DNA of 64,000 bases from positions 1,054,001 to 1,118,000 of the forward strand of contig NZXX01000001.1 in NCBI GenBank assembly GCA_002702065.1, in the 5' to 3' direction. This document shows positions 1 to 64,000 of the stretch, in pieces; the stretch's first letter is position 1; every line of letters begins with the position of its first letter. A model generated the notes under the pieces. The model worked only from the letters and a program-made list of their open reading frames with translations. It made no database searches and was not told where the DNA came from. The position numbers and the translations under genes are program-made. The DNA is from Anaerolineaceae bacterium (GTDB lineage: Bacteria > Chloroflexota > Anaerolineae > Aggregatilineales > Phototrophicaceae).

Positions 1-307
1 CCTCGAACAACAACACGAATCGCAGCGCCAGTACAACACCGGTCAGGGCAGCGAAGAGCAGGTCGCGCGCGGCGAGGTGTCGCAGTTCATGCCGGTAGTT
101 GCTGAGGATAAACGGCGTGAGAAGTATGACGGCCAACACCTGGCGGATAGCCGTCACAACCAGTGATGGAATACCCTCGCTTTGTGCCAGCCGGATAAAG
201 ATCGGCCCAGCGGCCCCGATTAACAGGCCGACAAAAATGATGACATATGGCCACGCTTTGGTTTGAGTCTGGGCTTTGAGTGCGCCGGTGGTTTTGCTTA
301 ATATCAT
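1..307 (-). CDS. EamA-family (DMT) transporter, N-terminal part, cut by window edge
   Basis: Only the first 102 codons are inside the window; the gene continues past position 1. It starts with ATG at 307, which overlaps the TGA of the upstream EamA gene in an ATGA arrangement, so translation is probably coupled. The visible protein has a hydrophobic first segment ending in a GPIFIRLAQSEG stretch near residue 40. The same element opens the three neighbouring paralogues. A second membrane segment and a short basic loop ending ARDLLF follow. The family exports metabolites or drugs through ten membrane helices made of two EamA repeats. The substrate cannot be told from sequence. This is the last visible gene of a four-gene tandem array. 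Confidence 0.85.
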   Translation of the reverse strand, partial: MILSKTTGALKAQTQTKAWPYVIIFVGLLIGAAGPIFIRLAQSEGIPSLVVTAIRQVLAVILLTPFILSNYRHELRHLAARDLLFAALTGVVLALRFVLLFE

Positions 308-1242
308 GATTTTCTAAACTCATTCTGTCCTGTGATCGCAAAGATGACACCCAGCAGGATGATGATACTGCCCAGCACTTCGCCAATGCCCGGTACTTCC
401 TGAAAGATGAAAAATGCCAGTATGGTTCCCATCACGGTGATGGACTGCCCGGAGATGCTGATAAAGGTCGGTGAAATGAAGCCCACCGCAAAGTTAATGG
501 CTGGGTGAGCGATCATCTGCCCGGCGATGGTCGTCATCAGCACCCACAGATAACCTTCGGCGGCATGCCCGGTAAATACCGCTCCCGTCCCGGAAGCAAC
601 CAGCAGGACCACGACAAGTGCAATCCCGAATATGAGCCAGATGTACGGCAACAAGGGGATACGCGGGCGTAATGATCGGGCAACGGTCAGGTAGCAGGCT
701 GATGATGCGCCGCTGCCCAGCGCCAGCGTGATACCGAGCAAGGGGTTTGGCCCCATGCCGGAACTGTTGCCGCTGCCTGCCAGGGCGATCATTACGCCAC
801 CAACAATCGCCAGCAGCAGGCCGATATAAACCAGCCGGTGTAATGGTGTTCTGAGGACAAAACGCTCCAGCAAAGCGGTCCACAAGGGGGCGAGGCCGCC
901 TATAACGGTGACGATCAGGATGCTGGTATGTTTGACGGCTTCGGAAAACAGCACCAGGTCAGCGGCGAACATCAGCCCGGCAATGGGCAACAGCAGCCAG
1001 TCTCGCTTGCGCAAACCACGAATCGTTTGTGGGTGATTACGCAGGACAAACGGCGTGAAAATCACGACTGCCAGCAGCATACGGACGGCGACGATGACGG
1101 GTGATGCGATGCCTGTATCGAGCGCCATGCGCATGAAAATGACCGAGAAGGTCGCGCTGATCAACCCCAATGCCAGTATCAAAAATGGAAACAACGGCCT
1201 TGAAGAAGCAGGTATCGGCTTGGCGATCTCCGGGTTTGTCAC
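304..1242 (-). CDS. EamA-family (DMT) transporter
   Basis: A 312-residue protein with about ten hydrophobic segments, the normal size for a two-repeat EamA permease of the drug/metabolite transporter superfamily, in the cytoplasmic membrane. The N-terminal repeat contains the family's early helix with FSVIFMRMALDTG. The later repeat ends in a helix rich in Ile, Leu and Gly. It starts with GTG at 1242 after an AAGGA Shine-Dalgarno. Its stop overlaps the ATG of the next gene. It is clearly paralogous to its neighbours at 1-307, 1253-2170 and 2194-3117. The substrate is unknown. Confidence 0.9.
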   Translation of the reverse strand: MTNPEIAKPIPASSRPLFPFLILALGLISATFSVIFMRMALDTGIASPVIVAVRMLLAVVIFTPFVLRNHPQTIRGLRKRDWLLLPIAGLMFAADLVLFSEAVKHTSILIVTVIGGLAPLWTALLERFVLRTPLHRLVYIGLLLAIVGGVMIALAGSGNSSGMGPNPLLGITLALGSGASSACYLTVARSLRPRIPLLPYIWLIFGIALVVVLLVASGTGAVFTGHAAEGYLWVLMTTIAGQMIAHPAINFAVGFISPTFISISGQSITVMGTILAFFIFQEVPGIGEVLGSIIILLGVIFAITGQNEFRKS

Positions 1243-1252
1243 GCAATGTCCT

Positions 1253-2170
1253 TTAGTGTCGACTCTGGCCGATCAACGTGAGGGTGACACCCACGATGAT
1301 GATGGCGCTGCCAATGAATTGCAGGGGGCCGGGCAGCTCGGCAAAGATGAAGAACGCGCCCACTGCACTGATAACCGTGATGATCTGGCTGGAGATGCTG
1401 ACCACCGTTGCGGAGAAGTGGGCCAGCAGGTAATTGAATGAACCATGCGCGATAATCTGGGGGAAGATGGCGATCATCAAAACCCAGAAGTAGCCTTCCG
1501 ATGTATAGCCGGTCAAATCGTAGTCTGACACCAACAGCAGCACCAGGGACGTGACGGCACCGCTGGTGAAGATCAACCACAGAAACGGGATCAGGGACAT
1601 GTGGTTGCGTACCGTGCGCCCCAGAATCAGGTAAAGTGAACCCATCAACGCAGCAGCCAGCGCCAGCGATCCACCCAGCAACAGCCCGGTACTGACGACA
1701 TTCGTGCTGTCGATGCCAGCCAGCCCGATGAGCGCGCCGCCAACCAGTGCCAGTCCCAGTCCGATCCAGACCATACGATTAAAATGCGCGTGCAGGATGA
1801 AGCGTTCCATCAGCAGGGTCCACAACGGAATTGACCCGATTAGCACACCCGCGATCAGTACGCTGGTAAAGACATAAGCTTCAAACATCAGGATCATCTG
1901 GGCTGCAAAAAGTATGCCCGCGATGATGCCGATGATGACGTCGCGCTTGCTGAGGCGGCGGAGTTCAGCCTGATACCGGTTAAGCGTCAGTGGTGTCAGC
2001 AGCAGGCAGGCCACCATCAGTCGACAAACGGTAATCACGGGCGTGGGAACCCCCTCTGCCAGTGCGAGGCGCAGAAAGATGGGGCCGGTCGAACCAGCCA
2101 GGATTCCGAAGCCATAAACGGCGTAGACCCACCAGTTCGTTGTTGTTGTTGATGCAACTGCGTTGACCAT
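1253..2170 (-). CDS. EamA-family (DMT) transporter
   Basis: A 305-residue polytopic membrane protein with two EamA repeats and about ten predicted helices. The N-terminus carries the shared GSTGPIFLRLALAEG element. The C-terminal repeat ends IIVGVTLTLIGQSRH, almost the same as the C-terminus of the next paralogue, which points to gene duplication. ATG at 2170 follows an AAGGAG ribosome site. Only 10 bases separate it from the downstream gene, so it belongs to the same transcript. It probably exports a small metabolite; the substrate cannot be predicted. Confidence 0.9.
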   Translation of the reverse strand: MVNAVASTTTTNWWVYAVYGFGILAGSTGPIFLRLALAEGVPTPVITVCRLMVACLLLTPLTLNRYQAELRRLSKRDVIIGIIAGILFAAQMILMFEAYVFTSVLIAGVLIGSIPLWTLLMERFILHAHFNRMVWIGLGLALVGGALIGLAGIDSTNVVSTGLLLGGSLALAAALMGSLYLILGRTVRNHMSLIPFLWLIFTSGAVTSLVLLLVSDYDLTGYTSEGYFWVLMIAIFPQIIAHGSFNYLLAHFSATVVSISSQIITVISAVGAFFIFAELPGPLQFIGSAIIIVGVTLTLIGQSRH

Positions 2171-2193
2171 GAAGCTCCTTGATAGTGTCGCGA

Positions 2194-3117
2194 TCAGGAC
2201 CGTGATTGACCGATAGTTGCCAGAACGACGCCTGCGAGGATGACGGAACTACCGGCCAGTTGCAGGCTGGTGGGCAGCTCCTGAAAGACAATGACCGCAA
2301 GAATGGCACTGCTGACAGGTTCGAGCTGGCTGGCAACGCCAACATAGGTCGCTGATAAATGTTTGAGGGCGTAGTTAAATGACGAGTGGCCGATTAACTG
2401 CGGAAAGAGCGCGACCGCCAGGAGCAGCAGGTAGCCGTTGGTGCTGTGCCCTGTGACCTGTGCGCCGGATATAGCAACGGCCAGCAGCGCAAAGATGGCG
2501 GCAATGCCATAGACGAGCCAGATGTAGGGAATGAGGGGCAGCTTGGGCCGCACACTGCGCCCGACGACCAGATACACCGCCACCGCGATTGCACCCCCCA
2601 GGGCGAACAGGCTGCCCAGCAGCGGGTTGCTGCCCAACGAGATCAGGTTGTTTTCACCCGGCAGACCTATCAGAATGCCGCCGGTAACTGCGAACGCGAG
2701 GCCGAGGGCCACCAGTCGTGTGATTCGTGCTTTCAGGAAAAGCGATTCCAGCAGGGCTGCCCATAACGGCGATGTGGTCACCAGCACCACACTGATGAGT
2801 ACGCTGGTCAGCTCCAGCGACGTAATCCACAAAATGAAATGCAGGGCCAGAAACAGGCCGGAGATGCTGACCAGCAGCAGGTCGCGCCGCGTCAGCGATT
2901 GCAGATGGGAGCGATACTTGCGCAGCGCCATCGGGGTCAGAATCAAGGTGGCCAGCAGCAGTCTCGAAGCGGCAATGACCAGTGAAGAAATACCTTCATC
3001 CTGTGCCAGCCGGATAAAAATGGCGGACAGCGAAACAGCAGCCAGACCTACGGCGAGTATCGCGTAAGTCTGCCACGGTGTGGATGCAGATGTGTCGAGC
3101 GTTTGGGCGTCCGTCAT
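2194..3117 (-). CDS. EamA-family (DMT) transporter, first gene of the array
   Basis: A 307-residue two-repeat EamA permease. The conserved AIFIRLAQDEGISS element lies near residue 35, about ten hydrophobic helices follow, and the C-terminus ends ATIGQSRS. It is the promoter-proximal gene of at least four consecutive paralogues on the minus strand. A promoter with a perfect palindrome in its spacer lies 30-58 bases upstream of its ATG. The ribosome site before 3117 is weak. The family role (export of amino acids, nucleobases, sugars or drugs) is well established, but no substrate can be assigned here. Confidence 0.9.
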   Translation of the reverse strand: MTDAQTLDTSASTPWQTYAILAVGLAAVSLSAIFIRLAQDEGISSLVIAASRLLLATLILTPMALRKYRSHLQSLTRRDLLLVSISGLFLALHFILWITSLELTSVLISVVLVTTSPLWAALLESLFLKARITRLVALGLAFAVTGGILIGLPGENNLISLGSNPLLGSLFALGGAIAVAVYLVVGRSVRPKLPLIPYIWLVYGIAAIFALLAVAISGAQVTGHSTNGYLLLLAVALFPQLIGHSSFNYALKHLSATYVGVASQLEPVSSAILAVIVFQELPTSLQLAGSSVILAGVVLATIGQSRS

Positions 3118-3146
3118 TCCAATGGGCTTTGCGATGAACTGTGTTC

Positions 3147-3175
3147 ATGCTATCACCAGTTGCTGGTGTGGTCAA
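3147..3175 (-). promoter_or_regulatory. Sigma70-type promoter with palindromic operator for the EamA array
   Basis: On the minus strand TTGACC (3175-3170) and TAGCAT (3152-3147) are separated by exactly 17 bases. The spacer holds a perfect inverted repeat, CACCAG-TTG-CTGGTG (3154-3168). The expected transcript start is near 3140, 23 bases before the first EamA gene. A palindrome between -35 and -10 is a classic repressor position. Confidence 0.65.
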
Positions 3176-3302
3176 AGTCCATTACAGTCCTGCTTGACCG
3201 AACGTTAAACAAATTCGCACTTGATTGCTGAAATTACGGGTGAGACGGACTATTTTGGTGCTGTACAAAAGGACAGTTTGGTCGCAACGTGCCGGGGAAT
3301 GT

Positions 3303-3308
3303 GATAAT
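3303..3308 (+). promoter_or_regulatory. Extended -10 promoter for sodA
   Basis: TGT precedes GATAAT (3303-3308), giving an extended -10. No good -35 is seen at 17 bases. The predicted start near 3315 leaves a 47-base leader before the sodA ATG at 3362. Confidence 0.45.
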
Positions 3309-3361
3309 ATATTTGATGTTCGTGTATTTAATTCCCAACCTAATTGCAGGAGGAAACAAAC

Positions 3362-3976
3362 ATGGCTTTTCAACTGCCTGATCTTGGCTATCCGAATAAT
3401 GCTCTCGAGCCGAACATTGATGCGAAGACGATGGAAATTCATCACGACAAGCATCACGGCTCCTATACTTCTAACCTGAACGCCGCTATCGAGAAACATC
3501 CTGAACTTGAAAGCAAGTCGATTGAAGAACTGCTGGGTTCGATCAACAGCATCCCGGAAGACATCCGCACTGCTGTCCGTAACAATGGTGGCGGGTTCGC
3601 CAATCACAGCCTGTTCTGGAAAGTGATTGCGCCCGGCAGCAGCGAATCGGACATTAGCGCTGACCTGAAAAGCGCGATCGAATCGAAGTTTGGCAGCCTC
3701 GACAGCTTCAAGGAAAAATTCGGCACCGCCGCGTCGACCCGTTTTGGCTCTGGCTGGGCCTGGCTGGTCGTGAAGGGTGACGGGTCTGTTGATGTGTACT
3801 CGACCGCCAACCAGGACTCCCCGCTGATGGATGGTGACACACCCATTCTGGGGCTGGATGTCTGGGAGCATGCCTACTACCTCAACTACCAGAATCGCCG
3901 CCCGGATTACATCAAGGCGTTCTGGAATGTGGTCAACTGGGCCGAAGTCTCCAAGCAGTATGCCGCTGCCAAATAG
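3362..3976 (+). CDS. sodA: Superoxide dismutase, Mn type by motif
   Basis: Converts superoxide to oxygen and hydrogen peroxide in the cytoplasm; no signal peptide is seen. The 204-residue length is typical. All four metal ligands of the Fe/Mn family are visible: His27 (MEIHHDKHH), His82 (ANHSLFW), and Asp166 and His170 (DVWEHAYY). Gly77-Gly78 together with Gln151 in ANQDSPL is the second-shell pattern of Mn enzymes; Fe enzymes carry their Gln in the earlier motif. The ATG at 3362 follows a perfect AGGAGG at 3348-3353. A TTG 18 bases earlier is in frame but lies before that ribosome site. It is monocistronic, with its own promoter and terminator. Confidence 0.96.
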
Positions 3977-4014
3977 CGACTGACCAGACTTCGTTTCACG
4001 TTTCACAAATTATC

Positions 4015-4045
4015 AAAAGGCGTTACAATCGTAGCGCCTTTTTGC
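4015..4045 (+). terminator. Rho-independent terminator after sodA
   Basis: AAAAGGCGTTAC and GTAGCGCCTTTT pair around a 4-base loop (with one G-U pair) and run into a T tract. Confidence 0.85.
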
Positions 4046-4105
4046 TTTTGATAGGCGTATGTAAAATACCTGCGATATGCTACGCCTGATTGAGGAGACC
4101 AAGTA

Positions 4106-5506
4106 ATGACGGAGTATCGCGTCGAAAAAGATTCGCTGGGCGAGGTGAAGGTACCCGCGACGGCGTATTACGCCGCACAGACCCAGCGTGCCGTCGAGAA
4201 TTTTCCGGTTAGCGGGATGCGCCCGTACCCGGCGTTTGTATGGAGTATGGCCGTTATCAAGCGCAGCGCGGCGGCAGTTCACAAGGATCTGGGATTGCTG
4301 GAAGCGCGGGTTGCCGACGCTATTATTCAGGCCGGTGACGAGGTGATTTCGGGTAAATTCAACGATCAGTTTGTCGTCGACCCGTTTCAGGCTGGCGCGG
4401 GCACCAGCCACAACATGAATGTCAATGAAGTGATCGCCAACCGGGCCAACGAGATTCTTGGTTATGCGCTCGATGCCAAGGATAAGCCGGTGAACCCCAA
4501 CGATCATGTGAATATGGCGCAGAGCACGAACGATACCATCCCGACCGCGATTCGGCTGGGGGTGCTGTGGCGGCTTGATGAACTGGTCGACACCCTTCAG
4601 CAGTGTGCAGACGCGTTCTCTGCAAAGGCCAAAGAAGCTGACGATGTGGTCAAGAGTGGCCGCACACATTTGCAGGACGCCGTGCCGATCCGGATGGGGC
4701 AGGAATTTGGCGCATACGCCAAAGCTATCGAGCGTGATATTGAAAAGATCAAGATGGCTGCGGAAGGTCTGCGGCGGCTGGGTATCGGCGGTACGGCCAA
4801 TGGCACCGGCCTGAACGCGCACCCGGAATACCACGCCCGCATGATCACCAAAATTACGGAACTGACCGGTATAAAGGTTTACGAATCAGATAATCTGTTT
4901 GAATCCATGCAGTCGATGCAGGATGCGACCTTCTTTTCCAGCGCGCTGCGCACCACCGCTCAGGATTTCACCCGCATTGCCAACGACATCCGGCTGCTTT
5001 CCAGTGGCCCCACCACGGGCTTGGCGGAGATTACCTGCCCGCCGGTTCAACCGGGGTCGTCCATTATGCCGGGCAAGGTGAATCCGGTGCTGGCCGAAAT
5101 GCTGAATATGGCGATGTTCCACATTATGGGCAACGACCTGACCGTGATGATGAGCGCGCAGGCCGGGCAGCTTGAATTGAATGTGATGATGCCGATCATC
5201 TCGCACAACCTGAATGAGATGATTCATGTCATGATTGGCTCGGTCAAGGCCTTTACTGACAAGTGCCTGGTTGGTCTGATCATTAATCAGGAAAAGGCGG
5301 AATCGTGGCTGGCGAAAAATCCGATTCTGGTCACCGCCCTCAACCCTCTGATTGGTTACCTGAAGGGGGCCGAGGTGGCCAAGAAGGCACTGGCGGAGAA
5401 TCGCAGTATTCGGGAAATTGTGGTGGAACTCGGCTATCTGACTGCCGAGGAAGCTGACAAGGCCCTGGACGCACGGGCCATGACCGAAGGTGGTATTGCG
5501 GAATAA
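4106..5506 (+). CDS. Aspartate ammonia-lyase or class II fumarate hydratase (aspartase/fumarase family)
   Basis: A 466-residue cytoplasmic enzyme of the superfamily that interconverts fumarate with aspartate or malate. The family signature GSSIMPGKVNPV is at residues 317-328 and includes the catalytic Ser. His188 is in GRTHLQDA. The substrate loop reads AQSTND, with Thr141. Bacillus-type aspartases carry this Thr, whereas class II fumarases usually have SSND. GAGTS near residue 97 and AGQLELNV also lean towards aspartase. The opening (RVEKDSLGEVKVPA) fits both. I therefore favour aspartase slightly; an automatic label of FumC would not be surprising. It stands alone after sodA, with a GAGGAG ribosome site. 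Confidence 0.85.
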   Translation: MTEYRVEKDSLGEVKVPATAYYAAQTQRAVENFPVSGMRPYPAFVWSMAVIKRSAAAVHKDLGLLEARVADAIIQAGDEVISGKFNDQFVVDPFQAGAGTSHNMNVNEVIANRANEILGYALDAKDKPVNPNDHVNMAQSTNDTIPTAIRLGVLWRLDELVDTLQQCADAFSAKAKEADDVVKSGRTHLQDAVPIRMGQEFGAYAKAIERDIEKIKMAAEGLRRLGIGGTANGTGLNAHPEYHARMITKITELTGIKVYESDNLFESMQSMQDATFFSSALRTTAQDFTRIANDIRLLSSGPTTGLAEITCPPVQPGSSIMPGKVNPVLAEMLNMAMFHIMGNDLTVMMSAQAGQLELNVMMPIISHNLNEMIHVMIGSVKAFTDKCLVGLIINQEKAESWLAKNPILVTALNPLIGYLKGAEVAKKALAENRSIREIVVELGYLTAEEADKALDARAMTEGGIAE

Positions 5507-5568
5507 TCAGTTTTCCGGGGTCTACCAGTTGCCCCGACCTTTGTAAATTTTGCGTGATCTGGTGTTTA

Positions 5569-5597
5569 TTGAGCGCAGCATTGATATGCAGTATACT
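5569..5597 (+). promoter_or_regulatory. Sigma70-type promoter for the kinase gene
   Basis: TTGAGC (5569-5574) and TATACT (5592-5597) are 17 bases apart. The transcript should start near 5604. That rules out an in-frame TTG at 5597 as the kinase start and supports the GTG at 5666. Confidence 0.6.
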
Positions 5598-5665
5598 TGC
5601 CAGTATGCTTCTCAAATGTGCGCCAACTGGATCACGCATCTCATCTTAAGGCATTTGCGCTACCC

Positions 5666-7453
5666 GTGAGTGAACGAAAGTTAGGCAAATTCCAGATCAT
5701 TGAACGCCTGGGCCGTGGCGGTATGGCAGAAGTCTACCGTGGCTACCATGCGACTCTTGATCGTTACGTGGCGATCAAGGTTCTTCACGCCTTTCTGGCC
5801 GATGACCCGGAATTTAAGGACCGATTCCACCGGGAAGCGCAGAATGTCGCCCGCCTCAAGCATCCCCATATCGTTCAGGTTTATGACTTTGACTTTGACC
5901 CGGAGGGTGAAAGTTATTACATGGTCATGGAACTGATCGACGGGCAGACGCTGAAAGACAGACTTTTCAGCATGGCCCAGGAAGGCCGGATGCTGCCCTA
6001 TGAGGAGGCCGTTCGCATTATCCGCGAGGCGGCAGGGGCACTGGCGTATGCCCACAGCCACAGCATGATTCATCGCGATGTCAAACCGGCCAACCTCATG
6101 TTTGACCGGGATGATCGGGTGGTGCTGACGGACTTTGGTATCGCCAAGATCGTGACCGGTGCGCAATTTACAGCCAGTGGGGGCATGGTGGGCACGCCAG
6201 CCTATATGGCCCCCGAACAAGGTCTGGGCGAAGCGGGTGATGAACGATCCGATCTGTATTCGCTGGGGGTGATTCTGTATCAACTGCTGACGGGGGAGCT
6301 GCCTTACGAGGCAGAGGCACCGCTGGCGATCATCCTCAAACATCTCAATTCGCCTATTCCGTCTGTGCGCGATATGCACGCGGAAATGCCGGAAGCACTG
6401 GATAAAGTCATCACCAAGCTGATGGCAAAAGACCCGGATGATCGCTATCAGAATGCCAGTGATCTGATTGCTGATCTGGAACGCCTGGAACGGGGCGAAC
6501 CCATTGAAGTTGTTGACCTTGTCCCGGTCAATCCACAGCTAAGCCTGACCGAACTGGATACGAACCCCGGATTGCAGCCTGCTGAGGGGGCGATTATCCG
6601 TGATACGCTGCCACGCCGAGAAAGCCGACGGTCGACCTGGCTGATGGGCGGCATCGCAGGCGCGATTATTATTATTGCGGGTTACTTTATCGGGCTGAAC
6701 AATGGCTCGTTTCCGCCATTGATTGCCGCGCTGGCGAGTCCGACCCCGACTTATACACCATCCGATACACCGACCAATACGCTCACACCAACGGCGACCG
6801 CGACGGAGACGCCAACATCGACATATACCCCGTCGGATACACCGACCGCGACCGAAACACCGACCGCGACGTATACGCCGTCGGATACGCCGACCAACAC
6901 ACCAACGGATACGCCGACCAACACGGCGACCGCGACGGATACCCCCACGGCGACCGAAACGCCGACCGCGACCTACACGCCAAGCGACACCCCAACCGCG
7001 ACGGCGACTCCGACGATTACCAACACACCGCTGCCGCCAACGCCAGACATCACGCGGACACTGCTGTTTGCCACACAGGTATTTGAATTTCAGACCGCGA
7101 CGGTGGCGGCGTGTGATTTTGATTACGCCATCATCGAGCAGCAGCCTGCCGATGGTGACTTCTTTGCGGCCAACCGCGATTATGTGCGCGAGATTACGCT
7201 GCTGAACACCGGTGATTGCGCGTGGGAACGCAATACATCGCTGGTCTGGGTCAGCGGTGAGGATTTTGACGCTGAACGCACCTTTATTCGCGAACGCGTG
7301 AATCCGGGTGATGAAGTTACATTGATATTCAGTGGTCGCACCCCATCTACTGGCGGCGAACGTAGCGGTACATGGGAACTGCGTACACCGGGGCAGATTC
7401 TGATTGGGGACCCGATGGAGATCAGTGTGTCTGTTTTTGAGCAGGGAGGTTAG
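5666..7453 (+). CDS. Transmembrane Ser/Thr protein kinase with Thr-Pro stalk and NBR1-like (FW) external domain
   Basis: A PknB-type receptor kinase of 595 residues from GTG 5666. The kinase domain holds a Gly loop GRGGMAEVY (residues 17-25), catalytic Lys38 (VAIKVL), HRDVKPAN with Asp138, DFG Asp156 and [11 protein letters not shown] single membrane helix (about 324-345) is followed by roughly 100 residues of TPT/TPSDTPT repeats, a flexible stalk. The last 120 residues resemble the Ig-like NBR1/FW domain ([20 protein letters not shown]). The kinase is therefore inside and the FW domain outside, where it could sense wall or surface ligands. The downstream HD gene starts 2 bases after its stop. 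The start was chosen because it lies downstream of the mapped promoter. Confidence 0.9.
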
Positions 7454-7455
7454 TT

Positions 7456-8034
7456 TTGATCAGTCGTGAACAGGCGTGGGACATTGTAACGGAATACACC
7501 GAGAGCGAGTCGCTGCTGCGGCACATGCTGGCTGTCGAGGCGGCGATGCGGGCCTATGCCACGCGGTTTGATGCCGACCCGGAATTGTGGGGAATTACCG
7601 GCCTGCTGCATGACTTCGATTATGAACAGAACCCGGATGTAAGCGTGGAAGGGCACCCCATCGTCGGGTCGAGAATTCTGCGCGAACGTGGTGTATCCGA
7701 AGAAATTATCACCGGCATACTGGCCCACGCTGAAGAAATTACCGGCGTGAAACCGGAAACGCCGATGCAAAAAACGCTGGTGGCGGTTGATGAGCTGACC
7801 GGGTTTATTATCGCGGTGGCGCTGGTGCGTCCCTCGAAAAGCATCCTCGATGTCAAGCTGAAGTCGATCAAGAAGAAGTGGAAAGACAAAACATTTGCGG
7901 CCCCGGTGAATCGTGCCGAGATCGAACACGCCGCAGAAACGCTGGAGGTGCCGCTGGATGAGCATATTACGCTGGTGCTGGAAGCGATGAAAGAAGCGGC
8001 GGAACTGCTGGGGCTGGTGGGTGAACCTGCCTGA
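7456..8034 (+). CDS. HD-domain phosphohydrolase
   Basis: A 192-residue cytoplasmic HD-family protein. Candidate metal ligands are His in LLRHMLAVE, the paired HD in LLHDFDYE, His in AHAEEI, and Asp in AVDELTG. These small HD proteins hydrolyse phosphate esters or nucleotides; the substrate is not predictable. The TTG start at 7456 sits 5 bases after GGGAGGT, at the very end of the kinase gene, so the two are co-transcribed and probably coupled. A bidirectional terminator follows. Confidence 0.85.
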   Translation: MISREQAWDIVTEYTESESLLRHMLAVEAAMRAYATRFDADPELWGITGLLHDFDYEQNPDVSVEGHPIVGSRILRERGVSEEIITGILAHAEEITGVKPETPMQKTLVAVDELTGFIIAVALVRPSKSILDVKLKSIKKKWKDKTFAAPVNRAEIEHAAETLEVPLDEHITLVLEAMKEAAELLGLVGEPA

Positions 8035-8067
8035 AATGGCGTTTACGCCATCAATGTGATGAACAAG

Positions 8068-8097
8068 AAGGGGCCTGCACCGACGCAAGCCCCTTTT
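8068..8097. terminator. Bidirectional terminator between HD gene and aminotransferase
   Basis: AAGGGGC (8068-8074) pairs with GCCCCTT (8089-8095), followed by TT. It lies between two convergent genes. Confidence 0.65.
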
Positions 8098-8104
8098 GAA
8101 TCCA

Positions 8105-9277
8105 CTAGAGTTCGTGGGCGACTTTCGCCAGACGTTCGACCGCTTTTTCCAGGTCGGACATCGCTGTCGCAATGGAGAAGCGGACATGACCTTCACCAGC
8201 GGCACCGAACCCAATGCCCGGTGTACCGGCGATACCGGCTTTGTCCAGCAGCGCATCGGCCAGTTCCAGGCTGTTCTTGCTGCTGCCGGGGAAGCTGGGG
8301 AACAGGTAGAACGCGCCTTCGATGCTGCGGCAGTGAACGCCTTCGATTTCGTTGAGAGCTTTCACCATGAAGTCGCGGCGCTTCTGATAGGCGTCCCGCA
8401 TGTCGGCCACACAATCCTGCGGGCCGTTCAGCGCAGCAGCGGTCGCGGCCATTGTGAAGGTCGCCGCCGACGAAACCGTCTGGCTGCTCAGTTTACCGGC
8501 CAGTTTGATAATATCCGGTGATGCAACCAGCCAGCCCAGCCGCCAGCCAGTCATGGCATAGGCTTTGGACAAGCCGTTGACCGTGATGGTACGTTCTGCC
8601 ATGCCGGGCAGGGACGCAATGGAAATGTTGCTGCGACCATCAAAAATCAGGTGTTCGTAAATCTCGTCTGCAATGACAAACAGATCATTCTCAGTGGCAA
8701 CTTCGACAACCGCCTGAACTTCAGCTTCGGTCAGAACGCGACCGGTCGGGTTGCAGGGCGAGTTGACCATAATGGCTTTTGTGTTGGGGGTGACATGCGC
8801 CCGCAGTTGCTCGGCGGTGACGGTGAAGTTATCCGCCGGGGACAGGCTGACCGGGACAGGTGTGCCGCCTGCCAGCGTAATCATGGGCGGGTAAGATACC
8901 CACACCGGTTCCAGATAGATAATCTCATCACCCGGATTGGTGATGGCGGCCAGCGCGAGATAGATCGCCCATTTTGCACCCGGTGTAATCAGAATCTGGG
9001 TTTTGGCGTCAACCTGAATGCCGTTTTCGCGGGCTGTCTTATTGGCGATGGCTTCCAGTGCGGCGGGGGTGCCTTTGGTGGGCGGGTAATGGGTGGCCCC
9101 GTCTTCGATGGCTGCGAACGCCGCCTGAATAATGTGCTCTGGCGTGTCGAAGTCCGGGTCGCCACCGGCCAGGGCGATCACGTCCTTGCCAGCGGCCTGT
9201 AAGGCTTTGGCCTTGTCGTTCACGGCCATCGTGACCGAGCCGGGCACGCTGCCGAGTAGTCGGGAAAGCTCCTTCAT
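8105..9277 (-). CDS. Class I PLP-dependent aminotransferase (AspC-like)
   Basis: A 390-residue fold-type I aminotransferase, most like bacterial aspartate/aromatic aminotransferases of the Ib group. Visible landmarks are GGDPDFDTPEHI near residue 40, NSPCNPTGR near 172-180, ADEIYEHL near 203-210, and the PLP-binding Lys238 in NGLSKAYAMTGWRLG. It probably moves the amino group between aspartate (or a related amino acid) and 2-oxoglutarate. ATG 9277 follows AGGAG. Longer in-frame readings are excluded because they run into the terminator of the upstream transpeptidase gene at 9382-9410. Confidence 0.9.
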   Translation of the reverse strand: MKELSRLLGSVPGSVTMAVNDKAKALQAAGKDVIALAGGDPDFDTPEHIIQAAFAAIEDGATHYPPTKGTPAALEAIANKTARENGIQVDAKTQILITPGAKWAIYLALAAITNPGDEIIYLEPVWVSYPPMITLAGGTPVPVSLSPADNFTVTAEQLRAHVTPNTKAIMVNSPCNPTGRVLTEAEVQAVVEVATENDLFVIADEIYEHLIFDGRSNISIASLPGMAERTITVNGLSKAYAMTGWRLGWLVASPDIIKLAGKLSSQTVSSAATFTMAATAAALNGPQDCVADMRDAYQKRRDFMVKALNEIEGVHCRSIEGAFYLFPSFPGSSKNSLELADALLDKAGIAGTPGIGFGAAGEGHVRFSIATAMSDLEKAVERLAKVAHEL

Positions 9278-9381
9278 CCTTGCTCCTGTCTGTTTCGGAA
9301 TACAGGCGAATAGCCTGCGCATCGTTGAATTGTGTAATCGTGCGCGATTGTACAATATTTTTGCAGGCTTGTGTACAAACC

Positions 9382-9410
9382 AAAAGGGCCTATCCATAAT
9401 GGATAGACCC
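9382..9410 (-). terminator. Rho-independent terminator of the L,D-transpeptidase gene
   Basis: GGGCCTATCC (9386-9395) pairs with GGATAGACCC (9401-9410) with one mismatch. On the minus strand the stem is followed by TTTT (9385-9382). Confidence 0.8.
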
Positions 9411-9442
9411 TCGGTGTAAATAGAACTTGATTTCCTGTTGGA

Positions 9443-10483
9443 TCAGGCCTGGACCAGTACCGGTGTGCCAACCGAGGCCCATTCGTAAAACCACAGGGCT
9501 TCTTCATTCGGCAGGTTGACGCAGCCGTGACTCATGGGCTGGCCGAAGTTATTGTGCCAGTAGGCGCCGTGAATGGCGTAGCCCGCGTAGAAGTACATAA
9601 TCCACTGGACATTGGGCAGGTAGTAGCCGGGGCCACTCATCAACTGCGAGGGGTATTTGCGCTGTACCTTGAAGTTACCTTTGACGGTGGGTGTCGCGGG
9701 CAGCCCCATGGAACCCAGTACCGTCCGTACCAGCCGGCCATCTTCGTAGGCGTAGATACGGGAGTCGCTCAGGTCGACGATGATTTCCTTGCCGACCGAT
9801 ACCGCAGCGGCAGGGGCATTCGGCGCCAGTTCCATCGGTGTGATGATACCGAGGTCGGTAACGGTGCGGGCATCCGGGATGATGATGACCTGCCCGGCTT
9901 CGACCAGATTGGGGTCCGTAATCTTATTGGCCTGCACGATGGCGGGCCAGGTAACACCAAAGCGCTGCGCAATTTCTGCCAGATGTTCGCCCGGTTGGAC
10001 GACATAGGGCGTACCGACACCCAGCGGCACTTCGAAGGGGGCATTACCAGCCGAACCGGATGTGGTCGTGTTTTCGGATGACGTAAATACGGTCAGGGTT
10101 TGCCCGCGCTGAATGTTGTTCGGGTTCGAGATATTGTTGATCTGCGCAATCTGCTGCACCGTCAGCCCGTACCGGTTGGCGATGCTTGCGAGGGTCTCGC
10201 CAGGCTGGACGACGTGATGTTCCGGCTCGGCCGCAATGAGAGGGTTTTCGACGGCTTCACTGAGATCAGGAATCACCAGCTGCGTGCCTGCAAAGATACG
10301 CTCCCGATTGCTGATGTTGTTGGCCTGAGCGATTACATCCATGCTGACGCCGTAGTTGGTGCTGATGCGGTAGAGCGTTTCGCCGGGCTGGACGATATGT
10401 ATGGTTTCCTCTGCTGACGCAGACAGCGGTAACAGCAGGGAAATCAGAATGACAAGCATTATGGCAGGACGGCTGAACGGCAT
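9443..10483 (-). CDS. Secreted L,D-transpeptidase with three LysM domains
   Basis: A 346-residue cell-wall enzyme. An N-terminal signal peptide ends near ASAEE. Three LysM repeats follow (about residues 28-71, 90-133 and 158-201, each opening with VQPGE), which bind peptidoglycan. The C-terminal YkuD domain holds His in IHGAYWHNN and the catalytic motif SHGCVNL with Cys321. Such enzymes make 3-3 cross-links or attach proteins to peptidoglycan, so the cell should have a meso-diaminopimelate or similar wall. It starts at ATG 10483, divergent from the propeller-protein operon, and ends in a strong terminator. Confidence 0.95.
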   Translation of the reverse strand: MPFSRPAIMLVILISLLLPLSASAEETIHIVQPGETLYRISTNYGVSMDVIAQANNISNRERIFAGTQLVIPDLSEAVENPLIAAEPEHHVVQPGETLASIANRYGLTVQQIAQINNISNPNNIQRGQTLTVFTSSENTTTSGSAGNAPFEVPLGVGTPYVVQPGEHLAEIAQRFGVTWPAIVQANKITDPNLVEAGQVIIIPDARTVTDLGIITPMELAPNAPAAAVSVGKEIIVDLSDSRIYAYEDGRLVRTVLGSMGLPATPTVKGNFKVQRKYPSQLMSGPGYYLPNVQWIMYFYAGYAIHGAYWHNNFGQPMSHGCVNLPNEEALWFYEWASVGTPVLVQA

Positions 10484-10502
10484 TCTTCCCCAACTCCCTT
10501 AT

Positions 10503-10529
10503 ATAGTATTACTTTGTATGGATAGTGAA
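10503..10529 (-). promoter_or_regulatory. Possible promoter of the L,D-transpeptidase gene
   Basis: TTCACT (10529-10524) and TACTAT (10508-10503) are 15 bases apart; shifting the -10 to CTATAT gives 17. It fits the position but is imperfect. Confidence 0.35.
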
Positions 10530-10559
10530 TAAATTACACCAGATTGCAACTCCGGTCAA

Positions 10560-10609
10560 TTTTTCTCACTTTTTCTCACTTTGCTACCCTTCGGATTTGC
10601 CAGTACAAT
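10560..10609 (+). promoter_or_regulatory. Promoter with upstream tandem repeat for the propeller/M23 operon
   Basis: TTGCTA (10581-10586) and TACAAT (10604-10609) are 17 bases apart. Directly upstream, TTTTTCTCAC occurs twice in tandem (10560-10569 and 10570-10579), one helical turn apart. The transcript should start near 10616, 33 bases before the ATG. Confidence 0.5.
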
Positions 10610-10648
10610 TCACTCACGTCTTTTAAGTGTCTAGCGGATAATCGTTGC

Positions 10649-12922
10649 ATGTTGCTACGCGCCTATCGTGTTACCGACAAAACCGGCATCGTCATCGTTA
10701 AAATGGGCATTGTGCTGGGCAGCAGCTTGCAGGCTGGCGCCAGGGTTGTGTCGTCTGGCATTGGCCGCGTGCTGGGCGGTATATTCGCGCTCATCGCGCT
10801 TGTTGTGGGCGCGATATGGTTTGTTATTCGCAGCATTGTTGGCCTGATCTGGCGGGTTATCCGCCTGGTGCTGACGGCTATCGGCAGTATCGTCATGCTC
10901 GTGTTTCGGCTGGTCGGGGGTGGTGCTCGGGTGGCTGGCGGCGCGGCGGGTACGGCTATGGCCCGGCGGGCGGCACGGGCAGAACTGGAAACCGGACTGG
11001 CAGAGGACCCGCTGGTTCAGCGCAACCGCTTGCTCAGTGGAATGACGGTGGTGCTGCTGGTCGTTCTGATCGGCGTTGTGCTGTGGGCCACCAACCCAAC
11101 CCGAACGACGGGACGTAATCAGGGTGTCACGGTGGCCGGGGGTGATCTGTTCTCCGCGACCCAGCAGCCCTCAACGTCGGTTCCGCTGCTGGCGACGATG
11201 GTACCCACCGCAACCCCGCTGCCGCCGATTCTGGATGCGCGGGGCAGCCTGGCCTACACCGTGCGCGAACAGGGCCAGACGGACATCTGGGCTATCAATG
11301 TGGGTGATCGCACCCCAATTCGGTTGACCAACAGCCCGCGGGACGAACGCGATGGTGTGTGGTCGCCGGATGGTCGCCGGTTGGCCTATGCCTCGCGCCA
11401 GGACGGTAACTGGGAAATCTACATTTACAACGTCCAGAGTGGCGACACCACGCGCATGACGTTTGATCTGTCTTTCCAGGGCGCGCCACAATGGAGCCCG
11501 GATGGACAGTGGCTGGTCTATGAAAGTTATCAGGGCAACAATCTGGATGTTTATATTATGCGGGTGGATGGTTCGCAGGTGGAACGCCTGACCGATCATC
11601 CTGCGCCCGATTTTTCGCCGGTGTGGTCGCCGGATGGCCGCCGGATCGCTTTTGTGTCCTGGCGCGATGGCAATCAGGATATTTATACCTTCTCGCTTGA
11701 CGACCCGCGTGATGCGGCTTCGGTCAACATTACCAACACGCCATCCCGGTTTGAAGATCACCCGATGTGGTCGCCAGATGGTAGTTTGCTGGCCTACAGC
11801 GCGCTGGACGAGGGCGTCGACAAAGTCTTCGTAAAGCCCGTGAACGACCCCAACGCGGTGGCGCAGGTGCTGGGGCGAGGTCACAGCCCGACATGGTCGC
11901 CGGATGGCAGCAGCCTGATCGCTGCGGTTGATTCGTTTGACAGCACCCAATTGATCGCCATGCCGTTTGCCGAAACCGGCTTTGCGACGACGGTTATTCC
12001 GGTGCCCAAAGGCACGACCGGGCCGAACTGGACATCCGTGCCGCTGCCCGCCAGTCTGGTCAACAGCGGCGGACTTGGCCCGGCGGTTGTGGAACCGCTG
12101 TTTGTCGAGCAGGTGCAGGAAACCGGCGATGACCCGCCCTACGACCTGAATCTGCTCATCGATGTGGAGGCACCCGTGGCGGCGCTCAGCGATCAGGTGA
12201 ACGATTCGTTCAACGCGCTGCGGGTTGAAGCCAACGACCGTATCGGGTTTGATTTTCTGGGCCAGCTGGAAGACGCGTTCTGGCCGATTGACCGTTTACC
12301 ACAACCGGGCGAACCACGCCGTAACTGGCACATGACCGGGCGCGCTTTTGCGATCAACCGCAATGCGATAGCTGGTTTTCCGTCGCCCATCGAGATTGTG
12401 CGCGAAGACATCGACGTCAACACCTACTGGCGCGTTTTTGTGCGGGTGGCCGATGACGCGCAGAACGGCGAACTCGGCGAACCGCTGCGCCACATGCCCT
12501 GGGATTTTCTCAGCCGCAACCAGGGCGATGTCGAAGCGTATAACCAGGGCGGTCGGCTGCGAGCTGAAGTGCCTTCCGGCTACTATGTCGATTTTACGCA
12601 GCTTGCCTCTGATTATGGCTGGGGACCTATCCCGGCGGGTACGGACTGGCGGGCCAACTTCAATGCAACCAATTACTGGGTGTATACCAAACCCGAAGGC
12701 CTGACATGGTTTGACGCCATGCGCGAGTTATACACGTTGGGGCAGTTAGGTGGCTTTGCGCCGACCGCGGTTCCGGCACAGGCGGAAGCCGTCGTGGAAG
12801 AAACGCCGGTTGTCGAGCAGCCTGTCGCTCTGCCGACGGTTACGGTAGCCGAGCCTGCCGAGTTCGCGCCGCTGCTGCCACCACCACCGACAGATGCGGG
12901 TCCGGGTGAGGACGGCGCCTGA
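10649..12922 (+). CDS. Membrane-anchored TolB-like beta-propeller protein
   Basis: A 757-residue protein of unknown exact role. The first 120 residues hold two or three hydrophobic stretches rich in Val, Ile and Gly. A further single membrane helix (MTVVLLVVLIGVVLWAT) lies near residues 131-147. The extracellular part has five WSPDG blades of the TolB/PD40 type (about residues 225-450), which form a propeller. After that comes an unrecognised 250-residue domain rich in Trp, Arg and Asp, and a Pro/Val-rich tail. Its TGA overlaps the ATG of the M23 peptidase gene, so the two are translationally coupled and probably act together at the envelope. ATG 10649 fits the promoter upstream; an earlier in-frame start at 10544 lies before it. 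Confidence 0.8.
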   Translation: MLLRAYRVTDKTGIVIVKMGIVLGSSLQAGARVVSSGIGRVLGGIFALIALVVGAIWFVIRSIVGLIWRVIRLVLTAIGSIVMLVFRLVGGGARVAGGAAGTAMARRAARAELETGLAEDPLVQRNRLLSGMTVVLLVVLIGVVLWATNPTRTTGRNQGVTVAGGDLFSATQQPSTSVPLLATMVPTATPLPPILDARGSLAYTVREQGQTDIWAINVGDRTPIRLTNSPRDERDGVWSPDGRRLAYASRQDGNWEIYIYNVQSGDTTRMTFDLSFQGAPQWSPDGQWLVYESYQGNNLDVYIMRVDGSQVERLTDHPAPDFSPVWSPDGRRIAFVSWRDGNQDIYTFSLDDPRDAASVNITNTPSRFEDHPMWSPDGSLLAYSALDEGVDKVFVKPVNDPNAVAQVLGRGHSPTWSPDGSSLIAAVDSFDSTQLIAMPFAETGFATTVIPVPKGTTGPNWTSVPLPASLVNSGGLGPAVVEPLFVEQVQETGDDPPYDLNLLIDVEAPVAALSDQVNDSFNALRVEANDRIGFDFLGQLEDAFWPIDRLPQPGEPRRNWHMTGRAFAINRNAIAGFPSPIEIVREDIDVNTYWRVFVRVADDAQNGELGEPLRHMPWDFLSRNQGDVEAYNQGGRLRAEVPSGYYVDFTQLASDYGWGPIPAGTDWRANFNATNYWVYTKPEGLTWFDAMRELYTLGQLGGFAPTAVPAQAEAVVEETPVVEQPVALPTVTVAEPAEFAPLLPPPPTDAGPGEDGA

Positions 12923-14199
12923 TGCAGCGCATTCCGGCCCTGTTGCTTTTGGTACTGGTGGCTGGCGGTTTTGCGGCAGTGCTGCTGGTCAACAGCCCCC
13001 CGATCACGGAGGGGCAGCCCGTTATTCCGACGCAGGCGGTACCGACGGACGACCCGAACGCATGGCAGAATATCCTGCGCGAAGGCTTTGGCGCCAACAG
13101 CACGGCGCTGCCCACGATTGCCATTCCCACAGAGCAGTTTGCGCCCCCCACGTTGCCCACGCGCAGTGACAGCAACCTCGTCCCATTATCTGCGCTGGAA
13201 GCCGGTGGCGAAAACCGGCCCACGATTACGCCATTCAATGCCGCTGTGACCCCAACCCCACCGCCGCCGACTGTGGCACTGGTGGCTTCTGCGCCGCCTG
13301 TCACGGTGCAGGTGGTCACACGTGCGCCGAACGAGTGGAATCCGCCACCGCTGGTGCCGCCTCTATCGCGTGATCCATTGGGACGCGATCATTACTGGTT
13401 CCAGCGTCCTGTTGATTCCAATGCCAATAACGCCGGTCTGTTTTACTACCCTTACGGGTCGGATGGCCCGCAGCAGGAAAGCCCGTGGCGCATCCATCAT
13501 GGCATTGATATGCCGAATCCGGTGGGTCAGCCGGTACGGTCCGCGGGTTCGGGCCGGGTGATCTGGGCTGCGGAAGGGCTGCGGGTGACTGGCTGTGCTT
13601 TCCAGAGTTCGCCCAGCTATGGCAATGTGGTCCTGATCGAGCATGATTTTGGTTATCGCAGCCAGCCGCTTTACACACTCTACGCTCACCTGTCGGCCAT
13701 CCTGATTCAACAGGGGAGTTATGTGCAGGCGGGCGATGTCATTGGGCTGGTCGGTGAAACCGGGCAGGTGAGCGGGCCGCACGTTCACTTTGAAATCCGG
13801 CTGGATGGCTGCCATTATGGCGACACCTATAACCCCGTGTTGTGGATGGTGCCGTATGTCGGGCATGGGGTCATCGCGGGCCGTGTGACGGATGGCACTG
13901 GCAACCTGGCGAACGATGTGGATGTAACCATTCGGAACTGGGGCACAGGACTGGTCCATGATACGACCAGCACCTATGTACTGCTCGATAACGAACTGGA
14001 CGTGAATCACGACCCGGTTTGGGGTGAGAATTTTGTGGTGGGCGATGTGCCGGTTGGACGATACGAAGTGATTGTGAACATCAACGGCGAACGCGCTTCC
14101 AAGTTCGTGGATGTCCTCGAAGGAACGACCAGCTTTATCGAAATCGAACCAGAACGCCCGGCAACCCCGCTGCCTGTCGAGGATGATACAGAATCGTAG
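12922..14199 (+). CDS. M23-family peptidoglycan endopeptidase, membrane-anchored
   Basis: A 425-residue protein with an N-terminal signal/anchor helix, then a Pro/Thr-rich linker of about 130 residues. The M23 (LytM/lysostaphin) domain shows the zinc ligands: His and Asp in HHGIDMPNP, and the HxH motif in GPHVHFEIR. All ligands seem intact, so it should be an active metallo-endopeptidase cutting peptidoglycan cross-bridges rather than a degenerate EnvC type. A roughly 110-residue beta-rich tail (AGRVTDGTGNLANDV) looks like a carboxypeptidase-regulatory or Ig-like fold. It overlaps the upstream propeller gene by one base (TGATG). Confidence 0.92.
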   Translation: MQRIPALLLLVLVAGGFAAVLLVNSPPITEGQPVIPTQAVPTDDPNAWQNILREGFGANSTALPTIAIPTEQFAPPTLPTRSDSNLVPLSALEAGGENRPTITPFNAAVTPTPPPPTVALVASAPPVTVQVVTRAPNEWNPPPLVPPLSRDPLGRDHYWFQRPVDSNANNAGLFYYPYGSDGPQQESPWRIHHGIDMPNPVGQPVRSAGSGRVIWAAEGLRVTGCAFQSSPSYGNVVLIEHDFGYRSQPLYTLYAHLSAILIQQGSYVQAGDVIGLVGETGQVSGPHVHFEIRLDGCHYGDTYNPVLWMVPYVGHGVIAGRVTDGTGNLANDVDVTIRNWGTGLVHDTTSTYVLLDNELDVNHDPVWGENFVVGDVPVGRYEVIVNINGERASKFVDVLEGTTSFIEIEPERPATPLPVEDDTES

Positions 14200-14296
14200 C
14201 GTTGGGCAGTCGTCGGAAAAGCCAATGGCGTTGAAGCTGCCCTTCAGCTACACTAGTGCCAGCGGAAATTCGTCCTGATAAAGGAGGATCTTGTCC

Positions 14297-16459
14297 ATGC
14301 TCGGACGTTCGAATCGCTATCTGATGCGGCTGATTGTGCCGCTGATCGCTGTGTTGTACGCTCCATTGGTATTGGCGCAGGATGCCCGTATCCTTGAACC
14401 CGGTGTTACGGTAACAGGCACCCTGGACTCTGATAATGTGGCTCAGGTTTACACATTTGATGGTAATGCCGATGATGTTGTAACTTTAAATGCCAGCAGC
14501 GCAACCGGATTGGGCCTGGCCTTGCTCCTGACTGATTCAACCGGCGAAACGGTGGCGCAGGGTTTCGAAACCAATGGCGCGACCACGCTGGAAAATGTTG
14601 TTTTGCCAGAAACAGATACATACTTTGTCACCGTGCTTTCGGCGCTGGGGGTGACTTTGCCTGCGGGCAGCATGTTCGACCTGGATTTTGAACTGGTCGA
14701 AGGAACACCCGCCCCGGAGGCGACCACGGCAGTTGAACCGACTGTCGAACCAACCACCGAGCCGACCGTTGCGGCCACCGCCACGCCGGAGGTTTTTGAG
14801 CCGGGCCAGATTCTGACCGTCAATGGCCTCCAGATCGCCCTGGAATGGGGATCACTGGCGAACCTTGATCTGGAAGTGCGTGACCCGGTTGGCGGCAGCG
14901 TGTACTTTGATACCCCAACGGTGCCCAGTGGCGGTCAGTTTGGAGTGAATGTCAACAGCGTATGTGATACGCGCACGGCTGAGTCGCCGACGGAACAGGT
15001 CGTGTGGCCTGCGGGTGCGTTGCCGACTGGCAGCTATGAACTGCTGGTTTACTACCAGCCGCTTGAGGATTGCCCGACTACCGACCCCGCCAATTTTACG
15101 GTGACGGTTCAGCTTGATGATGAAATTGTGGATTCGATTCAGGGCAATATGCTGCCCGGTGAAACCTTCCTCAGCAGCGTGATTGTCGGGGCAGATGGTT
15201 CCCTGACGGCGGGTGCAAGCGGCCTTTACAATGATGCCGACATCAACAGCCTGCCAGCGCCGCTTGCGACCCTGACTGTCGATGCACAGCCGATCACACG
15301 CGACGTGGCCATCACCGGCTTGATCACGAACGATCTGTTTTACGATGCCTACAGCTTTGAAGGGCAAGCCAACGAACTCATTTCGATCGACATGAGCGCC
15401 ACCACCGGCAGCCTGGATACGCTGGTTCAGCTGATTGATACCGCCGGGAATGTGATCGCCAATGATGATCGGGCGGACGGTGTGACGGACTCCGCGATTC
15501 TCAATTATCGCTTGCTGTCAGCTGGTACGTACACGATCGTGGCCACGCGCTATGGTAAGGAAATTGGCGGTACAGAGGGCAACTACACCATTCTGCTCAC
15601 TGGCCCAACCGGTGATCTGCCAACGGAAGTGTTGGAACTGGGTCTGCCTCGTGGCGACGTTGAAATTGCCTTGCAGTGGAATACGAATGCTGATCTCCAG
15701 CTGCTGGTACGCGACCCGCGCGGTGACTCGGTTTTTGACGACACGCCAACCGTACCCAGCGGTGGTCGTCTGGCTGCGGCGGGCAATGTCAACTGCAATA
15801 TCTCGCAGACCAGCCCGGTTTCCTATGTTTACTGGCCCGAAGGCCTGCTGGTGGCGGGTCTGTACGAGGTCGAGGTCTGGTATCAGAATCCCTGTAACGA
15901 CACGCGCCCGGTCAATTTTGCGCTGAACGTCCTGGTTGATGGGTCGCCCGTCCTGACGCAGACCGCACAGCCGACGACGAACGAAGTGTATCTGACGAGT
16001 TTTGTGGTTGGTGTGGATGGTCAGGTGCAGGCCAGCGAAGGCGGGTTTATCGGGACACGTCAGCAGGGTGGTACGCAAACGCTGGATTCATCAACGCTGG
16101 ATTTGGGCACCGAACTGGCGAATGCCCAGGTGATTGTCAGCGGTCAGACGGTCAACGACAATATCACGAACGACGACAAGTTTGACCTGTACACCTTCGA
16201 GGGTGAAGTGGGTGACGTGGTAACCATCAGTATGGTGGCGACTGCTGGACGGCTGGATACGGTTCTGTTCCTGCTGGACCCGAATGGCTTCCAGATTGCG
16301 GATAATGATGATGCGGTTGTGGGCGAGAGTACGGATTCACTGATCAGTGAATTTACGCTGCCCGAAGACGGCGAATACACAATTATCGCCACGCATTTCG
16401 GAATGCAATTTGGCGGCACAACAGGGGCTTATGATCTGGCATTCTCACGGTTGAACTAA
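14297..16459 (+). CDS. Secreted repeat protein with PPC and DUF2135-like domains
   Basis: A 720-residue exported protein with a signal peptide ending near VLAQD. I read three PPC-like beta-sandwiches (ITNDLFYDAYSFEG and NDDKFDLYTFEGE are clear openings) alternating with two copies of a domain of about 150 residues. Each copy opens with an LEW/LQW core, continues VRDP.G.SV and then TPTVPSGG, and resembles DUF2135. The two copies are about 245 residues apart, so half of the protein is an internal duplication. No catalytic domain is seen; a binding or adhesive surface role is likely. AGGAGG lies 9 bases before ATG 14297, a better spacing than for the TTG at 14291. Confidence 0.8.
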   Translation: MLGRSNRYLMRLIVPLIAVLYAPLVLAQDARILEPGVTVTGTLDSDNVAQVYTFDGNADDVVTLNASSATGLGLALLLTDSTGETVAQGFETNGATTLENVVLPETDTYFVTVLSALGVTLPAGSMFDLDFELVEGTPAPEATTAVEPTVEPTTEPTVAATATPEVFEPGQILTVNGLQIALEWGSLANLDLEVRDPVGGSVYFDTPTVPSGGQFGVNVNSVCDTRTAESPTEQVVWPAGALPTGSYELLVYYQPLEDCPTTDPANFTVTVQLDDEIVDSIQGNMLPGETFLSSVIVGADGSLTAGASGLYNDADINSLPAPLATLTVDAQPITRDVAITGLITNDLFYDAYSFEGQANELISIDMSATTGSLDTLVQLIDTAGNVIANDDRADGVTDSAILNYRLLSAGTYTIVATRYGKEIGGTEGNYTILLTGPTGDLPTEVLELGLPRGDVEIALQWNTNADLQLLVRDPRGDSVFDDTPTVPSGGRLAAAGNVNCNISQTSPVSYVYWPEGLLVAGLYEVEVWYQNPCNDTRPVNFALNVLVDGSPVLTQTAQPTTNEVYLTSFVVGVDGQVQASEGGFIGTRQQGGTQTLDSSTLDLGTELANAQVIVSGQTVNDNITNDDKFDLYTFEGEVGDVVTISMVATAGRLDTVLFLLDPNGFQIADNDDAVVGESTDSLISEFTLPEDGEYTIIATHFGMQFGGTTGAYDLAFSRLN

Positions 16460-16478
16460 CGGCAAAACGCGCTACAAT
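16451..16478 (+). promoter_or_regulatory. Promoter of the lipoprotein gene, overlapping the previous stop codon
   Basis: TTGAAC (16451-16456) and TACAAT (16473-16478) are 16 bases apart. The start is expected near 16485, giving a leader of about 144 bases before the lipoprotein ATG. Confidence 0.5.
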
Positions 16479-16526
16479 TGCCTTAATGCCCCTGAGAAAT
16501 TTGTACAAAAACCACCAATCAGGTTT

Positions 16527-16549
16527 GGGCGTTCCTGTTCAAAACGCCC
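16527..16549 (+). terminator. Terminator-like hairpin in the lipoprotein leader
   Basis: GGGCGTT (16527-16533) pairs with AACGCCC (16543-16549), followed by GTTTGTCT. It could end the upstream repeat-protein transcript or act as an attenuator, since a promoter lies just before it. Confidence 0.45.
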
Positions 16550-16587
16550 GTTTGTCTACTTCACTTTTGGGGCCAGAAAGGAGAAGG

Positions 16588-16632
16588 GTGCATCTCGTGT
16601 CAAAAAACACGAGTATGTGCTTTCGTTTATGA
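16588..16632 (+). CDS. Possible 14-codon leader peptide overlapping the lipoprotein start
   Basis: GTG 16588 lies 4 bases after GGAG (16580-16583) within AAAGGAGAAGG, the only strong ribosome site in this leader. The frame encodes 14 residues (about MHLVSKNTSMCFRL) and ends at TGA 16630-16632, overlapping the lipoprotein ATG (16629) as ATGA. The lipoprotein start itself has no ribosome site, so coupling is plausible. Inside the frame, CTCGTGT (16594-16600) and ACACGAG (16607-16613) form a perfect hairpin. A real translated leader is inference only. Confidence 0.4.
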   Translation: MHLVSKNTSMCFRL

Positions 16633-17315
16633 AGACGCGTCCGTTATTATTTCTTGCTTTCTTGCTGATGGCGCTTGTGGCTGCGTGTGCGCCGGCCCCT
16701 GTTCTCCGTGACGACACCTTGCTCCACGATACCAGCCTGGTAAGTGGTGAACCGTGCACGGCCCCCTGTTTTCGTGGCATTACCCCTGGCGAAACCCTGT
16801 GGAGCGATGCCCTGACGATTATCGAAGACGACCCCGACTTTACCAATGTTCAAACCCAGACCGCTGAAGATGATAGTGAACGCATTCAGGTCGCCTGGCA
16901 GGATGGCGAGAATGGTGCTGTTTGCTGTCAGGTGCTGTCCGAAGATGGCGAGGTTGTACGCCTGACCTTCTTGCGCACCGCACCGGAGATGACGCTGGGC
17001 GAAGTGATTGATGCGCATGGTGAGCCGACCTATCTGGCCGGGCAGGAATTTACGCAGGATCAGGCCATTATGAGCCTGGTGTATCCGGATATTCCGATGG
17101 TCGTCTATGTTTTTGTTGAAGGTCCGGAAACCGGTGCGCTGAGTGAATCCAGCGAAATTATCGGTGTACTCTATTTTGTGCCGGAAGATATGCAGCTGCT
17201 GCTGGATACGACAGAATTACATGCATGGGAAGGTTATCAGACGTTTGCCACCTATGTGGAAGGCGACCTGGAAGTCACCCCAAGTGTGACTCTGACACCA
17301 ACCCCGGGTGAGTAG
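16629..17315 (+). CDS. Lipoprotein of unknown function
   Basis: A 228-residue protein with a lipoprotein signal: Lys/Arg-positive start, hydrophobic core, and lipobox LVAAC about 21 residues in. The mature part contains a Cys pair (PCTAPCFRG), then a region on GITPGETLWSDALTIIEDD and an alpha/beta segment ending in a Thr/Pro tail. I recognise no family. It should be anchored on the outer face of the membrane. ATG 16629 has no ribosome site but overlaps the stop of a short upstream frame; a GTG at 16617 is the alternative start. Confidence 0.75.
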   Translation: MKTRPLLFLAFLLMALVAACAPAPVLRDDTLLHDTSLVSGEPCTAPCFRGITPGETLWSDALTIIEDDPDFTNVQTQTAEDDSERIQVAWQDGENGAVCCQVLSEDGEVVRLTFLRTAPEMTLGEVIDAHGEPTYLAGQEFTQDQAIMSLVYPDIPMVVYVFVEGPETGALSESSEIIGVLYFVPEDMQLLLDTTELHAWEGYQTFATYVEGDLEVTPSVTLTPTPGE

Positions 17316-17394
17316 CTCATTCTGATGGCTGGCCCGGTTTGCTGGCTGTCAGACGCGATTGATCGTTTATGTAGGATGAAGGAGTACGGGTACC

Positions 17395-18126
17395 ATGAGC
17401 GCAGATATTGCGACACCCGGTTCAATTGAGGAATTGGCGCCAAGAATGGAACTGCGCGGCAAGGTGACACGGCTGGAGCTGACGGGTGCATTTGTGGATA
17501 TTGGCATCGGTGAAGACGCCTTTCTGCACATCTCCCAGTTGAATAAGCCGGACATACGAAACGTTTCTGATGTCTTGGACGTGGATAGTGAAATCAACGT
17601 TTTTGTACTGAAGGTGGACAAAGAAGCCGGGCGGGTCGCGCTGTCGATGAGCAAGCCGCCGGCGGTGACATGGGACGAACTGAGCGAAGGCGATGCCGTC
17701 AACGGTAAGGTTGTGCGCATCGAAAACTTCGGCGTGTTTGTCGATATTGGGGCAGAGCGCCCTGGTATGGTGCACGTTTCTGAACTGTCCAACAATTACG
17801 TCAAATCACCTTCAGATGTTGTGAGCGTCGGCCAGGATGTGGAAGCACGTGTGCTGAAAGTCAACAAGCGCAAACGCCAGATTGACCTGACCATGAAAAC
17901 ATCCGAACCGGTTGTCAGCGCCAGCGATTACGAAGACGATGAAGACGTGGGCGAGATGCCAACTGCGATGGAACTGGCCCTGCGCCGGGCGATGGCTGCA
18001 CAGTCTGATGCGGACGAGGACGTGTCAGATAAATTGGCAAGCGGCAAGAACGCCCGCAAAGCGCGCAGAAGTTCCGATACGCAGGACGATATTATCTCTC
18101 GGACACTACGCAGCCAGCAGAAATAG
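17395..18126 (+). CDS. S1 RNA-binding domain protein (ribosomal S1-like, two repeats)
   Basis: A 243-residue cytoplasmic protein with two S1/OB repeats: residues about 20-87 (ELRGKVTRLELTGAFVDIG, LHISQL) and 102-170 (VNGKVVRIENFGVFVDIG, VHVSEL). An acidic, then Arg/Lys-rich C-terminal tail of about 70 residues follows. It is much shorter than the classical 4-6 repeat RpsA, but two-repeat forms occur in several phyla. It may help mRNA binding to the 30S subunit or act as an RNA chaperone. AAGGAG lies upstream of ATG 17395. Confidence 0.88.
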   Translation: MSADIATPGSIEELAPRMELRGKVTRLELTGAFVDIGIGEDAFLHISQLNKPDIRNVSDVLDVDSEINVFVLKVDKEAGRVALSMSKPPAVTWDELSEGDAVNGKVVRIENFGVFVDIGAERPGMVHVSELSNNYVKSPSDVVSVGQDVEARVLKVNKRKRQIDLTMKTSEPVVSASDYEDDEDVGEMPTAMELALRRAMAAQSDADEDVSDKLASGKNARKARRSSDTQDDIISRTLRSQQK

Positions 18127-18141
18127 TACTGGATTACGGTT

Positions 18142-18205
18142 AAACAGACGGCGCTTCGCCGTGCAGCATCGTTGACTGATGTTGCACCACGCGGGGCGCT
18201 GTTTT
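18142..18205. terminator. Large stem-loop terminator between S1 gene and moeA
   Basis: Outer arms AAACAG (18142-18147) and CTGTTT (18199-18204), plus GCGC pairs, enclose GTGCAGCATC (18161-18170) pairing with GATGTTGCAC (18178-18187). A T-rich run follows on the plus strand. Confidence 0.5.
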
Positions 18206-18223
18206 GTTTTGGTCACGCGATGT

Positions 18224-19462
18224 CTATCGCAGCAGACGGACAGGCAGCTGTGTGCCTGCCGGGACCATCACCTGATCTTCCGGTACAATCAGCAGTCCAT
18301 CCGCCAGCACCATCGACATGAGCGCCCCGGAGCTTTGTGTGCCAGTGGTGCGGGCGATAAGCTGACCATTTTCGTGATGCAGCTGCACGCGCAGGTAACT
18401 GCGACGCCCATCGGACTTGATGTCTTCGCTGGTTTGTGCCATGACGGTTTCGGCGTCATCGGTCTTGCTCAGCATCTTGAACAGGGCAGCCCGCACGAAA
18501 ATATCGAATGTCACCATCGCCGACACCGGATTACCGGGCAGGCCAAAAAAGGGAACACCCTGCACCTGCCCAAAGGCCAGCGGTTTGCCGGGGCGAACAT
18601 TCACGCGCCAGAATTCAACTTTGCCCAGCTCGTTTAAAACGGTGCGTACCACATCAAACGTGCCGACCGAAACGCCTGCCGTACTGATGATGAGGTCTGG
18701 CTGCTGATCCAGCGCATCGCGGAACATGCCGCGCACAGCGTCGAGCGTGTCTCTGGCGATGGGTAATCGCAGCGGTATGCCGCCGATGTTGTGGATGAGC
18801 CCGGCCAGCGTATGGCTGTTGGTATCACGGATTTTCCCCGGTGCCAGTGGTTCGCTGACATCCACCAGTTCATCACCCGTGCTGACAATCGCCACGCGCG
18901 GCTGCCGGATGACCGTGATCTGTGCCTGACCCAGCGCGGCCAGTACGCCGAGGTCTTGCGGGCGCAGGGTTGTGCCTGCCTGAAGGACGGTCTGGCCGGT
19001 GTGAATGTCTTCACCTGCAGGGCGAACGTAGTCACCGGACTGCAGGCTACGATAAATGCTGACGTGGTCGGCAAGGGCGATATCTTCGCCAGCACGCCAG
19101 TTGGTGTCGGTTTGTTCGACTGGGATGACCGCGTCGGCCCCTTCGGGCATCGGTGCGCCGGTCATGATGCGTGCGGCCTGGCCCGGCATCAGGGTTTGAT
19201 CCGGGCTAGACCCGGCAGGGATGTCCATGACGACCTGTAAGCGGGCCGGGGCCTGCTGGGTGGCGCCGGCAAGATCAGCGGCGCGGACCGCGTAGCCGTC
19301 CATGCTCGAGTTGGCAAATGGGGGGATGTTGATGTCCGAAACGATGTCTTCGGCCAGGACACGACCGAGCGCTTCAGTAAGCGACAAAGGTTCTCTGGGC
19401 AGCGGATTTACGGCGTCGAGAATGTGAGCCAGCGCTATTTCCACACTGAGCAGGTCTGTCAA
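18224..19462 (-). CDS. moeA: Molybdopterin molybdenumtransferase
   Basis: Inserts molybdate into adenylylated molybdopterin in the last step of Mo-cofactor synthesis. The 412-residue length is normal. Landmarks are NSSMDGYAVR (near 50-60), MTGAPMPEGADAVIPVEQ, IVSTGDELV, GVSVGTFDVV, PGKPLAFG and FGLPGNPVSAMVTF, in the expected order. TTG 19462 follows AAAGGGG. Other Mo-cofactor genes in the window (moaC and a MoaD-MoaE fusion) lie 17 kb away. It is transcribed from an extended -10 promoter divergent from the RelA/SpoT gene. Confidence 0.96.
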   Translation of the reverse strand: MTDLLSVEIALAHILDAVNPLPREPLSLTEALGRVLAEDIVSDINIPPFANSSMDGYAVRAADLAGATQQAPARLQVVMDIPAGSSPDQTLMPGQAARIMTGAPMPEGADAVIPVEQTDTNWRAGEDIALADHVSIYRSLQSGDYVRPAGEDIHTGQTVLQAGTTLRPQDLGVLAALGQAQITVIRQPRVAIVSTGDELVDVSEPLAPGKIRDTNSHTLAGLIHNIGGIPLRLPIARDTLDAVRGMFRDALDQQPDLIISTAGVSVGTFDVVRTVLNELGKVEFWRVNVRPGKPLAFGQVQGVPFFGLPGNPVSAMVTFDIFVRAALFKMLSKTDDAETVMAQTSEDIKSDGRRSYLRVQLHHENGQLIARTTGTQSSGALMSMVLADGLLIVPEDQVMVPAGTQLPVRLLR

Positions 19463-19498
19463 CGTCCACCCCTTTCATTGCATAATTTGCGGAAACTG

Positions 19499-19504
19499 AT
19501 TATA
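19499..19504 (-). promoter_or_regulatory. Extended -10 promoter of moeA
   Basis: On the minus strand TGT-TATAAT (-10 at 19504-19499) forms an extended -10 with no clear -35. The start near 19492 is 30 bases before moeA. Confidence 0.5.
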
Positions 19505-19580
19505 ACATGTCCTCATTGACGCATCTGGTTTCTAATCCAGAATATATGATTGTCTAGTTCAAAACCTACATCAAAGGTTT

Positions 19581-21803
19581 ATGATTACATTACCATCAAT
19601 GGTTGAGTCTGACTCGAGTGGAATGAACCTTCAAACACTTCTGGAATCCCTCCCGAATCTATCCCCGAATGATCAAACCCTGGTCGAGCGGGCGTACCGC
19701 CGCGCAGAAGAAGCCCATGCTGGCCAGCAGCGAAAAAGCGGCGAACCGTATTTTACGCACTGTGTCGCGGTGGCGCATATCCTGGCGGATATGAAGCTGG
19801 ACGCCGAAGCCGTCGCAGCGGCTTTGCTGCATGACACCCTGGAAGACACCCACCTGACGTTGGAAGACCTGCGCATTGAGTTTGGCGAGACGGTTGCATC
19901 GCTGGTGTATGGTGTCTCCAAGCTGACGAATTTGCCGATTAATGTCGACAGTGCCAACCGGCGTAACGACCGTGAACTGGAATATATCCGCAAAATGCTG
20001 CTGGCGATGGGCCATGATGTGCGGGTGGTGCTGGTCAAGCTGGCGGATCGCCTGCACAACATGCGGACCCTGGGCTATATGCCGCCGCATAAACAGGTGC
20101 AAACGGCCCGCGAGACGCTCGACATTTTCGCGCCACTCGCCAACCGCCTGGGTATCTGGCAGTTTAAGTGGGAACTCGAAGATCTGAGTTTCCGCTATTT
20201 GAATCCGAATGAATATAAGCACCTGGCCTCTAACATTGCGGAACACCGGGCAGACCGTGAACGGTATATGGAGAAGGTCATCCATACGCTGCGGACCGAA
20301 CTGGCGCAGTACGACATCACCAATGCCACCATCACCGGACGCCCGAAGCACATGTACAGCATCTACAGCAAGATGCAGCGCAAACAGCTGCCCTTTGACC
20401 AGATTTACGATGTGCGTGCGGTGCGCGTAATCGTCTATGACAAGCCGGTGTGCTATCTGGTGCTGGGCATCGTGCATAATCTGTGGCGGCCTATCCCCGG
20501 CGAGTTTGATGATTACATTGCCAGCCCGAAGGACAATTTCTACCAGAGCCTGCATACGGCGGTGCTGGACAACGAAGGCAAAACCATCGAGGTGCAGATC
20601 CGTACCTGGGATATGCATGAGCATGCAGAATATGGTATTGCCGCGCATTGGCGTTACAAGGAAGGCCGCAAGGAACGGGACGAAGATTACGAACGACGGA
20701 TTAGCTTTCTGCGCCGCTTGATGGAATTTGGCCCGGAAGTTGATAATCCGGAAACGTTCCTCAACACCATGAAAAGTGAGGTGTTTCAGGATCGCATTTA
20801 CGCTTTCACGCCGAAGGGCGATATTTATGACCTGCCCGTTGGTGCGACGCCGATTGACTTCGCCTATCACATCCACACGGAAATTGGACATCGCTGCCGG
20901 GGGGCGAAAGTGCATGGCCGCCTGGTCGGGCTGGATTACAACCTGAAGACCGGCGATCAGGTGGAGATTCTGACATCAAAACGGGGTGGGCCAAGCCTGG
21001 ACTGGCTCAACCCGAACCTGGGTTACGTGAAAACCACCCGCGCCAAAAACAAGATTCGCCAGTGGTTTCGCAAGCAGAATCGAGAAAAACATCTCTCCAA
21101 TGGCCGCGAAATGCTGGAGCGCGAACTGAAGCGGCTGGGTGTATCGGATAGCATGGCCTTCGAGACGGTCGCCCATCTGTTTCATTACGAGCGGGTCGAC
21201 GATTTCATGGTGGCTATCGGCGCAGGCGATATAAACAGTTCGCAGATCGCCACCCGTATTCTCGAAACCGAGCGTCAGGAACAGAAAAAAGACCTGCTGG
21301 AAACGATGCTGGATGCAGCACCACGGTCGGCACCGCTGCACATCAGCCCGCAGACCAGCAACGGCGTGAATATTATGGGTACGGGCGGCCTGCTGGTACA
21401 TCTGGCACGTTGCTGCAGCCCCATGCCGGGCGACGATATTCTGGGGTACATCACACGCGGGCGCGGCGTGACCGTGCATCGTAAGGATTGCAGCAATATT
21501 CACGCCAACCAGGAACCGGAGCGTCTGGTGGATGTCGCTTGGGGGCATACACCCAACGAGCAGCGCTATTCCGTGCCGGTAGAAATCGTCGCCTATGATC
21601 GGGAAGGGCTGATGCGTGACATCAGTATTGTCATTGCTGACGCCAACGTCAACATGTCCTCCGTCAATGTCTCGACCCGCCAGAATATTGCGACATTTCA
21701 GATCATGATCGAGATCAGCAGCATCGATCAGCTGACGCGCATTCTGACACGGCTGGAGGGTGTGGATAACGTGGTTGAGGCCCGTCGCCGCCATATGGCA
21801 TAA
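19581..21803 (+). CDS. relA: RelA/SpoT-family (p)ppGpp synthetase/hydrolase
   Basis: A 740-residue long RSH enzyme that makes and probably also degrades (p)ppGpp in the stringent response. Order of domains: HD hydrolase with intact HDTLED near residue 90 and ADRLHNMRT; synthetase with IYDVRAVRV and SPKDNFYQSLHTAV (about 250-370); TGS (FTPKGDIYDLPVGATPIDFAY); a conserved Cys-containing helix region (LARCCSPMPGDDI); and C-terminal ACT (VPVEIVAYDREGLMRDI). The intact HD motif suggests a bifunctional Rel-type enzyme. The start is uncertain: ATG 19581, 19599 or 19623 are all in frame. Confidence 0.95.
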   Translation: MITLPSMVESDSSGMNLQTLLESLPNLSPNDQTLVERAYRRAEEAHAGQQRKSGEPYFTHCVAVAHILADMKLDAEAVAAALLHDTLEDTHLTLEDLRIEFGETVASLVYGVSKLTNLPINVDSANRRNDRELEYIRKMLLAMGHDVRVVLVKLADRLHNMRTLGYMPPHKQVQTARETLDIFAPLANRLGIWQFKWELEDLSFRYLNPNEYKHLASNIAEHRADRERYMEKVIHTLRTELAQYDITNATITGRPKHMYSIYSKMQRKQLPFDQIYDVRAVRVIVYDKPVCYLVLGIVHNLWRPIPGEFDDYIASPKDNFYQSLHTAVLDNEGKTIEVQIRTWDMHEHAEYGIAAHWRYKEGRKERDEDYERRISFLRRLMEFGPEVDNPETFLNTMKSEVFQDRIYAFTPKGDIYDLPVGATPIDFAYHIHTEIGHRCRGAKVHGRLVGLDYNLKTGDQVEILTSKRGGPSLDWLNPNLGYVKTTRAKNKIRQWFRKQNREKHLSNGREMLERELKRLGVSDSMAFETVAHLFHYERVDDFMVAIGAGDINSSQIATRILETERQEQKKDLLETMLDAAPRSAPLHISPQTSNGVNIMGTGGLLVHLARCCSPMPGDDILGYITRGRGVTVHRKDCSNIHANQEPERLVDVAWGHTPNEQRYSVPVEIVAYDREGLMRDISIVIADANVNMSSVNVSTRQNIATFQIMIEISSIDQLTRILTRLEGVDNVVEARRRHMA

Positions 21804-21837
21804 GGCCATTCTGCTTTGTATTCGGTCAATCTATTCA

Positions 21838-21868
21838 GAGGGCATAGTTGAGACATCACAATGCCCTC
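21838..21868 (+). terminator. Hairpin after the RelA/SpoT gene
   Basis: GAGGGCAT (21838-21845) pairs with ATGCCCTC (21861-21868), followed by AATTAG only. A stable stem with a weak T tract. Confidence 0.45.
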
Positions 21869-21936
21869 AATTAGTTCACCTACAAACTGTCTTGTGGTTG
21901 ACTAACAACAATCTTGTACGATCTTATGATTCCCAT

Positions 21937-21965
21937 TTGCAAGTCCATTACTGGTAAATTATAAT
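21937..21965 (+). promoter_or_regulatory. Sigma70-type promoter of the BTAD regulator gene
   Basis: TTGCAA (21937-21942) and TATAAT (21960-21965) with a 17-base spacer. The start near 21972 leaves an 80-base leader before ATG 22053. Confidence 0.7.
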
Positions 21966-22052
21966 ATACTAACCGAAACGAAACCGGCTGAAATCCTGGC
22001 CTCAACCTGTCCATCCTAATTAGCCCACCTGACACTGGCAAGGGGGATACGT

Positions 22053-23243
22053 ATGTACGGTCTGTCACATCACCTGGCTGCACAGCAGCTACAGAATATT
22101 GGTTCAGACCATCGGATTATTGTTTTTCACCCTAATTATGTAAAGCAACATACTTTTTTTTCTTCCCTTCTCGATGATCCCGCCGCTATATATGTTCGGT
22201 TTGAAGGCAAAAACCTGACACAAGATGCGTTAACCGGGCAGCTTGATACGCAGGTTGATGCTGCGTTCACAAGTGCGGCGGCGGTTACCCAACTGGTTCT
22301 GGACGAATGTGACTGCGCGCAACCCGCTGAGTTTGCTGCGTTTGTGACGGCCCTGATGCAGCGCTATCCAGATGCCCGTATCTACCTCTCGACGCGTGTA
22401 CCCCCGTACAACCTTCTGGAAAAAAGCGAAATCCGCCAGCAAACGGTGTTTGTTCCGGTTGATGAATCGTTGATGCTGTGGGATTACGCGCAGCGCGATC
22501 TTGACGACAAGAAGGCCCTGCTCGAAGTTCGTGCGCTGGGCACGGGACGGGTGCTGCTGGATGGCCGAAGTGTGGATAATTGGGACGGTCTGCTGCCCCG
22601 GTCCCTGTTTTTCTATCTGGTCGACAAGGGCATGACGACACGCAATGACATCTTCGAAACCTTCTGGCCCAATCTGTCGGTCAGAGAAGCGACCAATGTC
22701 TTTCATGTCACCAAACGCAAAATCAGCGAAGTGCTGGGCATCGACCTGACCGTTTATTGGTCGGGTTTTTATCATATCTCGCCGGATATCGAACTCAGTT
22801 ACGATGTCGTGCGGTTCTCCGAGTTTATTCAGGACAGCGCCGTCGCGCCGATTGATGATTCGACCGATATGCTGCGCCGGGCAATCTCGCTGTACCGCGA
22901 TGATTTTCTCTCCTCGCTGGATATGCCCTGGGTGATTGATCGCCGCCGTGAACTGCGTCAATCCTACGGCGAGGCGTTGATCGGGCTGGCAAAGGCCTGT
23001 GAGCAACAAGGTGCGGTTGACGAAGCATTAGGCCTGTATCTCAGAGCCGCGGTGACAAATCCCAATCGTGAAGATGTCACCCTGAGTACGATGAAATTGT
23101 ATCGTGAGCTGGGGATGCCGGGCGATGCGCTGAAGGTTTATGATCGCTTAAAGGCGGAACTCCAGCAGCGACTGGGCGTCGACCCGGCCAATCACCTCCA
23201 AGAACTGGCGGATGAACTCGAGCGAATGGCACTCGGCACCTGA
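22053..23243 (+). CDS. SARP-like regulator with BTAD domain and degenerate NTPase-like N-terminus
   Basis: A 396-residue transcription regulator. The first 150 residues resemble the end of a STAND/MalT-type ATPase: VLDECDC looks like Walker B and LSTRVPP like the following sensor. No Walker A loop is present, so this part should not hydrolyse ATP. A winged-helix DNA-binding domain (about 165-245, FWPNLSVREATNVFHVTKRKI) and a bacterial transcriptional activation domain of TPR-like helices (about 255-390) follow. AAGGGGG precedes ATG 22053. The glycosyltransferase gene overlaps its end by 32 bases, so the two share a transcript. Confidence 0.8.
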   Translation: MYGLSHHLAAQQLQNIGSDHRIIVFHPNYVKQHTFFSSLLDDPAAIYVRFEGKNLTQDALTGQLDTQVDAAFTSAAAVTQLVLDECDCAQPAEFAAFVTALMQRYPDARIYLSTRVPPYNLLEKSEIRQQTVFVPVDESLMLWDYAQRDLDDKKALLEVRALGTGRVLLDGRSVDNWDGLLPRSLFFYLVDKGMTTRNDIFETFWPNLSVREATNVFHVTKRKISEVLGIDLTVYWSGFYHISPDIELSYDVVRFSEFIQDSAVAPIDDSTDMLRRAISLYRDDFLSSLDMPWVIDRRRELRQSYGEALIGLAKACEQQGAVDEALGLYLRAAVTNPNREDVTLSTMKLYRELGMPGDALKVYDRLKAELQQRLGVDPANHLQELADELERMALGT

Positions 23244-24348
23244 CACCCGGCTGAAGGTTTTACTGATCGAACCTTACTACGGGGGTAGCCATCGCGCCTG
23301 GGCGGATGGTTATGCGCAGTATTCACAGTACCACGTTGAGCTGCTGACGCTCCCGGCACAGTTCTGGAAATGGCGCATGCAGGGTGGGGCGGTGACGCTG
23401 GCCCGGCTGTATGCCGAACAGAACTGGCACCCCGATGTTATTCTGGCATCCTCGATGTTTGATCTGTCGACCTTTCGCGCGCTGACACGGCAGCAGACAG
23501 CCGCGACGCCGTGTGCGCTTTACTTCCACGAAAACCAGCTGACCTATCCTCAGAATCAGCGGCAGCGGCATGGCTGGCAGTATGGCTTCATTAACTATGT
23601 CAGCGCACTGGCGGCGGATGCGGTGTACTTTAACAGCGCATTTCACCGGGAGGCTTTTCTGGATGGGCTGCCGCGTATGCTAAAACATTTCGGGGATTTC
23701 AACGAGCTGGATACCGTCGATCAGGTGCGCCAGCGGTCGTCGGTGCTGCCACTTGGGCTGGACCTGCGCCGCCTGGATGTGCTTCGCCCTGAGCAGACGA
23801 ACCGCCATGATCCGCCGCTGATTCTGTGGAATCATCGCTGGGAACACGACAAGAACCCGCAGTTGTTCTTTGATACACTCAACCGGCTGGCTGATGAAGG
23901 CGACAATTTCCGGGTCGCCATTGTGGGGGAGAATTTTCGTCAGGAGCCTACTGAATTTGAGGCTGCCCGTGACCAGCTGGGTGACAGGGTGGTTCAGTAT
24001 GGCTACATGGCGAATTATGAGGCGTATGGCCGGCTGTTGTGGGAGGCCGATTACGTCATCAGCACAGCCTATCAGGATTTTTTTGGCATCTCGGTCGCGG
24101 AAGCGATTTACGCAGGCTGCATTCCGTTATTACCGTACCGGCTGAATTATCCGGCGTTGGTGCCAGAAGCATGGCACGAGCAATGTCTGTACAGCGCCAA
24201 TGACCTGTATACCCTGCTGCGGAGTCATCTGCGGGGTCATCAGGCAGTCGACCGGCAGGTGCTGGCCCGGCATGTCGCTCAGTTTGACTGGGCGCAAATG
24301 GCCCCGCAGTATGATGCAGCGCTTAGCCGGCTGGTTCAGGCGCGGTAA
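23212..24348 (+). CDS. GTDC1-like glycosyltransferase (DUF3524), tRNA-queuosine mannosyltransferase family
   Basis: A 378-residue enzyme with two Rossmann halves of GT-B fold. The N-terminal half matches the DUF3524 pattern of animal GTDC1: [15 protein letters not shown] near residue 20, [10 protein letters not shown] near 105, YGFINY, and [13 protein letters not shown]. The C-terminal half shows a GT4 donor site ([15 protein letters not shown], then [19 protein letters not shown]). Animal members mannosylate queuosine in tRNA-Asp; the bacterial substrate is not established, so that role is inference. It overlaps the BTAD regulator gene by 32 bases. Its last 26 bases overlap the convergent topoisomerase gene. 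Confidence 0.85.
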
Positions 24349-26776
24349 TCTGCTCCTGGAAGTTCACCACCGCGGCAACGGATTCTTTCTCTCGCATGGA
24401 AATTACATAATCGCCACCGGGGCGGCCACGCTTGACCTTCGGTGCGAGGGCGACGCGCATGTATTTCGGTTTGTTCTTGGTCGTCAGCACGACGATATTG
24501 TCATCCTGCCGGCCAATGGTGGCGGCTGCGACCGCCTTGACATCCTTGGGTAAGCGCATGGCGATGACACCGGCTCCGGCGCGTCCCTGTGTCGGGAACT
24601 CGGTAGCCGGGGCGATGAGTGCCAGCCCATTATCGGTGATGGTCCAGACATACTGATTTTCGACGACCACATTGGCGCCAACCACTTGATCTTTTTGCCC
24701 GGCCAGTTTGATGCCGCGCATCCCGCCGGATGGCAGACCAGTGGGGCGAACGTCATTTTCGCTAAAGCGGATCGCCTGCCCCTGTGCAGTGACAAGCAGT
24801 ATTTCGTTCTCGCCGGTTGTATAGCTCGCCCAGCCGAGTTCCTCACCGTCGCCCACGTTCATGACCTTAAAGGCGTTGGATGAAATACCGGGCATATCTT
24901 CCATTCGCAGCCGCTTGACCTGGGCGCTGGTGGTGGTCAGGAAGATGTAGCCTGTATCCAGACTGGGTGGCAGGCTGAGTATTGCCACGACCTTTTCGTC
25001 CGCACTGAGTGGAGACAATGAGTTAAACGCCAGCCCGGCGCTTGGGTCATTGATCTGGGGTAGCTGCTGGGTCGGAATCGTGGCACACTGGCCCTGCGAT
25101 GTAAACAGGTAGAGTGTCTGGTTGGTGCTGCTGTGGACGATAAATCGCGGCGGATTCTTAATGTCGGTAGTGATCTTCGGCGGGGCGTCTTCGTAGCTGC
25201 GCCCCATCAAACCGTCGACGGTGAGCGTGACCCACGTATTTTCCTGTGGGATATGCAGTTCCTGGGTGCTGGTGGCCGTGCTGTCCACAATAATGGTGCG
25301 GCGTGGGTCGGTGTACGCTTGTTTGATGCTCGCCAGTTCATCAACGATGACCCCGCGCATCTTTTCCGGGCTTTTGAGCAGGCCTTCCAGATAGCTGATG
25401 AGCTTGATTTTTTCCTTGTACTCATCCTCGATCTTCCGGCGTTCCAGTGCGGCCAGTCGTCGCAGCTGCATGTCCAGGATCGCCTGTGCCTGAATTTCGG
25501 TGATTTGCAGCGCTTTTTGCAGGTTGCTGCGGGCACTCTCCGCATTGCGTGATTTGCGGATGATCGCAATGGCTTCGTCAATATTGTCCAGCGCTTTGAG
25601 CAGGCCTTCGAGGATATGGGCACGATCTTTCGCGCGCTGAAGTTCGTATTCACTGCGGCGGCGCACCACTTCGAGACGGTGGTCAAGGTACACCTTGAGC
25701 GATTGCTTAAGCGTAAGTATGCGCGGTTCACCATCCACCAGCGCCAGCATGATAATGCTGAACGTGTCCTGTAACGGGGTGAGCTTAAACAGACTGCCCA
25801 GCACGTCACTGGCATCCACGCCGCGCTGAAGCTCGATCACCAGTCGGATACCCTGCCGGTCGGATTCATCGCGCAGGTCGGCCAGACCTTCCAGCTTGCC
25901 GGAGCGTACCAGTGTGGCAATGCGCTCGGACAATGTGGATTTATTTGTCTGGTAGGGCAGTTCGCTGACGATAATGCGCGACTTGCCGCGCCCCATGTCT
26001 TCAATATGAACTTTGGCGCGAATGGTGATTTTGCCGCGCCCGGTGGAATAGGCGCTGACGAGGGTATCTTCGCCCGAATCCAGCCCATCCTGATGCCGGA
26101 AGACCAGCCCGCCGGTGGGGAAGTCCGGCCCTTTAATAAACTGCATGAGGTCGGTCGTATCGATGTCTTCCAGCTTTTTCCAATTTTGCAGCATGTAGAC
26201 CAATGCATCGCACACTTCGCCCAGATTGTGCGGCGGGATATTGGTGGACATGCCGACGGCGATACCGGACGAGCCATTCACCAGCAGGTTGGGGATGCTG
26301 GACGGCAGGACAATCGGTTCCGTCAGGCTGCCATCGAAATTTTCCTGAAAGTCGACCGTGTCTTTCTCAATATCGACCAGCAGTTCTTCGCCAATATCTG
26401 CCATGCGAGCTTCGGTGTAACGCATGGCCGCAGCGCCATCGCCATCGACACTGCCGAAATTACCCTGACCATCCACCAGCATGTAGCGCATGGCAAAGTC
26501 CTGCGCCAGCCGGACCATCGTCTCGTAAACAGCAGCGTCACCATGCGGGTGATATTTACCAAGAACCTCTCCCACGATACGGGCGCTTTTTTTGTAGGGC
26601 ATATCTGCCCGGATGCCCATATCGTGCATGGCGTACATGATACGCCGGTGGACGGGTTTCAGGCCGTCACGTGCATCGGGCAGGGCACGCGCAACAATAA
26701 CGCTCATGGCATAATCCAGATAAGCGCTGCGCATTTCCTGATCAATATTGACGGGCTGAATGGTACCCATGTTCAT
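24323..26776 (-). CDS. gyrA: Type II topoisomerase subunit A (DNA gyrase A or topoisomerase IV ParC)
   Basis: The DNA-cleaving subunit of a type II topoisomerase, 817 residues from ATG 26776 (AAGGA, 7-base spacing; ATG 26797 is an alternative). The catalytic Tyr is in [10 protein letters not shown] (Tyr120 from this start). The quinolone region reads [12 protein letters not shown], with Ala at the E. coli Ser83 site and Glu at the Asp87 site. A coiled-coil gate around residues 370-480 is followed by a six-blade C-terminal domain of about 320 residues. I cannot find the GyrA-box heptapeptide QRRGGKG in the first blade, so ParC or a non-supercoiling role is possible. gyrB is not nearby. Confidence 0.9.
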
Positions 26777-26848
26777 AGAGATGTCCTTGGTTGTCATGCT
26801 GGAGAACGTTCCTCATTCTAGGGCGCTGATGCCCTGATGTCAAATGTT

Positions 26849-26860
26849 GAACAAATGTTC
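26849..26860. promoter_or_regulatory. LexA-type SOS box at the topoisomerase transcript start
   Basis: GAACAAATGTTC fits GAAC-N4-GTTC exactly, and the inner bases fit the Bacillus pattern RNRY. It overlaps the predicted start (about 26857) of the topoisomerase gene. Flanking bases are T on each side rather than C and G. Confidence 0.5.
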
Positions 26861-26863
26861 TTT

Positions 26864-26872
26864 ATTATAGCA
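26864..26872 (-). promoter_or_regulatory. Extended -10 promoter of the topoisomerase gene
   Basis: TGC-TATAAT on the minus strand (26872-26864). The -35 region is poor, as expected for an extended -10. Confidence 0.6.
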
Positions 26873-26887
26873 CATCTTTCGCGTATT

Positions 26888-26916
26888 TTCACCGGGCACA
26901 GCAGGATTCCTATAGC
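26888..26916 (+). promoter_or_regulatory. Possible promoter of the glycosidase-like lipoprotein gene
   Basis: TTCACC (26888-26893) and TATAGC (26911-26916) are 17 bases apart, 24 bases before the ATG at 26940. Confidence 0.4.
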
Positions 26917-26939
26917 GGCTTTGGGGGACGTGTGGTAGT

Positions 26940-28475
26940 ATGCCCCGCATGAAAAAGACAACAACCATGCCACTACGATCACTGCTGTATATTCTGGTTG
27001 GGGTACTGGCTGCGGCGTGTATTCCGCAAACGCCGATTCCAATTTACGTCACCCCGACGCCGCAGGCACTCACCACCGAAACAATCACACCGATCCCGAC
27101 AGTTGGGGGTCTCGCACCGTCGGAGACGCCTGCCGAAGCGGCAGCATCCGATACACCAGCTGAAGCGCTGCCTACCGACGATACGCCTCGGCCAGCCGCG
27201 ACATTCCCGGGTGCCATCGTGGGACCGGATTATACACCGCCGCCGACTTATACCCCGGCACCGACCAGCACGCGTCAGCGGCCAACACGCGAACCTACCG
27301 AAGAAGAACCCGAAGAAACGCCTACTCGCACACCATCACCCGGGCCATCACCGACACCACTGCCGGGCCTGGACCCATCGCAGATGGGCGTACAGGTCCA
27401 TTCGCTGCTCGACCAGGATGATTGGGACGAAGTGCTGCGCCTGACGGATCAGCTTGAACTGGGTTGGGCCAAAGTCCAGATCGACTGGGATTTGCTCCAG
27501 CCGAACCCCGGCGAAGTGAGCACAGATTTCCGCCGGCAGGAACTGTACATCGAAAGCCTGAAGCAGCGGGGCATGAAGGTACTTGTCAGCGTGGCCAAAG
27601 CGCCGTCGTGGTCGCGCTCGAATCAGGCAGAATCCGGACCGCCAGATGACCCGCAGGCACTGGTCGATTTCCTCAACCTGATGATGCAGGAATTTGGCAA
27701 CGCGATTGATGCCATTGAAATCTGGAACGAGCCGAATCTGCTGCGCGAATGGCAGGGCCGTCCGATGAGCGGCGGCGAGTATATGCGCTATTTCACGCCC
27801 GCCTATCAGGCGATCAACGCCTATTCGGACTCTATGCGTGGTCATCCAACCGAACCGCGCACAACGCCGATCATCGTGGTGACTGCCGGGCTGGCGCCGA
27901 CGACGAATACAGATTCATCGGTCGATGACCGGACTTATCTCCGGCAGATGTATAATGCCGGGCTGGGGCAGTTCCGCGACAATGTGGCTGTAGGGGCGCA
28001 CCCCTTCCCCTGGGGCAACCCGCCGCATGCCCGCTGCTGTGACGCTGTCGACGGCCAGGGCTGGGATGATGCGCCGCAGTTCTTCTTTATTCAGACTCTG
28101 GAAGATTATCGCAATATCATGGTGAATAATGGGCACAGCGATGTCCAGATCTGGGCGACGGAGTTTGGCTGGGCCACATGGGATGAATTCCCCGGTGATG
28201 CGCCTGAACCCTGGATGACATACACAGACAAGTGGCAGCAGGGAACTTATACCCTGGATGCCTTCCAGATCGGGCAGGATACGGACTATATCGGCACCAT
28301 GATCCTTTGGAACATGAACTTTGCCTGGGTGCCGGGGTTAGTCGAAAACCGGGATGAACGGTCCGCCTACAGCCTGTTGACACCGCTGAGGCCTCAGCAG
28401 GAGCGCCCGCTGTACTGGATGCTTTACGATGCGGTGCGGCCCGATGAACAGCTTGACCGGTATGATGCCGGGTAG
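26940..28475 (+). CDS. Glycoside hydrolase-like lipoprotein (clan GH-A type fold)
   Basis: A 511-residue surface lipoprotein: basic N-terminus, hydrophobic core, and lipobox LAAAC near residue 25. A Thr/Pro-rich stalk of about 110 residues follows. The rest looks like a TIM-barrel glycosidase of GH39/GH5 type. IEIWNEPNLL holds a candidate acid/base Glu and WATEFGWATW a candidate nucleophile Glu about 135 residues later, the usual spacing in clan GH-A. Substrate unknown. ATG 26949 is an equally good start. It lies between the topoisomerase gene (divergent) and rpoC (convergent) and ends in a strong terminator. Confidence 0.78.
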   Translation: MPRMKKTTTMPLRSLLYILVGVLAAACIPQTPIPIYVTPTPQALTTETITPIPTVGGLAPSETPAEAAASDTPAEALPTDDTPRPAATFPGAIVGPDYTPPPTYTPAPTSTRQRPTREPTEEEPEETPTRTPSPGPSPTPLPGLDPSQMGVQVHSLLDQDDWDEVLRLTDQLELGWAKVQIDWDLLQPNPGEVSTDFRRQELYIESLKQRGMKVLVSVAKAPSWSRSNQAESGPPDDPQALVDFLNLMMQEFGNAIDAIEIWNEPNLLREWQGRPMSGGEYMRYFTPAYQAINAYSDSMRGHPTEPRTTPIIVVTAGLAPTTNTDSSVDDRTYLRQMYNAGLGQFRDNVAVGAHPFPWGNPPHARCCDAVDGQGWDDAPQFFFIQTLEDYRNIMVNNGHSDVQIWATEFGWATWDEFPGDAPEPWMTYTDKWQQGTYTLDAFQIGQDTDYIGTMILWNMNFAWVPGLVENRDERSAYSLLTPLRPQQERPLYWMLYDAVRPDEQLDRYDAG

Positions 28476-28500
28476 ATAGCACGGTGGTATGAAATACAAA

Positions 28501-28530
28501 AGGGCGACTCAACTGTGAGTCGCCCTTTTT
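28501..28530 (+). terminator. Strong terminator after the glycosidase-like gene
   Basis: AGGGCGACTCA (28501-28511) pairs with TGAGTCGCCCT (28516-28526) around a 4-base loop, followed by TTTT. Confidence 0.9.
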
Positions 28531-28586
28531 GTTGGTGATTTCGCTGTGAAGGACGCAGCACGCTGCGTCCCTGCACAAGAGGTTGG

Positions 28587-33182
<4,596 letters not shown>

Positions 33183-33285
33183 GGCGTACCCTCCTCTGCG
33201 TCAATCAATACTGTATAGAAAATGTCACGGAATTACTTCAACTCGACGAACCGATGACCTGTGGAATTGCAACCGTCACCCTGCT

Positions 33286-33324
33286 AAAACAAATAAAAGG
33301 CTCTCAGAATCCTGTTCTGATGCC
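33286..33324 (-). terminator. Attenuator-like terminator hairpin in the rpoC leader
   Basis: On the minus strand GGCATCAGAA and TTCTGAGAGCC (33324-33315 and 33309-33299) pair, followed by TTTTATTTGTTTT. It lies downstream of the rpoC promoter and about 100 bases before the gene. Confidence 0.65.
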
Positions 33325-33365
33325 ATTTAAAAGTTTGAGACAGTATGAGCAATCATAGATGGCAA

Positions 33366-33394
33366 ATCATACCCTGACTATGTCACTTTGTCAA
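33366..33394 (-). promoter_or_regulatory. Consensus sigma70-type promoter of rpoC
   Basis: TTGACA (33394-33389) and TATGAT (33371-33366) with an exact 17-base spacer. The start near 33359 gives a leader of about 177 bases. A weaker second site, TTGAAG-18-TATACA, lies just before the gene. Confidence 0.85.
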
Positions 33395-33470
33395 GGGCAT
33401 GTTAGCGTGGATATGTGATTAGCAAATGTTAGTACATCATAGCCGCAGCTATAAGTTCTGTCAAGCGGCA

Positions 33471-34490
33471 TCAGATGCGGATGATCGCACCACAGTATTC
33501 GCAATCCACCTGCAGTTGACCGGCGACAATGCGTGGCAGCGTGCCGCCACAAACATGGCAGGCGGTCGGTGCATTACGCAGCTGCTCAATCAGTTCCGGG
33601 TCGGGTTCAATGGCGCGTTCATTGGCCGTATCGCCGCTGATCATGCGCTGGATTTGTTTCTGCCAGAACTTGCAGTCGACGCCACCTTTTACTTCGACGG
33701 TGATCCGTGGATGCTTGCCGGATGAAGTCTCCAGGTACAGCATATCCTTGCCGCCCAGGAAGCCCTTGTTTTCGGCGGAAACATCATCGATTTCGTGGAT
33801 CGGCAGCGCCCATTCAACTTCCTGCTCTTTTTTGCCACCGAACAGACCCAACCTTTTGCCGGTGGTTTCTTTCTGCTCGAAGATCAGCCGCTGATCAGTC
33901 AGGAAGATGATGCCATCCGGGTCCTGTTTGCTGTTGCCGCTGGCGACCCACTCTGCCTTGGCTGCCAGAAAAAGTGACTCGCCGGCAAGCAGGTCAAACG
34001 ACGCTTCGTCTTTCTGGTCGAGACACCAGTTAATTTCATGCAGCTGGCTAAAGGTGGCATTCATGTCATTCTTGAGGGTGGCGTACATATCCTGAATGCG
34101 TTTCTCGGCGGCATCGATCTTGTTCTCAAGTTCCTCGAGCACCTCTTTTGCCGCGGCCACTTCCGGTTCTGCAACGCTGTCATTCAGCCGACGAAAGCGA
34201 AATTCAGCGCGTTTCACTTCTGTACGCAGGCTGCTGATTTCTTCGTCTGCGGCCTCCTGCACGCGCTGCCGGATATCGGACCAGTGATTCTTCAGCACCG
34301 CGGCCTTGTTTTCGAGATACGAGCGAAAGGCATAGCCACGACTGCGAACTTCCTGAATTTCCGTGCCTAGCGTTTCAATGCGGGTGGAGATGTCGCTGAT
34401 TTCCCGGTTGATGCTGGAAAGGCCAGCACTTTCGGCGCAGGAATCGAACTTCTGGCGAAGTTGATGAACATCATTGGCGAGATCAGTCAC
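33471..34490 (-). CDS. Unknown protein: coiled coil, GRAM/PH-like domain, C-terminal zinc ribbon
   Basis: A 339-residue protein I cannot assign. Residues 1-160 are predicted coiled coil, with many Glu, Arg and Leu heptads. Residues about 175-275 look like a GRAM/PH-like beta domain (GIIFLTDQRLIFEQKE, LPIHEIDDV, LYLETSSGKHPRITVEV). The last 40 residues hold a zinc ribbon, CHVCGG then CEYCG. No signal peptide is seen, so it should be cytoplasmic, perhaps at the membrane surface. It starts with GTG 34490, 4 bases after prfB, in an ftsY-prfB transcript. Confidence 0.75.
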   Translation of the reverse strand: MTDLANDVHQLRQKFDSCAESAGLSSINREISDISTRIETLGTEIQEVRSRGYAFRSYLENKAAVLKNHWSDIRQRVQEAADEEISSLRTEVKRAEFRFRRLNDSVAEPEVAAAKEVLEELENKIDAAEKRIQDMYATLKNDMNATFSQLHEINWCLDQKDEASFDLLAGESLFLAAKAEWVASGNSKQDPDGIIFLTDQRLIFEQKETTGKRLGLFGGKKEQEVEWALPIHEIDDVSAENKGFLGGKDMLYLETSSGKHPRITVEVKGGVDCKFWQKQIQRMISGDTANERAIEPDPELIEQLRNAPTACHVCGGTLPRIVAGQLQVDCEYCGAIIRI

Positions 34491-34494
34491 GCAG

Positions 34495-35601
34495 CTACTC
34501 CTCTGGGATCAGGCTCTTGTTTTCCACTTTGTGGCGTAGATAAGCTTCCATAAGGTCATTCAAACGCCCATTCAGGACGGCGTTCACGTTGCCCACTTCA
34601 AAGTCGGTGCGATGATCTTTGACCATCTGGTAGGGGTGCAGGACGTAGGAGCGAATCTGATTGCCCCAGCCAGCATCCACATTTTCGCCCTTCAGGGCCG
34701 CCATTTCGGCTTCCTGCTTTTCCAGTTCCATTTCGTACAAGCGCGACTTGAGGATTTGCATGGCGCGCTCGCGGTTTTGCTTCTGGCTGCGCTGATTCTG
34801 GCACTGGACGACCACCCCGGTCGGGATATGTGTGATGCGGACAGCGGTATCATTTTTCTGAACGTGCTGACCACCGGCCCCGCCAGCGCGGTAGGTGTCG
34901 ATGCGCAGGTCGGATTCATTCACTTCGACGTCGATGTCGTCCTGAATATCAGGCCATAATTCCACTTTGGCGAAAGAAGTATGGCGGCGGTTGGCCGAGT
35001 CGAAGGGGCTGAGGCGAACCAGGCGGTGGACACCGCGTTCGCTGCGCAGATAGCCGAAGGCATAATCGCCGCGAATATCGAGGGTCACACTCTTGATGCC
35101 GGCTTCTTCACCGTCGCTGCGTTCGATGATATCGACCTTGTAACCATTATCTTCGGCCCAGCGCAGATACATGCGCTCCAGCATTTCGGCCCAGTCCTGC
35201 GAATCGGTGCCACCTGCGCCGGCATGAATGGCAAGGATGGCGTTGTTCTCGTCGTGCGGGCCGGAAAGGATGGCTTGCAGGGACATGCGCTCGACAATGG
35301 GGCTCAGCGCCTGGGCTTCGGCGGCCAGATCATCGCGCAGGCTGTCATCGCCCAATTCGGCTAATTCGAGCGCGTCGTTAATGCGATTGGCCAGGCCGCG
35401 CCAGCGTTCCACTTCCGCTTTCAGACGCGACATTTCCTGCATGATCTTCTGGGCGGCTTCCGGGTCATCCCAGAAAGCAGGATCACCGGCTTGCTGTTCC
35501 AGTTGTGCGTAGCGATCTTCTTTTTGAGAAATGCCAAGCCGCTCGATTAATCCATCGATTGTTTGTTTCATTTCCGTGAGCAGGCTGACAAGCTGTTCCA
35601 T
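34495..35601 (-). CDS. prfB: Peptide chain release factor 2
   Basis: Reads UGA and UAA stop codons and triggers peptide release. It has 368 residues. The catalytic GGQ is in GAGGQHVQKNDTAVRI, the RF2-type recognition motif reads SPFDSANRRHTSF, and QAGDPAFWDDPEAAQ occurs near the start. Many bacterial prfB genes need a +1 frameshift at an in-frame UGA near codon 25. Here the frame is continuous from ATG 35601, so that autoregulation is absent or the start differs. It lies 16 bases after ftsY and 4 bases before the coiled-coil gene. Confidence 0.95.
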   Translation of the reverse strand: MEQLVSLLTEMKQTIDGLIERLGISQKEDRYAQLEQQAGDPAFWDDPEAAQKIMQEMSRLKAEVERWRGLANRINDALELAELGDDSLRDDLAAEAQALSPIVERMSLQAILSGPHDENNAILAIHAGAGGTDSQDWAEMLERMYLRWAEDNGYKVDIIERSDGEEAGIKSVTLDIRGDYAFGYLRSERGVHRLVRLSPFDSANRRHTSFAKVELWPDIQDDIDVEVNESDLRIDTYRAGGAGGQHVQKNDTAVRITHIPTGVVVQCQNQRSQKQNRERAMQILKSRLYEMELEKQEAEMAALKGENVDAGWGNQIRSYVLHPYQMVKDHRTDFEVGNVNAVLNGRLNDLMEAYLRHKVENKSLIPEE

Positions 35602-35617
35602 GGTGGGTTATCTCAGG

Positions 35618-36508
35618 CTAATTTTCATCGAACAAACTTTTGACGAAGATCTCTGGTGTAAAAGGCACCATGTCATAGACGCCTTCACCCAGACCGACAT
35701 ATTGCACCGGCAGCTTCAGCTCATTAAAGATGGAGAAGATCATGCCGCCTTTGGCGGAGCTATCCAGCTTGGTCACGATAATGCCGGTGACATCCACCAT
35801 CTCGCGGAACTTCTGTGCCTGCTGCAACGCATTCTGGCCGGTGGTGCCATCCAGAACCAGCAGCACTTCATGTGGCGCATCGGGCACCACTTTGCTGGAT
35901 ACCGATTTGATCTTTGCCAGTTCGCCCATCAGGTTGAAGTTGGTATGCAAACGCCCTGCGGTGTCGATAATCAGGACATCCTTGCCACGGGCGCGTGCGG
36001 CTTCGGTGGCGTCATAAACAATGGAGGCGGGGTCCGAACCGGGCTGGCCCGCAACCACCGGCACGTTGACTCGTTCGCCCCAAGTCTGCAATTGTTCAAT
36101 CGCTGCTGCGCGGAACGTGTCGCCGGCTGCCATAATGACTTTTCGTCCGGAGTTGTTCAGGCGGCTTGACAATTTGGCAATCGAGGTTGTCTTGCCAGAT
36201 CCATTGACGCCGACTACCAGCACAATCGACAGGGGCCGCCCGCTGATATTCATGGGGGGCGGCGTTTCGAGCATGGAGGCAAGCACTTCACGCAGCCCTT
36301 GCTGCAACTCTTCGGTGCGGCGGTAGCCCCGCTTGCGCAGTTCTTCCAGCACGGTATGGGTCGTTTCGACGCCCAGGTCGGCCTGAATTAAGATCGCCTC
36401 AATATCATCCCAGGTTTCTTCTTCAATGTCGGTGCTGCCGAGCATATCGGCGATGCGTCCGAAGAAAGACCGGCGGGTTTTGGACATTCCTTTGTTGAAA
36501 AGGCTCAA
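35618..36508 (-). CDS. ftsY: Signal recognition particle receptor FtsY
   Basis: The GTPase that docks SRP-ribosome complexes at the membrane. At 296 residues it has only the NG domains; the long acidic A domain of E. coli is missing, as in many other bacteria. GTPase motifs are GVNGSGKTTSIAKL (G1), DTAGR (G3), TKLDSSAKGG (G4), and the family insert AGDTFRAAAIEQL. TTG 36508 follows GGAG with 7-base spacing. First gene of the ftsY-prfB-unknown operon. Confidence 0.96.
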   Translation of the reverse strand: MSLFNKGMSKTRRSFFGRIADMLGSTDIEEETWDDIEAILIQADLGVETTHTVLEELRKRGYRRTEELQQGLREVLASMLETPPPMNISGRPLSIVLVVGVNGSGKTTSIAKLSSRLNNSGRKVIMAAGDTFRAAAIEQLQTWGERVNVPVVAGQPGSDPASIVYDATEAARARGKDVLIIDTAGRLHTNFNLMGELAKIKSVSSKVVPDAPHEVLLVLDGTTGQNALQQAQKFREMVDVTGIIVTKLDSSAKGGMIFSIFNELKLPVQYVGLGEGVYDMVPFTPEIFVKSLFDEN

Positions 36509-36552
36509 CGGAAAACTCCAGAATTTGCAAAGCGGGAGAAGTTTACAGAATC

Positions 36553-36581
36553 AGTATACACGCGGGTCAAACCCAAAACAA
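36553..36581 (-). promoter_or_regulatory. Promoter of the ftsY operon
   Basis: TTGTTT (36581-36576) and TATACT (36558-36553) with a 17-base spacer, 45 bases before the ftsY start. Confidence 0.55.
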
Positions 36582-36608
36582 GCCTGCGTGATGGTCGCAC
36601 AAATGCGC

Positions 36609-36614
36609 TATAAT
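36609..36614 (+). promoter_or_regulatory. -10 element of the moaC promoter
   Basis: A perfect TATAAT at 36609-36614, 22 bases before the moaC ATG. The -35 region (GCGTGA) is poor. Confidence 0.4.
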
Positions 36615-36636
36615 GACCGGGAAATGGAGGGGATTC

Positions 36637-37125
36637 ATGAATGATCAGTTGACGCACCTGGATGAACAGGGCGAGGCCCGTATGGTGGATGTTGGGGCGA
36701 AACCAGACACGGAACGCACAGCCATTGCCGGTGGTGCGGTGTATATGCAGCCGGATACCCTGCGCCTGATTCGCGAAGGGGCGCTCAAAAAAGGTGACGT
36801 GCTAACCATTGCGAAGATTGCAGGCATTATGGCCGCCAAACGTACCTCTGATATGATTCCGCTGTGCCATCCAATCCCCCTGACCAAAATTGATGTCGAG
36901 TTGTCGCTGGATGAACCTGCCAGTGCGGTCCGGATTCAGGCAACGGCGCGGACAATCGGCAAGACCGGTGTCGAAATGGAAGCGTTGACTGCCGTCAGTG
37001 TGGCGGCGCTCACGATCTATGATATGGCGAAGGCCGTTGACCGCGGAATGCGGCTGGGTGATATTCGGCTGTTGGAAAAACATGGTGGTCAGCATGGTGA
37101 TTATGTAGCAGAGGATGCACCGTAA
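36637..37125 (+). CDS. moaC: Cyclic pyranopterin monophosphate synthase
   Basis: Second enzyme of molybdopterin synthesis, converting the MoaA product to cyclic pyranopterin monophosphate. The 162-residue length is normal. [18 protein letters not shown] near residue 16, [17 protein letters not shown], and the C-terminal [20 protein letters not shown] are diagnostic and intact. ATG 36637 follows TGGAGGGG with good spacing. The stop overlaps the ATG of the MoaD-MoaE fusion by one base (TAATG). Confidence 0.96.
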
Positions 37126-37850
37126 TGCAGATCAAGGTGTTATTGTTTGCGACACTGAAAGACATTGCCGGGCAGAACAGCCTGCTGTTGGACCTGACTG
37201 GCGACGTGGCGACGGTGGCTGATGTACGGCAGGGCCTGACAGCACGCTATCCGAAAATACAGGCCAATGTTGAAGTCGCGATTGCATCGGTCAACGAGGA
37301 ATATGCCCAGAATGACACGGTTGTGCATGATGGGGATACGCTGGCTTTTTTTCCGCCCGTCAGTGGGGGCGAAGGCGATTACCCGGAAATTTTCCGGTTG
37401 GCCCATGAACCGATCAATCATGACGAAATCATCGCGGCCATTACCTTACCGGAAACCGGCGCCGTTTGTGTTTTTAGCGGCATGGTGCGGGGTAAGACGC
37501 AGAAAGAGGCTGGTTCGCAGGAAACCGAGCATCTGGTTTACGAGGCGTACGAACCGATGGCCATCGCCAAAATGCAGCAGGTGGCTGAGGAAATACGATC
37601 TCAATGGCCGCTGGTGCAGGGTATCGCAGTCATCCAGCGTATTGGCGTGCTGGACGTGGGGCAAAACACGGTGCTGATCGCCTGTTCGTCCGGCCATCGC
37701 GATCAGGGATGCTTCGAGGCGGCACGCTATGGCATTGACCGGCTGAAAGAGATTGTGCCGGTTTGGAAGAAGGAAGTCGGGCCGGGTGGGTCGGCATGGG
37801 TTGAAGGCCATTATATGCCGACAGCGGATGACCGGCGTGGCGCTGAATAG
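37125..37850 (+). CDS. moaX: MoaD-MoaE fusion (molybdopterin synthase small and large subunits)
   Basis: A 241-residue fusion of both molybdopterin synthase subunits. Residues 1-82 are the ubiquitin-like MoaD, ending FFPPVSGG. Gly82 would carry the thiocarboxylate. Residues about 86-241 are MoaE (VCVFSGMVRGKT, VYEAYEPMAIAKM, IAVIQRIGVLDVGQ, WKKEVGPGGSAWVEG). The MoaD tail must be free to work, and the related mycobacterial MoaX is cleaved after its Gly-Gly; the same is expected here, but by inference. Translated with moaC through a TAATG overlap. Confidence 0.93.
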   Translation: MQIKVLLFATLKDIAGQNSLLLDLTGDVATVADVRQGLTARYPKIQANVEVAIASVNEEYAQNDTVVHDGDTLAFFPPVSGGEGDYPEIFRLAHEPINHDEIIAAITLPETGAVCVFSGMVRGKTQKEAGSQETEHLVYEAYEPMAIAKMQQVAEEIRSQWPLVQGIAVIQRIGVLDVGQNTVLIACSSGHRDQGCFEAARYGIDRLKEIVPVWKKEVGPGGSAWVEGHYMPTADDRRGAE

Positions 37851-37921
37851 CTATTGTCAGCGGTTTGACGCCTATGATACAACCTTTCAAATTATCAATT
37901 TAACTGGGCAAGGGGCACTAC

Positions 37922-39163
37922 ATGAGACGAGTGGTCATTACCGGCATCGGTGGGATTTCGCCGCTGGGGCATAATGCAGCCGAATCGTGGGCAGGAATCA
38001 AGGCTGGTAAAAGCGGCGTTGGGCAGATTACCCGCTTCGATACTACGGACTATCTGGTCAAAATCGCAGCCGAAGTCAAGAACTGGGACCCAACGGTACA
38101 CATGCCTGCCAAGGACGCCCGTCGGCGCGACCGCTATCAGCAGCTGATTATCCCGGCGGCGCGCGAGGCACTGGCGGGTTCCGGGCTGGAAATCACGGAA
38201 GAAAACCGGGATCGCACGGGCGTGATTGTCGGCTCATCGGTTGGTGGTGTTGAAAGCTACTTTGAGCAGGCCCAGCTTCTGTTCCACGCGGGTGACCCGC
38301 GCCGTATCACGCCGTTTGGCATTCCAATGCTGATGGTGAATGGCGGTAGCGATATTGTCAGCATCGAAACCGGGGCGACTGGCCCATCATATGTGCCGGT
38401 TTCGGCATGTGCCACCGGGGCAGATTGCATCGGTCATGCGTTTGATCTGATTCGGATCGGGCGCATTGATCAGGCACTGGCGGGCTGTGGTGAAGCGCCG
38501 ATCTTTCCGCTGGGGATCGCAGCCTTTGACCGGGTGGGGGCATGCTCACGGCTGAATGATGACCCGGAACACGCGTCGCGTCCCTTTGATAAGGATCGTA
38601 CCGGGTTGGTTTTTGGCGAAGGGGCGGGTGTGCTGATTCTGGAAGAACTGGAGGCGGCCAAAGCGCGTGGCGCGGACATTCTGGCGGAACTGGTGGGCTA
38701 TGGATCCACATCCGACGCATTCCATACGACCGCGCCGGAACCCGAAGGCGTCGGGGCGACCAAGGCTATTCAGCGGGCGCTGGATGACGCAAAGCTGAAC
38801 CCGACGGATATTCATTACATCAACGCACACGGCACAGCGACGGCCCTGAATGACGTGATGGAAACCAAGGCGGTCAAACGGGCATTTGGCGATCATGCTT
38901 ACAAGGTGCCCATGAGTTCGACCAAGAGTATGACCGGCCACGGTATGGGTGCGACTGCCGCGCTGGAAGCGGTGTTCTCTGTCATGGCGCTGCGCGATCA
39001 GGTTGCGCCACCGACTATCAACCTGATCGAGCCGGATCCGGAATGTGACCTGGATTACATCCCGAACACGGCGCGCGATCTTTCGATGAAGCATATTATG
39101 AGCAACTCGTTCGGCTTTGGTGGCCACAACGTCTCGCTCATCATTGCCAGTTATAACGGATAG
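37922..39163 (+). CDS. fabF: 3-oxoacyl-[acyl-carrier-protein] synthase II
   Basis: Condenses acyl-ACP with malonyl-ACP in fatty acid elongation. The 413-residue length is standard. The catalytic triad is visible: Cys in VSACATGADCI, His in INAHGTATALND, and His in STKSMTGHGMGATAA, with NSFGFGGHN at the end. The rnc gene starts 2 bases after its stop, as in many bacteria where fab genes and rnc adjoin. No acpP lies just upstream here, unlike the common arrangement. Confidence 0.95.
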   Translation: MRRVVITGIGGISPLGHNAAESWAGIKAGKSGVGQITRFDTTDYLVKIAAEVKNWDPTVHMPAKDARRRDRYQQLIIPAAREALAGSGLEITEENRDRTGVIVGSSVGGVESYFEQAQLLFHAGDPRRITPFGIPMLMVNGGSDIVSIETGATGPSYVPVSACATGADCIGHAFDLIRIGRIDQALAGCGEAPIFPLGIAAFDRVGACSRLNDDPEHASRPFDKDRTGLVFGEGAGVLILEELEAAKARGADILAELVGYGSTSDAFHTTAPEPEGVGATKAIQRALDDAKLNPTDIHYINAHGTATALNDVMETKAVKRAFGDHAYKVPMSSTKSMTGHGMGATAALEAVFSVMALRDQVAPPTINLIEPDPECDLDYIPNTARDLSMKHIMSNSFGFGGHNVSLIIASYNG

Positions 39164-39165
39164 GT

Positions 39166-39876
39166 ATGGATCTTCAAGAATTTCAAACGCGGCATGGACT
39201 GCGCTTTCGCGATACGGCTTTGCTGCAACAGGCACTTACCCATCGCTCCTTCCTGAATGAACAGGAAGATGTTGACCTGCCAGATAACGAACGCCTGGAA
39301 TTCCTGGGTGATGCGGTTCTGGATTTTGTGATTACGCGGGTGTTGTTTGCGCGTTACCCGCGTATGCCGGAAGGCGACCTGACGCGGCTGCGGGCGGCAC
39401 TGGTGCGCACCGATACGCTGGCCGACGTCGCCGCCGAATTGCAGATTGGCGAAGTGCTGCGGATGGGACGCGGCGAAGAACTGACCGGCGGGCGTCAGCG
39501 CCGCAATCTGTTATGTGATGCCTTTGAAGCCTTGCTCGGGGCGCTCTATCTCGACCAGGGGTTGGAACCCGCCGCTGATTTTGTGATGCCGCTGTTGATG
39601 CCGCTGGTCGAATACATCCTGGCCGAAGGGCTGCATATCGACGCCCGCAGCAAATTGCAGGAATGGAGCCAGGCTGTTCTGGGTGAAACGCCGGTTTATG
39701 AAGTCGTTGCCGAGGACGGGCCGGACCATGAGAAAGAATTCACCGTCCGTATTCTGATCGGCGATCACACCATTTGTGAAGGGCAGGGCCGCAGCAAGCA
39801 GTTAGCGGCCCAGGCGGCAGCACGGGCGGCGCTCAAACTTCAGGAAGCCGGTGAACTTTCGGTGCCGCTATCCTGA
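39166..39876 (+). CDS. rnc: Ribonuclease III
   Basis: Cuts double-stranded RNA in rRNA and mRNA processing. It has 236 residues. The RNase III domain carries the signature NERLEFLGDAVLDFV near residue 40 and the catalytic Asp/Glu of DAFEALLGALYLD near 120. A C-terminal dsRNA-binding domain (LQEWSQAVLGETPVY, GQGRSKQLAAQAAARAAL) completes it. The stop overlaps the convergent EEP gene by 9 bases. Confidence 0.96.
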   Translation: MDLQEFQTRHGLRFRDTALLQQALTHRSFLNEQEDVDLPDNERLEFLGDAVLDFVITRVLFARYPRMPEGDLTRLRAALVRTDTLADVAAELQIGEVLRMGRGEELTGGRQRRNLLCDAFEALLGALYLDQGLEPAADFVMPLLMPLVEYILAEGLHIDARSKLQEWSQAVLGETPVYEVVAEDGPDHEKEFTVRILIGDHTICEGQGRSKQLAAQAAARAALKLQEAGELSVPLS

Positions 39877-41934
39877 TTGCGTCGCGATTTGCAGCTCGAT
39901 CACCGGCATGCGATGATCGGACCCCATATCCTCCATAACCCCCGCGCTTAGTTCCTGTAATGGCGGCCGCAACCACAGATAATCCACGCGTGCCTGAAGA
40001 TTGGTGCGGTCCAGCGTGTAGGATCGTATGGGCGGTTGCCCGGCGAATGGGTCACGGAAACCGGCATCGCGCATTCGTTGAATCAGGGGCGAGGTCGGTG
40101 TGTTATTGAATGTGCCCCCTAACACCAGCCGCTGAAAATTGCCGGTGGGATGATCGGCGGTGATGATCTGGAATATTTCGCTCAGCTGCTGCTGTTGATC
40201 CTGTTCCTGTTCTTCGATCGTGGGGCCATTAGGCGACGTGAGCAGCAGGCCAAGCCAGGTATTGTATAGGGTGACGACGCCTGCGTCCGGTTTGATCTGC
40301 ACCCGCTGCAAGCCAGTCTGATAGCCGGTGCTGGTGAGGGGCGTGCCTTCGTCCAGAACAATCTCCACGCTCGAAAGCACGGCTAAACCCTGTAAACCCT
40401 CGTTGGTGGGGTAAAACCGGCGGTCCATCCGCAACCGGCGTGCCAGCCACAGCGCCTGATCGACACCAAAGCTGGTACTGCGCCCGGCCTCGACTTCTTG
40501 CAGCAGCACCACTTTTGCCCCGCTGAGTTCGATGGTTCGCGCCAGTTGTTCCATATCAAAGTGAAAAAACTCGTTGTAACCCGCATGGATATTATAGGTG
40601 CCCATGCGGATGACATTCTCATCACGAACGCCGACTACCAGCGGCGGACGCGCTGCATAAGCCGCGCCGGTGGTGGCCAGCACCAGTACGATTAAACCGA
40701 AGACATTCTGCCAGGCCGGGCCACCCGTCCAGGGGATGCGGCGGTGAACCTGAGTCATCGGCAGCGCGGCGAGGAAAACACCCATGAGCAGCAGCGCCAG
40801 ACCCATACCCCGGAAACCACGCAGCAGCGCCGGGACGATGGTATTCACAACATCAAACGGCGTGGCAAGGCCGCGAACGAAGGCATATTCATAGGTGAAG
40901 ATGTCCCCGACCAGCAGCGTGCCGAGTACGATGCAGCCAAGAATAATCCATAGGCCGCTAAACGTGCGTTCCTGTGGCGCGCGCGGACGCACCAGCCACC
41001 ACCATAACATGCTGATGGCGAACTGGGCGATAACCAGCGCGACCCCGGCAGCAAGACCCTGTACGCGTGTGCCGAAAACCATGAGCAGGGCGACCAGCAG
41101 CATCCACAGCCAGCCGCGCACGCTGCCATCAAAGGCGCTGATGAACGCGCGCGCCTGATTGCGAACCGCCGGAATGACGGGTAGCAGCGTGGCCGCCGCA
41201 ATCAGCGGTACAAACGTGGTGTAATCGACATCGGCTCGTCCGGCGACGGCGTTGGGTAAGGCGAGGAGGGTGATCTCCAGAAACAGCAGCCCGCCCAGGC
41301 CAATGCCGCCCCAGAAGGGCAATAAACCTTCCTGAAACAACGGCGCATCCTCGTCCGTATACTGCTGCCGCCGGGATACGGTCAACAAGCTCAGCGCGAT
41401 AACGATTACCGACAGGATCAGCTGAACGGTGGCATATTGGGGTGACCAGCTGGGGTCGAGCGTGTTGCCTACGGCGCGGAACAACTGGTCGGCGGCAATG
41501 CCGATGACAAACAGAAAGGGAAATGCCTGCGGGCGATGCCGGATAATCATGGTCATGTAGAGCAGGCCGCCACCGATGACCATAGCCGTTGCATACAGGT
41601 CGCCTACAGCGTCCGTATGAATGAGTGCTCGTCCAACGGCAGCCAGCAGCGCCGCGATGACGATCAGCCAGCGGACACGCCCCAGAAACAGAGTCAGCAG
41701 TGGCAGCGCCAGCATATACACCAGAAAGCTGAGTTCGCTGCTGATTTCGGATGGTTGTACAATGCCGGGTAAGGCGGGATTAATCGCGGCTGGATCAAGC
41801 ACGCCGACCAGGGATGCGCTGGCCCCTCTGCTGTAAACGAGGCCGATGAGCAGGCGCAACGCCTGAATGAAAAAAAGGCCGACGAGGCTGGCTTCGAGAA
41901 CATAAAGGTGATTAAGCCGCAGGCGTTTAAGCAT
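39868..41934 (-). CDS. Polytopic membrane protein with C-terminal endonuclease/exonuclease/phosphatase domain
   Basis: About 688 residues from ATG 41934; an in-frame TTG at 41964 would add ten. The first 430 residues hold about 12-13 membrane helices. The last 250 residues are an EEP-fold hydrolase: RMGTYNIHAGYNEFF, VVLLQEVEAG with the metal-binding Glu, and GSDHRMPVIEL with the terminal Asp-His pair. The family cleaves phosphodiesters or phosphomonoesters (DNA, sphingomyelin, phosphoinositides). The membrane half suggests a lipid or extracellular substrate, but this is inference. Convergent with rnc, overlapping by 9 bases. Confidence 0.82.
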   Translation of the reverse strand: MLKRLRLNHLYVLEASLVGLFFIQALRLLIGLVYSRGASASLVGVLDPAAINPALPGIVQPSEISSELSFLVYMLALPLLTLFLGRVRWLIVIAALLAAVGRALIHTDAVGDLYATAMVIGGGLLYMTMIIRHRPQAFPFLFVIGIAADQLFRAVGNTLDPSWSPQYATVQLILSVIVIALSLLTVSRRQQYTDEDAPLFQEGLLPFWGGIGLGGLLFLEITLLALPNAVAGRADVDYTTFVPLIAAATLLPVIPAVRNQARAFISAFDGSVRGWLWMLLVALLMVFGTRVQGLAAGVALVIAQFAISMLWWWLVRPRAPQERTFSGLWIILGCIVLGTLLVGDIFTYEYAFVRGLATPFDVVNTIVPALLRGFRGMGLALLLMGVFLAALPMTQVHRRIPWTGGPAWQNVFGLIVLVLATTGAAYAARPPLVVGVRDENVIRMGTYNIHAGYNEFFHFDMEQLARTIELSGAKVVLLQEVEAGRSTSFGVDQALWLARRLRMDRRFYPTNEGLQGLAVLSSVEIVLDEGTPLTSTGYQTGLQRVQIKPDAGVVTLYNTWLGLLLTSPNGPTIEEQEQDQQQQLSEIFQIITADHPTGNFQRLVLGGTFNNTPTSPLIQRMRDAGFRDPFAGQPPIRSYTLDRTNLQARVDYLWLRPPLQELSAGVMEDMGSDHRMPVIELQIATQSG

Positions 41935-41957
41935 CTGTGTTTCCGGTGTGCAGTCAA

Positions 41958-41985
41958 TAGACAAAGTTTACAACAGGGGTATAAT
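41958..41985 (+). promoter_or_regulatory. Promoter of the deaminase-CYTH gene
   Basis: TAGACA (41958-41963) and a perfect TATAAT (41980-41985) with a 16-base spacer. The start near 41992 is 29 bases before ATG 42021. Confidence 0.65.
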
Positions 41986-42020
41986 ACTGCAAATTTCCCG
42001 GTAATGTGGAGGGAAAGCAA

Positions 42021-44009
42021 ATGGAACAGGTTGACCTTATTCTGAGCGGTGGCATCGTTGTGACGATGGACACCGAATACCGGTTGATTCTGGACGGCTC
42101 AGTCGCGGTGCGTGGCGCGGAAATTGTAGCCGTTGACGAGCGCGAGGCGATTGCCGCCGCGTACACTGCCGACGAGGTCGTGGATTGCAGCGGGCAGTAT
42201 ATTATGCCGGGTCTGGTCAATGCGCATACGCATGTCCCGATGACGCTGCTGCGCGGCCTGGCGGATGACCTGCGCCTGGATGTCTGGCTGATGGGTTATA
42301 TCATGCCGACCGAGCGTGAATTCGTCAGCCCGGAATTTTGTCGCCTCGGTACCAAGCTGGCCTGTGCCGAGCAGATTCGCAGCGGCATTACCGCCTTTGC
42401 CGATATGTATTATTATGAAGCGGAGATCGCTCAGGCCACCGCGGACGCCGGCATGCGTGGGGTGTTGGGGCAAACCATCCTCAAGTTTCCAGCGCCGGAT
42501 GCCGAAACCTACGAACATAGTCTCAGTTATGCCCGCCGGTTTATTGAAGAATGGCGCGGGCATCCGCTGATTACCCCGGCGGTTGCGCCGCATGCCCCCT
42601 ATTCCAGCACCGAAGATTTGCTGAAAGAATGTGCCGCGCTGGCGCTGGAATACGATGTGCCGGTGCTCATTCACATTGCGGAGACGCGGCAGGAAGTGGA
42701 CGACAGCCTGCGCGATTACGATGCGCGCGTCGTGAACTGGGTGGATTCAACCGGACTGCTGGACGCCAAGGTGCTGGCCGCCCACTGTGTCCACATCCGC
42801 ACGCCGGAAATGCATCTATTGCGCGATCACCAATGCACGGTTGCGCATTGCCCGACCAGCAATCTCAAGCTGGCGAGTGGCATCGCCCCGGTTACCGAAA
42901 TGCTCAAGCACAACCTGACCGTTGGCATCGGCACCGATGGCCCGGCCAGCAACAATGACCTGGATATGATCGAGGAAATACGGCTGGCAGCGATTCTGGC
43001 AAAGACGGCTGCCAATGACCCAACCGCACTGCCCGCGAAACAGGCCTTGTTGATGGCGACCCGGCAGGGGGCGGAAGCGTTGTTTCTGGGGGATGTGATC
43101 GGCAGTCTGGAACCGGGCAAGCTGGCCGATATTGTGGTGATGGACAGCAAGCAAACCCATAAGCTGCCGCACTTCCGGCGCGACCCGGAAGCCGTGTACT
43201 CCGAAATCGTTTATGCCAGCAAGAGCACCGATATCGCCCACGTCATGTGCAATGGTCAATGGCTGATGCGCGACCGCAACTTGCTCACGCTGGACGAATC
43301 TGCCTTACAACAGGAAGCCGACGAATACGCGGTCAAAGTCGATGCCTTCCTGGCGGCGCATGTCGGCGATATTCTGAGCAAGCTGCTGGCGGTGACGCAG
43401 GGCATGGAGCGCAGCGAAAGTTTCGAGGTGCAAACCAAAGCCGTCATGCGAGACACGTCCGAGCTCGACAAATTGCTCAACCACCCGGATGTGCAGGTGC
43501 TGCAAAAGAAGCACTATCGCCAGTATGATACCTACTTCGAGTTTGATGACGCGGGGGTAGGGCGCTTGCGCCACCGCGAAGACGACCTGGTTGACGAAAA
43601 AGGTGACGTGCAGTCGGTCCGCAGCCGCCTGACCCTGACCATGCCGACCAAGGAAAACACGTTCAATTCATCGGTGGTGCTGTCGCATTCACGCTTTATT
43701 GCCCCGGCGGATCGCCCGCTGCGTTTCTACCGGGAATATTTCCAGCCAGTCGCGGAATATGAGCTGCACAAGGACCGCCATCGCTGGCACCTGCATTACC
43801 AGGGTGTGCTGTTCTATATGAATGTCGATCAGGTGCTTCAGCCGGATTTGCCGGATACATTCATCGAGATCAAAAGCCGTACCTGGTCCGCGATGGATGC
43901 CGAAAACAAGGCGCAGCGTATTCAGGAAATGCTGGCGATACTGGGCATTTCGTCTGCCGACATCATCATGACAGACTACATGGAGATGGAAGATTTGCCA
44001 GGTGGTTGA
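42021..44009 (+). CDS. SAH/MTA deaminase-type amidohydrolase fused to a CYTH-like domain
   Basis: A 662-residue fusion. Residues 1-430 are a TrzA/MtaD-type amidohydrolase: metal-binding NAHTHVPM, HIAETRQE, AAHCVHI and GTDGPASNND are all present. This group deaminates S-adenosylhomocysteine, methylthioadenosine or related compounds. The next 230 residues are not part of that family. They look like a CYTH (triphosphate tunnel) domain: FEVQTKAVM near the start resembles ExExK, RQYDTYFEFDDAG and RLRHREDD supply the usual charged strands, and FIEIKSRTW comes near the end. CYTH proteins bind nucleotides or hydrolyse triphosphates. ATG 42021 follows GGAGGG. Confidence 0.85.
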   Translation: MEQVDLILSGGIVVTMDTEYRLILDGSVAVRGAEIVAVDEREAIAAAYTADEVVDCSGQYIMPGLVNAHTHVPMTLLRGLADDLRLDVWLMGYIMPTEREFVSPEFCRLGTKLACAEQIRSGITAFADMYYYEAEIAQATADAGMRGVLGQTILKFPAPDAETYEHSLSYARRFIEEWRGHPLITPAVAPHAPYSSTEDLLKECAALALEYDVPVLIHIAETRQEVDDSLRDYDARVVNWVDSTGLLDAKVLAAHCVHIRTPEMHLLRDHQCTVAHCPTSNLKLASGIAPVTEMLKHNLTVGIGTDGPASNNDLDMIEEIRLAAILAKTAANDPTALPAKQALLMATRQGAEALFLGDVIGSLEPGKLADIVVMDSKQTHKLPHFRRDPEAVYSEIVYASKSTDIAHVMCNGQWLMRDRNLLTLDESALQQEADEYAVKVDAFLAAHVGDILSKLLAVTQGMERSESFEVQTKAVMRDTSELDKLLNHPDVQVLQKKHYRQYDTYFEFDDAGVGRLRHREDDLVDEKGDVQSVRSRLTLTMPTKENTFNSSVVLSHSRFIAPADRPLRFYREYFQPVAEYELHKDRHRWHLHYQGVLFYMNVDQVLQPDLPDTFIEIKSRTWSAMDAENKAQRIQEMLAILGISSADIIMTDYMEMEDLPGG

Positions 44010-44042
44010 TCGCTGCCTGCTGCTGATGGTAACCACACACAG

Positions 44043-44071
44043 CCCGGAAGGGAATTAATCTTCCGGGTTTT
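44043..44071 (+). terminator. Terminator after the deaminase-CYTH gene
   Basis: CCCGGAAG (44043-44050) pairs with CTTCCGGG (44060-44067), followed by TTTT. It overlaps the end of the convergent regulator gene. Confidence 0.85.
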
Positions 44072-44720
44072 CCATGCGGAAACCATGACCGCGCACCGTA
44101 ATAATATACTGGTGGTCGGGGTCGAGTTCAGCCAGTCGGTCGCGCAGACGCCGGACCAGCGCATCAATCGCCTGTTCGCTGACGCCTTCGCCCACCGCTT
44201 CCGGCCAGACAGCTTCGATAACGCCTTCGCGGGTACAGACGCGCCCGGCATTGTTGTAGAGCAGTTCCAGCAGGCGGTACTGGGGCAAACTGAGGGGCGG
44301 GTCCAGTTCCGTATTGCCGATAAACACCCGGCGGGCTTCCCGGTCCAGCTTGAGCAGGCCACCCATCGACCTGGGCGGCTCGAAGGGTAAGGGGGCCGTT
44401 GCGCCGGAACCGACGAACTGGATGCGTACCGCCAGCGCGAGATGAATCTCGTCGCCATCCGACAACTGGCGGATGCCCTTGAATTGATTGCCGTTCAGCC
44501 ATGTGCCGTTTTTGCTTTCCAGGTCTTCGACGTAGTACTTGCTCTCATCCTTGAAAATTCGGATATGCTGGCGCGAAACCTGGCGCTCATCCAGAACAAG
44601 ATCGCATTCTTCACCTCGACCAATAACGACCTCGTCCTTCTCCATAATCCAATGTTCATGGAGCGTGTTGTTATTGTCCTGCAAGATGAAAACTGGACGT
44701 TCTGCTTCTTTTTCGGTCAT
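44055..44720 (-). CDS. FHA domain fused to OmpR-type winged-helix DNA-binding domain
   Basis: A 221-residue regulator from ATG 44720 (a TTG at 44780 would add 20 residues). The FHA domain (about residues 10-105) has the phosphothreonine-binding set VVIGRGEECDLVL, SRQHIRIF and LESKNGTWLNG. The second half is a winged helix of the OmpR/PhoB C-terminal type (LSLPQYRLLELLYNNAG, AIDALVRRLRDRL, ITVRGHGFRME). It may bind a phosphorylated protein through FHA and then control promoters, in contrast to Asp-phosphorylated response regulators. The Ser/Thr kinase at 5666 is a possible partner, by inference only. Confidence 0.88.
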   Translation of the reverse strand: MTEKEAERPVFILQDNNNTLHEHWIMEKDEVVIGRGEECDLVLDERQVSRQHIRIFKDESKYYVEDLESKNGTWLNGNQFKGIRQLSDGDEIHLALAVRIQFVGSGATAPLPFEPPRSMGGLLKLDREARRVFIGNTELDPPLSLPQYRLLELLYNNAGRVCTREGVIEAVWPEAVGEGVSEQAIDALVRRLRDRLAELDPDHQYIITVRGHGFRMENPED

Positions 44721-44824
44721 GGAAGCGCTGCTCTCTTTATTGAAAGTCTGTTGATTAGTCAAATATAACAGATGTTCCAAAACTACCCGTATAGATTTTA
44801 TAATATTTCTTTTGAGATGTCATG

Positions 44825-45523
44825 TTACTGTGCAGAAACCAAAACGTCGATGGGCATCACCAGTGATTCCACATAGCCGCCGCCAATCACGTCGAGTCCC
44901 TGATCGGGGTAAATTGGGGTGGGGCCAGCTGCGGCCTGGACGATCGCGCCCGCGCCGTTGATGCGGTAAAAGGCTTTGACGGAGCCGCCGCCCTGGCGGA
45001 TGGTCTGGTCCAACTGCGATACCGGGATGTTGATATTGTGGATGCAGCGCTGGCGCGGCCCCAGCAGCCGGATATTCTGCTCCGAGAAAGATTGCGCGTC
45101 GCTGCGGCCACTGCTGGCGGCTTGCAGGTTGCCGGGTTCAAAGATGATGCCCAGGCCGCTGGAACCATCATCCCCGATGTTGAATTGATTGGGGCTGTAA
45201 ATAATGGGTATGGTCCCCAACGACTGATTAATCACCACGACCTCGATGGACAGGACTCCGTTCTGGTCAGATGGGACGGGGCTGGTGCGAACTTCCAGAC
45301 CAAGCGCATTATCCGACGCACGGCCAATGAGCGACTGATGGTTGGCCCGGTCAACGCCATAGCGCAGCCATTCGCAGGGAATGGCCTCGTCGATAATGGG
45401 CGTCACCGATGAAATCAGGCGCGGCATCACATTCGGCCCCATGAACACGGACAGCAGAATGAGCAGGAAAATGCCAACCAGCAGGTTCGGGTTGCCAGAA
45501 TCACGACGTCTTAAAAAGCCCAT
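44825..45523 (-). CDS. Membrane-anchored protein of unknown function
   Basis: A 232-residue protein with an N-terminal membrane helix (LLVGIFLLILLSVFMGP), then an outside domain rich in beta-strand patterns (LSIEVVVINQSLGTIPIIYS) with one Cys pair (IPCEWLRY, RQRCIHN). The middle recalls DUF4352-like or Ig-like folds, but I cannot assign a family. Its start overlaps the end of miaA by 13 bases, so it belongs to the yraN-miaA transcript. Confidence 0.72.
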   Translation of the reverse strand: MGFLRRRDSGNPNLLVGIFLLILLSVFMGPNVMPRLISSVTPIIDEAIPCEWLRYGVDRANHQSLIGRASDNALGLEVRTSPVPSDQNGVLSIEVVVINQSLGTIPIIYSPNQFNIGDDGSSGLGIIFEPGNLQAASSGRSDAQSFSEQNIRLLGPRQRCIHNINIPVSQLDQTIRQGGGSVKAFYRINGAGAIVQAAAGPTPIYPDQGLDVIGGGYVESLVMPIDVLVSAQ

Positions 45524-46467
45524 TCAAGCTGCTCCAGCCACACGGCCAAATCCTCGAAGATCGTTTGCGCGTTCACCTGTTCACTATCGTACCATGCTAT
45601 GCCGCTGTCGTGACCGCGAAACCAGGTAAACTGACGGCGGATGAAGTCGTGGGTTGCGGTGCGGGTCGATTCGATGGCTTCATCCAGCGGGGTTCCGTCC
45701 AGAAGGTGCGCCGCAAGTTGCGCATAGCCGAGGCCGCTCATGGATGGCAGCTTGCGATCATAACCGCGTTCCAGCAGATCGCGCACTTCATCAAGAAACC
45801 CTTCGGCCATCATGATGTCTAACCGGTGGTCTGCCCGCTGGTACAGGCGGTCGCGTTCCATGGTCAGGCCATACTGCTGGATGGTAAAGGGAGGTGGCTG
45901 CTTCCGCTGCAATTCGCTGATCGGACTGCCGGTTTCCAGATAGACTTCGAGCGCGCGCACGACCCGGCGGATGTTGCGATGGTGAATGGCGTCCGCGCTG
46001 GTAGGGTCAACCTGTTGCAGGCGATGGTGCAATGCTTCGGACCCCTGTTCACGGGCAAAGCCTTCCAGTTCGTCGCGCAGGGCCAGATTGGGCGATACTT
46101 CCGGGATAGACCAGCTTTCGACAACCGCCGTAATATATTGGCCGGTGCCACCGACCAGCAGCGGCAAACGCCCGCGCTCATGAACCGCGTGGATGGCAGC
46201 CATCGTCAGGCGCTGGTACTGGGCCAGGCCGAGGTTTTCATCCGGGTCGACCACGTCGATCAGATGGTGTGGCACCTGTTCCTGCTGTTCAGGGGTCGGC
46301 TTGGCGGTGCCGATATCCATATAGCGGTAAATCTGGCGGCTGTCGGCGCCGATAATTTCGCCGTTGAACCGCCGCGCCAGCATCATGGCGAGACCGGTTT
46401 TACCGACGGCTGTTGGCCCCAGTATGACAATGAGAGGCGGGTTACCAGCCAAGGGCATCCTCCACAT
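45511..46467 (-). CDS. miaA: tRNA dimethylallyltransferase
   Basis: Adds the dimethylallyl group to A37 of tRNAs reading UNN codons. It has 318 residues. The P-loop is GPTAVGKTGLA near residue 18, followed by GADSRQIYRYMDIGTAKP, HHLIDVVDP, and VGGTGQYITAV. The substrate, dimethylallyl diphosphate, would come from the mevalonate-type pathway suggested by genes at 52-55 kb. The start overlaps the yraN stop by 26 bases. There is no separate ribosome site, so translation is probably coupled. Confidence 0.96.
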   Translation of the reverse strand: MWRMPLAGNPPLIVILGPTAVGKTGLAMMLARRFNGEIIGADSRQIYRYMDIGTAKPTPEQQEQVPHHLIDVVDPDENLGLAQYQRLTMAAIHAVHERGRLPLLVGGTGQYITAVVESWSIPEVSPNLALRDELEGFAREQGSEALHHRLQQVDPTSADAIHHRNIRRVVRALEVYLETGSPISELQRKQPPPFTIQQYGLTMERDRLYQRADHRLDIMMAEGFLDEVRDLLERGYDRKLPSMSGLGYAQLAAHLLDGTPLDEAIESTRTATHDFIRRQFTWFRGHDSGIAWYDSEQVNAQTIFEDLAVWLEQLEWAF

Positions 46468-46801
46468 GGGCGATCACGGGTTCACCGGTGGTGGGCAGCG
46501 CGACCGCAATCACGTCGATGCGCCAGTCCGGTTCATCAGAGCGTTCATCAGCAATGTAGGTGTAGGCACTGGCGATCAGGCGCTCACGCTTGCGCGGGGT
46601 GATGCTGACCAGTGCATCGGCGATATGGGCGCTGCGGCGGGTTTTGACCTCAATGAAAACGAGTATGTCCCCATCCTGGGCGATGATGTCCAGTTCGCCG
46701 CGCACGCAGTGCCAGTTGGTGGCAATAATCGTGTAGCCTTTGTTGCGAAGATATTCAGCTGCCCACTTTTCGCCCTGTGCGCCCAGTGTCAGTCGATTCA
46801 T
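46442..46801 (-). CDS. YraN/UPF0102 family nuclease-like protein
   Basis: A 119-residue member of the UPF0102 group, related to Holliday-junction resolvase folds. The signature is LGAQGEKWAAEYLRNKGY, then RGELDIIAQDGDILVFIEVKTRRS, which holds the E-x-D-(x)n-ExK nuclease core. Cellular role unproven. It is first in a transcript with miaA, preceded by TTGTCT-17-TACCAT. GGAGG lies 13 bases before the ATG, rather far. Confidence 0.92.
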   Translation of the reverse strand: MNRLTLGAQGEKWAAEYLRNKGYTIIATNWHCVRGELDIIAQDGDILVFIEVKTRRSAHIADALVSITPRKRERLIASAYTYIADERSDEPDWRIDVIAVALPTTGEPVIAHVEDALGW

Positions 46802-46830
46802 GCGTTCTGTTGCACCTCCATTATGTGTGT

Positions 46831-46859
46831 ATGGTAGCGGTTCTGTGCGGCGCAGACAA
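46831..46859 (-). promoter_or_regulatory. Promoter of the yraN-miaA operon
   Basis: TTGTCT (46859-46854) and TACCAT (46836-46831) with a 17-base spacer, about 30 bases before the ATG at 46801. Confidence 0.5.
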
Positions 46860-46971
46860 GGTGGCGTCCCTGTTGGATGGGTGAGGGTAAGGGCAGATTT
46901 TGGGCTAAGGACGACAACCTTATTATGCGCAACCAGACAGCGATCACGGGGCGGCGAACGGGCTTTGAGAG

Positions 46972-46999
46972 TTGAAAAAAAACTAATTTAGGCTAATAT
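46972..46999 (+). promoter_or_regulatory. Promoter of hppA
   Basis: TTGAAA (46972-46977) and TAATAT (46994-46999) with a 16-base spacer. The start near 47006 leaves a 38-base leader with GGAG before the ATG. Confidence 0.6.
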
Positions 47000-47043
47000 T
47001 CGCTGTACTTAGGGGCAAGTCAATCCTATATTGGAGTTGAATA

Positions 47044-49146
47044 ATGGAAATATCGGTTCAAGCCGCAGGCATCATCGGTGTGGTTGCCAGCATTATTGGG
47101 CTGGGTTTTGCCTGGTACCAGCGTGGCTTTGTTTTGTCACAGAGTGCCGGCAATGAAAAAATGCAGCAAATTGCGAGCGCGATCCAGCGTGGTGCGCAAG
47201 CGTTTCTGACACGTGAATATCGCGCGGTGGGTATTTTTGTCGCGCTGGTGACCGTGATTCTCGTCATCCTGAGCAGCGTACCCGCATCGGGCATGTCGAT
47301 CTGGACCGCTGTCGCCTTTGTATCCGGGGCGCTGGCATCTGGCCTGTCCGGGTATATCGGCATGTATATCGCTGTGCGTGCCAATGTTCGCACGACACAG
47401 GCTGCTTCCCAGAGCCTGAATCAGGGCCTGCGGGTGGCGTTTGCCAGCGGCACCGTGATGAGCACAATGGTGGTTTCGCTGGCATTGCTCGGCATCAGCA
47501 TTTTGTTTATCCTCTTTTCCAACCAGCTTCCGCCGCAGCAGGCGGCCAGTGCACTGGCCGGGTTTGGTTTTGGCGGTACATCCATTGCTATTTTTGCCCG
47601 CGTAGGTGGTGGCATCTACACCAAAGCGGCGGATGTGGGTGCGGACCTGGTGGGTAAGACCGAAGCCGGTATCCCTGAAGATGATCCACGCAACCCGGCA
47701 ACTATCGCCGATAACGTGGGTGACAATGTGGGTGACGTCGCTGGCATGGGGTCTGACCTGTTCGAAAGTTACGCAAGCTCCATCGTGGCGGCTATTTCGC
47801 TGGCGACCCTGGGGGCTGGCCTTGGCGGTGAACAACAGTTGGCTGGTCAGGTGTTCCCGATGCTGGTGGCCACGGCTGGCCTGCTGATCGGCATGGGCAG
47901 CACCTTTCTGGTGAAAACCGAGGAAAATGCGACGCAGGAAATGCTGCTGGGCAGCCTGCGTAAGGGCGTTTATACCGCCAGCGGTGTGGTCGCTTTGGCC
48001 GTTGTCGTGCTGGGTCTGCTGCTGAACCTGGGCTGGGGTGTCATTATCGCGACCCTGGCCGGGCTGGTTGGCGGCGTGTTGATCGGCTACTTCACCGAAT
48101 ACTTTACCGCTGATAGCTATGCACCGACCAAGGCGCTGGCCGATAGTTCGCGCGGTGGTGCGGGTATCGTGATTATTCGTGGTCTGGCGCTGGGTATGTT
48201 CAGTACGGTGGCCCCGGTTCTGATCGTGATCGCTGTCACGCTGGTTGCAACCGCAGCCACCGGGCTGTACGGCGTCGCTGTTGCCGCAGTGGGTATGCTG
48301 GCGACGCTGAGTATCACGCTGGCGACGGATGCTTACGGGCCGGTAGCGGATAATGCCGGCGGTATTGCGGAGATGTCCGAGCTGGATGACTCCGTTCGTG
48401 ATCGTACCGACGCACTCGACAGCCTGGGCAACACGACGGCAGCAACCGGCAAGGGGTTTGCGATTGGTAGTGCGGCAATGACTGCGCTGGCCTTGAACGC
48501 AGCCTTCGTAACCGCTATTCAGGGTTCATCAGGTGCAGCGTTCACGGTGGATGTGCTGGATCCGCGCCTGATTACCGGCCTGTTCATTGGGGCGCTGCTG
48601 CCCTTCCTGTTCAGCGCGCTGACCATGTTGGCGGTCGGTAACGCAGCCCAGAAGATTGTGGAAGAAGTCCGGCGTCAGTTCCGCGAGATTCCCGGCATCA
48701 TGGAAGGCACGGCGGAACCGGATTATGAAAAATGTGTGGCGATCAGCACGGACAGCGCCATCCAGCAAATGATTGTTCCAGGTCTGATTGCAGTTGCTGT
48801 GCCAGTTGCTATTGCTATCCTGGCGCTGCTGGGCCGGGATAATTTCCTCGGTTCACTGGTTGGCCGCGAAACACTGATCGGCATGCTGGTCGGTTCGCTG
48901 GTGACGGCGTTCATGCTGGCAGTGATGATGGCGAACGCTGGTGGTGCCTGGGACAATGCCAAGAAATACATCGAGGCAGGTCATCATGGCGGCAAGGGCA
49001 GCGAAGCCCACAAAGCAGCGGTCGTTGGCGATACGGTTGGTGATCCATTCAAGGATACTTCTGGCCCGTCGCTGAATATTCTGCTGAAACTGCTGGCGAT
49101 TGTTTCGCTGGTGCTGGCGCCGCTGCTGGCCATTACGCCCGTTTAA
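47044..49146 (+). CDS. hppA: Membrane-bound ion-pumping pyrophosphatase, K+-dependent type
   Basis: Uses pyrophosphate to pump H+ or Na+ across the membrane. It has 700 residues and about 16 helices. The substrate motif DVGADLVGKTEAGIPEDDPRNP and NVGDNVGDVAGMGSDLFESY are intact, as is the last motif GGAWDNAKKYIE. In GNTTAATGKGFAIGSAAM, Ala takes the place of the Lys that marks K+-independent enzymes, so it should need K+. Whether H+ or Na+ is pumped cannot be settled by eye. It has its own promoter and a strong terminator. Confidence 0.96.
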   Translation: MEISVQAAGIIGVVASIIGLGFAWYQRGFVLSQSAGNEKMQQIASAIQRGAQAFLTREYRAVGIFVALVTVILVILSSVPASGMSIWTAVAFVSGALASGLSGYIGMYIAVRANVRTTQAASQSLNQGLRVAFASGTVMSTMVVSLALLGISILFILFSNQLPPQQAASALAGFGFGGTSIAIFARVGGGIYTKAADVGADLVGKTEAGIPEDDPRNPATIADNVGDNVGDVAGMGSDLFESYASSIVAAISLATLGAGLGGEQQLAGQVFPMLVATAGLLIGMGSTFLVKTEENATQEMLLGSLRKGVYTASGVVALAVVVLGLLLNLGWGVIIATLAGLVGGVLIGYFTEYFTADSYAPTKALADSSRGGAGIVIIRGLALGMFSTVAPVLIVIAVTLVATAATGLYGVAVAAVGMLATLSITLATDAYGPVADNAGGIAEMSELDDSVRDRTDALDSLGNTTAATGKGFAIGSAAMTALALNAAFVTAIQGSSGAAFTVDVLDPRLITGLFIGALLPFLFSALTMLAVGNAAQKIVEEVRRQFREIPGIMEGTAEPDYEKCVAISTDSAIQQMIVPGLIAVAVPVAIAILALLGRDNFLGSLVGRETLIGMLVGSLVTAFMLAVMMANAGGAWDNAKKYIEAGHHGGKGSEAHKAAVVGDTVGDPFKDTSGPSLNILLKLLAIVSLVLAPLLAITPV

Positions 49147-49168
49147 CCGAGACATACTCGCTAGAATC

Positions 49169-49204
49169 AAAACTCCCCGGTAAACAATACGGGGAGTTTT
49201 TTTA
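49169..49204. terminator. Bidirectional terminator between hppA and the first secreted-protein copy
   Basis: AAAACTCCCCG (49169-49179) pairs with CGGGGAGTTTT (49190-49200), followed by T residues. A similar stem follows the second copy of the duplicated gene. Confidence 0.88.
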
Positions 49205-49260
49205 TGTGTACTCAGCAATTACTGAGGATGTCGCAGTCTGCTGTTCGCGTTCTGCTCAGA

Positions 49261-49710
49261 TCAGCCGGAGGATTTGGGCGGCATCGCGGTCGGCTCTGGC
49301 AGTTCCATGGGCGGCGCATAGACCGGTTCGTAGGTCGTGGGGAACAGCATGGTGTTGACCTTGCCCCACTCATCATAGCCAATCAGCTTGAGGCTGGGGT
49401 CGTAACCGAGATAGCAGCTCACGCCAATGGTGCTGGGGCCGTAGGTGCCCATCCCTGCTTCGATATAGCCAGAGGTGCCGGTTTCGCAGGCGGCGGCCAG
49501 TGCGTCATCAATGGTGGCCTGCGAGACTTCCCACAGTGTTTCGCCCTGCATGTTAACCAGCCAGCAGCCATCTGCCTGCGTACAATACAGCGTGTCGCCG
49601 CCGAAGTGATGCACCTGGTTAATGCGCTCATCAGCCAGAACGGCCTGTAAAGACAAGAGCAGTAAGACCGTTGCAGCCAACGTATAAAGGGTCTTGCGTG
49701 TGATTTGCAT
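49261..49710 (-). CDS. Small secreted protein, copy 1 of a tandem duplication
   Basis: A 149-residue exported protein of unknown function. The signal peptide ends at VLADERI. The mature core (QVHHFGGDTLYCTQADGCWLV onward, about 105 residues) has three or four Cys and many aromatic residues. The tail is Pro-rich and ends MPPKSSG. The core is nearly identical to the neighbour at 49947-50378; signal peptides and tails differ. ATG 49710 gives the best spacing to GAGGA; ATG 49713 and an upstream start at 49767 are less likely. Confidence 0.75.
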   Translation of the reverse strand: MQITRKTLYTLAATVLLLLSLQAVLADERINQVHHFGGDTLYCTQADGCWLVNMQGETLWEVSQATIDDALAAACETGTSGYIEAGMGTYGPSTIGVSCYLGYDPSLKLIGYDEWGKVNTMLFPTTYEPVYAPPMELPEPTAMPPKSSG

Positions 49711-49887
49711 CATGTTCCTCGCGGTTTTTGAAAAGTTGATAAAGCATAGGTTTTTGATAACCGTCAACTTAGTATTAACGCATTAGGCTGGAAACGCCCT
49801 GAGAGATAATCCTAATTTTTCATAAAGAGATGTGCGTAGCATCGGTTGAATACTTGACCGGACACACCGAGCATACGGAGAAAATAA

Positions 49888-49921
49888 CCAAAAACTCCCC
49901 ACACATCGTTGGGGAGTTTGA
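49888..49921 (-). terminator. Terminator after secreted-protein copy 2
   Basis: AAAACTCCCCA pairs with TGGGGAGTTT around a short loop. It is the counterpart of the stem at 49169-49200 and lies downstream of the second duplicated gene. Confidence 0.65.
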
Positions 49922-49946
49922 AAAGCACATTCTGTTAAGGGTTGTG

Positions 49947-50378
49947 CTACCTGGGGCGTCGGGTTGGCACTGGCATTGGTTCCGCGTTATTCGGCGCATA
50001 CACAGGCTCGTAGGTCGTGGGGAACATCATGGTGTTGACCTTGCCCCACTCGTCATAGCCAATCAGCTTGAGGCTGGGGTCGTAACCGAGATAGCAGCTC
50101 ACGCCGATGGTGCTGGGGCCATAGGTGCCCATACCGGCTTCGATATAGCCTGAAGTACCGGTTTCGCAGGCGGTAGCCAGCGCGTCGTCGATAGTGGCCT
50201 GCGAGACTTCCCATAGTGTTTCGCCCTGCATGTTGACCAGCCAGCAGCCATCTGCCTGCGTACAATACAGCGTGTCGCCGCCGAAGTGATGCACCTGATT
50301 GATGCGCTCATCGGCCAATACAGCCTGGACAGCCATTACAATCAATACCAGAACGAACATGCGAATCATAAGTTTCAT
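49947..50378 (-). CDS. Small secreted protein, copy 2 of a tandem duplication
   Basis: A 143-residue exported protein with signal peptide (MIRMFVLVLIVMAVQAVLA) and the same mature core as copy 1. Over about 335 bases the two genes differ at roughly 26 positions by my count, mostly at third codon positions. The two proteins differ there at only a few residues, so selection has kept the sequence. The C-terminus ends VPTRRPR, unlike copy 1. AAAGAGG precedes ATG 50378. No known family is recognised. Confidence 0.75.
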   Translation of the reverse strand: MKLMIRMFVLVLIVMAVQAVLADERINQVHHFGGDTLYCTQADGCWLVNMQGETLWEVSQATIDDALATACETGTSGYIEAGMGTYGPSTIGVSCYLGYDPSLKLIGYDEWGKVNTMMFPTTYEPVYAPNNAEPMPVPTRRPR

Positions 50379-50502
50379 GGCGTTGCCTCTTTAAATACTC
50401 AGGGTTATCCGGAACCCCTTCGCGATATGTTTTATCGTACTGCGCGATTGGGGGTTCAAAGCTGAGACAACTTTTGAATAATTTATGAATGGTTGGAATA
50501 AA

Positions 50503-50530
50503 AAAGCCGCTGACCAGTGTCAACGGCTTT
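50503..50530 (-). terminator. Terminator of the small DUF35 genes
   Basis: On the minus strand GCCGTTGAC and GTCAGCGGC pair around a short loop, followed by TTTTTTA. The plus coordinates run from the A tract at 50501-50505 to 50530. Confidence 0.8.
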
Positions 50531-50555
50531 CGTATGATTGCATCATGATTGCAGA

Positions 50556-50867
50556 TCAGGTGGCGCGGTCCATAATTTTGCGGAACTTGTAACCGTAAAC
50601 GATCATGCCCTTACGACCCTCGGCAGTCAGTTTGCGCGTCACCATTTCAACGCGGTCACCGATTGCGACGGGGCCATCCATATCCGTTAACTGCGCCGTC
50701 ACCAGCGGCCCCTCATCCAATTGCACGAGTGCCAACGTGTAGGGGGCCTGTTCTTCAAAACCCTCAGGAGGTTCCCCCAGGGTGGTGTACGTATAGATCG
50801 ACCCTGTGCCGGCAAAGGCAAACGGCTGCGGTTGGAACTCGACCTGTCGTTTATTTGTGGGTTCCAT
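50556..50867 (-). CDS. DUF35 OB-fold protein (C-terminal half), acyl-CoA pathway partner
   Basis: A 103-residue protein matching the OB-fold part of DUF35/ChsH2 proteins: FAGTGSIYTYTTLGEPPEGFEEQAPYTLAL is split between strands of that fold, and VTRKLTAEGRKGMIVYGYKFR ends it. In archaea, DUF35 proteins bridge thiolase and HMG-CoA synthase so that acetoacetyl-CoA is channelled. HMG-CoA synthase lies 1.5 kb upstream on the same strand, which suggests the same role here (inference). The zinc-ribbon half is normally on the same chain but is a separate gene here, 9 bases upstream and in another frame. Confidence 0.82.
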   Translation of the reverse strand: MEPTNKRQVEFQPQPFAFAGTGSIYTYTTLGEPPEGFEEQAPYTLALVQLDEGPLVTAQLTDMDGPVAIGDRVEMVTRKLTAEGRKGMIVYGYKFRKIMDRAT

Positions 50868-50875
50868 GAATGAAC

Positions 50876-51055
50876 CTAGCGACCGACGGTGCTAACTTGG
50901 TCGTAGCTGTACGCTTCTTTATTCAGCACAACCTGTCCCTGTTCACTCTGGGTGATCAGGCGACGCGGCTGCAAACTGAACTGTCCATTCGGATTACGAA
51001 AACCTTCGAGACGGTAGCGTTGTGCGTTGAGGCGCCAGTGACGTGAAATCTGCAT
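50876..51055 (-). CDS. Small DUF35 N-terminal-like protein with lost zinc ligands
   Basis: A 59-residue protein starting at ATG 51055 behind AGGAG and ending at TAG 50878-50876. It opens ISRHWRLNAQRYRLEGFR, the usual start of DUF35 zinc-ribbon domains (helix, then RYRL-G). Where the family has Cys-x-x-Cys pairs, this protein reads RNPNGQF and ITQSEQG, and it contains no Cys at all. It therefore cannot bind zinc in the usual way. It lies 9 bases before the OB-fold gene and should be co-translated. The two proteins add up to the length of one normal DUF35 protein. Confidence 0.72.
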   Translation of the reverse strand: MQISRHWRLNAQRYRLEGFRNPNGQFSLQPRRLITQSEQGQVVLNKEAYSYDQVSTVGR

Positions 51056-51113
51056 TGTTGGTTACTCCTGATAGTGACTTCAAATTTGTGCGTCTTTGCA
51101 CGAAATTTCACTT

Positions 51114-51170
51114 ATTATAGGGATTTGGGACTATCAAAAGCTATCAGAAGGCCCTTTTGCCTATCAAAGA
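51114..51170 (-). promoter_or_regulatory. Promoter with phased direct repeats for the DUF35 pair
   Basis: A perfect TATAAT on the minus strand (51119-51114) lacks a good -35. In its place, CTATCAAAAG-like units start at 51131, 51141 and 51161, spaced 10 and 20 bases apart, so all lie on one face of the DNA. This suggests an activator site. The transcript start near 51107 is 52 bases before ATG 51055. Confidence 0.55.
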
Positions 51171-51251
51171 CTCTCTAAAGAAGGCCAAAATCAGGCAAAT
51201 TCGGCATTTAACATAATGTGGCATAAATTATGTTTACAGATGTTATGCCAT

Positions 51252-52295
51252 CTATTGAAAGATCACACGCTTGCCCTGGCGTGCGGCTTCATATGCCGCC
51301 AGCACCATTTCAATGCAGATTCGCCCGGCTTCGGCAGTCGCCAGTGGTTCCTGAATTCCGCGCAGGTAATTGACCACCGCACGTGGCACAGCGCGGATTC
51401 GTTCGCCATGCTGCACCAGCGGAAAATCAAAATACTCCCAGTCGCCAACCGATGCGCGATAGACTTTGAGTGCGACTGCGCCCGGTGGGTTGGGTACATT
51501 GGAGGAGGGCACATCACCGTAGTTATGGATGATGCTTCCCTGATCGCCATAAATTTCAGTCGTGGCTTCTGCCGCCAGGGTGGTTGAACTGTTGAGCAGG
51601 ATTCCCATTTCCTTTTTGGCAAAGCGATAGATGGCGATGCCGTTATCATCGGGCGCGACATCGGTGACGATGTTGTCAATTTCGGCGATGACGCTGGTCG
51701 GTTTGCCCAGCATCCAATAGAACCAGTCGGCTGCGTGCGAGGCATCATCCATAAACATGCCCATGTTTTGTACGGGGTCAATGTGCCAGTTGCCGGGGTA
51801 GGCGAAGTTGGGGTTGAGCAACACCGGGATCGCATGCCGCCGCCGCACAATCGCCACATTGCCAACTGTACCTTCATCCAGCAGCGCTTTGATTTTCTGA
51901 TTAACCGGGTCGGCCCGCATTTGATAGCACAGGCTGAACTTCACACCATACTGCTTTACAGCGGCGATAATCGTGTCGCAGTCCTCCAGTGTCAGCGCCA
52001 TCGGCTTTTGCAGCAGAATATGTTTGCCTGCCTGGGCCGCTGCGACGGCATGTTCGGCGTGCTTGTTGGTCGGGCTGGTGATGAATACCGCGTCAATATC
52101 GTCACGTGCCAGCAGGTTGTCGAGGTCCGGCTCAAACGTGATGTTGTATTTGGCTGCGTTGGTTTCGCCACGTTCACGGTCATCATCCCAGGCTGCGACG
52201 ATCTGCGCGTCGTCGAAATCCTTGATGACATCGGCGTAGGCGTGAATGTGCGCATGTGCAAAGCTGATGATGCCCAGGCGGATGGGGGTGGTCAT
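51252..52295 (-). CDS. Gfo/Idh/MocA-family oxidoreductase
   Basis: A 347-residue NAD(P)-dependent enzyme. The N-terminal Rossmann fold opens IRLGIISFAHAHIHAYADV, and the usual EKP loop reads LQKPMALTLED, with Gln for Glu but the Lys kept. SPTNKHAEHAVAA precedes it. The C-terminal alpha/beta domain includes DDASHAADWFYWMLG. Typical substrates are sugars, inositols or their derivatives; nothing here fixes one. ATG 52295 follows GGAGG with 8-base spacing. It lies between HMG-CoA synthase and the DUF35 genes, an unusual place for a sugar-type dehydrogenase. Confidence 0.9.
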   Translation of the reverse strand: MTTPIRLGIISFAHAHIHAYADVIKDFDDAQIVAAWDDDRERGETNAAKYNITFEPDLDNLLARDDIDAVFITSPTNKHAEHAVAAAQAGKHILLQKPMALTLEDCDTIIAAVKQYGVKFSLCYQMRADPVNQKIKALLDEGTVGNVAIVRRRHAIPVLLNPNFAYPGNWHIDPVQNMGMFMDDASHAADWFYWMLGKPTSVIAEIDNIVTDVAPDDNGIAIYRFAKKEMGILLNSSTTLAAEATTEIYGDQGSIIHNYGDVPSSNVPNPPGAVALKVYRASVGDWEYFDFPLVQHGERIRAVPRAVVNYLRGIQEPLATAEAGRICIEMVLAAYEAARQGKRVIFQ

Positions 52296-52385
52296 GGTGG
52301 GGCCTCCTCTCAAAAATAAAACTGCCACATACTACCGCGTGACAGTTTTATCTGCTATTGAAGCTGGCTGGACTGCGAGGTTAGC

Positions 52386-53465
52386 TCAGTCCTTGAGTTT
52401 GCCCCGGTAGCGGCAGTAGGTGGCGTAATCGATCTCGGTCCGGCGGTTGATATAGTCCCGCGTGGAAGGGGCACGTTTCTGCACGTCCTTGATGCGATCC
52501 GTCAGCACCAGATCAAAGGCGTCCGAACCTGCGCCGCTGCCATAGCTGACCATCAGAATACGATCACCGGGCTGGGCAATATCGAGCACAGCGGTCAGGC
52601 CGATCATGCAGGAACCGGAATAGGTGTTGCCAATTTCACCCGCCAGCAGGCCCGTTTTGAATTGGTCCGGTTTGAAGCCCAGTGTTTGCGCGGCGCGGGA
52701 AGGGAACTTGACGTTCGGCTGGTGGAAGACCGCATACGTGTAATCTTCTGGCCTGGTACCCATCATATCCATCAGGTTTTGCGAACTGTTGAGCGTGTGA
52801 TGGAAATAGGCCGGTTCGCCCGTGAAGCGGTCACCATGACTGGGGTATTCCTCACCCTGCCGGCGCCAGAAATCCGGTGTGTCGGTGACGAAGCTGTAGC
52901 TGCCCTGATAGATCGCGCAGGCTTCATCCGCCGGGCCGAGCAGGAACGCCGCGCCGCCGGAAGCCGCCGTGTATTCCAGTGCGTCACCGGGACGACCCTG
53001 CGCCGTATCCATGCCGATGCTGAGGGTGTAACGCCCCATGCCGCTGCCGATAAAGCCAATTGACGCCTGCACCGCTTCAGTCCCGGCCTTGCAGGCAAAT
53101 TCCCAGTCGGCGGCCTGAATGTTGGGTGACGCGCCAATGCTCTCGGCGACGATGGTGCTGGTGGGCTTGACCGCGTAGGGGTGACTTTCGCTGCCCACCC
53201 ACACGGCGCGGATGAGTTTGGGGTCAACCCCGGCGCGGGCAACGGCGTTGCGGGCAGCCTCGATGGACATGGTGGTGACGTCTTCATCCAGCCCGGCGAC
53301 CGCTTTTTCCTTGACAGGACTGCCGCCCATGCTGTTGGTCCAGACGCGGGCGATTTCGTGCCCCGGCAGCCGGTAACGCGGGACGTATGCGCCGTAGCCG
53401 ATGATGCCGACCTGACGATCTGGCCGTAAGAGATTTGCTTGAGACTGAAAACCGTTCATTGTCAT
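52386..53465 (-). CDS. Hydroxymethylglutaryl-CoA synthase, archaeal type
   Basis: A 359-residue thiolase-fold enzyme that joins acetoacetyl-CoA and acetyl-CoA to HMG-CoA, the entry to the mevalonate pathway. [17 protein letters not shown] near residue 18, the catalytic Cys in [13 protein letters not shown], His in [16 protein letters not shown], and the terminal [11 protein letters not shown] are as in archaeal enzymes. The next gene upstream is HMG-CoA reductase, 65 bases away. A DUF35 pair, partner of this enzyme in archaea, lies downstream. Confidence 0.92.
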
Positions 53466-53530
53466 GAGTTCGATACCTCGTCTAGTTTTTGGGTCGGTCG
53501 CATTTACACGTCACAAATTATATGGCGACC

Positions 53531-54826
53531 CTACAAAGTGAGTTCTGATACCAGTTCTTTGGCGCGTTCCAGCCGGATGTTGCCTTCTTCGATCATGGTC
53601 TGCACGATGCGCGGGATGAGGTCGCCCTCGGCCCCGGCAGCGACAGCCAGCTGCTTGGCGTGCAGGCTCATGTGGCCGCGCTGAATACCCTCGGTTGCCA
53701 GTGCCCGCATCGCGGCTAAGTTTTGCGCCAGCCCGACTGCGGCGATCACTTCGGCGAGCTGCTGCGCCGATTCGATGCCGAGAATTTTGAGCGCGACCTG
53801 GGCAGTCGGATGCACGCGGGTGGCGCCGCCGACGATGCCCACCGACAACGGAAGTTCGATGTTCCCGCGTAGATTGCCATCTGCGTCCTGCGACCAGTGG
53901 GTCAGGCTGGTATAAGCACCATTGCGCGCGGCGTAAGCGTGCGCCCCGGCTTCGATGGCACGCCAGTCATTGCCCGTGGCGATAATTACCGGATCAACGC
54001 CGTTCATAATGCCTTTGTTGTGGGTGGTCGCGCGATACGGGTCAATCTCAGCAAACACGCCTGCTTCGACAATCGACTGCACGACCGCTTCACCGGACAG
54101 CGTTTTGGTAGCCAGTTCTGCCGCCGGAATGACCCCTTCCGCCCGTGCTTTGCGCCGGTCCGTCAGGTTGCTGAGGATGCGCAGGTTCACCCGCCCGCCG
54201 GTCAGCGCTTCGATGTGCGGAGCCAGATGTTCCGCCGCCGTGTTAATGGCATTCGCGCCCATCGCGTCACGGCAGTCGTACAGCAGATGAACGACCAGCA
54301 TGGGGCCAATAGCAGTTTGCGGGAAGGGGCGCACTTCAATGTCGCGGGCGCCGCCACCCCGCTTGACGATGCTGCCGCCGACTTCATCGGCAATGTGCAA
54401 CAAGCGCGCCTTGTCATTCAGGACCGCGCGGCTGGCTGCGTTCAGGTCTGCGACATCCAATACCTGAATCTGACCGATCATGATGGGGTCGTCGCTGCTG
54501 GTCACAAAGCCCCCGCCAGCACGGAACAGGCGGGCCGCATTACTCACGGCTGCGACGACCGACGGTTCTTCGATGACCATCGGGATCAGATAATCGCGCT
54601 GGTTGATAAGAAAGTTGGTGGCGATACCCAGCGGCAGGCTGAACGTCCCGACGACGTTCTCAATCATGTGGTCGGCCTGTGCCGTTGATAGGCCAGCGTC
54701 GCCCACCAGAATGGCACGTTCGTCAGACGAAAGGCCAGCCCAGTCCGCGACCAGGGTCGCGCGCTCGTCGAGGCTGCGTTTGTAAAAACCGGAAATGCGT
54801 GATGTTGGCGTTTGTGTCGATGTCAT
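53531..54826 (-). CDS. mvaA: Hydroxymethylglutaryl-CoA reductase, class II
   Basis: Reduces HMG-CoA to mevalonate with NAD(P)H. It has 431 residues from ATG 54826; an in-frame TTG at 54856 lies in a promoter-like TTGACA and would add ten. Catalytic Glu is in VIEEPSVVAAVSNAA (about residue 86), Lys in HNKGIMNGVDPV, Asn/Asp in IATGNDWRAIEAG, and His in RGHMSLHAKQLA. The soluble form without membrane helices and these motifs fit class II. First gene of the mevalonate-linked cluster. A -10-like TACACT lies 6 bases before ATG 54826, so this transcript may also be leaderless. Confidence 0.94.
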   Translation of the reverse strand: MTSTQTPTSRISGFYKRSLDERATLVADWAGLSSDERAILVGDAGLSTAQADHMIENVVGTFSLPLGIATNFLINQRDYLIPMVIEEPSVVAAVSNAARLFRAGGGFVTSSDDPIMIGQIQVLDVADLNAASRAVLNDKARLLHIADEVGGSIVKRGGGARDIEVRPFPQTAIGPMLVVHLLYDCRDAMGANAINTAAEHLAPHIEALTGGRVNLRILSNLTDRRKARAEGVIPAAELATKTLSGEAVVQSIVEAGVFAEIDPYRATTHNKGIMNGVDPVIIATGNDWRAIEAGAHAYAARNGAYTSLTHWSQDADGNLRGNIELPLSVGIVGGATRVHPTAQVALKILGIESAQQLAEVIAAVGLAQNLAAMRALATEGIQRGHMSLHAKQLAVAAGAEGDLIPRIVQTMIEEGNIRLERAKELVSELTL

Positions 54827-54914
54827 GGGTCTAGTGTAACGGGTTGAACCTGTCAATTGCTATCAGATTGGTGAAAAACAGCACAAATTGCCCGATGGTT
54901 TGATGGGTAAATGG

Positions 54915-55475
54915 CTAATCTTCATAATACAGGGCGATCTGCTCCCAGTTTAATTGAGGCTGCTGGTAGGACACAAGCTGCCAGGTCGATGCCTTGATGC
55001 TTCCCTCCCAGGCCACCTCATCATTGATGCGTAAGGTCGCTTGCTGGTCCGGCTCGACGTGTAAATAGAGTTTGTTGGCAGCTGCCGGACGGATGTGAAT
55101 GAACGCCCTCCAGTAAGGTTGCTCCGCATTGGATGAAACAGAAAAATAACCCTGATTGTCGATCAAGATAGTCTGTGTGGCCTGGGCATCGAAGATCTGG
55201 ATGCCCCATGCGGAGTTCGATGCACCGTGGTTGGTGGCCGTCAGCTCCAGTGTAAAGGCAGCCGGTAGCTGCACAGGGGCGGGGCTAAAGGTCCAATCCT
55301 CGGATTGCGTTTGTGTTTCTATCCAATCTACGGGTGATTCAACCCGCCATTGCAGCGTACCTGCGCGCGGCGGATCTGCCAGGCCAAGCCCCAGCAAGAT
55401 GGAAAGCGTGAATCCGCCGATGAACAGCATCAGACTGATGAGGAGGGTGATCCGCCAGCGAATGATCGTTGACAC
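54915..55475 (-). CDS. Membrane-anchored protein of unknown function
   Basis: A 186-residue protein with an N-terminal membrane helix (ITLLISLMLFIGGFTLSILLG is its span) and an outside beta-rich domain of about 150 residues with many Trp, Gln and Ala (ATLRINDEVAWEGSIKAS). The pattern recalls jelly-roll carbohydrate-binding domains, but no family can be named. It starts with GTG 55475, which lies at the predicted transcript start. Its promoter overlaps that of the divergent deacetylase gene completely. Confidence 0.7.
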   Translation of the reverse strand: MSTIIRWRITLLISLMLFIGGFTLSILLGLGLADPPRAGTLQWRVESPVDWIETQTQSEDWTFSPAPVQLPAAFTLELTATNHGASNSAWGIQIFDAQATQTILIDNQGYFSVSSNAEQPYWRAFIHIRPAAANKLYLHVEPDQQATLRINDEVAWEGSIKASTWQLVSYQQPQLNWEQIALYYED

Positions 55476-55510
55476 TGAATAACGTTATCCGTATGCTTTG
55501 TCTCATGCAA
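55469..55510. promoter_or_regulatory. Interlocked divergent promoters with leaderless starts
   Basis: Plus strand: TTGACA (55469-55474), 17 bases, TATGCT (55492-55497), then ATG at 55505, right at the expected start. Minus strand: TTGCAT (55510-55505), 17 bases, TAACGT (55487-55482), then GTG at 55475, again at the start. Each start codon abuts or forms the -35 of the other promoter. Confidence 0.65.
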
Positions 55511-56323
55511 TGGACCGATTTTACCAGACAGATTCTATTTGCCGGGCTGCTGTTTGCGCTGGTGACGGCTGGTGCTCCGGCGCAGGCACAACCTTCATGG
55601 GATGGCACGCTGCGGCGGGTTCATGTGCCGATTCTGATGTATCACTATGTGGGTGTGCTGCCGGAAGACGCCGATGATGTGCGTCGTGATCTGACCGTCC
55701 AGCCGGATGTGTTTGAAGGACATCTGCGGTATCTGGTCGAACAGGGTTATTCCACCATTACGCTCTATCAGTTATATGATGCGCTGATGCTTGGGGCACC
55801 CCTGCCGCCCAACCCCATTGTGCTGACGTTTGATGATGGCTATATCGACCACTATGCGACGGTCTTTCCCCTGCTACAGCAGTATGGCCTGACCGGGACA
55901 TTTTTTGTGATTACCGGACGCGCCGATGCGAACGATCCGGCCTACGTCAATTGGGTGCAGATTAATGAAATGGCGCAGGCGGGCATGAGTATGGAGCCAC
56001 ATACCAAGTCGCATATGAGCCTGCACGAGCGCGACCGGGATTTTCTGGTCTATGAAATGCTGGGCAGCAAGCAAAGTTTGCAGGCACACACCGGGATGGA
56101 CGTGCGCATGTTCGCCTACCCGGCAGGGCGCTATGATGATGAAACGCTGCGTATCGCTACTGAGGTCGATTTCCAACTGGCGGTAACCACTCAACCGGGG
56201 ATGCAGCATGTTACCAGCGGTCTGCTTGAATTACCGCGTGTACGAGTCAGCGGCAATACCAGTGTTTCGGGGTTCGCCTATCTGCTGCGAGGCGACTGGT
56301 TGGTCCAAATAAAAAGAGGCTGA
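55505..56323 (+). CDS. Secreted polysaccharide deacetylase (NodB type)
   Basis: About 272 residues from ATG 55505, the position predicted by the promoter. The signal peptide covers FAGLLFALVTAGAPAQAQ. The NodB domain has VLTFDDGYIDHY (catalytic and metal Asp), SMEPHTKSHMSLH with the two metal His residues, and FAYPAGRYDDETLRIA. PILMYHYVGVLPED before the domain is typical of the PgaB/YheN-like group. It removes acetyl groups from GlcNAc or MurNAc polymers at the cell surface. In-frame upstream starts at 55469 or 55493 lie inside the promoter. Confidence 0.92.
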   Translation: MQWTDFTRQILFAGLLFALVTAGAPAQAQPSWDGTLRRVHVPILMYHYVGVLPEDADDVRRDLTVQPDVFEGHLRYLVEQGYSTITLYQLYDALMLGAPLPPNPIVLTFDDGYIDHYATVFPLLQQYGLTGTFFVITGRADANDPAYVNWVQINEMAQAGMSMEPHTKSHMSLHERDRDFLVYEMLGSKQSLQAHTGMDVRMFAYPAGRYDDETLRIATEVDFQLAVTTQPGMQHVTSGLLELPRVRVSGNTSVSGFAYLLRGDWLVQIKRG

Positions 56324-56333
56324 CGCCCCTTTT
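56312..56333 (+). terminator. Terminator overlapping the deacetylase stop codon
   Basis: AAAAGAGGC and GCCCCTTTT pair around TGAC with one A-C mismatch. It may serve both strands. Confidence 0.6.
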
Positions 56334-56356
56334 CATGCTTGGAATTTGGTTTAGCG

Positions 56357-56620
56357 CTAGTCCGGCAGGATCTTTGTCCCCATGAACGCGTCCAGCCACA
56401 CCAGATACAGCAGGGCCAGCGGACCCATGGTGGTGATGAAGTAAATGGTTCCGTACCGTTCAATCGAAATGGCTTCCGAAGACACCGGTGTGAAGATCGG
56501 CGGTAGCACCAGATGTGGCAGCAGCGCAAAGCCGATTGTAATGACCCCAAGTGCTGTTAAAAAGCCCAGAATAAGGGACACCACCCAGACAATCACTCGT
56601 TTGACTGTGAGTGAAGACAT
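56357..56620 (-). CDS. Small membrane protein with two to three helices
   Basis: An 87-residue protein of unknown function from ATG 56620 (GGGAG with 9-base spacing). Hydrophobic stretches are VIVWVVSLILGFLTALGVIT, a second one over FALLPHLVLPPI, and a third near the end (MGPLALLYLVWLDAF). There is no recognised family and no close gene partner. In-frame sequence reaches up to 56686, but those codons lack a ribosome site. Confidence 0.65.
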   Translation of the reverse strand: MSSLTVKRVIVWVVSLILGFLTALGVITIGFALLPHLVLPPIFTPVSSEAISIERYGTIYFITTMGPLALLYLVWLDAFMGTKILPD

Positions 56621-56831
56621 GCAGCTAATCTCCCAATGAACATTTTCATTCGGTAATGGCTCGAATTGTAACCCGATAGCAGGCAATGATGCAAGTAATG
56701 ATTTTCACAAACCTCGCGCGTTCGGCAGTAGCTAAACGTTTGGAAGATTGTTAAACTTCTGGCAGGGTGAATAAAAATGATGGATAATGTATTCAAAAGT
56801 ATACAAACTGTCTAAAATCGTGGGCAGCAGG

Positions 56832-56837
56832 TATAAT
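56832..56837 (+). promoter_or_regulatory. -10 element for the alpha-oxoamine synthase gene
   Basis: A perfect TATAAT at 56832-56837 with a poor -35 (TGTCTA). The start near 56844 is 31 bases before ATG 56875. Confidence 0.4.
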
Positions 56838-56874
56838 CACCTCAACATCGTGTTCGAGGGAAGGGAGCCGGTGG

Positions 56875-58101
56875 ATGGCTGATCTTTACGACAAAATTGG
56901 AACAGACAACGACCTGAAGCGTGTGAAGGATGCGCAGTCGATTGGGATGTATCCCTACTTTCGCGCGCTGAGCGATTCGGAAGGCACGACAGCGATCATT
57001 GATGGCAAGGAAGTCGTCATGCTGGGGTCGAATAATTACCTCGGTTTAACCACCGACCCACGCGTGCGCGAGGCCATGATTGAAGCGGTCAAACGCTATG
57101 GCACCAGCGTTACCGGTTCGCGTTTTCTGAACGGGACGCTCGAACTGCATCTGCAGCTGGATAAGCGGCTGGCAAAGTTTGTCGGCAAAGAAGCGGCGAT
57201 CGTGTTTCCGACCGGGTATCAGACGAATGTCGGTACCATTTCGGCAATGGTGGGCAAGGGCGATTTCGTCATTGTCGACAAGGACGATCATGCCAGCATT
57301 GTCGATGGCTGTTTTATGTCACGTGGCGAAATGCGACGTTTTCGCCATAACGATTCCGGCAGCCTAGAAGCGGTTTTGAGCAAGCTGCCGACTGAGGCGG
57401 GCAAGCTGGTGGTCGTGGATGGGGTTTACAGTATGGGCGGTGATGTTGCGCCGCTGCCGGAGATCGTTGAAATCTGCAAACGCTATGGCGCGCGCATTAT
57501 GGTCGATGATGCGCACGGCATCGGCGTAACGGGCGAAGGACGTGGCACCGCCGCGCACTTTGGCCTGACCGATGACGTCGATCTCATCATGGGTACCTTC
57601 AGCAAGAGCTTTGCCTCGATTGGTGGGTTTATTGCGGGGTCGAAGGATGCGGTGCACTATATTCAGCATCGCGCGCGTTCGCTGATCTTCTCGGCAGCGC
57701 TGCCTGCCCCCAATGTGGCGACCGTGCTCAAAGCGCTCGACATCATCGAGTCGGAGCCACAGCACGTGCAGCACCTGTGGGAGAACGCCAATTACATGCG
57801 CAATGGCCTGAAAGAACTGGGTTACAACGTCGGCCAGAGCGATTCGCCAATTATTCCGGTTATCCTGGGTGATGACTTCCGCGTTGCGTTAGCCTGGCAC
57901 GCGCTGATCGAGGAAGGGGTTTATACCAACCCGGTGGTGCCCCCGGCGACCCCGCCCAATGGCGGCATGCTGCGCACCAGCTATACGGCGACGCATCGCA
58001 AGGAACATCTGGACCGCGCGCTGGAGTCGTTCAAGGTCGTCGGCGAACGGCTTGATTTTATCCCGGCGTCGGGCGAGGAAGCCGCGCAAATCCCCTCCTA
58101 G
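56875..58101 (+). CDS. PLP-dependent alpha-oxoamine synthase (serine palmitoyltransferase / KBL / BioF family)
   Basis: A 408-residue fold-type I enzyme that condenses an amino acid with an acyl-CoA and releases CO2. GSNNYLGLTTDPRV, GTSVTGSRFLNGTLELHLQL, DDAHGIGVTGEGRG and the PLP Lys in MGTFSKSFASIGGF are visible. The TFSKSFAS form of the Lys motif is commoner in serine palmitoyltransferase-like members than in KBL or BioF, where TLGKA is usual. No biotin genes or threonine dehydrogenase lie nearby. I lean to the palmitoyltransferase-like group, with moderate doubt. GGGAG lies upstream of ATG 56875, and a terminator follows. Confidence 0.88.
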   Translation: MADLYDKIGTDNDLKRVKDAQSIGMYPYFRALSDSEGTTAIIDGKEVVMLGSNNYLGLTTDPRVREAMIEAVKRYGTSVTGSRFLNGTLELHLQLDKRLAKFVGKEAAIVFPTGYQTNVGTISAMVGKGDFVIVDKDDHASIVDGCFMSRGEMRRFRHNDSGSLEAVLSKLPTEAGKLVVVDGVYSMGGDVAPLPEIVEICKRYGARIMVDDAHGIGVTGEGRGTAAHFGLTDDVDLIMGTFSKSFASIGGFIAGSKDAVHYIQHRARSLIFSAALPAPNVATVLKALDIIESEPQHVQHLWENANYMRNGLKELGYNVGQSDSPIIPVILGDDFRVALAWHALIEEGVYTNPVVPPATPPNGGMLRTSYTATHRKEHLDRALESFKVVGERLDFIPASGEEAAQIPS

Positions 58102-58126
58102 CTTCGTGCAGTCATAATATCGCAAA

Positions 58127-58154
58127 AAAAGGGCGACTTACGGGTCGCCCTTTT
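58127..58154. terminator. Bidirectional terminator between oxoamine synthase and LysM gene
   Basis: AAAAGGGCGAC (58127-58137) pairs with GTCGCCCTTTT (58144-58154) around a 6-base loop, between convergent genes. Confidence 0.88.
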
Positions 58155-58162
58155 CGTTTGGA

Positions 58163-59071
58163 TTAGCCCCCAAATGGACTTTCGGGCGTCGGTGTGTCGG
58201 TCGGTTTGGGATTTTTGCGGAAGCGCCATGGTCCGCCTTCCGAGCATCCAATCTGGACAAAGTTTTCATCCAGCGGATAGATGTAGAAGGTGTGCCAACC
58301 TTCCATTGGGATGTCTTCCAGATCAATCTGTTCGTTCTGGCGCAGTTCGACTACGACTTCGAAAACACTGTTATCCGGCTCGACGATGCGGATCAGGTTA
58401 TAGGGCGTTTCTGGCCCGCGCCAGTTAAAGGTCATCTGGCCGGTTCCCTGAATGGCCTGGGTGCCATCAATGGGTGTCAGCAGTTCCCAGGGCAGGCATT
58501 CGTAGCGCGGCTGGGCAGGGTGTGCCGCACCGGGCACGCGCAACTTTTGCCCGATGGCGATGACATCCGGGTTGTTCAGGCAGTTGGCTTCTGCCAGTTG
58601 GTTGATCGATACATTATATTTTTCGGCAATCTTGGCCAGCGCGTCGTTGGCCTGCACTTCATAGGTCAGCTGCCAGTCTTCCCGCAGCTCGCAGCCGGGT
58701 GTGGTGCTGGGCGTTGCGGTTTCGGCACCCCGCAAACCGGGAATCTGCACGCTGAGGTCAATGGCCTGTGTGGGCGTGACGGTGGGCGTGTTCGTTGGTG
58801 GCCGGGTCGCGGTGGGTGGCTCGAAGGTTGGCGGCGGCTTGAGCGTGCGCGATGGAGTCAGCGTTGCCAGCGGTGTGTTGGGCGGGATTGTCTCGGTCGG
58901 TTCGGCAGTCGACTCTGTGGCGGTAGTGGCGGGCTGCAAGGCTTCCACATTGGCCTGATTGGGCACGGTCGGGCTGGGCGCAGTTGTCATGCGCATGAGG
59001 ATCGCCCCCAGTAAACCGGCGATCAGCATAAGCAGAACGGTATGCAGGTGTCTGGCAATGTATTTGATCAT
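58163..59071 (-). CDS. Membrane-anchored LysM protein
   Basis: A 302-residue protein. An N-terminal helix (TVLLMLIAGLLGAILM) anchors it, a Thr/Pro-rich stalk of about 100 residues follows, then one LysM domain (about 140-190: LTYEVQANDALAKIAEKYN, VIAIGQKLRVP). The last 110 residues form an Ig/FnIII-like domain (MTFNWRGPETPYNLIRIV) with a Pro/Thr tail. It should bind peptidoglycan and tie the efflux system encoded upstream to the wall (inference). Its ATG overlaps the stop of the ATPase gene by 4 bases (ATGA). Confidence 0.85.
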   Translation of the reverse strand: MIKYIARHLHTVLLMLIAGLLGAILMRMTTAPSPTVPNQANVEALQPATTATESTAEPTETIPPNTPLATLTPSRTLKPPPTFEPPTATRPPTNTPTVTPTQAIDLSVQIPGLRGAETATPSTTPGCELREDWQLTYEVQANDALAKIAEKYNVSINQLAEANCLNNPDVIAIGQKLRVPGAAHPAQPRYECLPWELLTPIDGTQAIQGTGQMTFNWRGPETPYNLIRIVEPDNSVFEVVVELRQNEQIDLEDIPMEGWHTFYIYPLDENFVQIGCSEGGPWRFRKNPKPTDTPTPESPFGG

Positions 59072-59793
59072 GGCTGCTGTTCCTTTTGCGCGACGCGTGG
59101 GACGAGTTTGCCATCGTGCAGGTCATAAGTCGTGTCAACGATTTCGGCAATCATTGGATCATGCGAAACAATAATAAAGGTGGTCTGCTGCGCCTCGGCA
59201 ATGCCGCGAAACAGGGCCATGACGCGCCGGGCAGTGGTGGTGTCAAGGCCGCTGGTCGGCTCGTCGGCCAGAATGAGTGCGGGCCGTAATGCCAGTGCGC
59301 GCGCGATGGTGATGCGCTGGCGCTGCCCACCGCTGAGTTCATCGGGAATATGATTGGACCAGGCGCTCAAGCCGACAGCGGCCAGTGCGGATTTGGCCCG
59401 TTTCCGGCGCTCGAAATAGCCCAGGCCCGGCAGTCGCAGCGCCAGATCAATATTTTCCAGCGCGGTATACGTGGGCAGCAGCGTGGCGTTCTGAAAGATA
59501 AACCCGACATGGCGGCGTCTGAAACGGGCGCGGCGGCGCTCCCCCCATTGGGTGATGGCTTCTCCGTTGACCTCAATACGGCCTTCATTCGGGTAGTCAA
59601 GCGCACCGATCAGATTGAGCAGGGTGGTTTTGCCACTGCCGGATGGTCCATACAGGGCGATCAGTTTACCGGCGTGGACAGTCAGGTCTATGCCGCGCAG
59701 CACCCGCACAACCGTGTTGCCCTGGCCGAAGCTGCGTTCGACACCTTCGACTTTTACCGCAATCGTTTCGGCATGACGTCCGTTGGTGCTCAT
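59068..59793 (-). CDS. ABC transporter ATPase (MacB/LolD type)
   Basis: A 241-residue ATPase of the macrolide/lipoprotein exporter class. Walker A is GPSGSGKTTLLNLIGAL (near residue 50), the signature is LSGGQRQRITIARAL, Walker B is ALILADEPTSGLD, and the switch His is in TFIIVSHDP. It overlaps the second ATPase gene by 4 bases and the LysM gene by 4 bases, so all are coupled. With two different ATPases and one visible permease gene, this one may pair with an FtsX domain outside the window. Confidence 0.93.
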   Translation of the reverse strand: MSTNGRHAETIAVKVEGVERSFGQGNTVVRVLRGIDLTVHAGKLIALYGPSGSGKTTLLNLIGALDYPNEGRIEVNGEAITQWGERRRARFRRRHVGFIFQNATLLPTYTALENIDLALRLPGLGYFERRKRAKSALAAVGLSAWSNHIPDELSGGQRQRITIARALALRPALILADEPTSGLDTTTARRVMALFRGIAEAQQTTFIIVSHDPMIAEIVDTTYDLHDGKLVPRVAQKEQQP

Positions 59794-60737
59794 GACCGGG
59801 ACTCCGATTTTGTGCGTCTGCCAAACAGTCGCCAGCGGCGTTTTTCGGGCGGAGCATCCTGCGGCAGCATGTCCTGCAAAATCGCATCGGTGTCTTCCTG
59901 CTCGTCGACTTCGGGCCGCAGCAGCACCCCCTCCGGTCGAATTTCCACTGCGATGCGCGGGGCTTCGGCCAGCTGGCTGCGCACGGCATCGGGCAGACGA
60001 ATGCGCCCGGAGTCATCGAGGCGGGGCGTTTCTTCGGCAGGGTGGGAAATATCCTGACCTAGCGCGCCATCCCGTAATGTCAGGACGCGGTTGGCGTAAT
60101 TGGCGACTTCGAGATCATGCGTCACCATCAGGACGGTGAGTGCGTAACGCTCTCGCAGTTCCTGAACCAGATCCATGACCTGGGCCGCGCTGGAACGATC
60201 GAGCGCGCCGGTCGGTTCGTCGAGCAGCAGCAGGGCCGGTGCGTTCGCCATTGCCACAGCCACCGCGACGCGCTGCTGCTGTCCGCCGGAAAGCGCTGCC
60301 GGTTTTTTGTGCATGTGTTCCGCCAGCCCGACCGCCGTCAGCAGGTCTTCGGCCCGTTTGCGACGTTCTCTGCCCGGTACACCGGCCAGCATCATCGGCA
60401 GGGTGACATTGCGCAGCGCCGAACGATGCGCGAACAGATTGCGCTCGATCTGCTGCCACACAAAACCGACATGCTTCAACCGGTAATCGGCCAGTTTACG
60501 TCCGCGCAGTTCCAGCAGGTCCTGACCATCCACGATCAACTGTCCGGCAGTCGGCGTATCCAGCCCCCCAAGCAGGTTGAGCAGCGAACTCTTGCCGGCG
60601 CCGCTGGGCCCGATGATGGCGACCATCTCGCCGCGCTGCATCTCAAAGTCGATACCGCGCAGGGCGACGATTTCGTGCTTGGCGACGCGATAGGCCTTGA
60701 CGATGCGTTTACAGGTAACAAACGGCTTTTCATCCAT
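59790..60737 (-). CDS. ABC transporter ATPase (MacB/LolD type) with C-terminal extension
   Basis: A 315-residue ATPase. Walker A is GPSGAGKSSLLNLLGG, the signature is LSGGQQQRVAVAVAMA, Walker B is ALLLLDEPTGALD, and the switch is LMVTHD. After the ATPase, about 85 extra residues follow (LPDAVRSQLAEAPRIAVEIR, then an acidic stretch and a basic end, RRWRLFGRRTK). This tail is not typical for MacB-type ATPases and may dock on the permease or membrane. It starts 2 bases after the adaptor gene stop. Confidence 0.92.
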   Translation of the reverse strand: MDEKPFVTCKRIVKAYRVAKHEIVALRGIDFEMQRGEMVAIIGPSGAGKSSLLNLLGGLDTPTAGQLIVDGQDLLELRGRKLADYRLKHVGFVWQQIERNLFAHRSALRNVTLPMMLAGVPGRERRKRAEDLLTAVGLAEHMHKKPAALSGGQQQRVAVAVAMANAPALLLLDEPTGALDRSSAAQVMDLVQELRERYALTVLMVTHDLEVANYANRVLTLRDGALGQDISHPAEETPRLDDSGRIRLPDAVRSQLAEAPRIAVEIRPEGVLLRPEVDEQEDTDAILQDMLPQDAPPEKRRWRLFGRRTKSESRS

Positions 60738-60739
60738 CG

Positions 60740-62161
60740 TTATGGCCCCTGCACCACATCGCCTTCGTTAACCCCACTCACAATTTCGACCCGTTCGTCG
60801 GTTTGCAGGCCGATCTGTACGTCGACGCTGCGCGGGCCATCCGGTGTTTCGAGGACGACGAAGGTACGGTTCTGAAAGGTACGAATAGCAGCCGGTGGCA
60901 GCCATAACACATTTTCCGCGACCTGAAGCGGCATTTCGATTTCGATCAGTTGATTGGTCGCCACGTCATCGAAATCGGCGGCGACACGTGTGGTCTGGTC
61001 GGCATCACGCGAACTGAGCGGTATCTGGCGCACGACGCACTGCACGGCGCTGTCGAGGTCGTTCAGTACCTGGCACACGCCAACCATGCCCACATTCAGA
61101 CGCTGTGCGTCGCCAATTGCCAGGCTGGCAACGGCCTCCTGCGGCTCTGGCAGGCCCACGACGATCACCGCCTGGAACGCGTCGACCTGATCGCCGGGAC
61201 GAATATTCACCTCCAGCACGACGCCATCAATCGGTGCATACAGGGACGAACGCGTAATATCGGCGTTAATCTGGTCAATGCGCAACTGGGCCGAACGTAC
61301 TGACTGCTGGGCGTTCGGGTCACCGGCACCGCTGCGCGCTTTTTCCAGATTCAGCTCGGCCTGAATGACCTGATTTTCCTGCTGGGCGATGCTGAACTGG
61401 TGATTGTTGAAACTTTGTGCCGCCGATGAATAAGCAATCTCGGCGCTGCGCACACTGGAACGGGCACTTTCCAGAGCCTGTAAAGCGCTGTTCACTGCCG
61501 AGGCGGGTTGGTCGGGCCGGCTGCGGGCATCATCATAGGCGCGTTCCGCTTCATCCAGATTGCGCTGGGCTTCGTCCAATTGCAGACGCGCCGACGCCAC
61601 ACTGGTCCACGGGCTTTGGGCTTTGGTGTTTTCCAGCTGCAAACGCGCATTTGCCAGGGCAATTTCGGCATCCACAACCGATTCAGCTTCCCCTTCAGCG
61701 CCGGTTTCGAGGCTGGCCAGCGCGGAATCAAGGTCAAGCTGGGCCGATGCCAGCTGGTCTTCGAGGTCGTTAATCTGATAATCCGCCAACAGCTGCCCGG
61801 CAGTGACCGTGTCGCCGCGCTGGACCGTGACCTGCCGAATCGTCCCAGCGATTTCAAAGGCCAATGCGGCCTGGTCGCGTGGCTGCCAGCGCCCGCTGAA
61901 CTCCAGAATAACGGGGACATCACCTCGCTGGACGACATACGTCGGGCGGGCGACAGCCGGTGCCGTCGGAATAGATGTCGATGTTGCCTGCGGCTGCTGT
62001 TGGGCGCTGCTGCCCGGCGGCTGATCCTGCGGCGAACAGGCGATCAAGGCCAATAGGGTTATACCCATAAGCGACAGACGCAGCGCGCATTTAAAGCCTG
62101 TGACAGACCGGCGCTGGCGGGCCGCGTTAAGACGTTGTTGGGGCAGGGTGCAGGGAATCAA
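60740..62161 (-). CDS. MacA/HlyD-family efflux adaptor, lipoprotein
   Basis: A membrane-fusion-type adaptor of up to 473 residues. A lipobox (LLALIACSPQD) near residue 42 suggests the real start is an inner ATG around residue 32. The order is a lipoyl half (RGDVPVILEFSGRW, VQRGDTVTAGQLLADY), a long alpha-helical hairpin (about 125-290, rich in Ala, Glu and Gln), a beta-barrel (LYAPIDGVVLEVNIRPGDQV) and a membrane-proximal part ending SGVNEGDVVQGP. It should link the FtsX-type permease to the outer layers or wall. It lies 15 bases after the permease gene and 2 bases before the ATPase gene. Confidence 0.92.
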   Translation of the reverse strand: MIPCTLPQQRLNAARQRRSVTGFKCALRLSLMGITLLALIACSPQDQPPGSSAQQQPQATSTSIPTAPAVARPTYVVQRGDVPVILEFSGRWQPRDQAALAFEIAGTIRQVTVQRGDTVTAGQLLADYQINDLEDQLASAQLDLDSALASLETGAEGEAESVVDAEIALANARLQLENTKAQSPWTSVASARLQLDEAQRNLDEAERAYDDARSRPDQPASAVNSALQALESARSSVRSAEIAYSSAAQSFNNHQFSIAQQENQVIQAELNLEKARSGAGDPNAQQSVRSAQLRIDQINADITRSSLYAPIDGVVLEVNIRPGDQVDAFQAVIVVGLPEPQEAVASLAIGDAQRLNVGMVGVCQVLNDLDSAVQCVVRQIPLSSRDADQTTRVAADFDDVATNQLIEIEMPLQVAENVLWLPPAAIRTFQNRTFVVLETPDGPRSVDVQIGLQTDERVEIVSGVNEGDVVQGP

Positions 62162-62176
62162 TGTAAACGTCTCCGT

Positions 62177-64000
62177 TCAGGTGTCTCCGAGTTTAACGAT
62201 GGTCGACAGGCTCTGGCGGCCCAGCAGAATGGTGATGGCAAATGTAACCAGCAGCATGACGCCTGCGAAGACCACATACACCAGTGCAATATCGCTCCAC
62301 GCCACCCGGACCAGATAAGGGGGCAGGCCGCCGCTGAAATCCAGCAGAGGCAGGAACAACAGCGTCGTTGCCAGGCCGATGAATGTCCCGCTGAGGATGC
62401 CGCTGCCCGCGATCATGCCTTGCAGGATGATGAGATAGGATGCAACGGAAAACCCGCCCATCCCCATCGCTCGCAGCGAACCCAACTGCGTCACCTGAGC
62501 GCGGAACGAGGCTGTGCTCTGGACAATGGCGCTGATAAGTGTGAGGGTGATCGAGGCGACGAAGCCGACGGACAGAAAGCCAAGCACCCCCCGTCGTGAT
62601 GGGGACGCCTGCGCGATGTCCAGCGCAATTTCCGGGTCCTGCCATTCCAGCACCGGGAACCCAATCTCCTGCACCGCGGACTGGACGGCGGCCCGGTCAG
62701 CACCGGCTTCAGTGCTCAGCCAGACGTTGTGCGGCAGCACCGTTCCGGTAAGCTCAAAAATGGGGTCGATATTCGTGACGGCAAAAAAGCCAGCATTTGG
62801 GTCGAGCGTCGGGAAGTAATTGAGCACCCCCAGGATCGGCACGGTGGTTTCGTACCACTCGTTCAGCGCGTTTACCTGTACGGTGACTTCCTGTCCGATC
62901 AGCAGGTTGTAGTCGGCGGCAGTGCGGGCGTTGATCAGGATGCCATTGCGTTGGCCTGCCAGCAGGTTAAACAGATCCGCCAGCGTCTCGTTGGCGTAAT
63001 CTTCCCGAAAGCGGGCAACGGCGGCCATATCCGCCCGGTCAACACCCAGCAGGGTGCCATCCAGTCGCTGACCCGGCAGCGTCAGCCGCGCGGAATAGCG
63101 CCCCACGCGGGAGACATCATATACCCCGTCGATCTCCAGCAGGTCTTCAACGGGCGGCGCATTGTAACCGACGACGTTCAGGGTGGGCTGCTGGTTGTCA
63201 TCGGTGGCTTCGGCCTGTTCGGTCTGGGCATCGGTAACGGTGATGATGACGAGGTCTGCGCCGATACGGTAATTGACCGAATCTTCCAGGCTGCGGTCGA
63301 GTGTGCTGGCCATTGAAGCAGTAAATCCCGTCAGGCTGAGGGTAAAGCACATCATCAGCAGCGTACCGCGATAGCGCCCGATGGAGCGAGTCAGTTCGCG
63401 CAGGGCCATTAGCAGCGTGATGCCCCGACCAAATGCGATCAACCCGGCCAGCAGGCGCAGCAGGATCGGCCACAGGCGCAGAAACAGCAGCGTGAATGCC
63501 AGCGAGAACAATGTCGGACCCAGAAATGTCAGCGGATCGCTGAACGGGTCGTCCGCGCTGGCGACCAGACCACCCTGTCGCCACAGGGTATATAGCACGT
63601 AAACGGCGGGGATCATAATCAGCACGTCGAGATACATGCGCTGCCACCACGCGCGTGCCGCCCGCCCGGCCTGCTGCTTGAACTGGGTGATGGTGCTGCC
63701 TGCCGTGCGCCATGCCAGCAGCAGCCCGCTGGAAATGGCGATCAGGGCGGTGATAGCCCCAGCCGCCAGTGCCTGTGGGGTGAGGATGACCTGTAACGGA
63801 GGGGTATCGGCATCAAAGCGCAAGAATGAGGTGGTTTGCCCGACCAGCCGCACCATGTACGGCGCAAACAACAGGCCGAGCCCCAGCGCCGCCAGCCCCA
63901 GACTGAGCCACATCAGGACATGGATGCCCAGAATCGCGCGTTTGCTCATGCCCCGGCTGCGCAGTGTGACGTCTTCATTCTGTTGGCGGCTGACGAGCAA
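62177..64000 (-). CDS. FtsX/MacB-type ABC permease, C-terminal part, cut by window edge
   Basis: About 607 codons are visible; the gene continues past 64000, because the frame is open to the edge. The visible part starts inside an FtsX core (TLRSRGMSKRAILG, the usual loop after the first helix group), crosses about three helices, then has a TM-rich stretch ending GRGITLLMALRELTRSIGRYRG. An extracellular MacB-like domain of about 250 residues follows, then three final helices of a second FtsX unit. The whole permease probably has two FtsX units and works with the adaptor and one or both ATPases downstream. Confidence 0.9.
   Translation of the reverse strand: MLVSRQQNEDVTLRSRGMSKRAILGIHVLMWLSLGLAALGLGLLFAPYMVRLVGQTTSFLRFDADTPPLQVILTPQALAAGAITALIAISSGLLLAWRTAGSTITQFKQQAGRAARAWWQRMYLDVLIMIPAVYVLYTLWRQGGLVASADDPFSDPLTFLGPTLFSLAFTLLFLRLWPILLRLLAGLIAFGRGITLLMALRELTRSIGRYRGTLLMMCFTLSLTGFTASMASTLDRSLEDSVNYRIGADLVIITVTDAQTEQAEATDDNQQPTLNVVGYNAPPVEDLLEIDGVYDVSRVGRYSARLTLPGQRLDGTLLGVDRADMAAVARFREDYANETLADLFNLLAGQRNGILINARTAADYNLLIGQEVTVQVNALNEWYETTVPILGVLNYFPTLDPNAGFFAVTNIDPIFELTGTVLPHNVWLSTEAGADRAAVQSAVQEIGFPVLEWQDPEIALDIAQASPSRRGVLGFLSVGFVASITLTLISAIVQSTASFRAQVTQLGSLRAMGMGGFSVASYLIILQGMIAGSGILSGTFIGLATTLLFLPLLDFSGGLPPYLVRVAWSDIALVYVVFAGVMLLVTFAITILLGRQSLSTIVKLGDT

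Follow-up and report, generated by a model that had tools for sequence, protein, structure and literature searches.

Gene layout at the mevalonate locus

The window, a 64,000-nucleotide stretch of an Anaerolineaceae bacterium genome, carries a mevalonate gene cluster on its minus strand in which the two DUF35 domains are encoded not as a single polypeptide but as two open reading frames (ORFs) in different frames, a layout that is conserved in relatives. The features of the locus are as follows.

53531–54856, minus strand: HMG-CoA reductase (NCBIfam TIGR00532, above cut-off)
52386–53465, minus strand: HMG-CoA synthase (HMGS), archaeal type (TIGR00748, 538 bits, above cut-off; catalytic Glu/Cys/His kept)
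51252–52328, minus strand: Gfo/Idh/MocA-family oxidoreductase (domain search), in the slot held by a pseudo-thiolase in most relatives
51065–51069, minus strand: AGGAG Shine-Dalgarno-like sequence, 9 bases 5' of the mini start codon
50876–51055, minus strand: N-terminal piece (the mini), 59 amino acids, a remnant of the zinc-ribbon domain of DUF35 that lacks Cys
50556–50867, minus strand: C-terminal piece (the OB piece), 103 amino acids, an OB-fold-only DUF35 (PF01796) without its own zinc ribbon

The original prediction described adjacent ORFs of 59 and 103 codons in different frames, beside genes for HMGS and HMG-CoA reductase, and all four are present. The gap from the mini stop codon to the OB start, given there as 9 bases, measures 8 (50868–50875). 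That account left out the oxidoreductase gene that separates HMGS from the two pieces.

The OB ORF scored 71.8 bits against PF01796 (cut-off 27.1), so the C-terminal OB-fold domain is present. The mini gave no Pfam or NCBIfam match in domain searches. As predicted, its translation has no cysteine at all: the N-terminal zinc ribbon with four Cys (PF12172) is absent, and the zinc knuckle has gone with its ligands. The mini core comprises residues 1–32 (MQISRHWRLNAQRYRLEGFRNPNGQFSLQPRR) and is followed by a variable tail with the C-terminal end -VGR (50879–50887).

Just downstream of the DUF35 pair, two near-identical small proteins are encoded in tandem (49261–49767 and 49947–50378, minus strand). 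Both are probably secreted; 49261–49767, the copy that was scanned, had no Pfam match.

Homology and conservation of the two pieces

The two pieces had been proposed to correspond together to one DUF35 protein, and each half is indeed collinear with the archaeal DUF35 chain 6esq_E. For the OB piece, the first profile match was to residues 42–128 of 6esq_E (E = 3.2e-24), the DUF35 chain of the thiolase/HMGS complex, and on this basis the piece is assigned as the C-terminal domain of that subunit. The mini required a less direct route. On its own, the window mini gave only a chance match in the PDB (E = 0.37), and the Cys-free rows alone matched 6esq_E at E = 0.42, which is non-significant by itself. 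When three zinc-bearing rows were included, the N-piece profile matched 6esq_E residues 3–40 at E = 9.4e-6. Zinc-bearing minis of related families pass the PF12172 cut-off of 23.2 (29.2 and 37.4 bits), and the Cys-free and zinc mini profiles align over residues 1–42 (hhalign, 98.9%, E = 1.9e-17). The homology of the mini to DUF35 therefore runs through these intermediates, by which it is identified, from profile comparison, as a homologue of the DUF35 N-terminal zinc-ribbon domain.

The mini and OB piece of a related locus (L039) were also modelled with AlphaFold as one chain, read through a single in-frame stop. The first ten structural matches to this model were all DUF35 proteins, led by 6esq_F (Z 12.0, 119 aligned residues, rmsd 4.4), and the top Foldseek matches of the related model were likewise all DUF35. 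The OB fold was predicted fairly confidently. Confidence in the mini part was low (pLDDT approximately 40–60) with the Cys-free rows alone or with full-length rows added, and we therefore make no claim about docking.

The comparison covered 81 loci: the window, and 80 relatives found by scanning named genomes. Almost all of the relatives are labelled Chloroflexota/Anaerolineae, with several labelled Aggregatilineales. Two related mevalonate loci carry other titles: L053 (JAHHHY010000001.1) is titled Pleurocapsa minor and L104 (JACVGT010000006.1) Theionarchaea archaeon. L053 groups deep within the Chloroflexota; the contig has probably been mislabelled or mis-binned. Of 61 related genomes, 57 carry the OB piece, most often as a frame of roughly 100 codons. 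It is present in every one of the 51 relatives that have HMGS, and the four genomes lacking it have no HMGS either. Nearly every family-level relative has a separate ORF of 48–62 codons upstream of the OB gene, and most of these start with MQISRHWRxNxxRYRLxG.

Selection on the mini was assessed from pN/pS between close pairs. Pooled values were 0.12 for the mini core (first 32 codons), 0.45 for the mini tail and 0.23 for the OB piece, the last inflated by one pair (L038/L041) that is misaligned for the OB piece. Core values fell between 0.01 and 0.07 in most pairs; the exception was the already degenerate L084–L087 group, at about 0.8 on few changes. The mini core is constrained at least as much as the OB piece.

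This constraint is visible at individual positions. In the Cys-free clade to which the window belongs, W7, R8, R13, Y14 and R15 are invariant in 49/49 sequences, L16 is kept in 48, R31 in 44 and G24 in 42. The mini has lost the four zinc ligands and retains the non-zinc invariant residues W7-R8, R13-Y14, L16, G18 and R31, and the residues conserved in Cys-free minis include those common to full-length DUF35. In the Cys-free minis a turn, NG as a rule, occupies the position of the first CxxC knuckle, and the variable tail has taken the place of the second.

Origin of the arrangement and the thiolase slot

Five states were found among the 81 loci: full-length zinc DUF35 alone (11 loci), zinc mini with full-length zinc DUF35 (7), zinc mini with an OB-only gene (6), Cys-free mini upstream of an OB-only gene (56, window included) and OB-only without a local mini (1, L066). 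The search of other Chloroflexota suggested by the original prediction recovers the same arrangement many times over. Beyond the order to which the window belongs, the mini profile matched, across the class, almost only frames of 130–160 codons, a length that fits full-length proteins.

On a tree of HMGS and OB sequences from 76 loci, a single gain accounts for the mini-gene (bootstrap/SH-aLRT 100/99; 100% of bootstrap trees). At least three changes are needed for the OB gene to lose its ribbon, and the mini cysteines were lost at least three times. No full-length ribbon with lost Cys was seen (0/18 loci). Parsimony with free reversals puts the zinc mini plus OB-only state at the base, so a duplication origin is favoured only if regain of the ribbon is held to be unlikely. 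A tree of the N-terminal domain, which has only 40 columns, does not group all minis (p-AU 0.03), a weak conflict.

The arrangement is probably not a simple gene split. Duplication of the ribbon, with subsequent loss from the full-length copy, explains the distribution of states no worse than simple fission does; the word "split" as first written is not supported. Simple fission is not needed as the sole origin, and fission followed by re-fusion could also have led to these states. The simplest reading of these sequences is likely to be that the ribbon was duplicated as a mini-gene, after which the OB gene repeatedly lost its own ribbon and the mini repeatedly lost its zinc ligands. A relative with one intact zinc-ribbon DUF35 at this site, which the original prediction had counted against itself, was found only as a distant full-length outgroup; it polarises the change and does not refute the reading.

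Among loci with a contig that spans the region, most have HMG-CoA reductase, HMGS, an archaeal-type thiolase-like gene, mini and OB in that order on one strand. All 42 aligned mini-gene loci have an operon thiolase in which the nucleophilic Cys is replaced by Asp/Glu and GHP by GNP (for example L039:7471-8613; loci L037–L070 and others). Among full-length-DUF35 loci, L083, L105 and L107 keep Cys/His/GHP and L101, L104 and L112 do not. The catalytic Glu, Cys and His of HMGS are kept in 74/74. Judged from these residues, the operon "thiolase" of the relatives is probably not a thiolase, and its annotation as "acetyl-CoA acetyltransferase" in their genomes is probably wrong in that sense and should be treated with caution.

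In the window the slot is filled by the Gfo/Idh/MocA gene, as it is in L036, L092, L093 and L114 (69–75% identity). No pseudo-thiolase was found anywhere in the window genome and no competent thiolase in the window operon. HMGS, with its catalytic residues intact, is encoded in one operon with the DUF35 pieces. Because the operon thiolase is altered or absent, archaeal-style channelling through an operon partner is not expected here, and the proposal that the pair is a variant of the scaffold joining thiolase to HMGS is not supported in the form given.

A proposed two-chain scaffold and its known relatives

On balance we favour the interpretation, drawn from sequence comparison, that the two polypeptides assemble in trans into one zinc-free DUF35 scaffold that now mainly serves HMGS. 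In solved relatives, the DUF35 protein uses its N-terminal helix and OB domain to wrap around a helix of its thiolase-fold partner (PMC12329534). The N-terminal segment of PhlB is buried between its partners (PMC6392133). Since the N-terminal helix is a main contact in known complexes, the mini is inferred to be an interface that acts in trans: it would supply the WR-x4-RY stretch and a short beta-hairpin, in place of the segment with which known DUF35 proteins pack against their thiolase-fold partner. Where the first zinc knuckle was, there would be a beta-turn, in most cases NG, so that metal would not be needed.

The proposed path would run from duplication of the ribbon as a mini-gene, through loss of the OB gene's ribbon, to loss of the mini cysteines. 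This path probably began after the operon's thiolase-fold subunit had lost thiolase catalysis, when a CoA site shared between thiolase and HMGS would no longer have been needed. In the window lineage the pseudo-thiolase has been lost as well. The scaffold most likely supports HMGS through its stability, oligomer or CoA groove, and acetoacetyl-CoA would come from a canonical thiolase encoded elsewhere, for which there is a candidate 553 kb away. On this interpretation the window pair probably works like the HMGS-facing half of the archaeal complex. A more specific version is put forward tentatively: a metal-free mini plus OB scaffold may hold HMGS, with the thiolase-fold subunit repurposed or, in the window's genus, replaced by the Gfo/Idh/MocA oxidoreductase. 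Against the trans-assembled scaffold stand the indirect homology of the mini to DUF35 and the ungrouped minis of the 40-column tree, the low-confidence mini part of the AlphaFold model, and signs that the mini may act independently.

Those signs point to a different role, which we consider rather unlikely: the mini could be an independent adaptor or regulator derived from the DUF35 N-terminal domain, binding a thiolase-fold or other partner through WR-x4-RY and its C-terminal end, and would then not be the missing half of the OB protein. In seven loci a zinc mini accompanies a complete zinc DUF35. Genome G003 has five dispersed mini copies, some in tandem (L184:2581-2948, L185:1139-1486, L186:2263-2409), all away from its OB gene, and none at its DUF35 locus, L066. 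Minis of all states, zinc-bearing and zinc-free, also share the C-terminal end -[AVT][AVGT][RSA]. It scores 2.32, whereas 2000 draws from the tail background reached no more than 1.18; it is missing from full-length DUF35 and may be a docking or stability signal. However, an OB-only gene never occurs in a genome without a mini (63/63 OB-only loci, one of them, L066, with its minis elsewhere), as complementation predicts, and the residues that the mini keeps are those invariant in full-length DUF35.

It is less probable still that the system works in the archaeal manner, with the two-piece scaffold joining HMGS to the distant thiolase and acetoacetyl-CoA handed over through a shared CoA site. 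The window genome does encode a canonical archaeal-type thiolase (G000:C7:550308-551465, 553 kb away) with Cys/His/His intact, which is separated from the pseudo-thiolases by a supported branch (99) and clusters with thiolases from operons in which DUF35 is fused. Three genomes with the oxidoreductase in the slot (G000, G001 and G019) have a canonical thiolase and no pseudo-thiolase. Nevertheless, G012 and G022 keep both a canonical thiolase and the operon pseudo-thiolase, so that the former can be present without the operon copy having been lost, and in the sampled mini-gene genomes the canonical thiolase was not found adjoining HMGS or DUF35.

It is highly improbable that the two ORFs stem from a frameshift error or a decaying pseudogene, or that programmed frameshifting or read-through of the stop makes one protein from them. 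In favour of such readings, both ORFs are short and lie next to each other, and at some loci they share a frame with one stop between them. Against them, the window's genus has the same adjacent pair in its other genome, dozens of independent genera have it too, purifying selection is strong, most inspected mini starts have an AGGAG-like site before them, and tandem copies occur elsewhere. Because gaps, relative frames and stop codons between mini and OB vary among these genera, a shared sequencing error, which had been named as fatal to the original prediction, is excluded, and programmed frameshifting or read-through is disfavoured and was rejected.

What endures of the original prediction is a two-part, zinc-free, conserved DUF35 in a bacterial mevalonate cluster, as distinct from a split gene or a thiolase/HMGS scaffold as written. 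If the trans-assembled reading is true, a metal-free trans scaffold would be a new architecture at the entry to the mevalonate pathway, one without channelling from thiolase to HMGS. A single bacterial order holds the intermediates (zinc mini with full-length protein, zinc mini with OB-only, zinc-free mini with OB-only), the full-length zinc protein occurs in the order's relatives, and the same genome series shows a partner subunit losing thiolase catalytic residues. With this natural series one can test directly what purpose the zinc ribbon serves, which interface segment is essential, and why HMGS keeps a scaffold without thiolase hand-over.

No split or zinc-free DUF35 in Chloroflexota was found in the literature (open-licence papers). 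The founding structure paper described the two-domain layout as conserved in all homologues (PMC2954200), and the DUF35 proteins solved by 2019 all bound zinc at an equivalent site (PMC6996347). In that founding structure, SSO2064 (PDB: 3IRB), the conserved Arg60 lines a groove (PMC2954200); from our alignment it appears to be kept here as R31, but SSO2064 is a two-domain single chain with zinc. CtShy DUF35, solved with the aldolase CtSal (PDB: 9MYR), resembles the window pair in its altered zinc site and has the N-terminal helix and OB domain wrapped around a partner helix (PMC12329534), yet it still binds zinc (Cys3His1) and has both domains in one chain. PhlB of the PhlABC acyltransferase (PDB: 5M3K) likewise sits between thiolase-fold and HMGS-fold proteins, one of which lacks its family's catalytic residues (PMC6392133); it is a single chain with zinc, and there it is the HMGS-like PhlA that lost catalysis, whereas here it is the thiolase-like subunit.

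The closest comparison is with the archaeal complex 6ESQ, which the OB piece matches best in sequence and fold and the N-piece family matches best by profile, and here too HMGS is encoded alongside. In 6ESQ one DUF35 chain carries a Cys4 zinc ribbon and partners an active thiolase, whereas here there are two chains, no zinc ligands, and an operon thiolase that is absent (window) or catalytically altered (relatives). The window pair lies outside DUF35 in the strict two-domain, zinc-binding sense and outside the thiolase/HMGS/DUF35 complex as defined in archaea; with two chains, no zinc and an altered partner set, it is a new form of DUF35.

Follow-up and report, generated by a model that had tools for sequence, protein, structure and literature searches.

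The window analysed here, a stretch of 64,000 nt from an Anaerolineaceae bacterium (Chloroflexota), carries two divergent genes whose starts lie close together. The rightward gene, B (55505-56323, plus strand), encodes a secreted polysaccharide deacetylase of the NodB type, which falls within PF01522 (1.4e-27; 96.5 bits against a gathering score of 23.1). We found B in 42 of 98 family genomes (E up to 1e-60), and its divergent partner, A, in 15 of the 98; the one other genome of the same genus that was searched gave no match to A. Residues D110, D111, H166 and H170 of the deacetylase are invariant among 16 aligned orthologs, and so are the TFDD and HTxxH residues, the motifs of the family; the four named residues belong to its catalytic motif.

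The leftward gene, A (54915-55475, minus strand), is predicted from a structural model and fold matches to encode an N-terminal membrane helix followed by a ConA-like (galectin/CBM66-type) jelly roll. The predicted structure (pLDDT 95) begins with a long helix, here read as a membrane anchor, and residues 35-186 superimpose on PDB entries 8aa2, 1oq1 and 4b1l with Z of 12.8-13.7 and rmsd of 2.7-3.5, the top match (Z 13.7 over 141 aligned residues) assigning the model to the ConA-like fold. Searches of Pfam and NCBIfam with A matched no family. The matches are to ConA-like proteins with a wide range of functions, including toxin domains, and the likeness therefore gives A a predicted lectin fold and no function. 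A is followed on the minus strand by the genes for HMG-CoA reductase (53531-54826; searched as 53531-54829, one codon longer; PF00368 at 3.1e-116, TIGR00532) and then HMG-CoA synthase.

Where A and B meet, four hexamers can be read as two promoters pointing apart: a plus -35, TTGACA (55469-55474), with a plus -10, TATGCT (55492-55497), and a minus -35, TTGCAT (55505-55510, read 55510-55505), with a minus -10, TAACGT (55482-55487, read 55487-55482). A preliminary description of this DNA had taken them for interlocked promoters, each giving a leaderless mRNA, and had proposed that deacetylase and surface protein are expressed in mutual exclusion. Reading the sequence confirms the position of all four hexamers and both 17-nt spacers, and the ATG of B (55505-55507) does lie within the minus -35; the GTG of A (55475-55473), described as abutting the plus -35, instead overlaps the last two bases of TTGACA.

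Conservation and geometry of the deacetylase promoter

For comparison, we pooled B loci from searches with 80 loci from named genomes, which left 92 loci after deduplication. The named genomes are for the most part MAGs of Anaerolineae and other Chloroflexi, some called Aggregatilineales, and would by themselves place the window in the class Anaerolineae. The 87 with at least 100 nt of upstream sequence were counted and the 5 with shorter upstream sequence were left out. A stands divergent to B in 11 of these 87 loci and not in the other 76.

The plus promoter, TTGACA-17-TATGCT, carries 10 of 12 consensus bases and scores highest among 7 such sites in 8 kb, where shuffled sequence yields 3.5 +/- 1.8. 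The pattern TTGACN-17-TATNCT occurs upstream of B in 17/87 ortholog loci as compared with 0/87 on the opposite strand, and with a mean of 0.003 loci expected from 300 first-order Markov resamples. It is present in nearly all loci with a divergent A (10/11), TTGAC being kept together with TATNCT at equal spacing, and the sole exception, L041, has about 600 bp separating A and B. A further 7 of the 76 loci without a divergent A carry it as well, and the promoter is therefore independent of A. The strict pattern is absent from 70/87 loci, mostly the more distant ones. Since the pattern counted was derived from the window, its fixed letters are invariant in the promoter alignment by selection, and only the number of loci counts as evidence. 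That alignment holds 15 of the 17 pattern loci; in the remaining two (L107 and L120) the pattern lies more than 300 nt from the reference residue.

The 17-nt spacer shows a mean identity of 34% between loci. Because the hexamers recur while the spacer is not conserved, the plus promoter, with its -35 and -10 within the 16-18 nt spacing of the sigma70 type, is on comparative evidence a real, selected promoter of that type. Only this half of the divergent pair originally described held up. An uncultured Chloroflexota lineage thereby gains a sigma70-type promoter that is conserved and open to test. Two other reasons for the conservation were considered: the idea that the hexamers are kept for encoding the N-terminus of A is ruled out by the A-less loci that retain them and by locus L005, where they are read in a different frame, and a regulator site common to both promoters between the hexamers has left no sign in the 17-nt spacers. 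Across the 6.77 Mb of the genome, the strict pattern followed by ATG (TTGACN-17-TATNCT-N5-9-ATG) occurs at only two sites, of which the second is followed by a Shine-Dalgarno-like motif and a GTG-started frame and looks leadered.

The ATG of B lies 7 nt after TATGCT, which begins 13 nt before it, and no Shine-Dalgarno sequence occurs in the 16 nt upstream (ccgtatgctttgtctc); the gene thus shows both marks of a leaderless start, a TANNNT about 12 bp ahead and the lack of a ribosome-binding motif. This geometry is over-represented among the orthologs. In 11/87 loci an in-frame ATG follows a TANNNT that has a -35 of at least 4/6, the distance being 12 nt in 6 loci and 13 nt in 5, as compared with 20 cases over the 31 other distances, or 0.65 loci per distance, in the same 87. 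Among the 15 aligned promoter loci, ATG follows the -10 by 6-7 nt in five (L001, L002, L003, L005 and L008), as it likewise does in L032, and L107 has a leaderless-type start as well; in the other 10/15 the first usable B start comes 15-119 nt after the -10, L048 having an additional TTG at 7 nt. Judged from these distances, a leaderless B recurs among the orthologs without being fixed, and in the window genome the B mRNA is probably leaderless, with a predicted start on the ATG or one base before it. To this extent the leaderless mRNA originally proposed for B is plausible. In L042, a short inverted repeat (GGGCGGGTTTCTAAACCCGCCC), terminator-like or like a mobile repeat, lies in the B leader between the plus promoter and B.

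That the genome favours leaderless starts in general was considered too, and a survey of start signals in 464 kb of it (323 ORFs) speaks against it. Shine-Dalgarno-like motifs peak 7-17 nt before first ATGs, at up to 91 per 1000 as compared with about 6 at late ATGs, and TANNNT 11-14 nt before the first ATG stays near flank level and is not clearly enriched. These figures argue against leaderless genes being common in this genome, which looks Shine-Dalgarno-led; B would then be a case of one gene family repeatedly using a leaderless start in such a setting.

Gene A and the minus strand

In the window genome, A has no start codon before its membrane helix other than the GTG at 55475-55473. The reading frame extends further in some relatives: the sole ATG, GTG or TTG that precedes the helix in L046 and in L048 lies beyond the plus -10, and L040 offers, apart from a far start, just a TTG within the helix. 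With no nearer start available, the A frame in these three loci must span the whole B promoter, which rules out a start of A from the proposed minus promoter in them. Far starts with a Shine-Dalgarno sequence occur in L002 (TTG, strong motif) and L046 (ATG, GGAG). Of the 10 A loci that carry the promoter, 7 allow an A start within it or to its left, requiring no full crossing. In L005, A crosses the promoter in a frame unlike that of the remaining loci, and what is conserved is therefore the DNA and not the A protein. In two loci (L032 and L101), A and B adjoin on the same strand rather than diverging, with a B promoter of leaderless geometry, and from these the link between A and B may be functional whatever the orientation.

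The highest-scoring minus-strand site in the region (8/12) is a candidate A promoter, TGGTAAAAT, at 55518-55526 inside B, read as an extended -10 type and paired at a 16-nt spacer with a weak CCGGCA at 55545-55540. Transcription of A from such a site, within the 5' end of B, could occlude the B promoter and so repress it, giving an asymmetric switch, and the A ORF does cover the plus promoter in L040, L046 and L048 and, judged by its Shine-Dalgarno sequence, in L002. However, a search of the -20..+100 region of the A-divergent loci revealed no conserved minus promoter, the best sites scoring 6-8/12 at differing places, and the B promoter is the same in genomes without A. Occlusion of this kind is rather unlikely. 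That the 5' interlock was itself selected, the B promoter being kept in the A coding start so that A transcription occludes it, is likewise unlikely; if true, two cell-surface polysaccharide proteins would be under asymmetric control of an either-or kind.

The arrangement first proposed, in which RNA polymerase could occupy only one of two interlocked leaderless promoters at a time, draws on the four hexamers with their 17-nt spacers and on two features of the window: TAACGT lies 12 nt ahead of the A GTG, the distance expected for a leaderless start, and the in-frame TAA inside it closes the A frame upstream, leaving that GTG alone. However, the minus pair, TTGCAT-17-TAACGT, has 3 + 3 = 6/12 consensus bases, and sites at least as good turn up in the window once per 21 nt of strand at spacings of 16-18; fixing the spacing at 17 makes this one in 50 nt, and requiring a TANNNT -10 as well makes it one in 901 nt. 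At the homologous columns, the other 14 aligned promoter loci all score 1-5/12 and none keeps the hexamers, so that the conservation of all four hexamers put forward as a check fails for these two. TANNNT 11-14 nt before candidate A starts appears once in the other 10 A-divergent loci, as TAGGCT at a remote start in L043; such a TANNNT is present at the window GTG and is not conserved. A leaderless start of A, the other half of the earlier proposal, comes down to the single TAACGT of the window and is not supported, and the minus hexamers look like a chance resemblance, near the level expected. Given the position of TAACGT, the window could still hold a lineage-specific minus promoter. As for mutual exclusion, with the minus hexamers unconserved and the A frame crossing the plus promoter in three relatives, such a device is very improbable.

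A B start at ATG 55493 (within the -10) or TTG 55469 from a promoter further upstream, with a leadered mRNA, is scarcely credible: no stop interrupts the frame as far back as TTG 55469, but neither codon has a Shine-Dalgarno sequence, and L002, L003, L005, L008 and L032 have ATG 6-7 nt after the -10.

We favour, at a probability of roughly four in five, a single directional promoter for B, probably leaderless, with minus hexamers that arose by chance and with no switch. One conserved housekeeping (sigma70-type) promoter would drive the secreted NodB-type deacetylase rightward. A would begin atop this promoter, its frame running across in some relatives, and evolution would have retained the plus promoter while the A start wandered, so that the locus would illustrate how a start codon can drift across the promoter of its neighbour. 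A would have its own promoter elsewhere, most probably to the right, within the 5' end of B, and there would be no dedicated mechanism for mutual exclusion. Of this account, the position of the actual transcript ends, the location of the A promoter and the absence of a switch are what we infer.

A repeated element on the mevalonate side

A 33-bp element, TGATAG-N3-TTGANAG-N11-TANNNT, lies ahead of the HMG-CoA reductase gene (54833-54865, minus strand), and a second copy (51114-51146, minus strand) precedes a gene pair consisting of a small ORF and an OB-fold-like ORF, located a few genes beyond HMG-CoA synthase. Both are conserved: the element gives 68 matches in 43/98 family genomes, as compared with 2 for the reversed pattern, and is often found twice per genome, about 3.7 kb apart. 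All 30 element loci that we fetched (L169-L198) fell to one of these two positions, with HMG-CoA reductase in 18 and the small ORF with the OB-fold-like ORF in 12. At the reductase, the repeat alone is found in 31/32 loci, and a slightly looser form of the element, with ATG 6-8 nt after it, in 23/32, which gives the reductase start a leaderless geometry in those 23. This conservation makes the element a candidate for a mevalonate-pathway regulon common to two neighbouring transcription units, and it is a stronger finding than that of the divergent promoters.

The leader that follows the second element often contains a small inverted repeat, GTGCAGAAATGCAC (e.g., L172, L176, L192 and L198), of which the window has an imperfect copy at 51100-51087 on the minus strand. 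Further along the same strand (50556-51055) are two short ORFs of 59 aa and 103 aa in different frames, in a place where a single acyl-CoA-associated OB-fold protein could be expected; since both pieces recur in relatives at much the same distance, these may be two genes rather than a frameshift.

Comparison with known systems

In promoters of the PhoB type a direct-repeat activator box takes the place of the -35, and the TGATAG-N3-TTGANAG element resembles such a box. A has the jelly-roll fold in common with ConA-like lectin, galectin and CBM66 domains (8aa2, 1oq1, 4b1l), and differs from them in its low identity (8-12%), in belonging to no named family and in its N-terminal helix anchor. B resembles NodB-homology polysaccharide deacetylases, including the PgaB-like TIGR03938, in its Pfam match and its TFDD and HTxxH motifs, but it is only 272 aa long and scores 104.2 bits against TIGR03938, below the equivalog cut-off of 321.9.

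Leaderless signals, with TANNNT about 12 bp before the start, are reported in PMC3160421 for 4 of 12 Chloroflexi genomes, at a mean of 4.7% of genes. B is like the sigma70-type leaderless genes described there in having TATGCT 13 nt before ATG and no Shine-Dalgarno sequence; it differs in also keeping a full consensus-like -35 at 17 nt.

Bidirectional promoters, as defined in PMC12825309, have start sites on both strands flanking or within a shared -10, with distances between the start sites of commonly 10, 18 or 23 bp. The A/B site is similar to those of E. coli in that divergent genes have candidate core elements in the same DNA. Its two -10 hexamers (55492-55497 and 55482-55487) do not overlap, however, its predicted starts are 29 bp apart and its minus elements are weak and unconserved, which speaks further against an interlocked pair. 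According to the same paper, basal transcription from the five E. coli bidirectional promoters tested is too low for competition; true bidirectional promoters therefore need not exclude one another's transcription, and overlap is weak ground for presuming exclusion. The A/B site also shows that, of two promoters recognized by eye, only one may be real.
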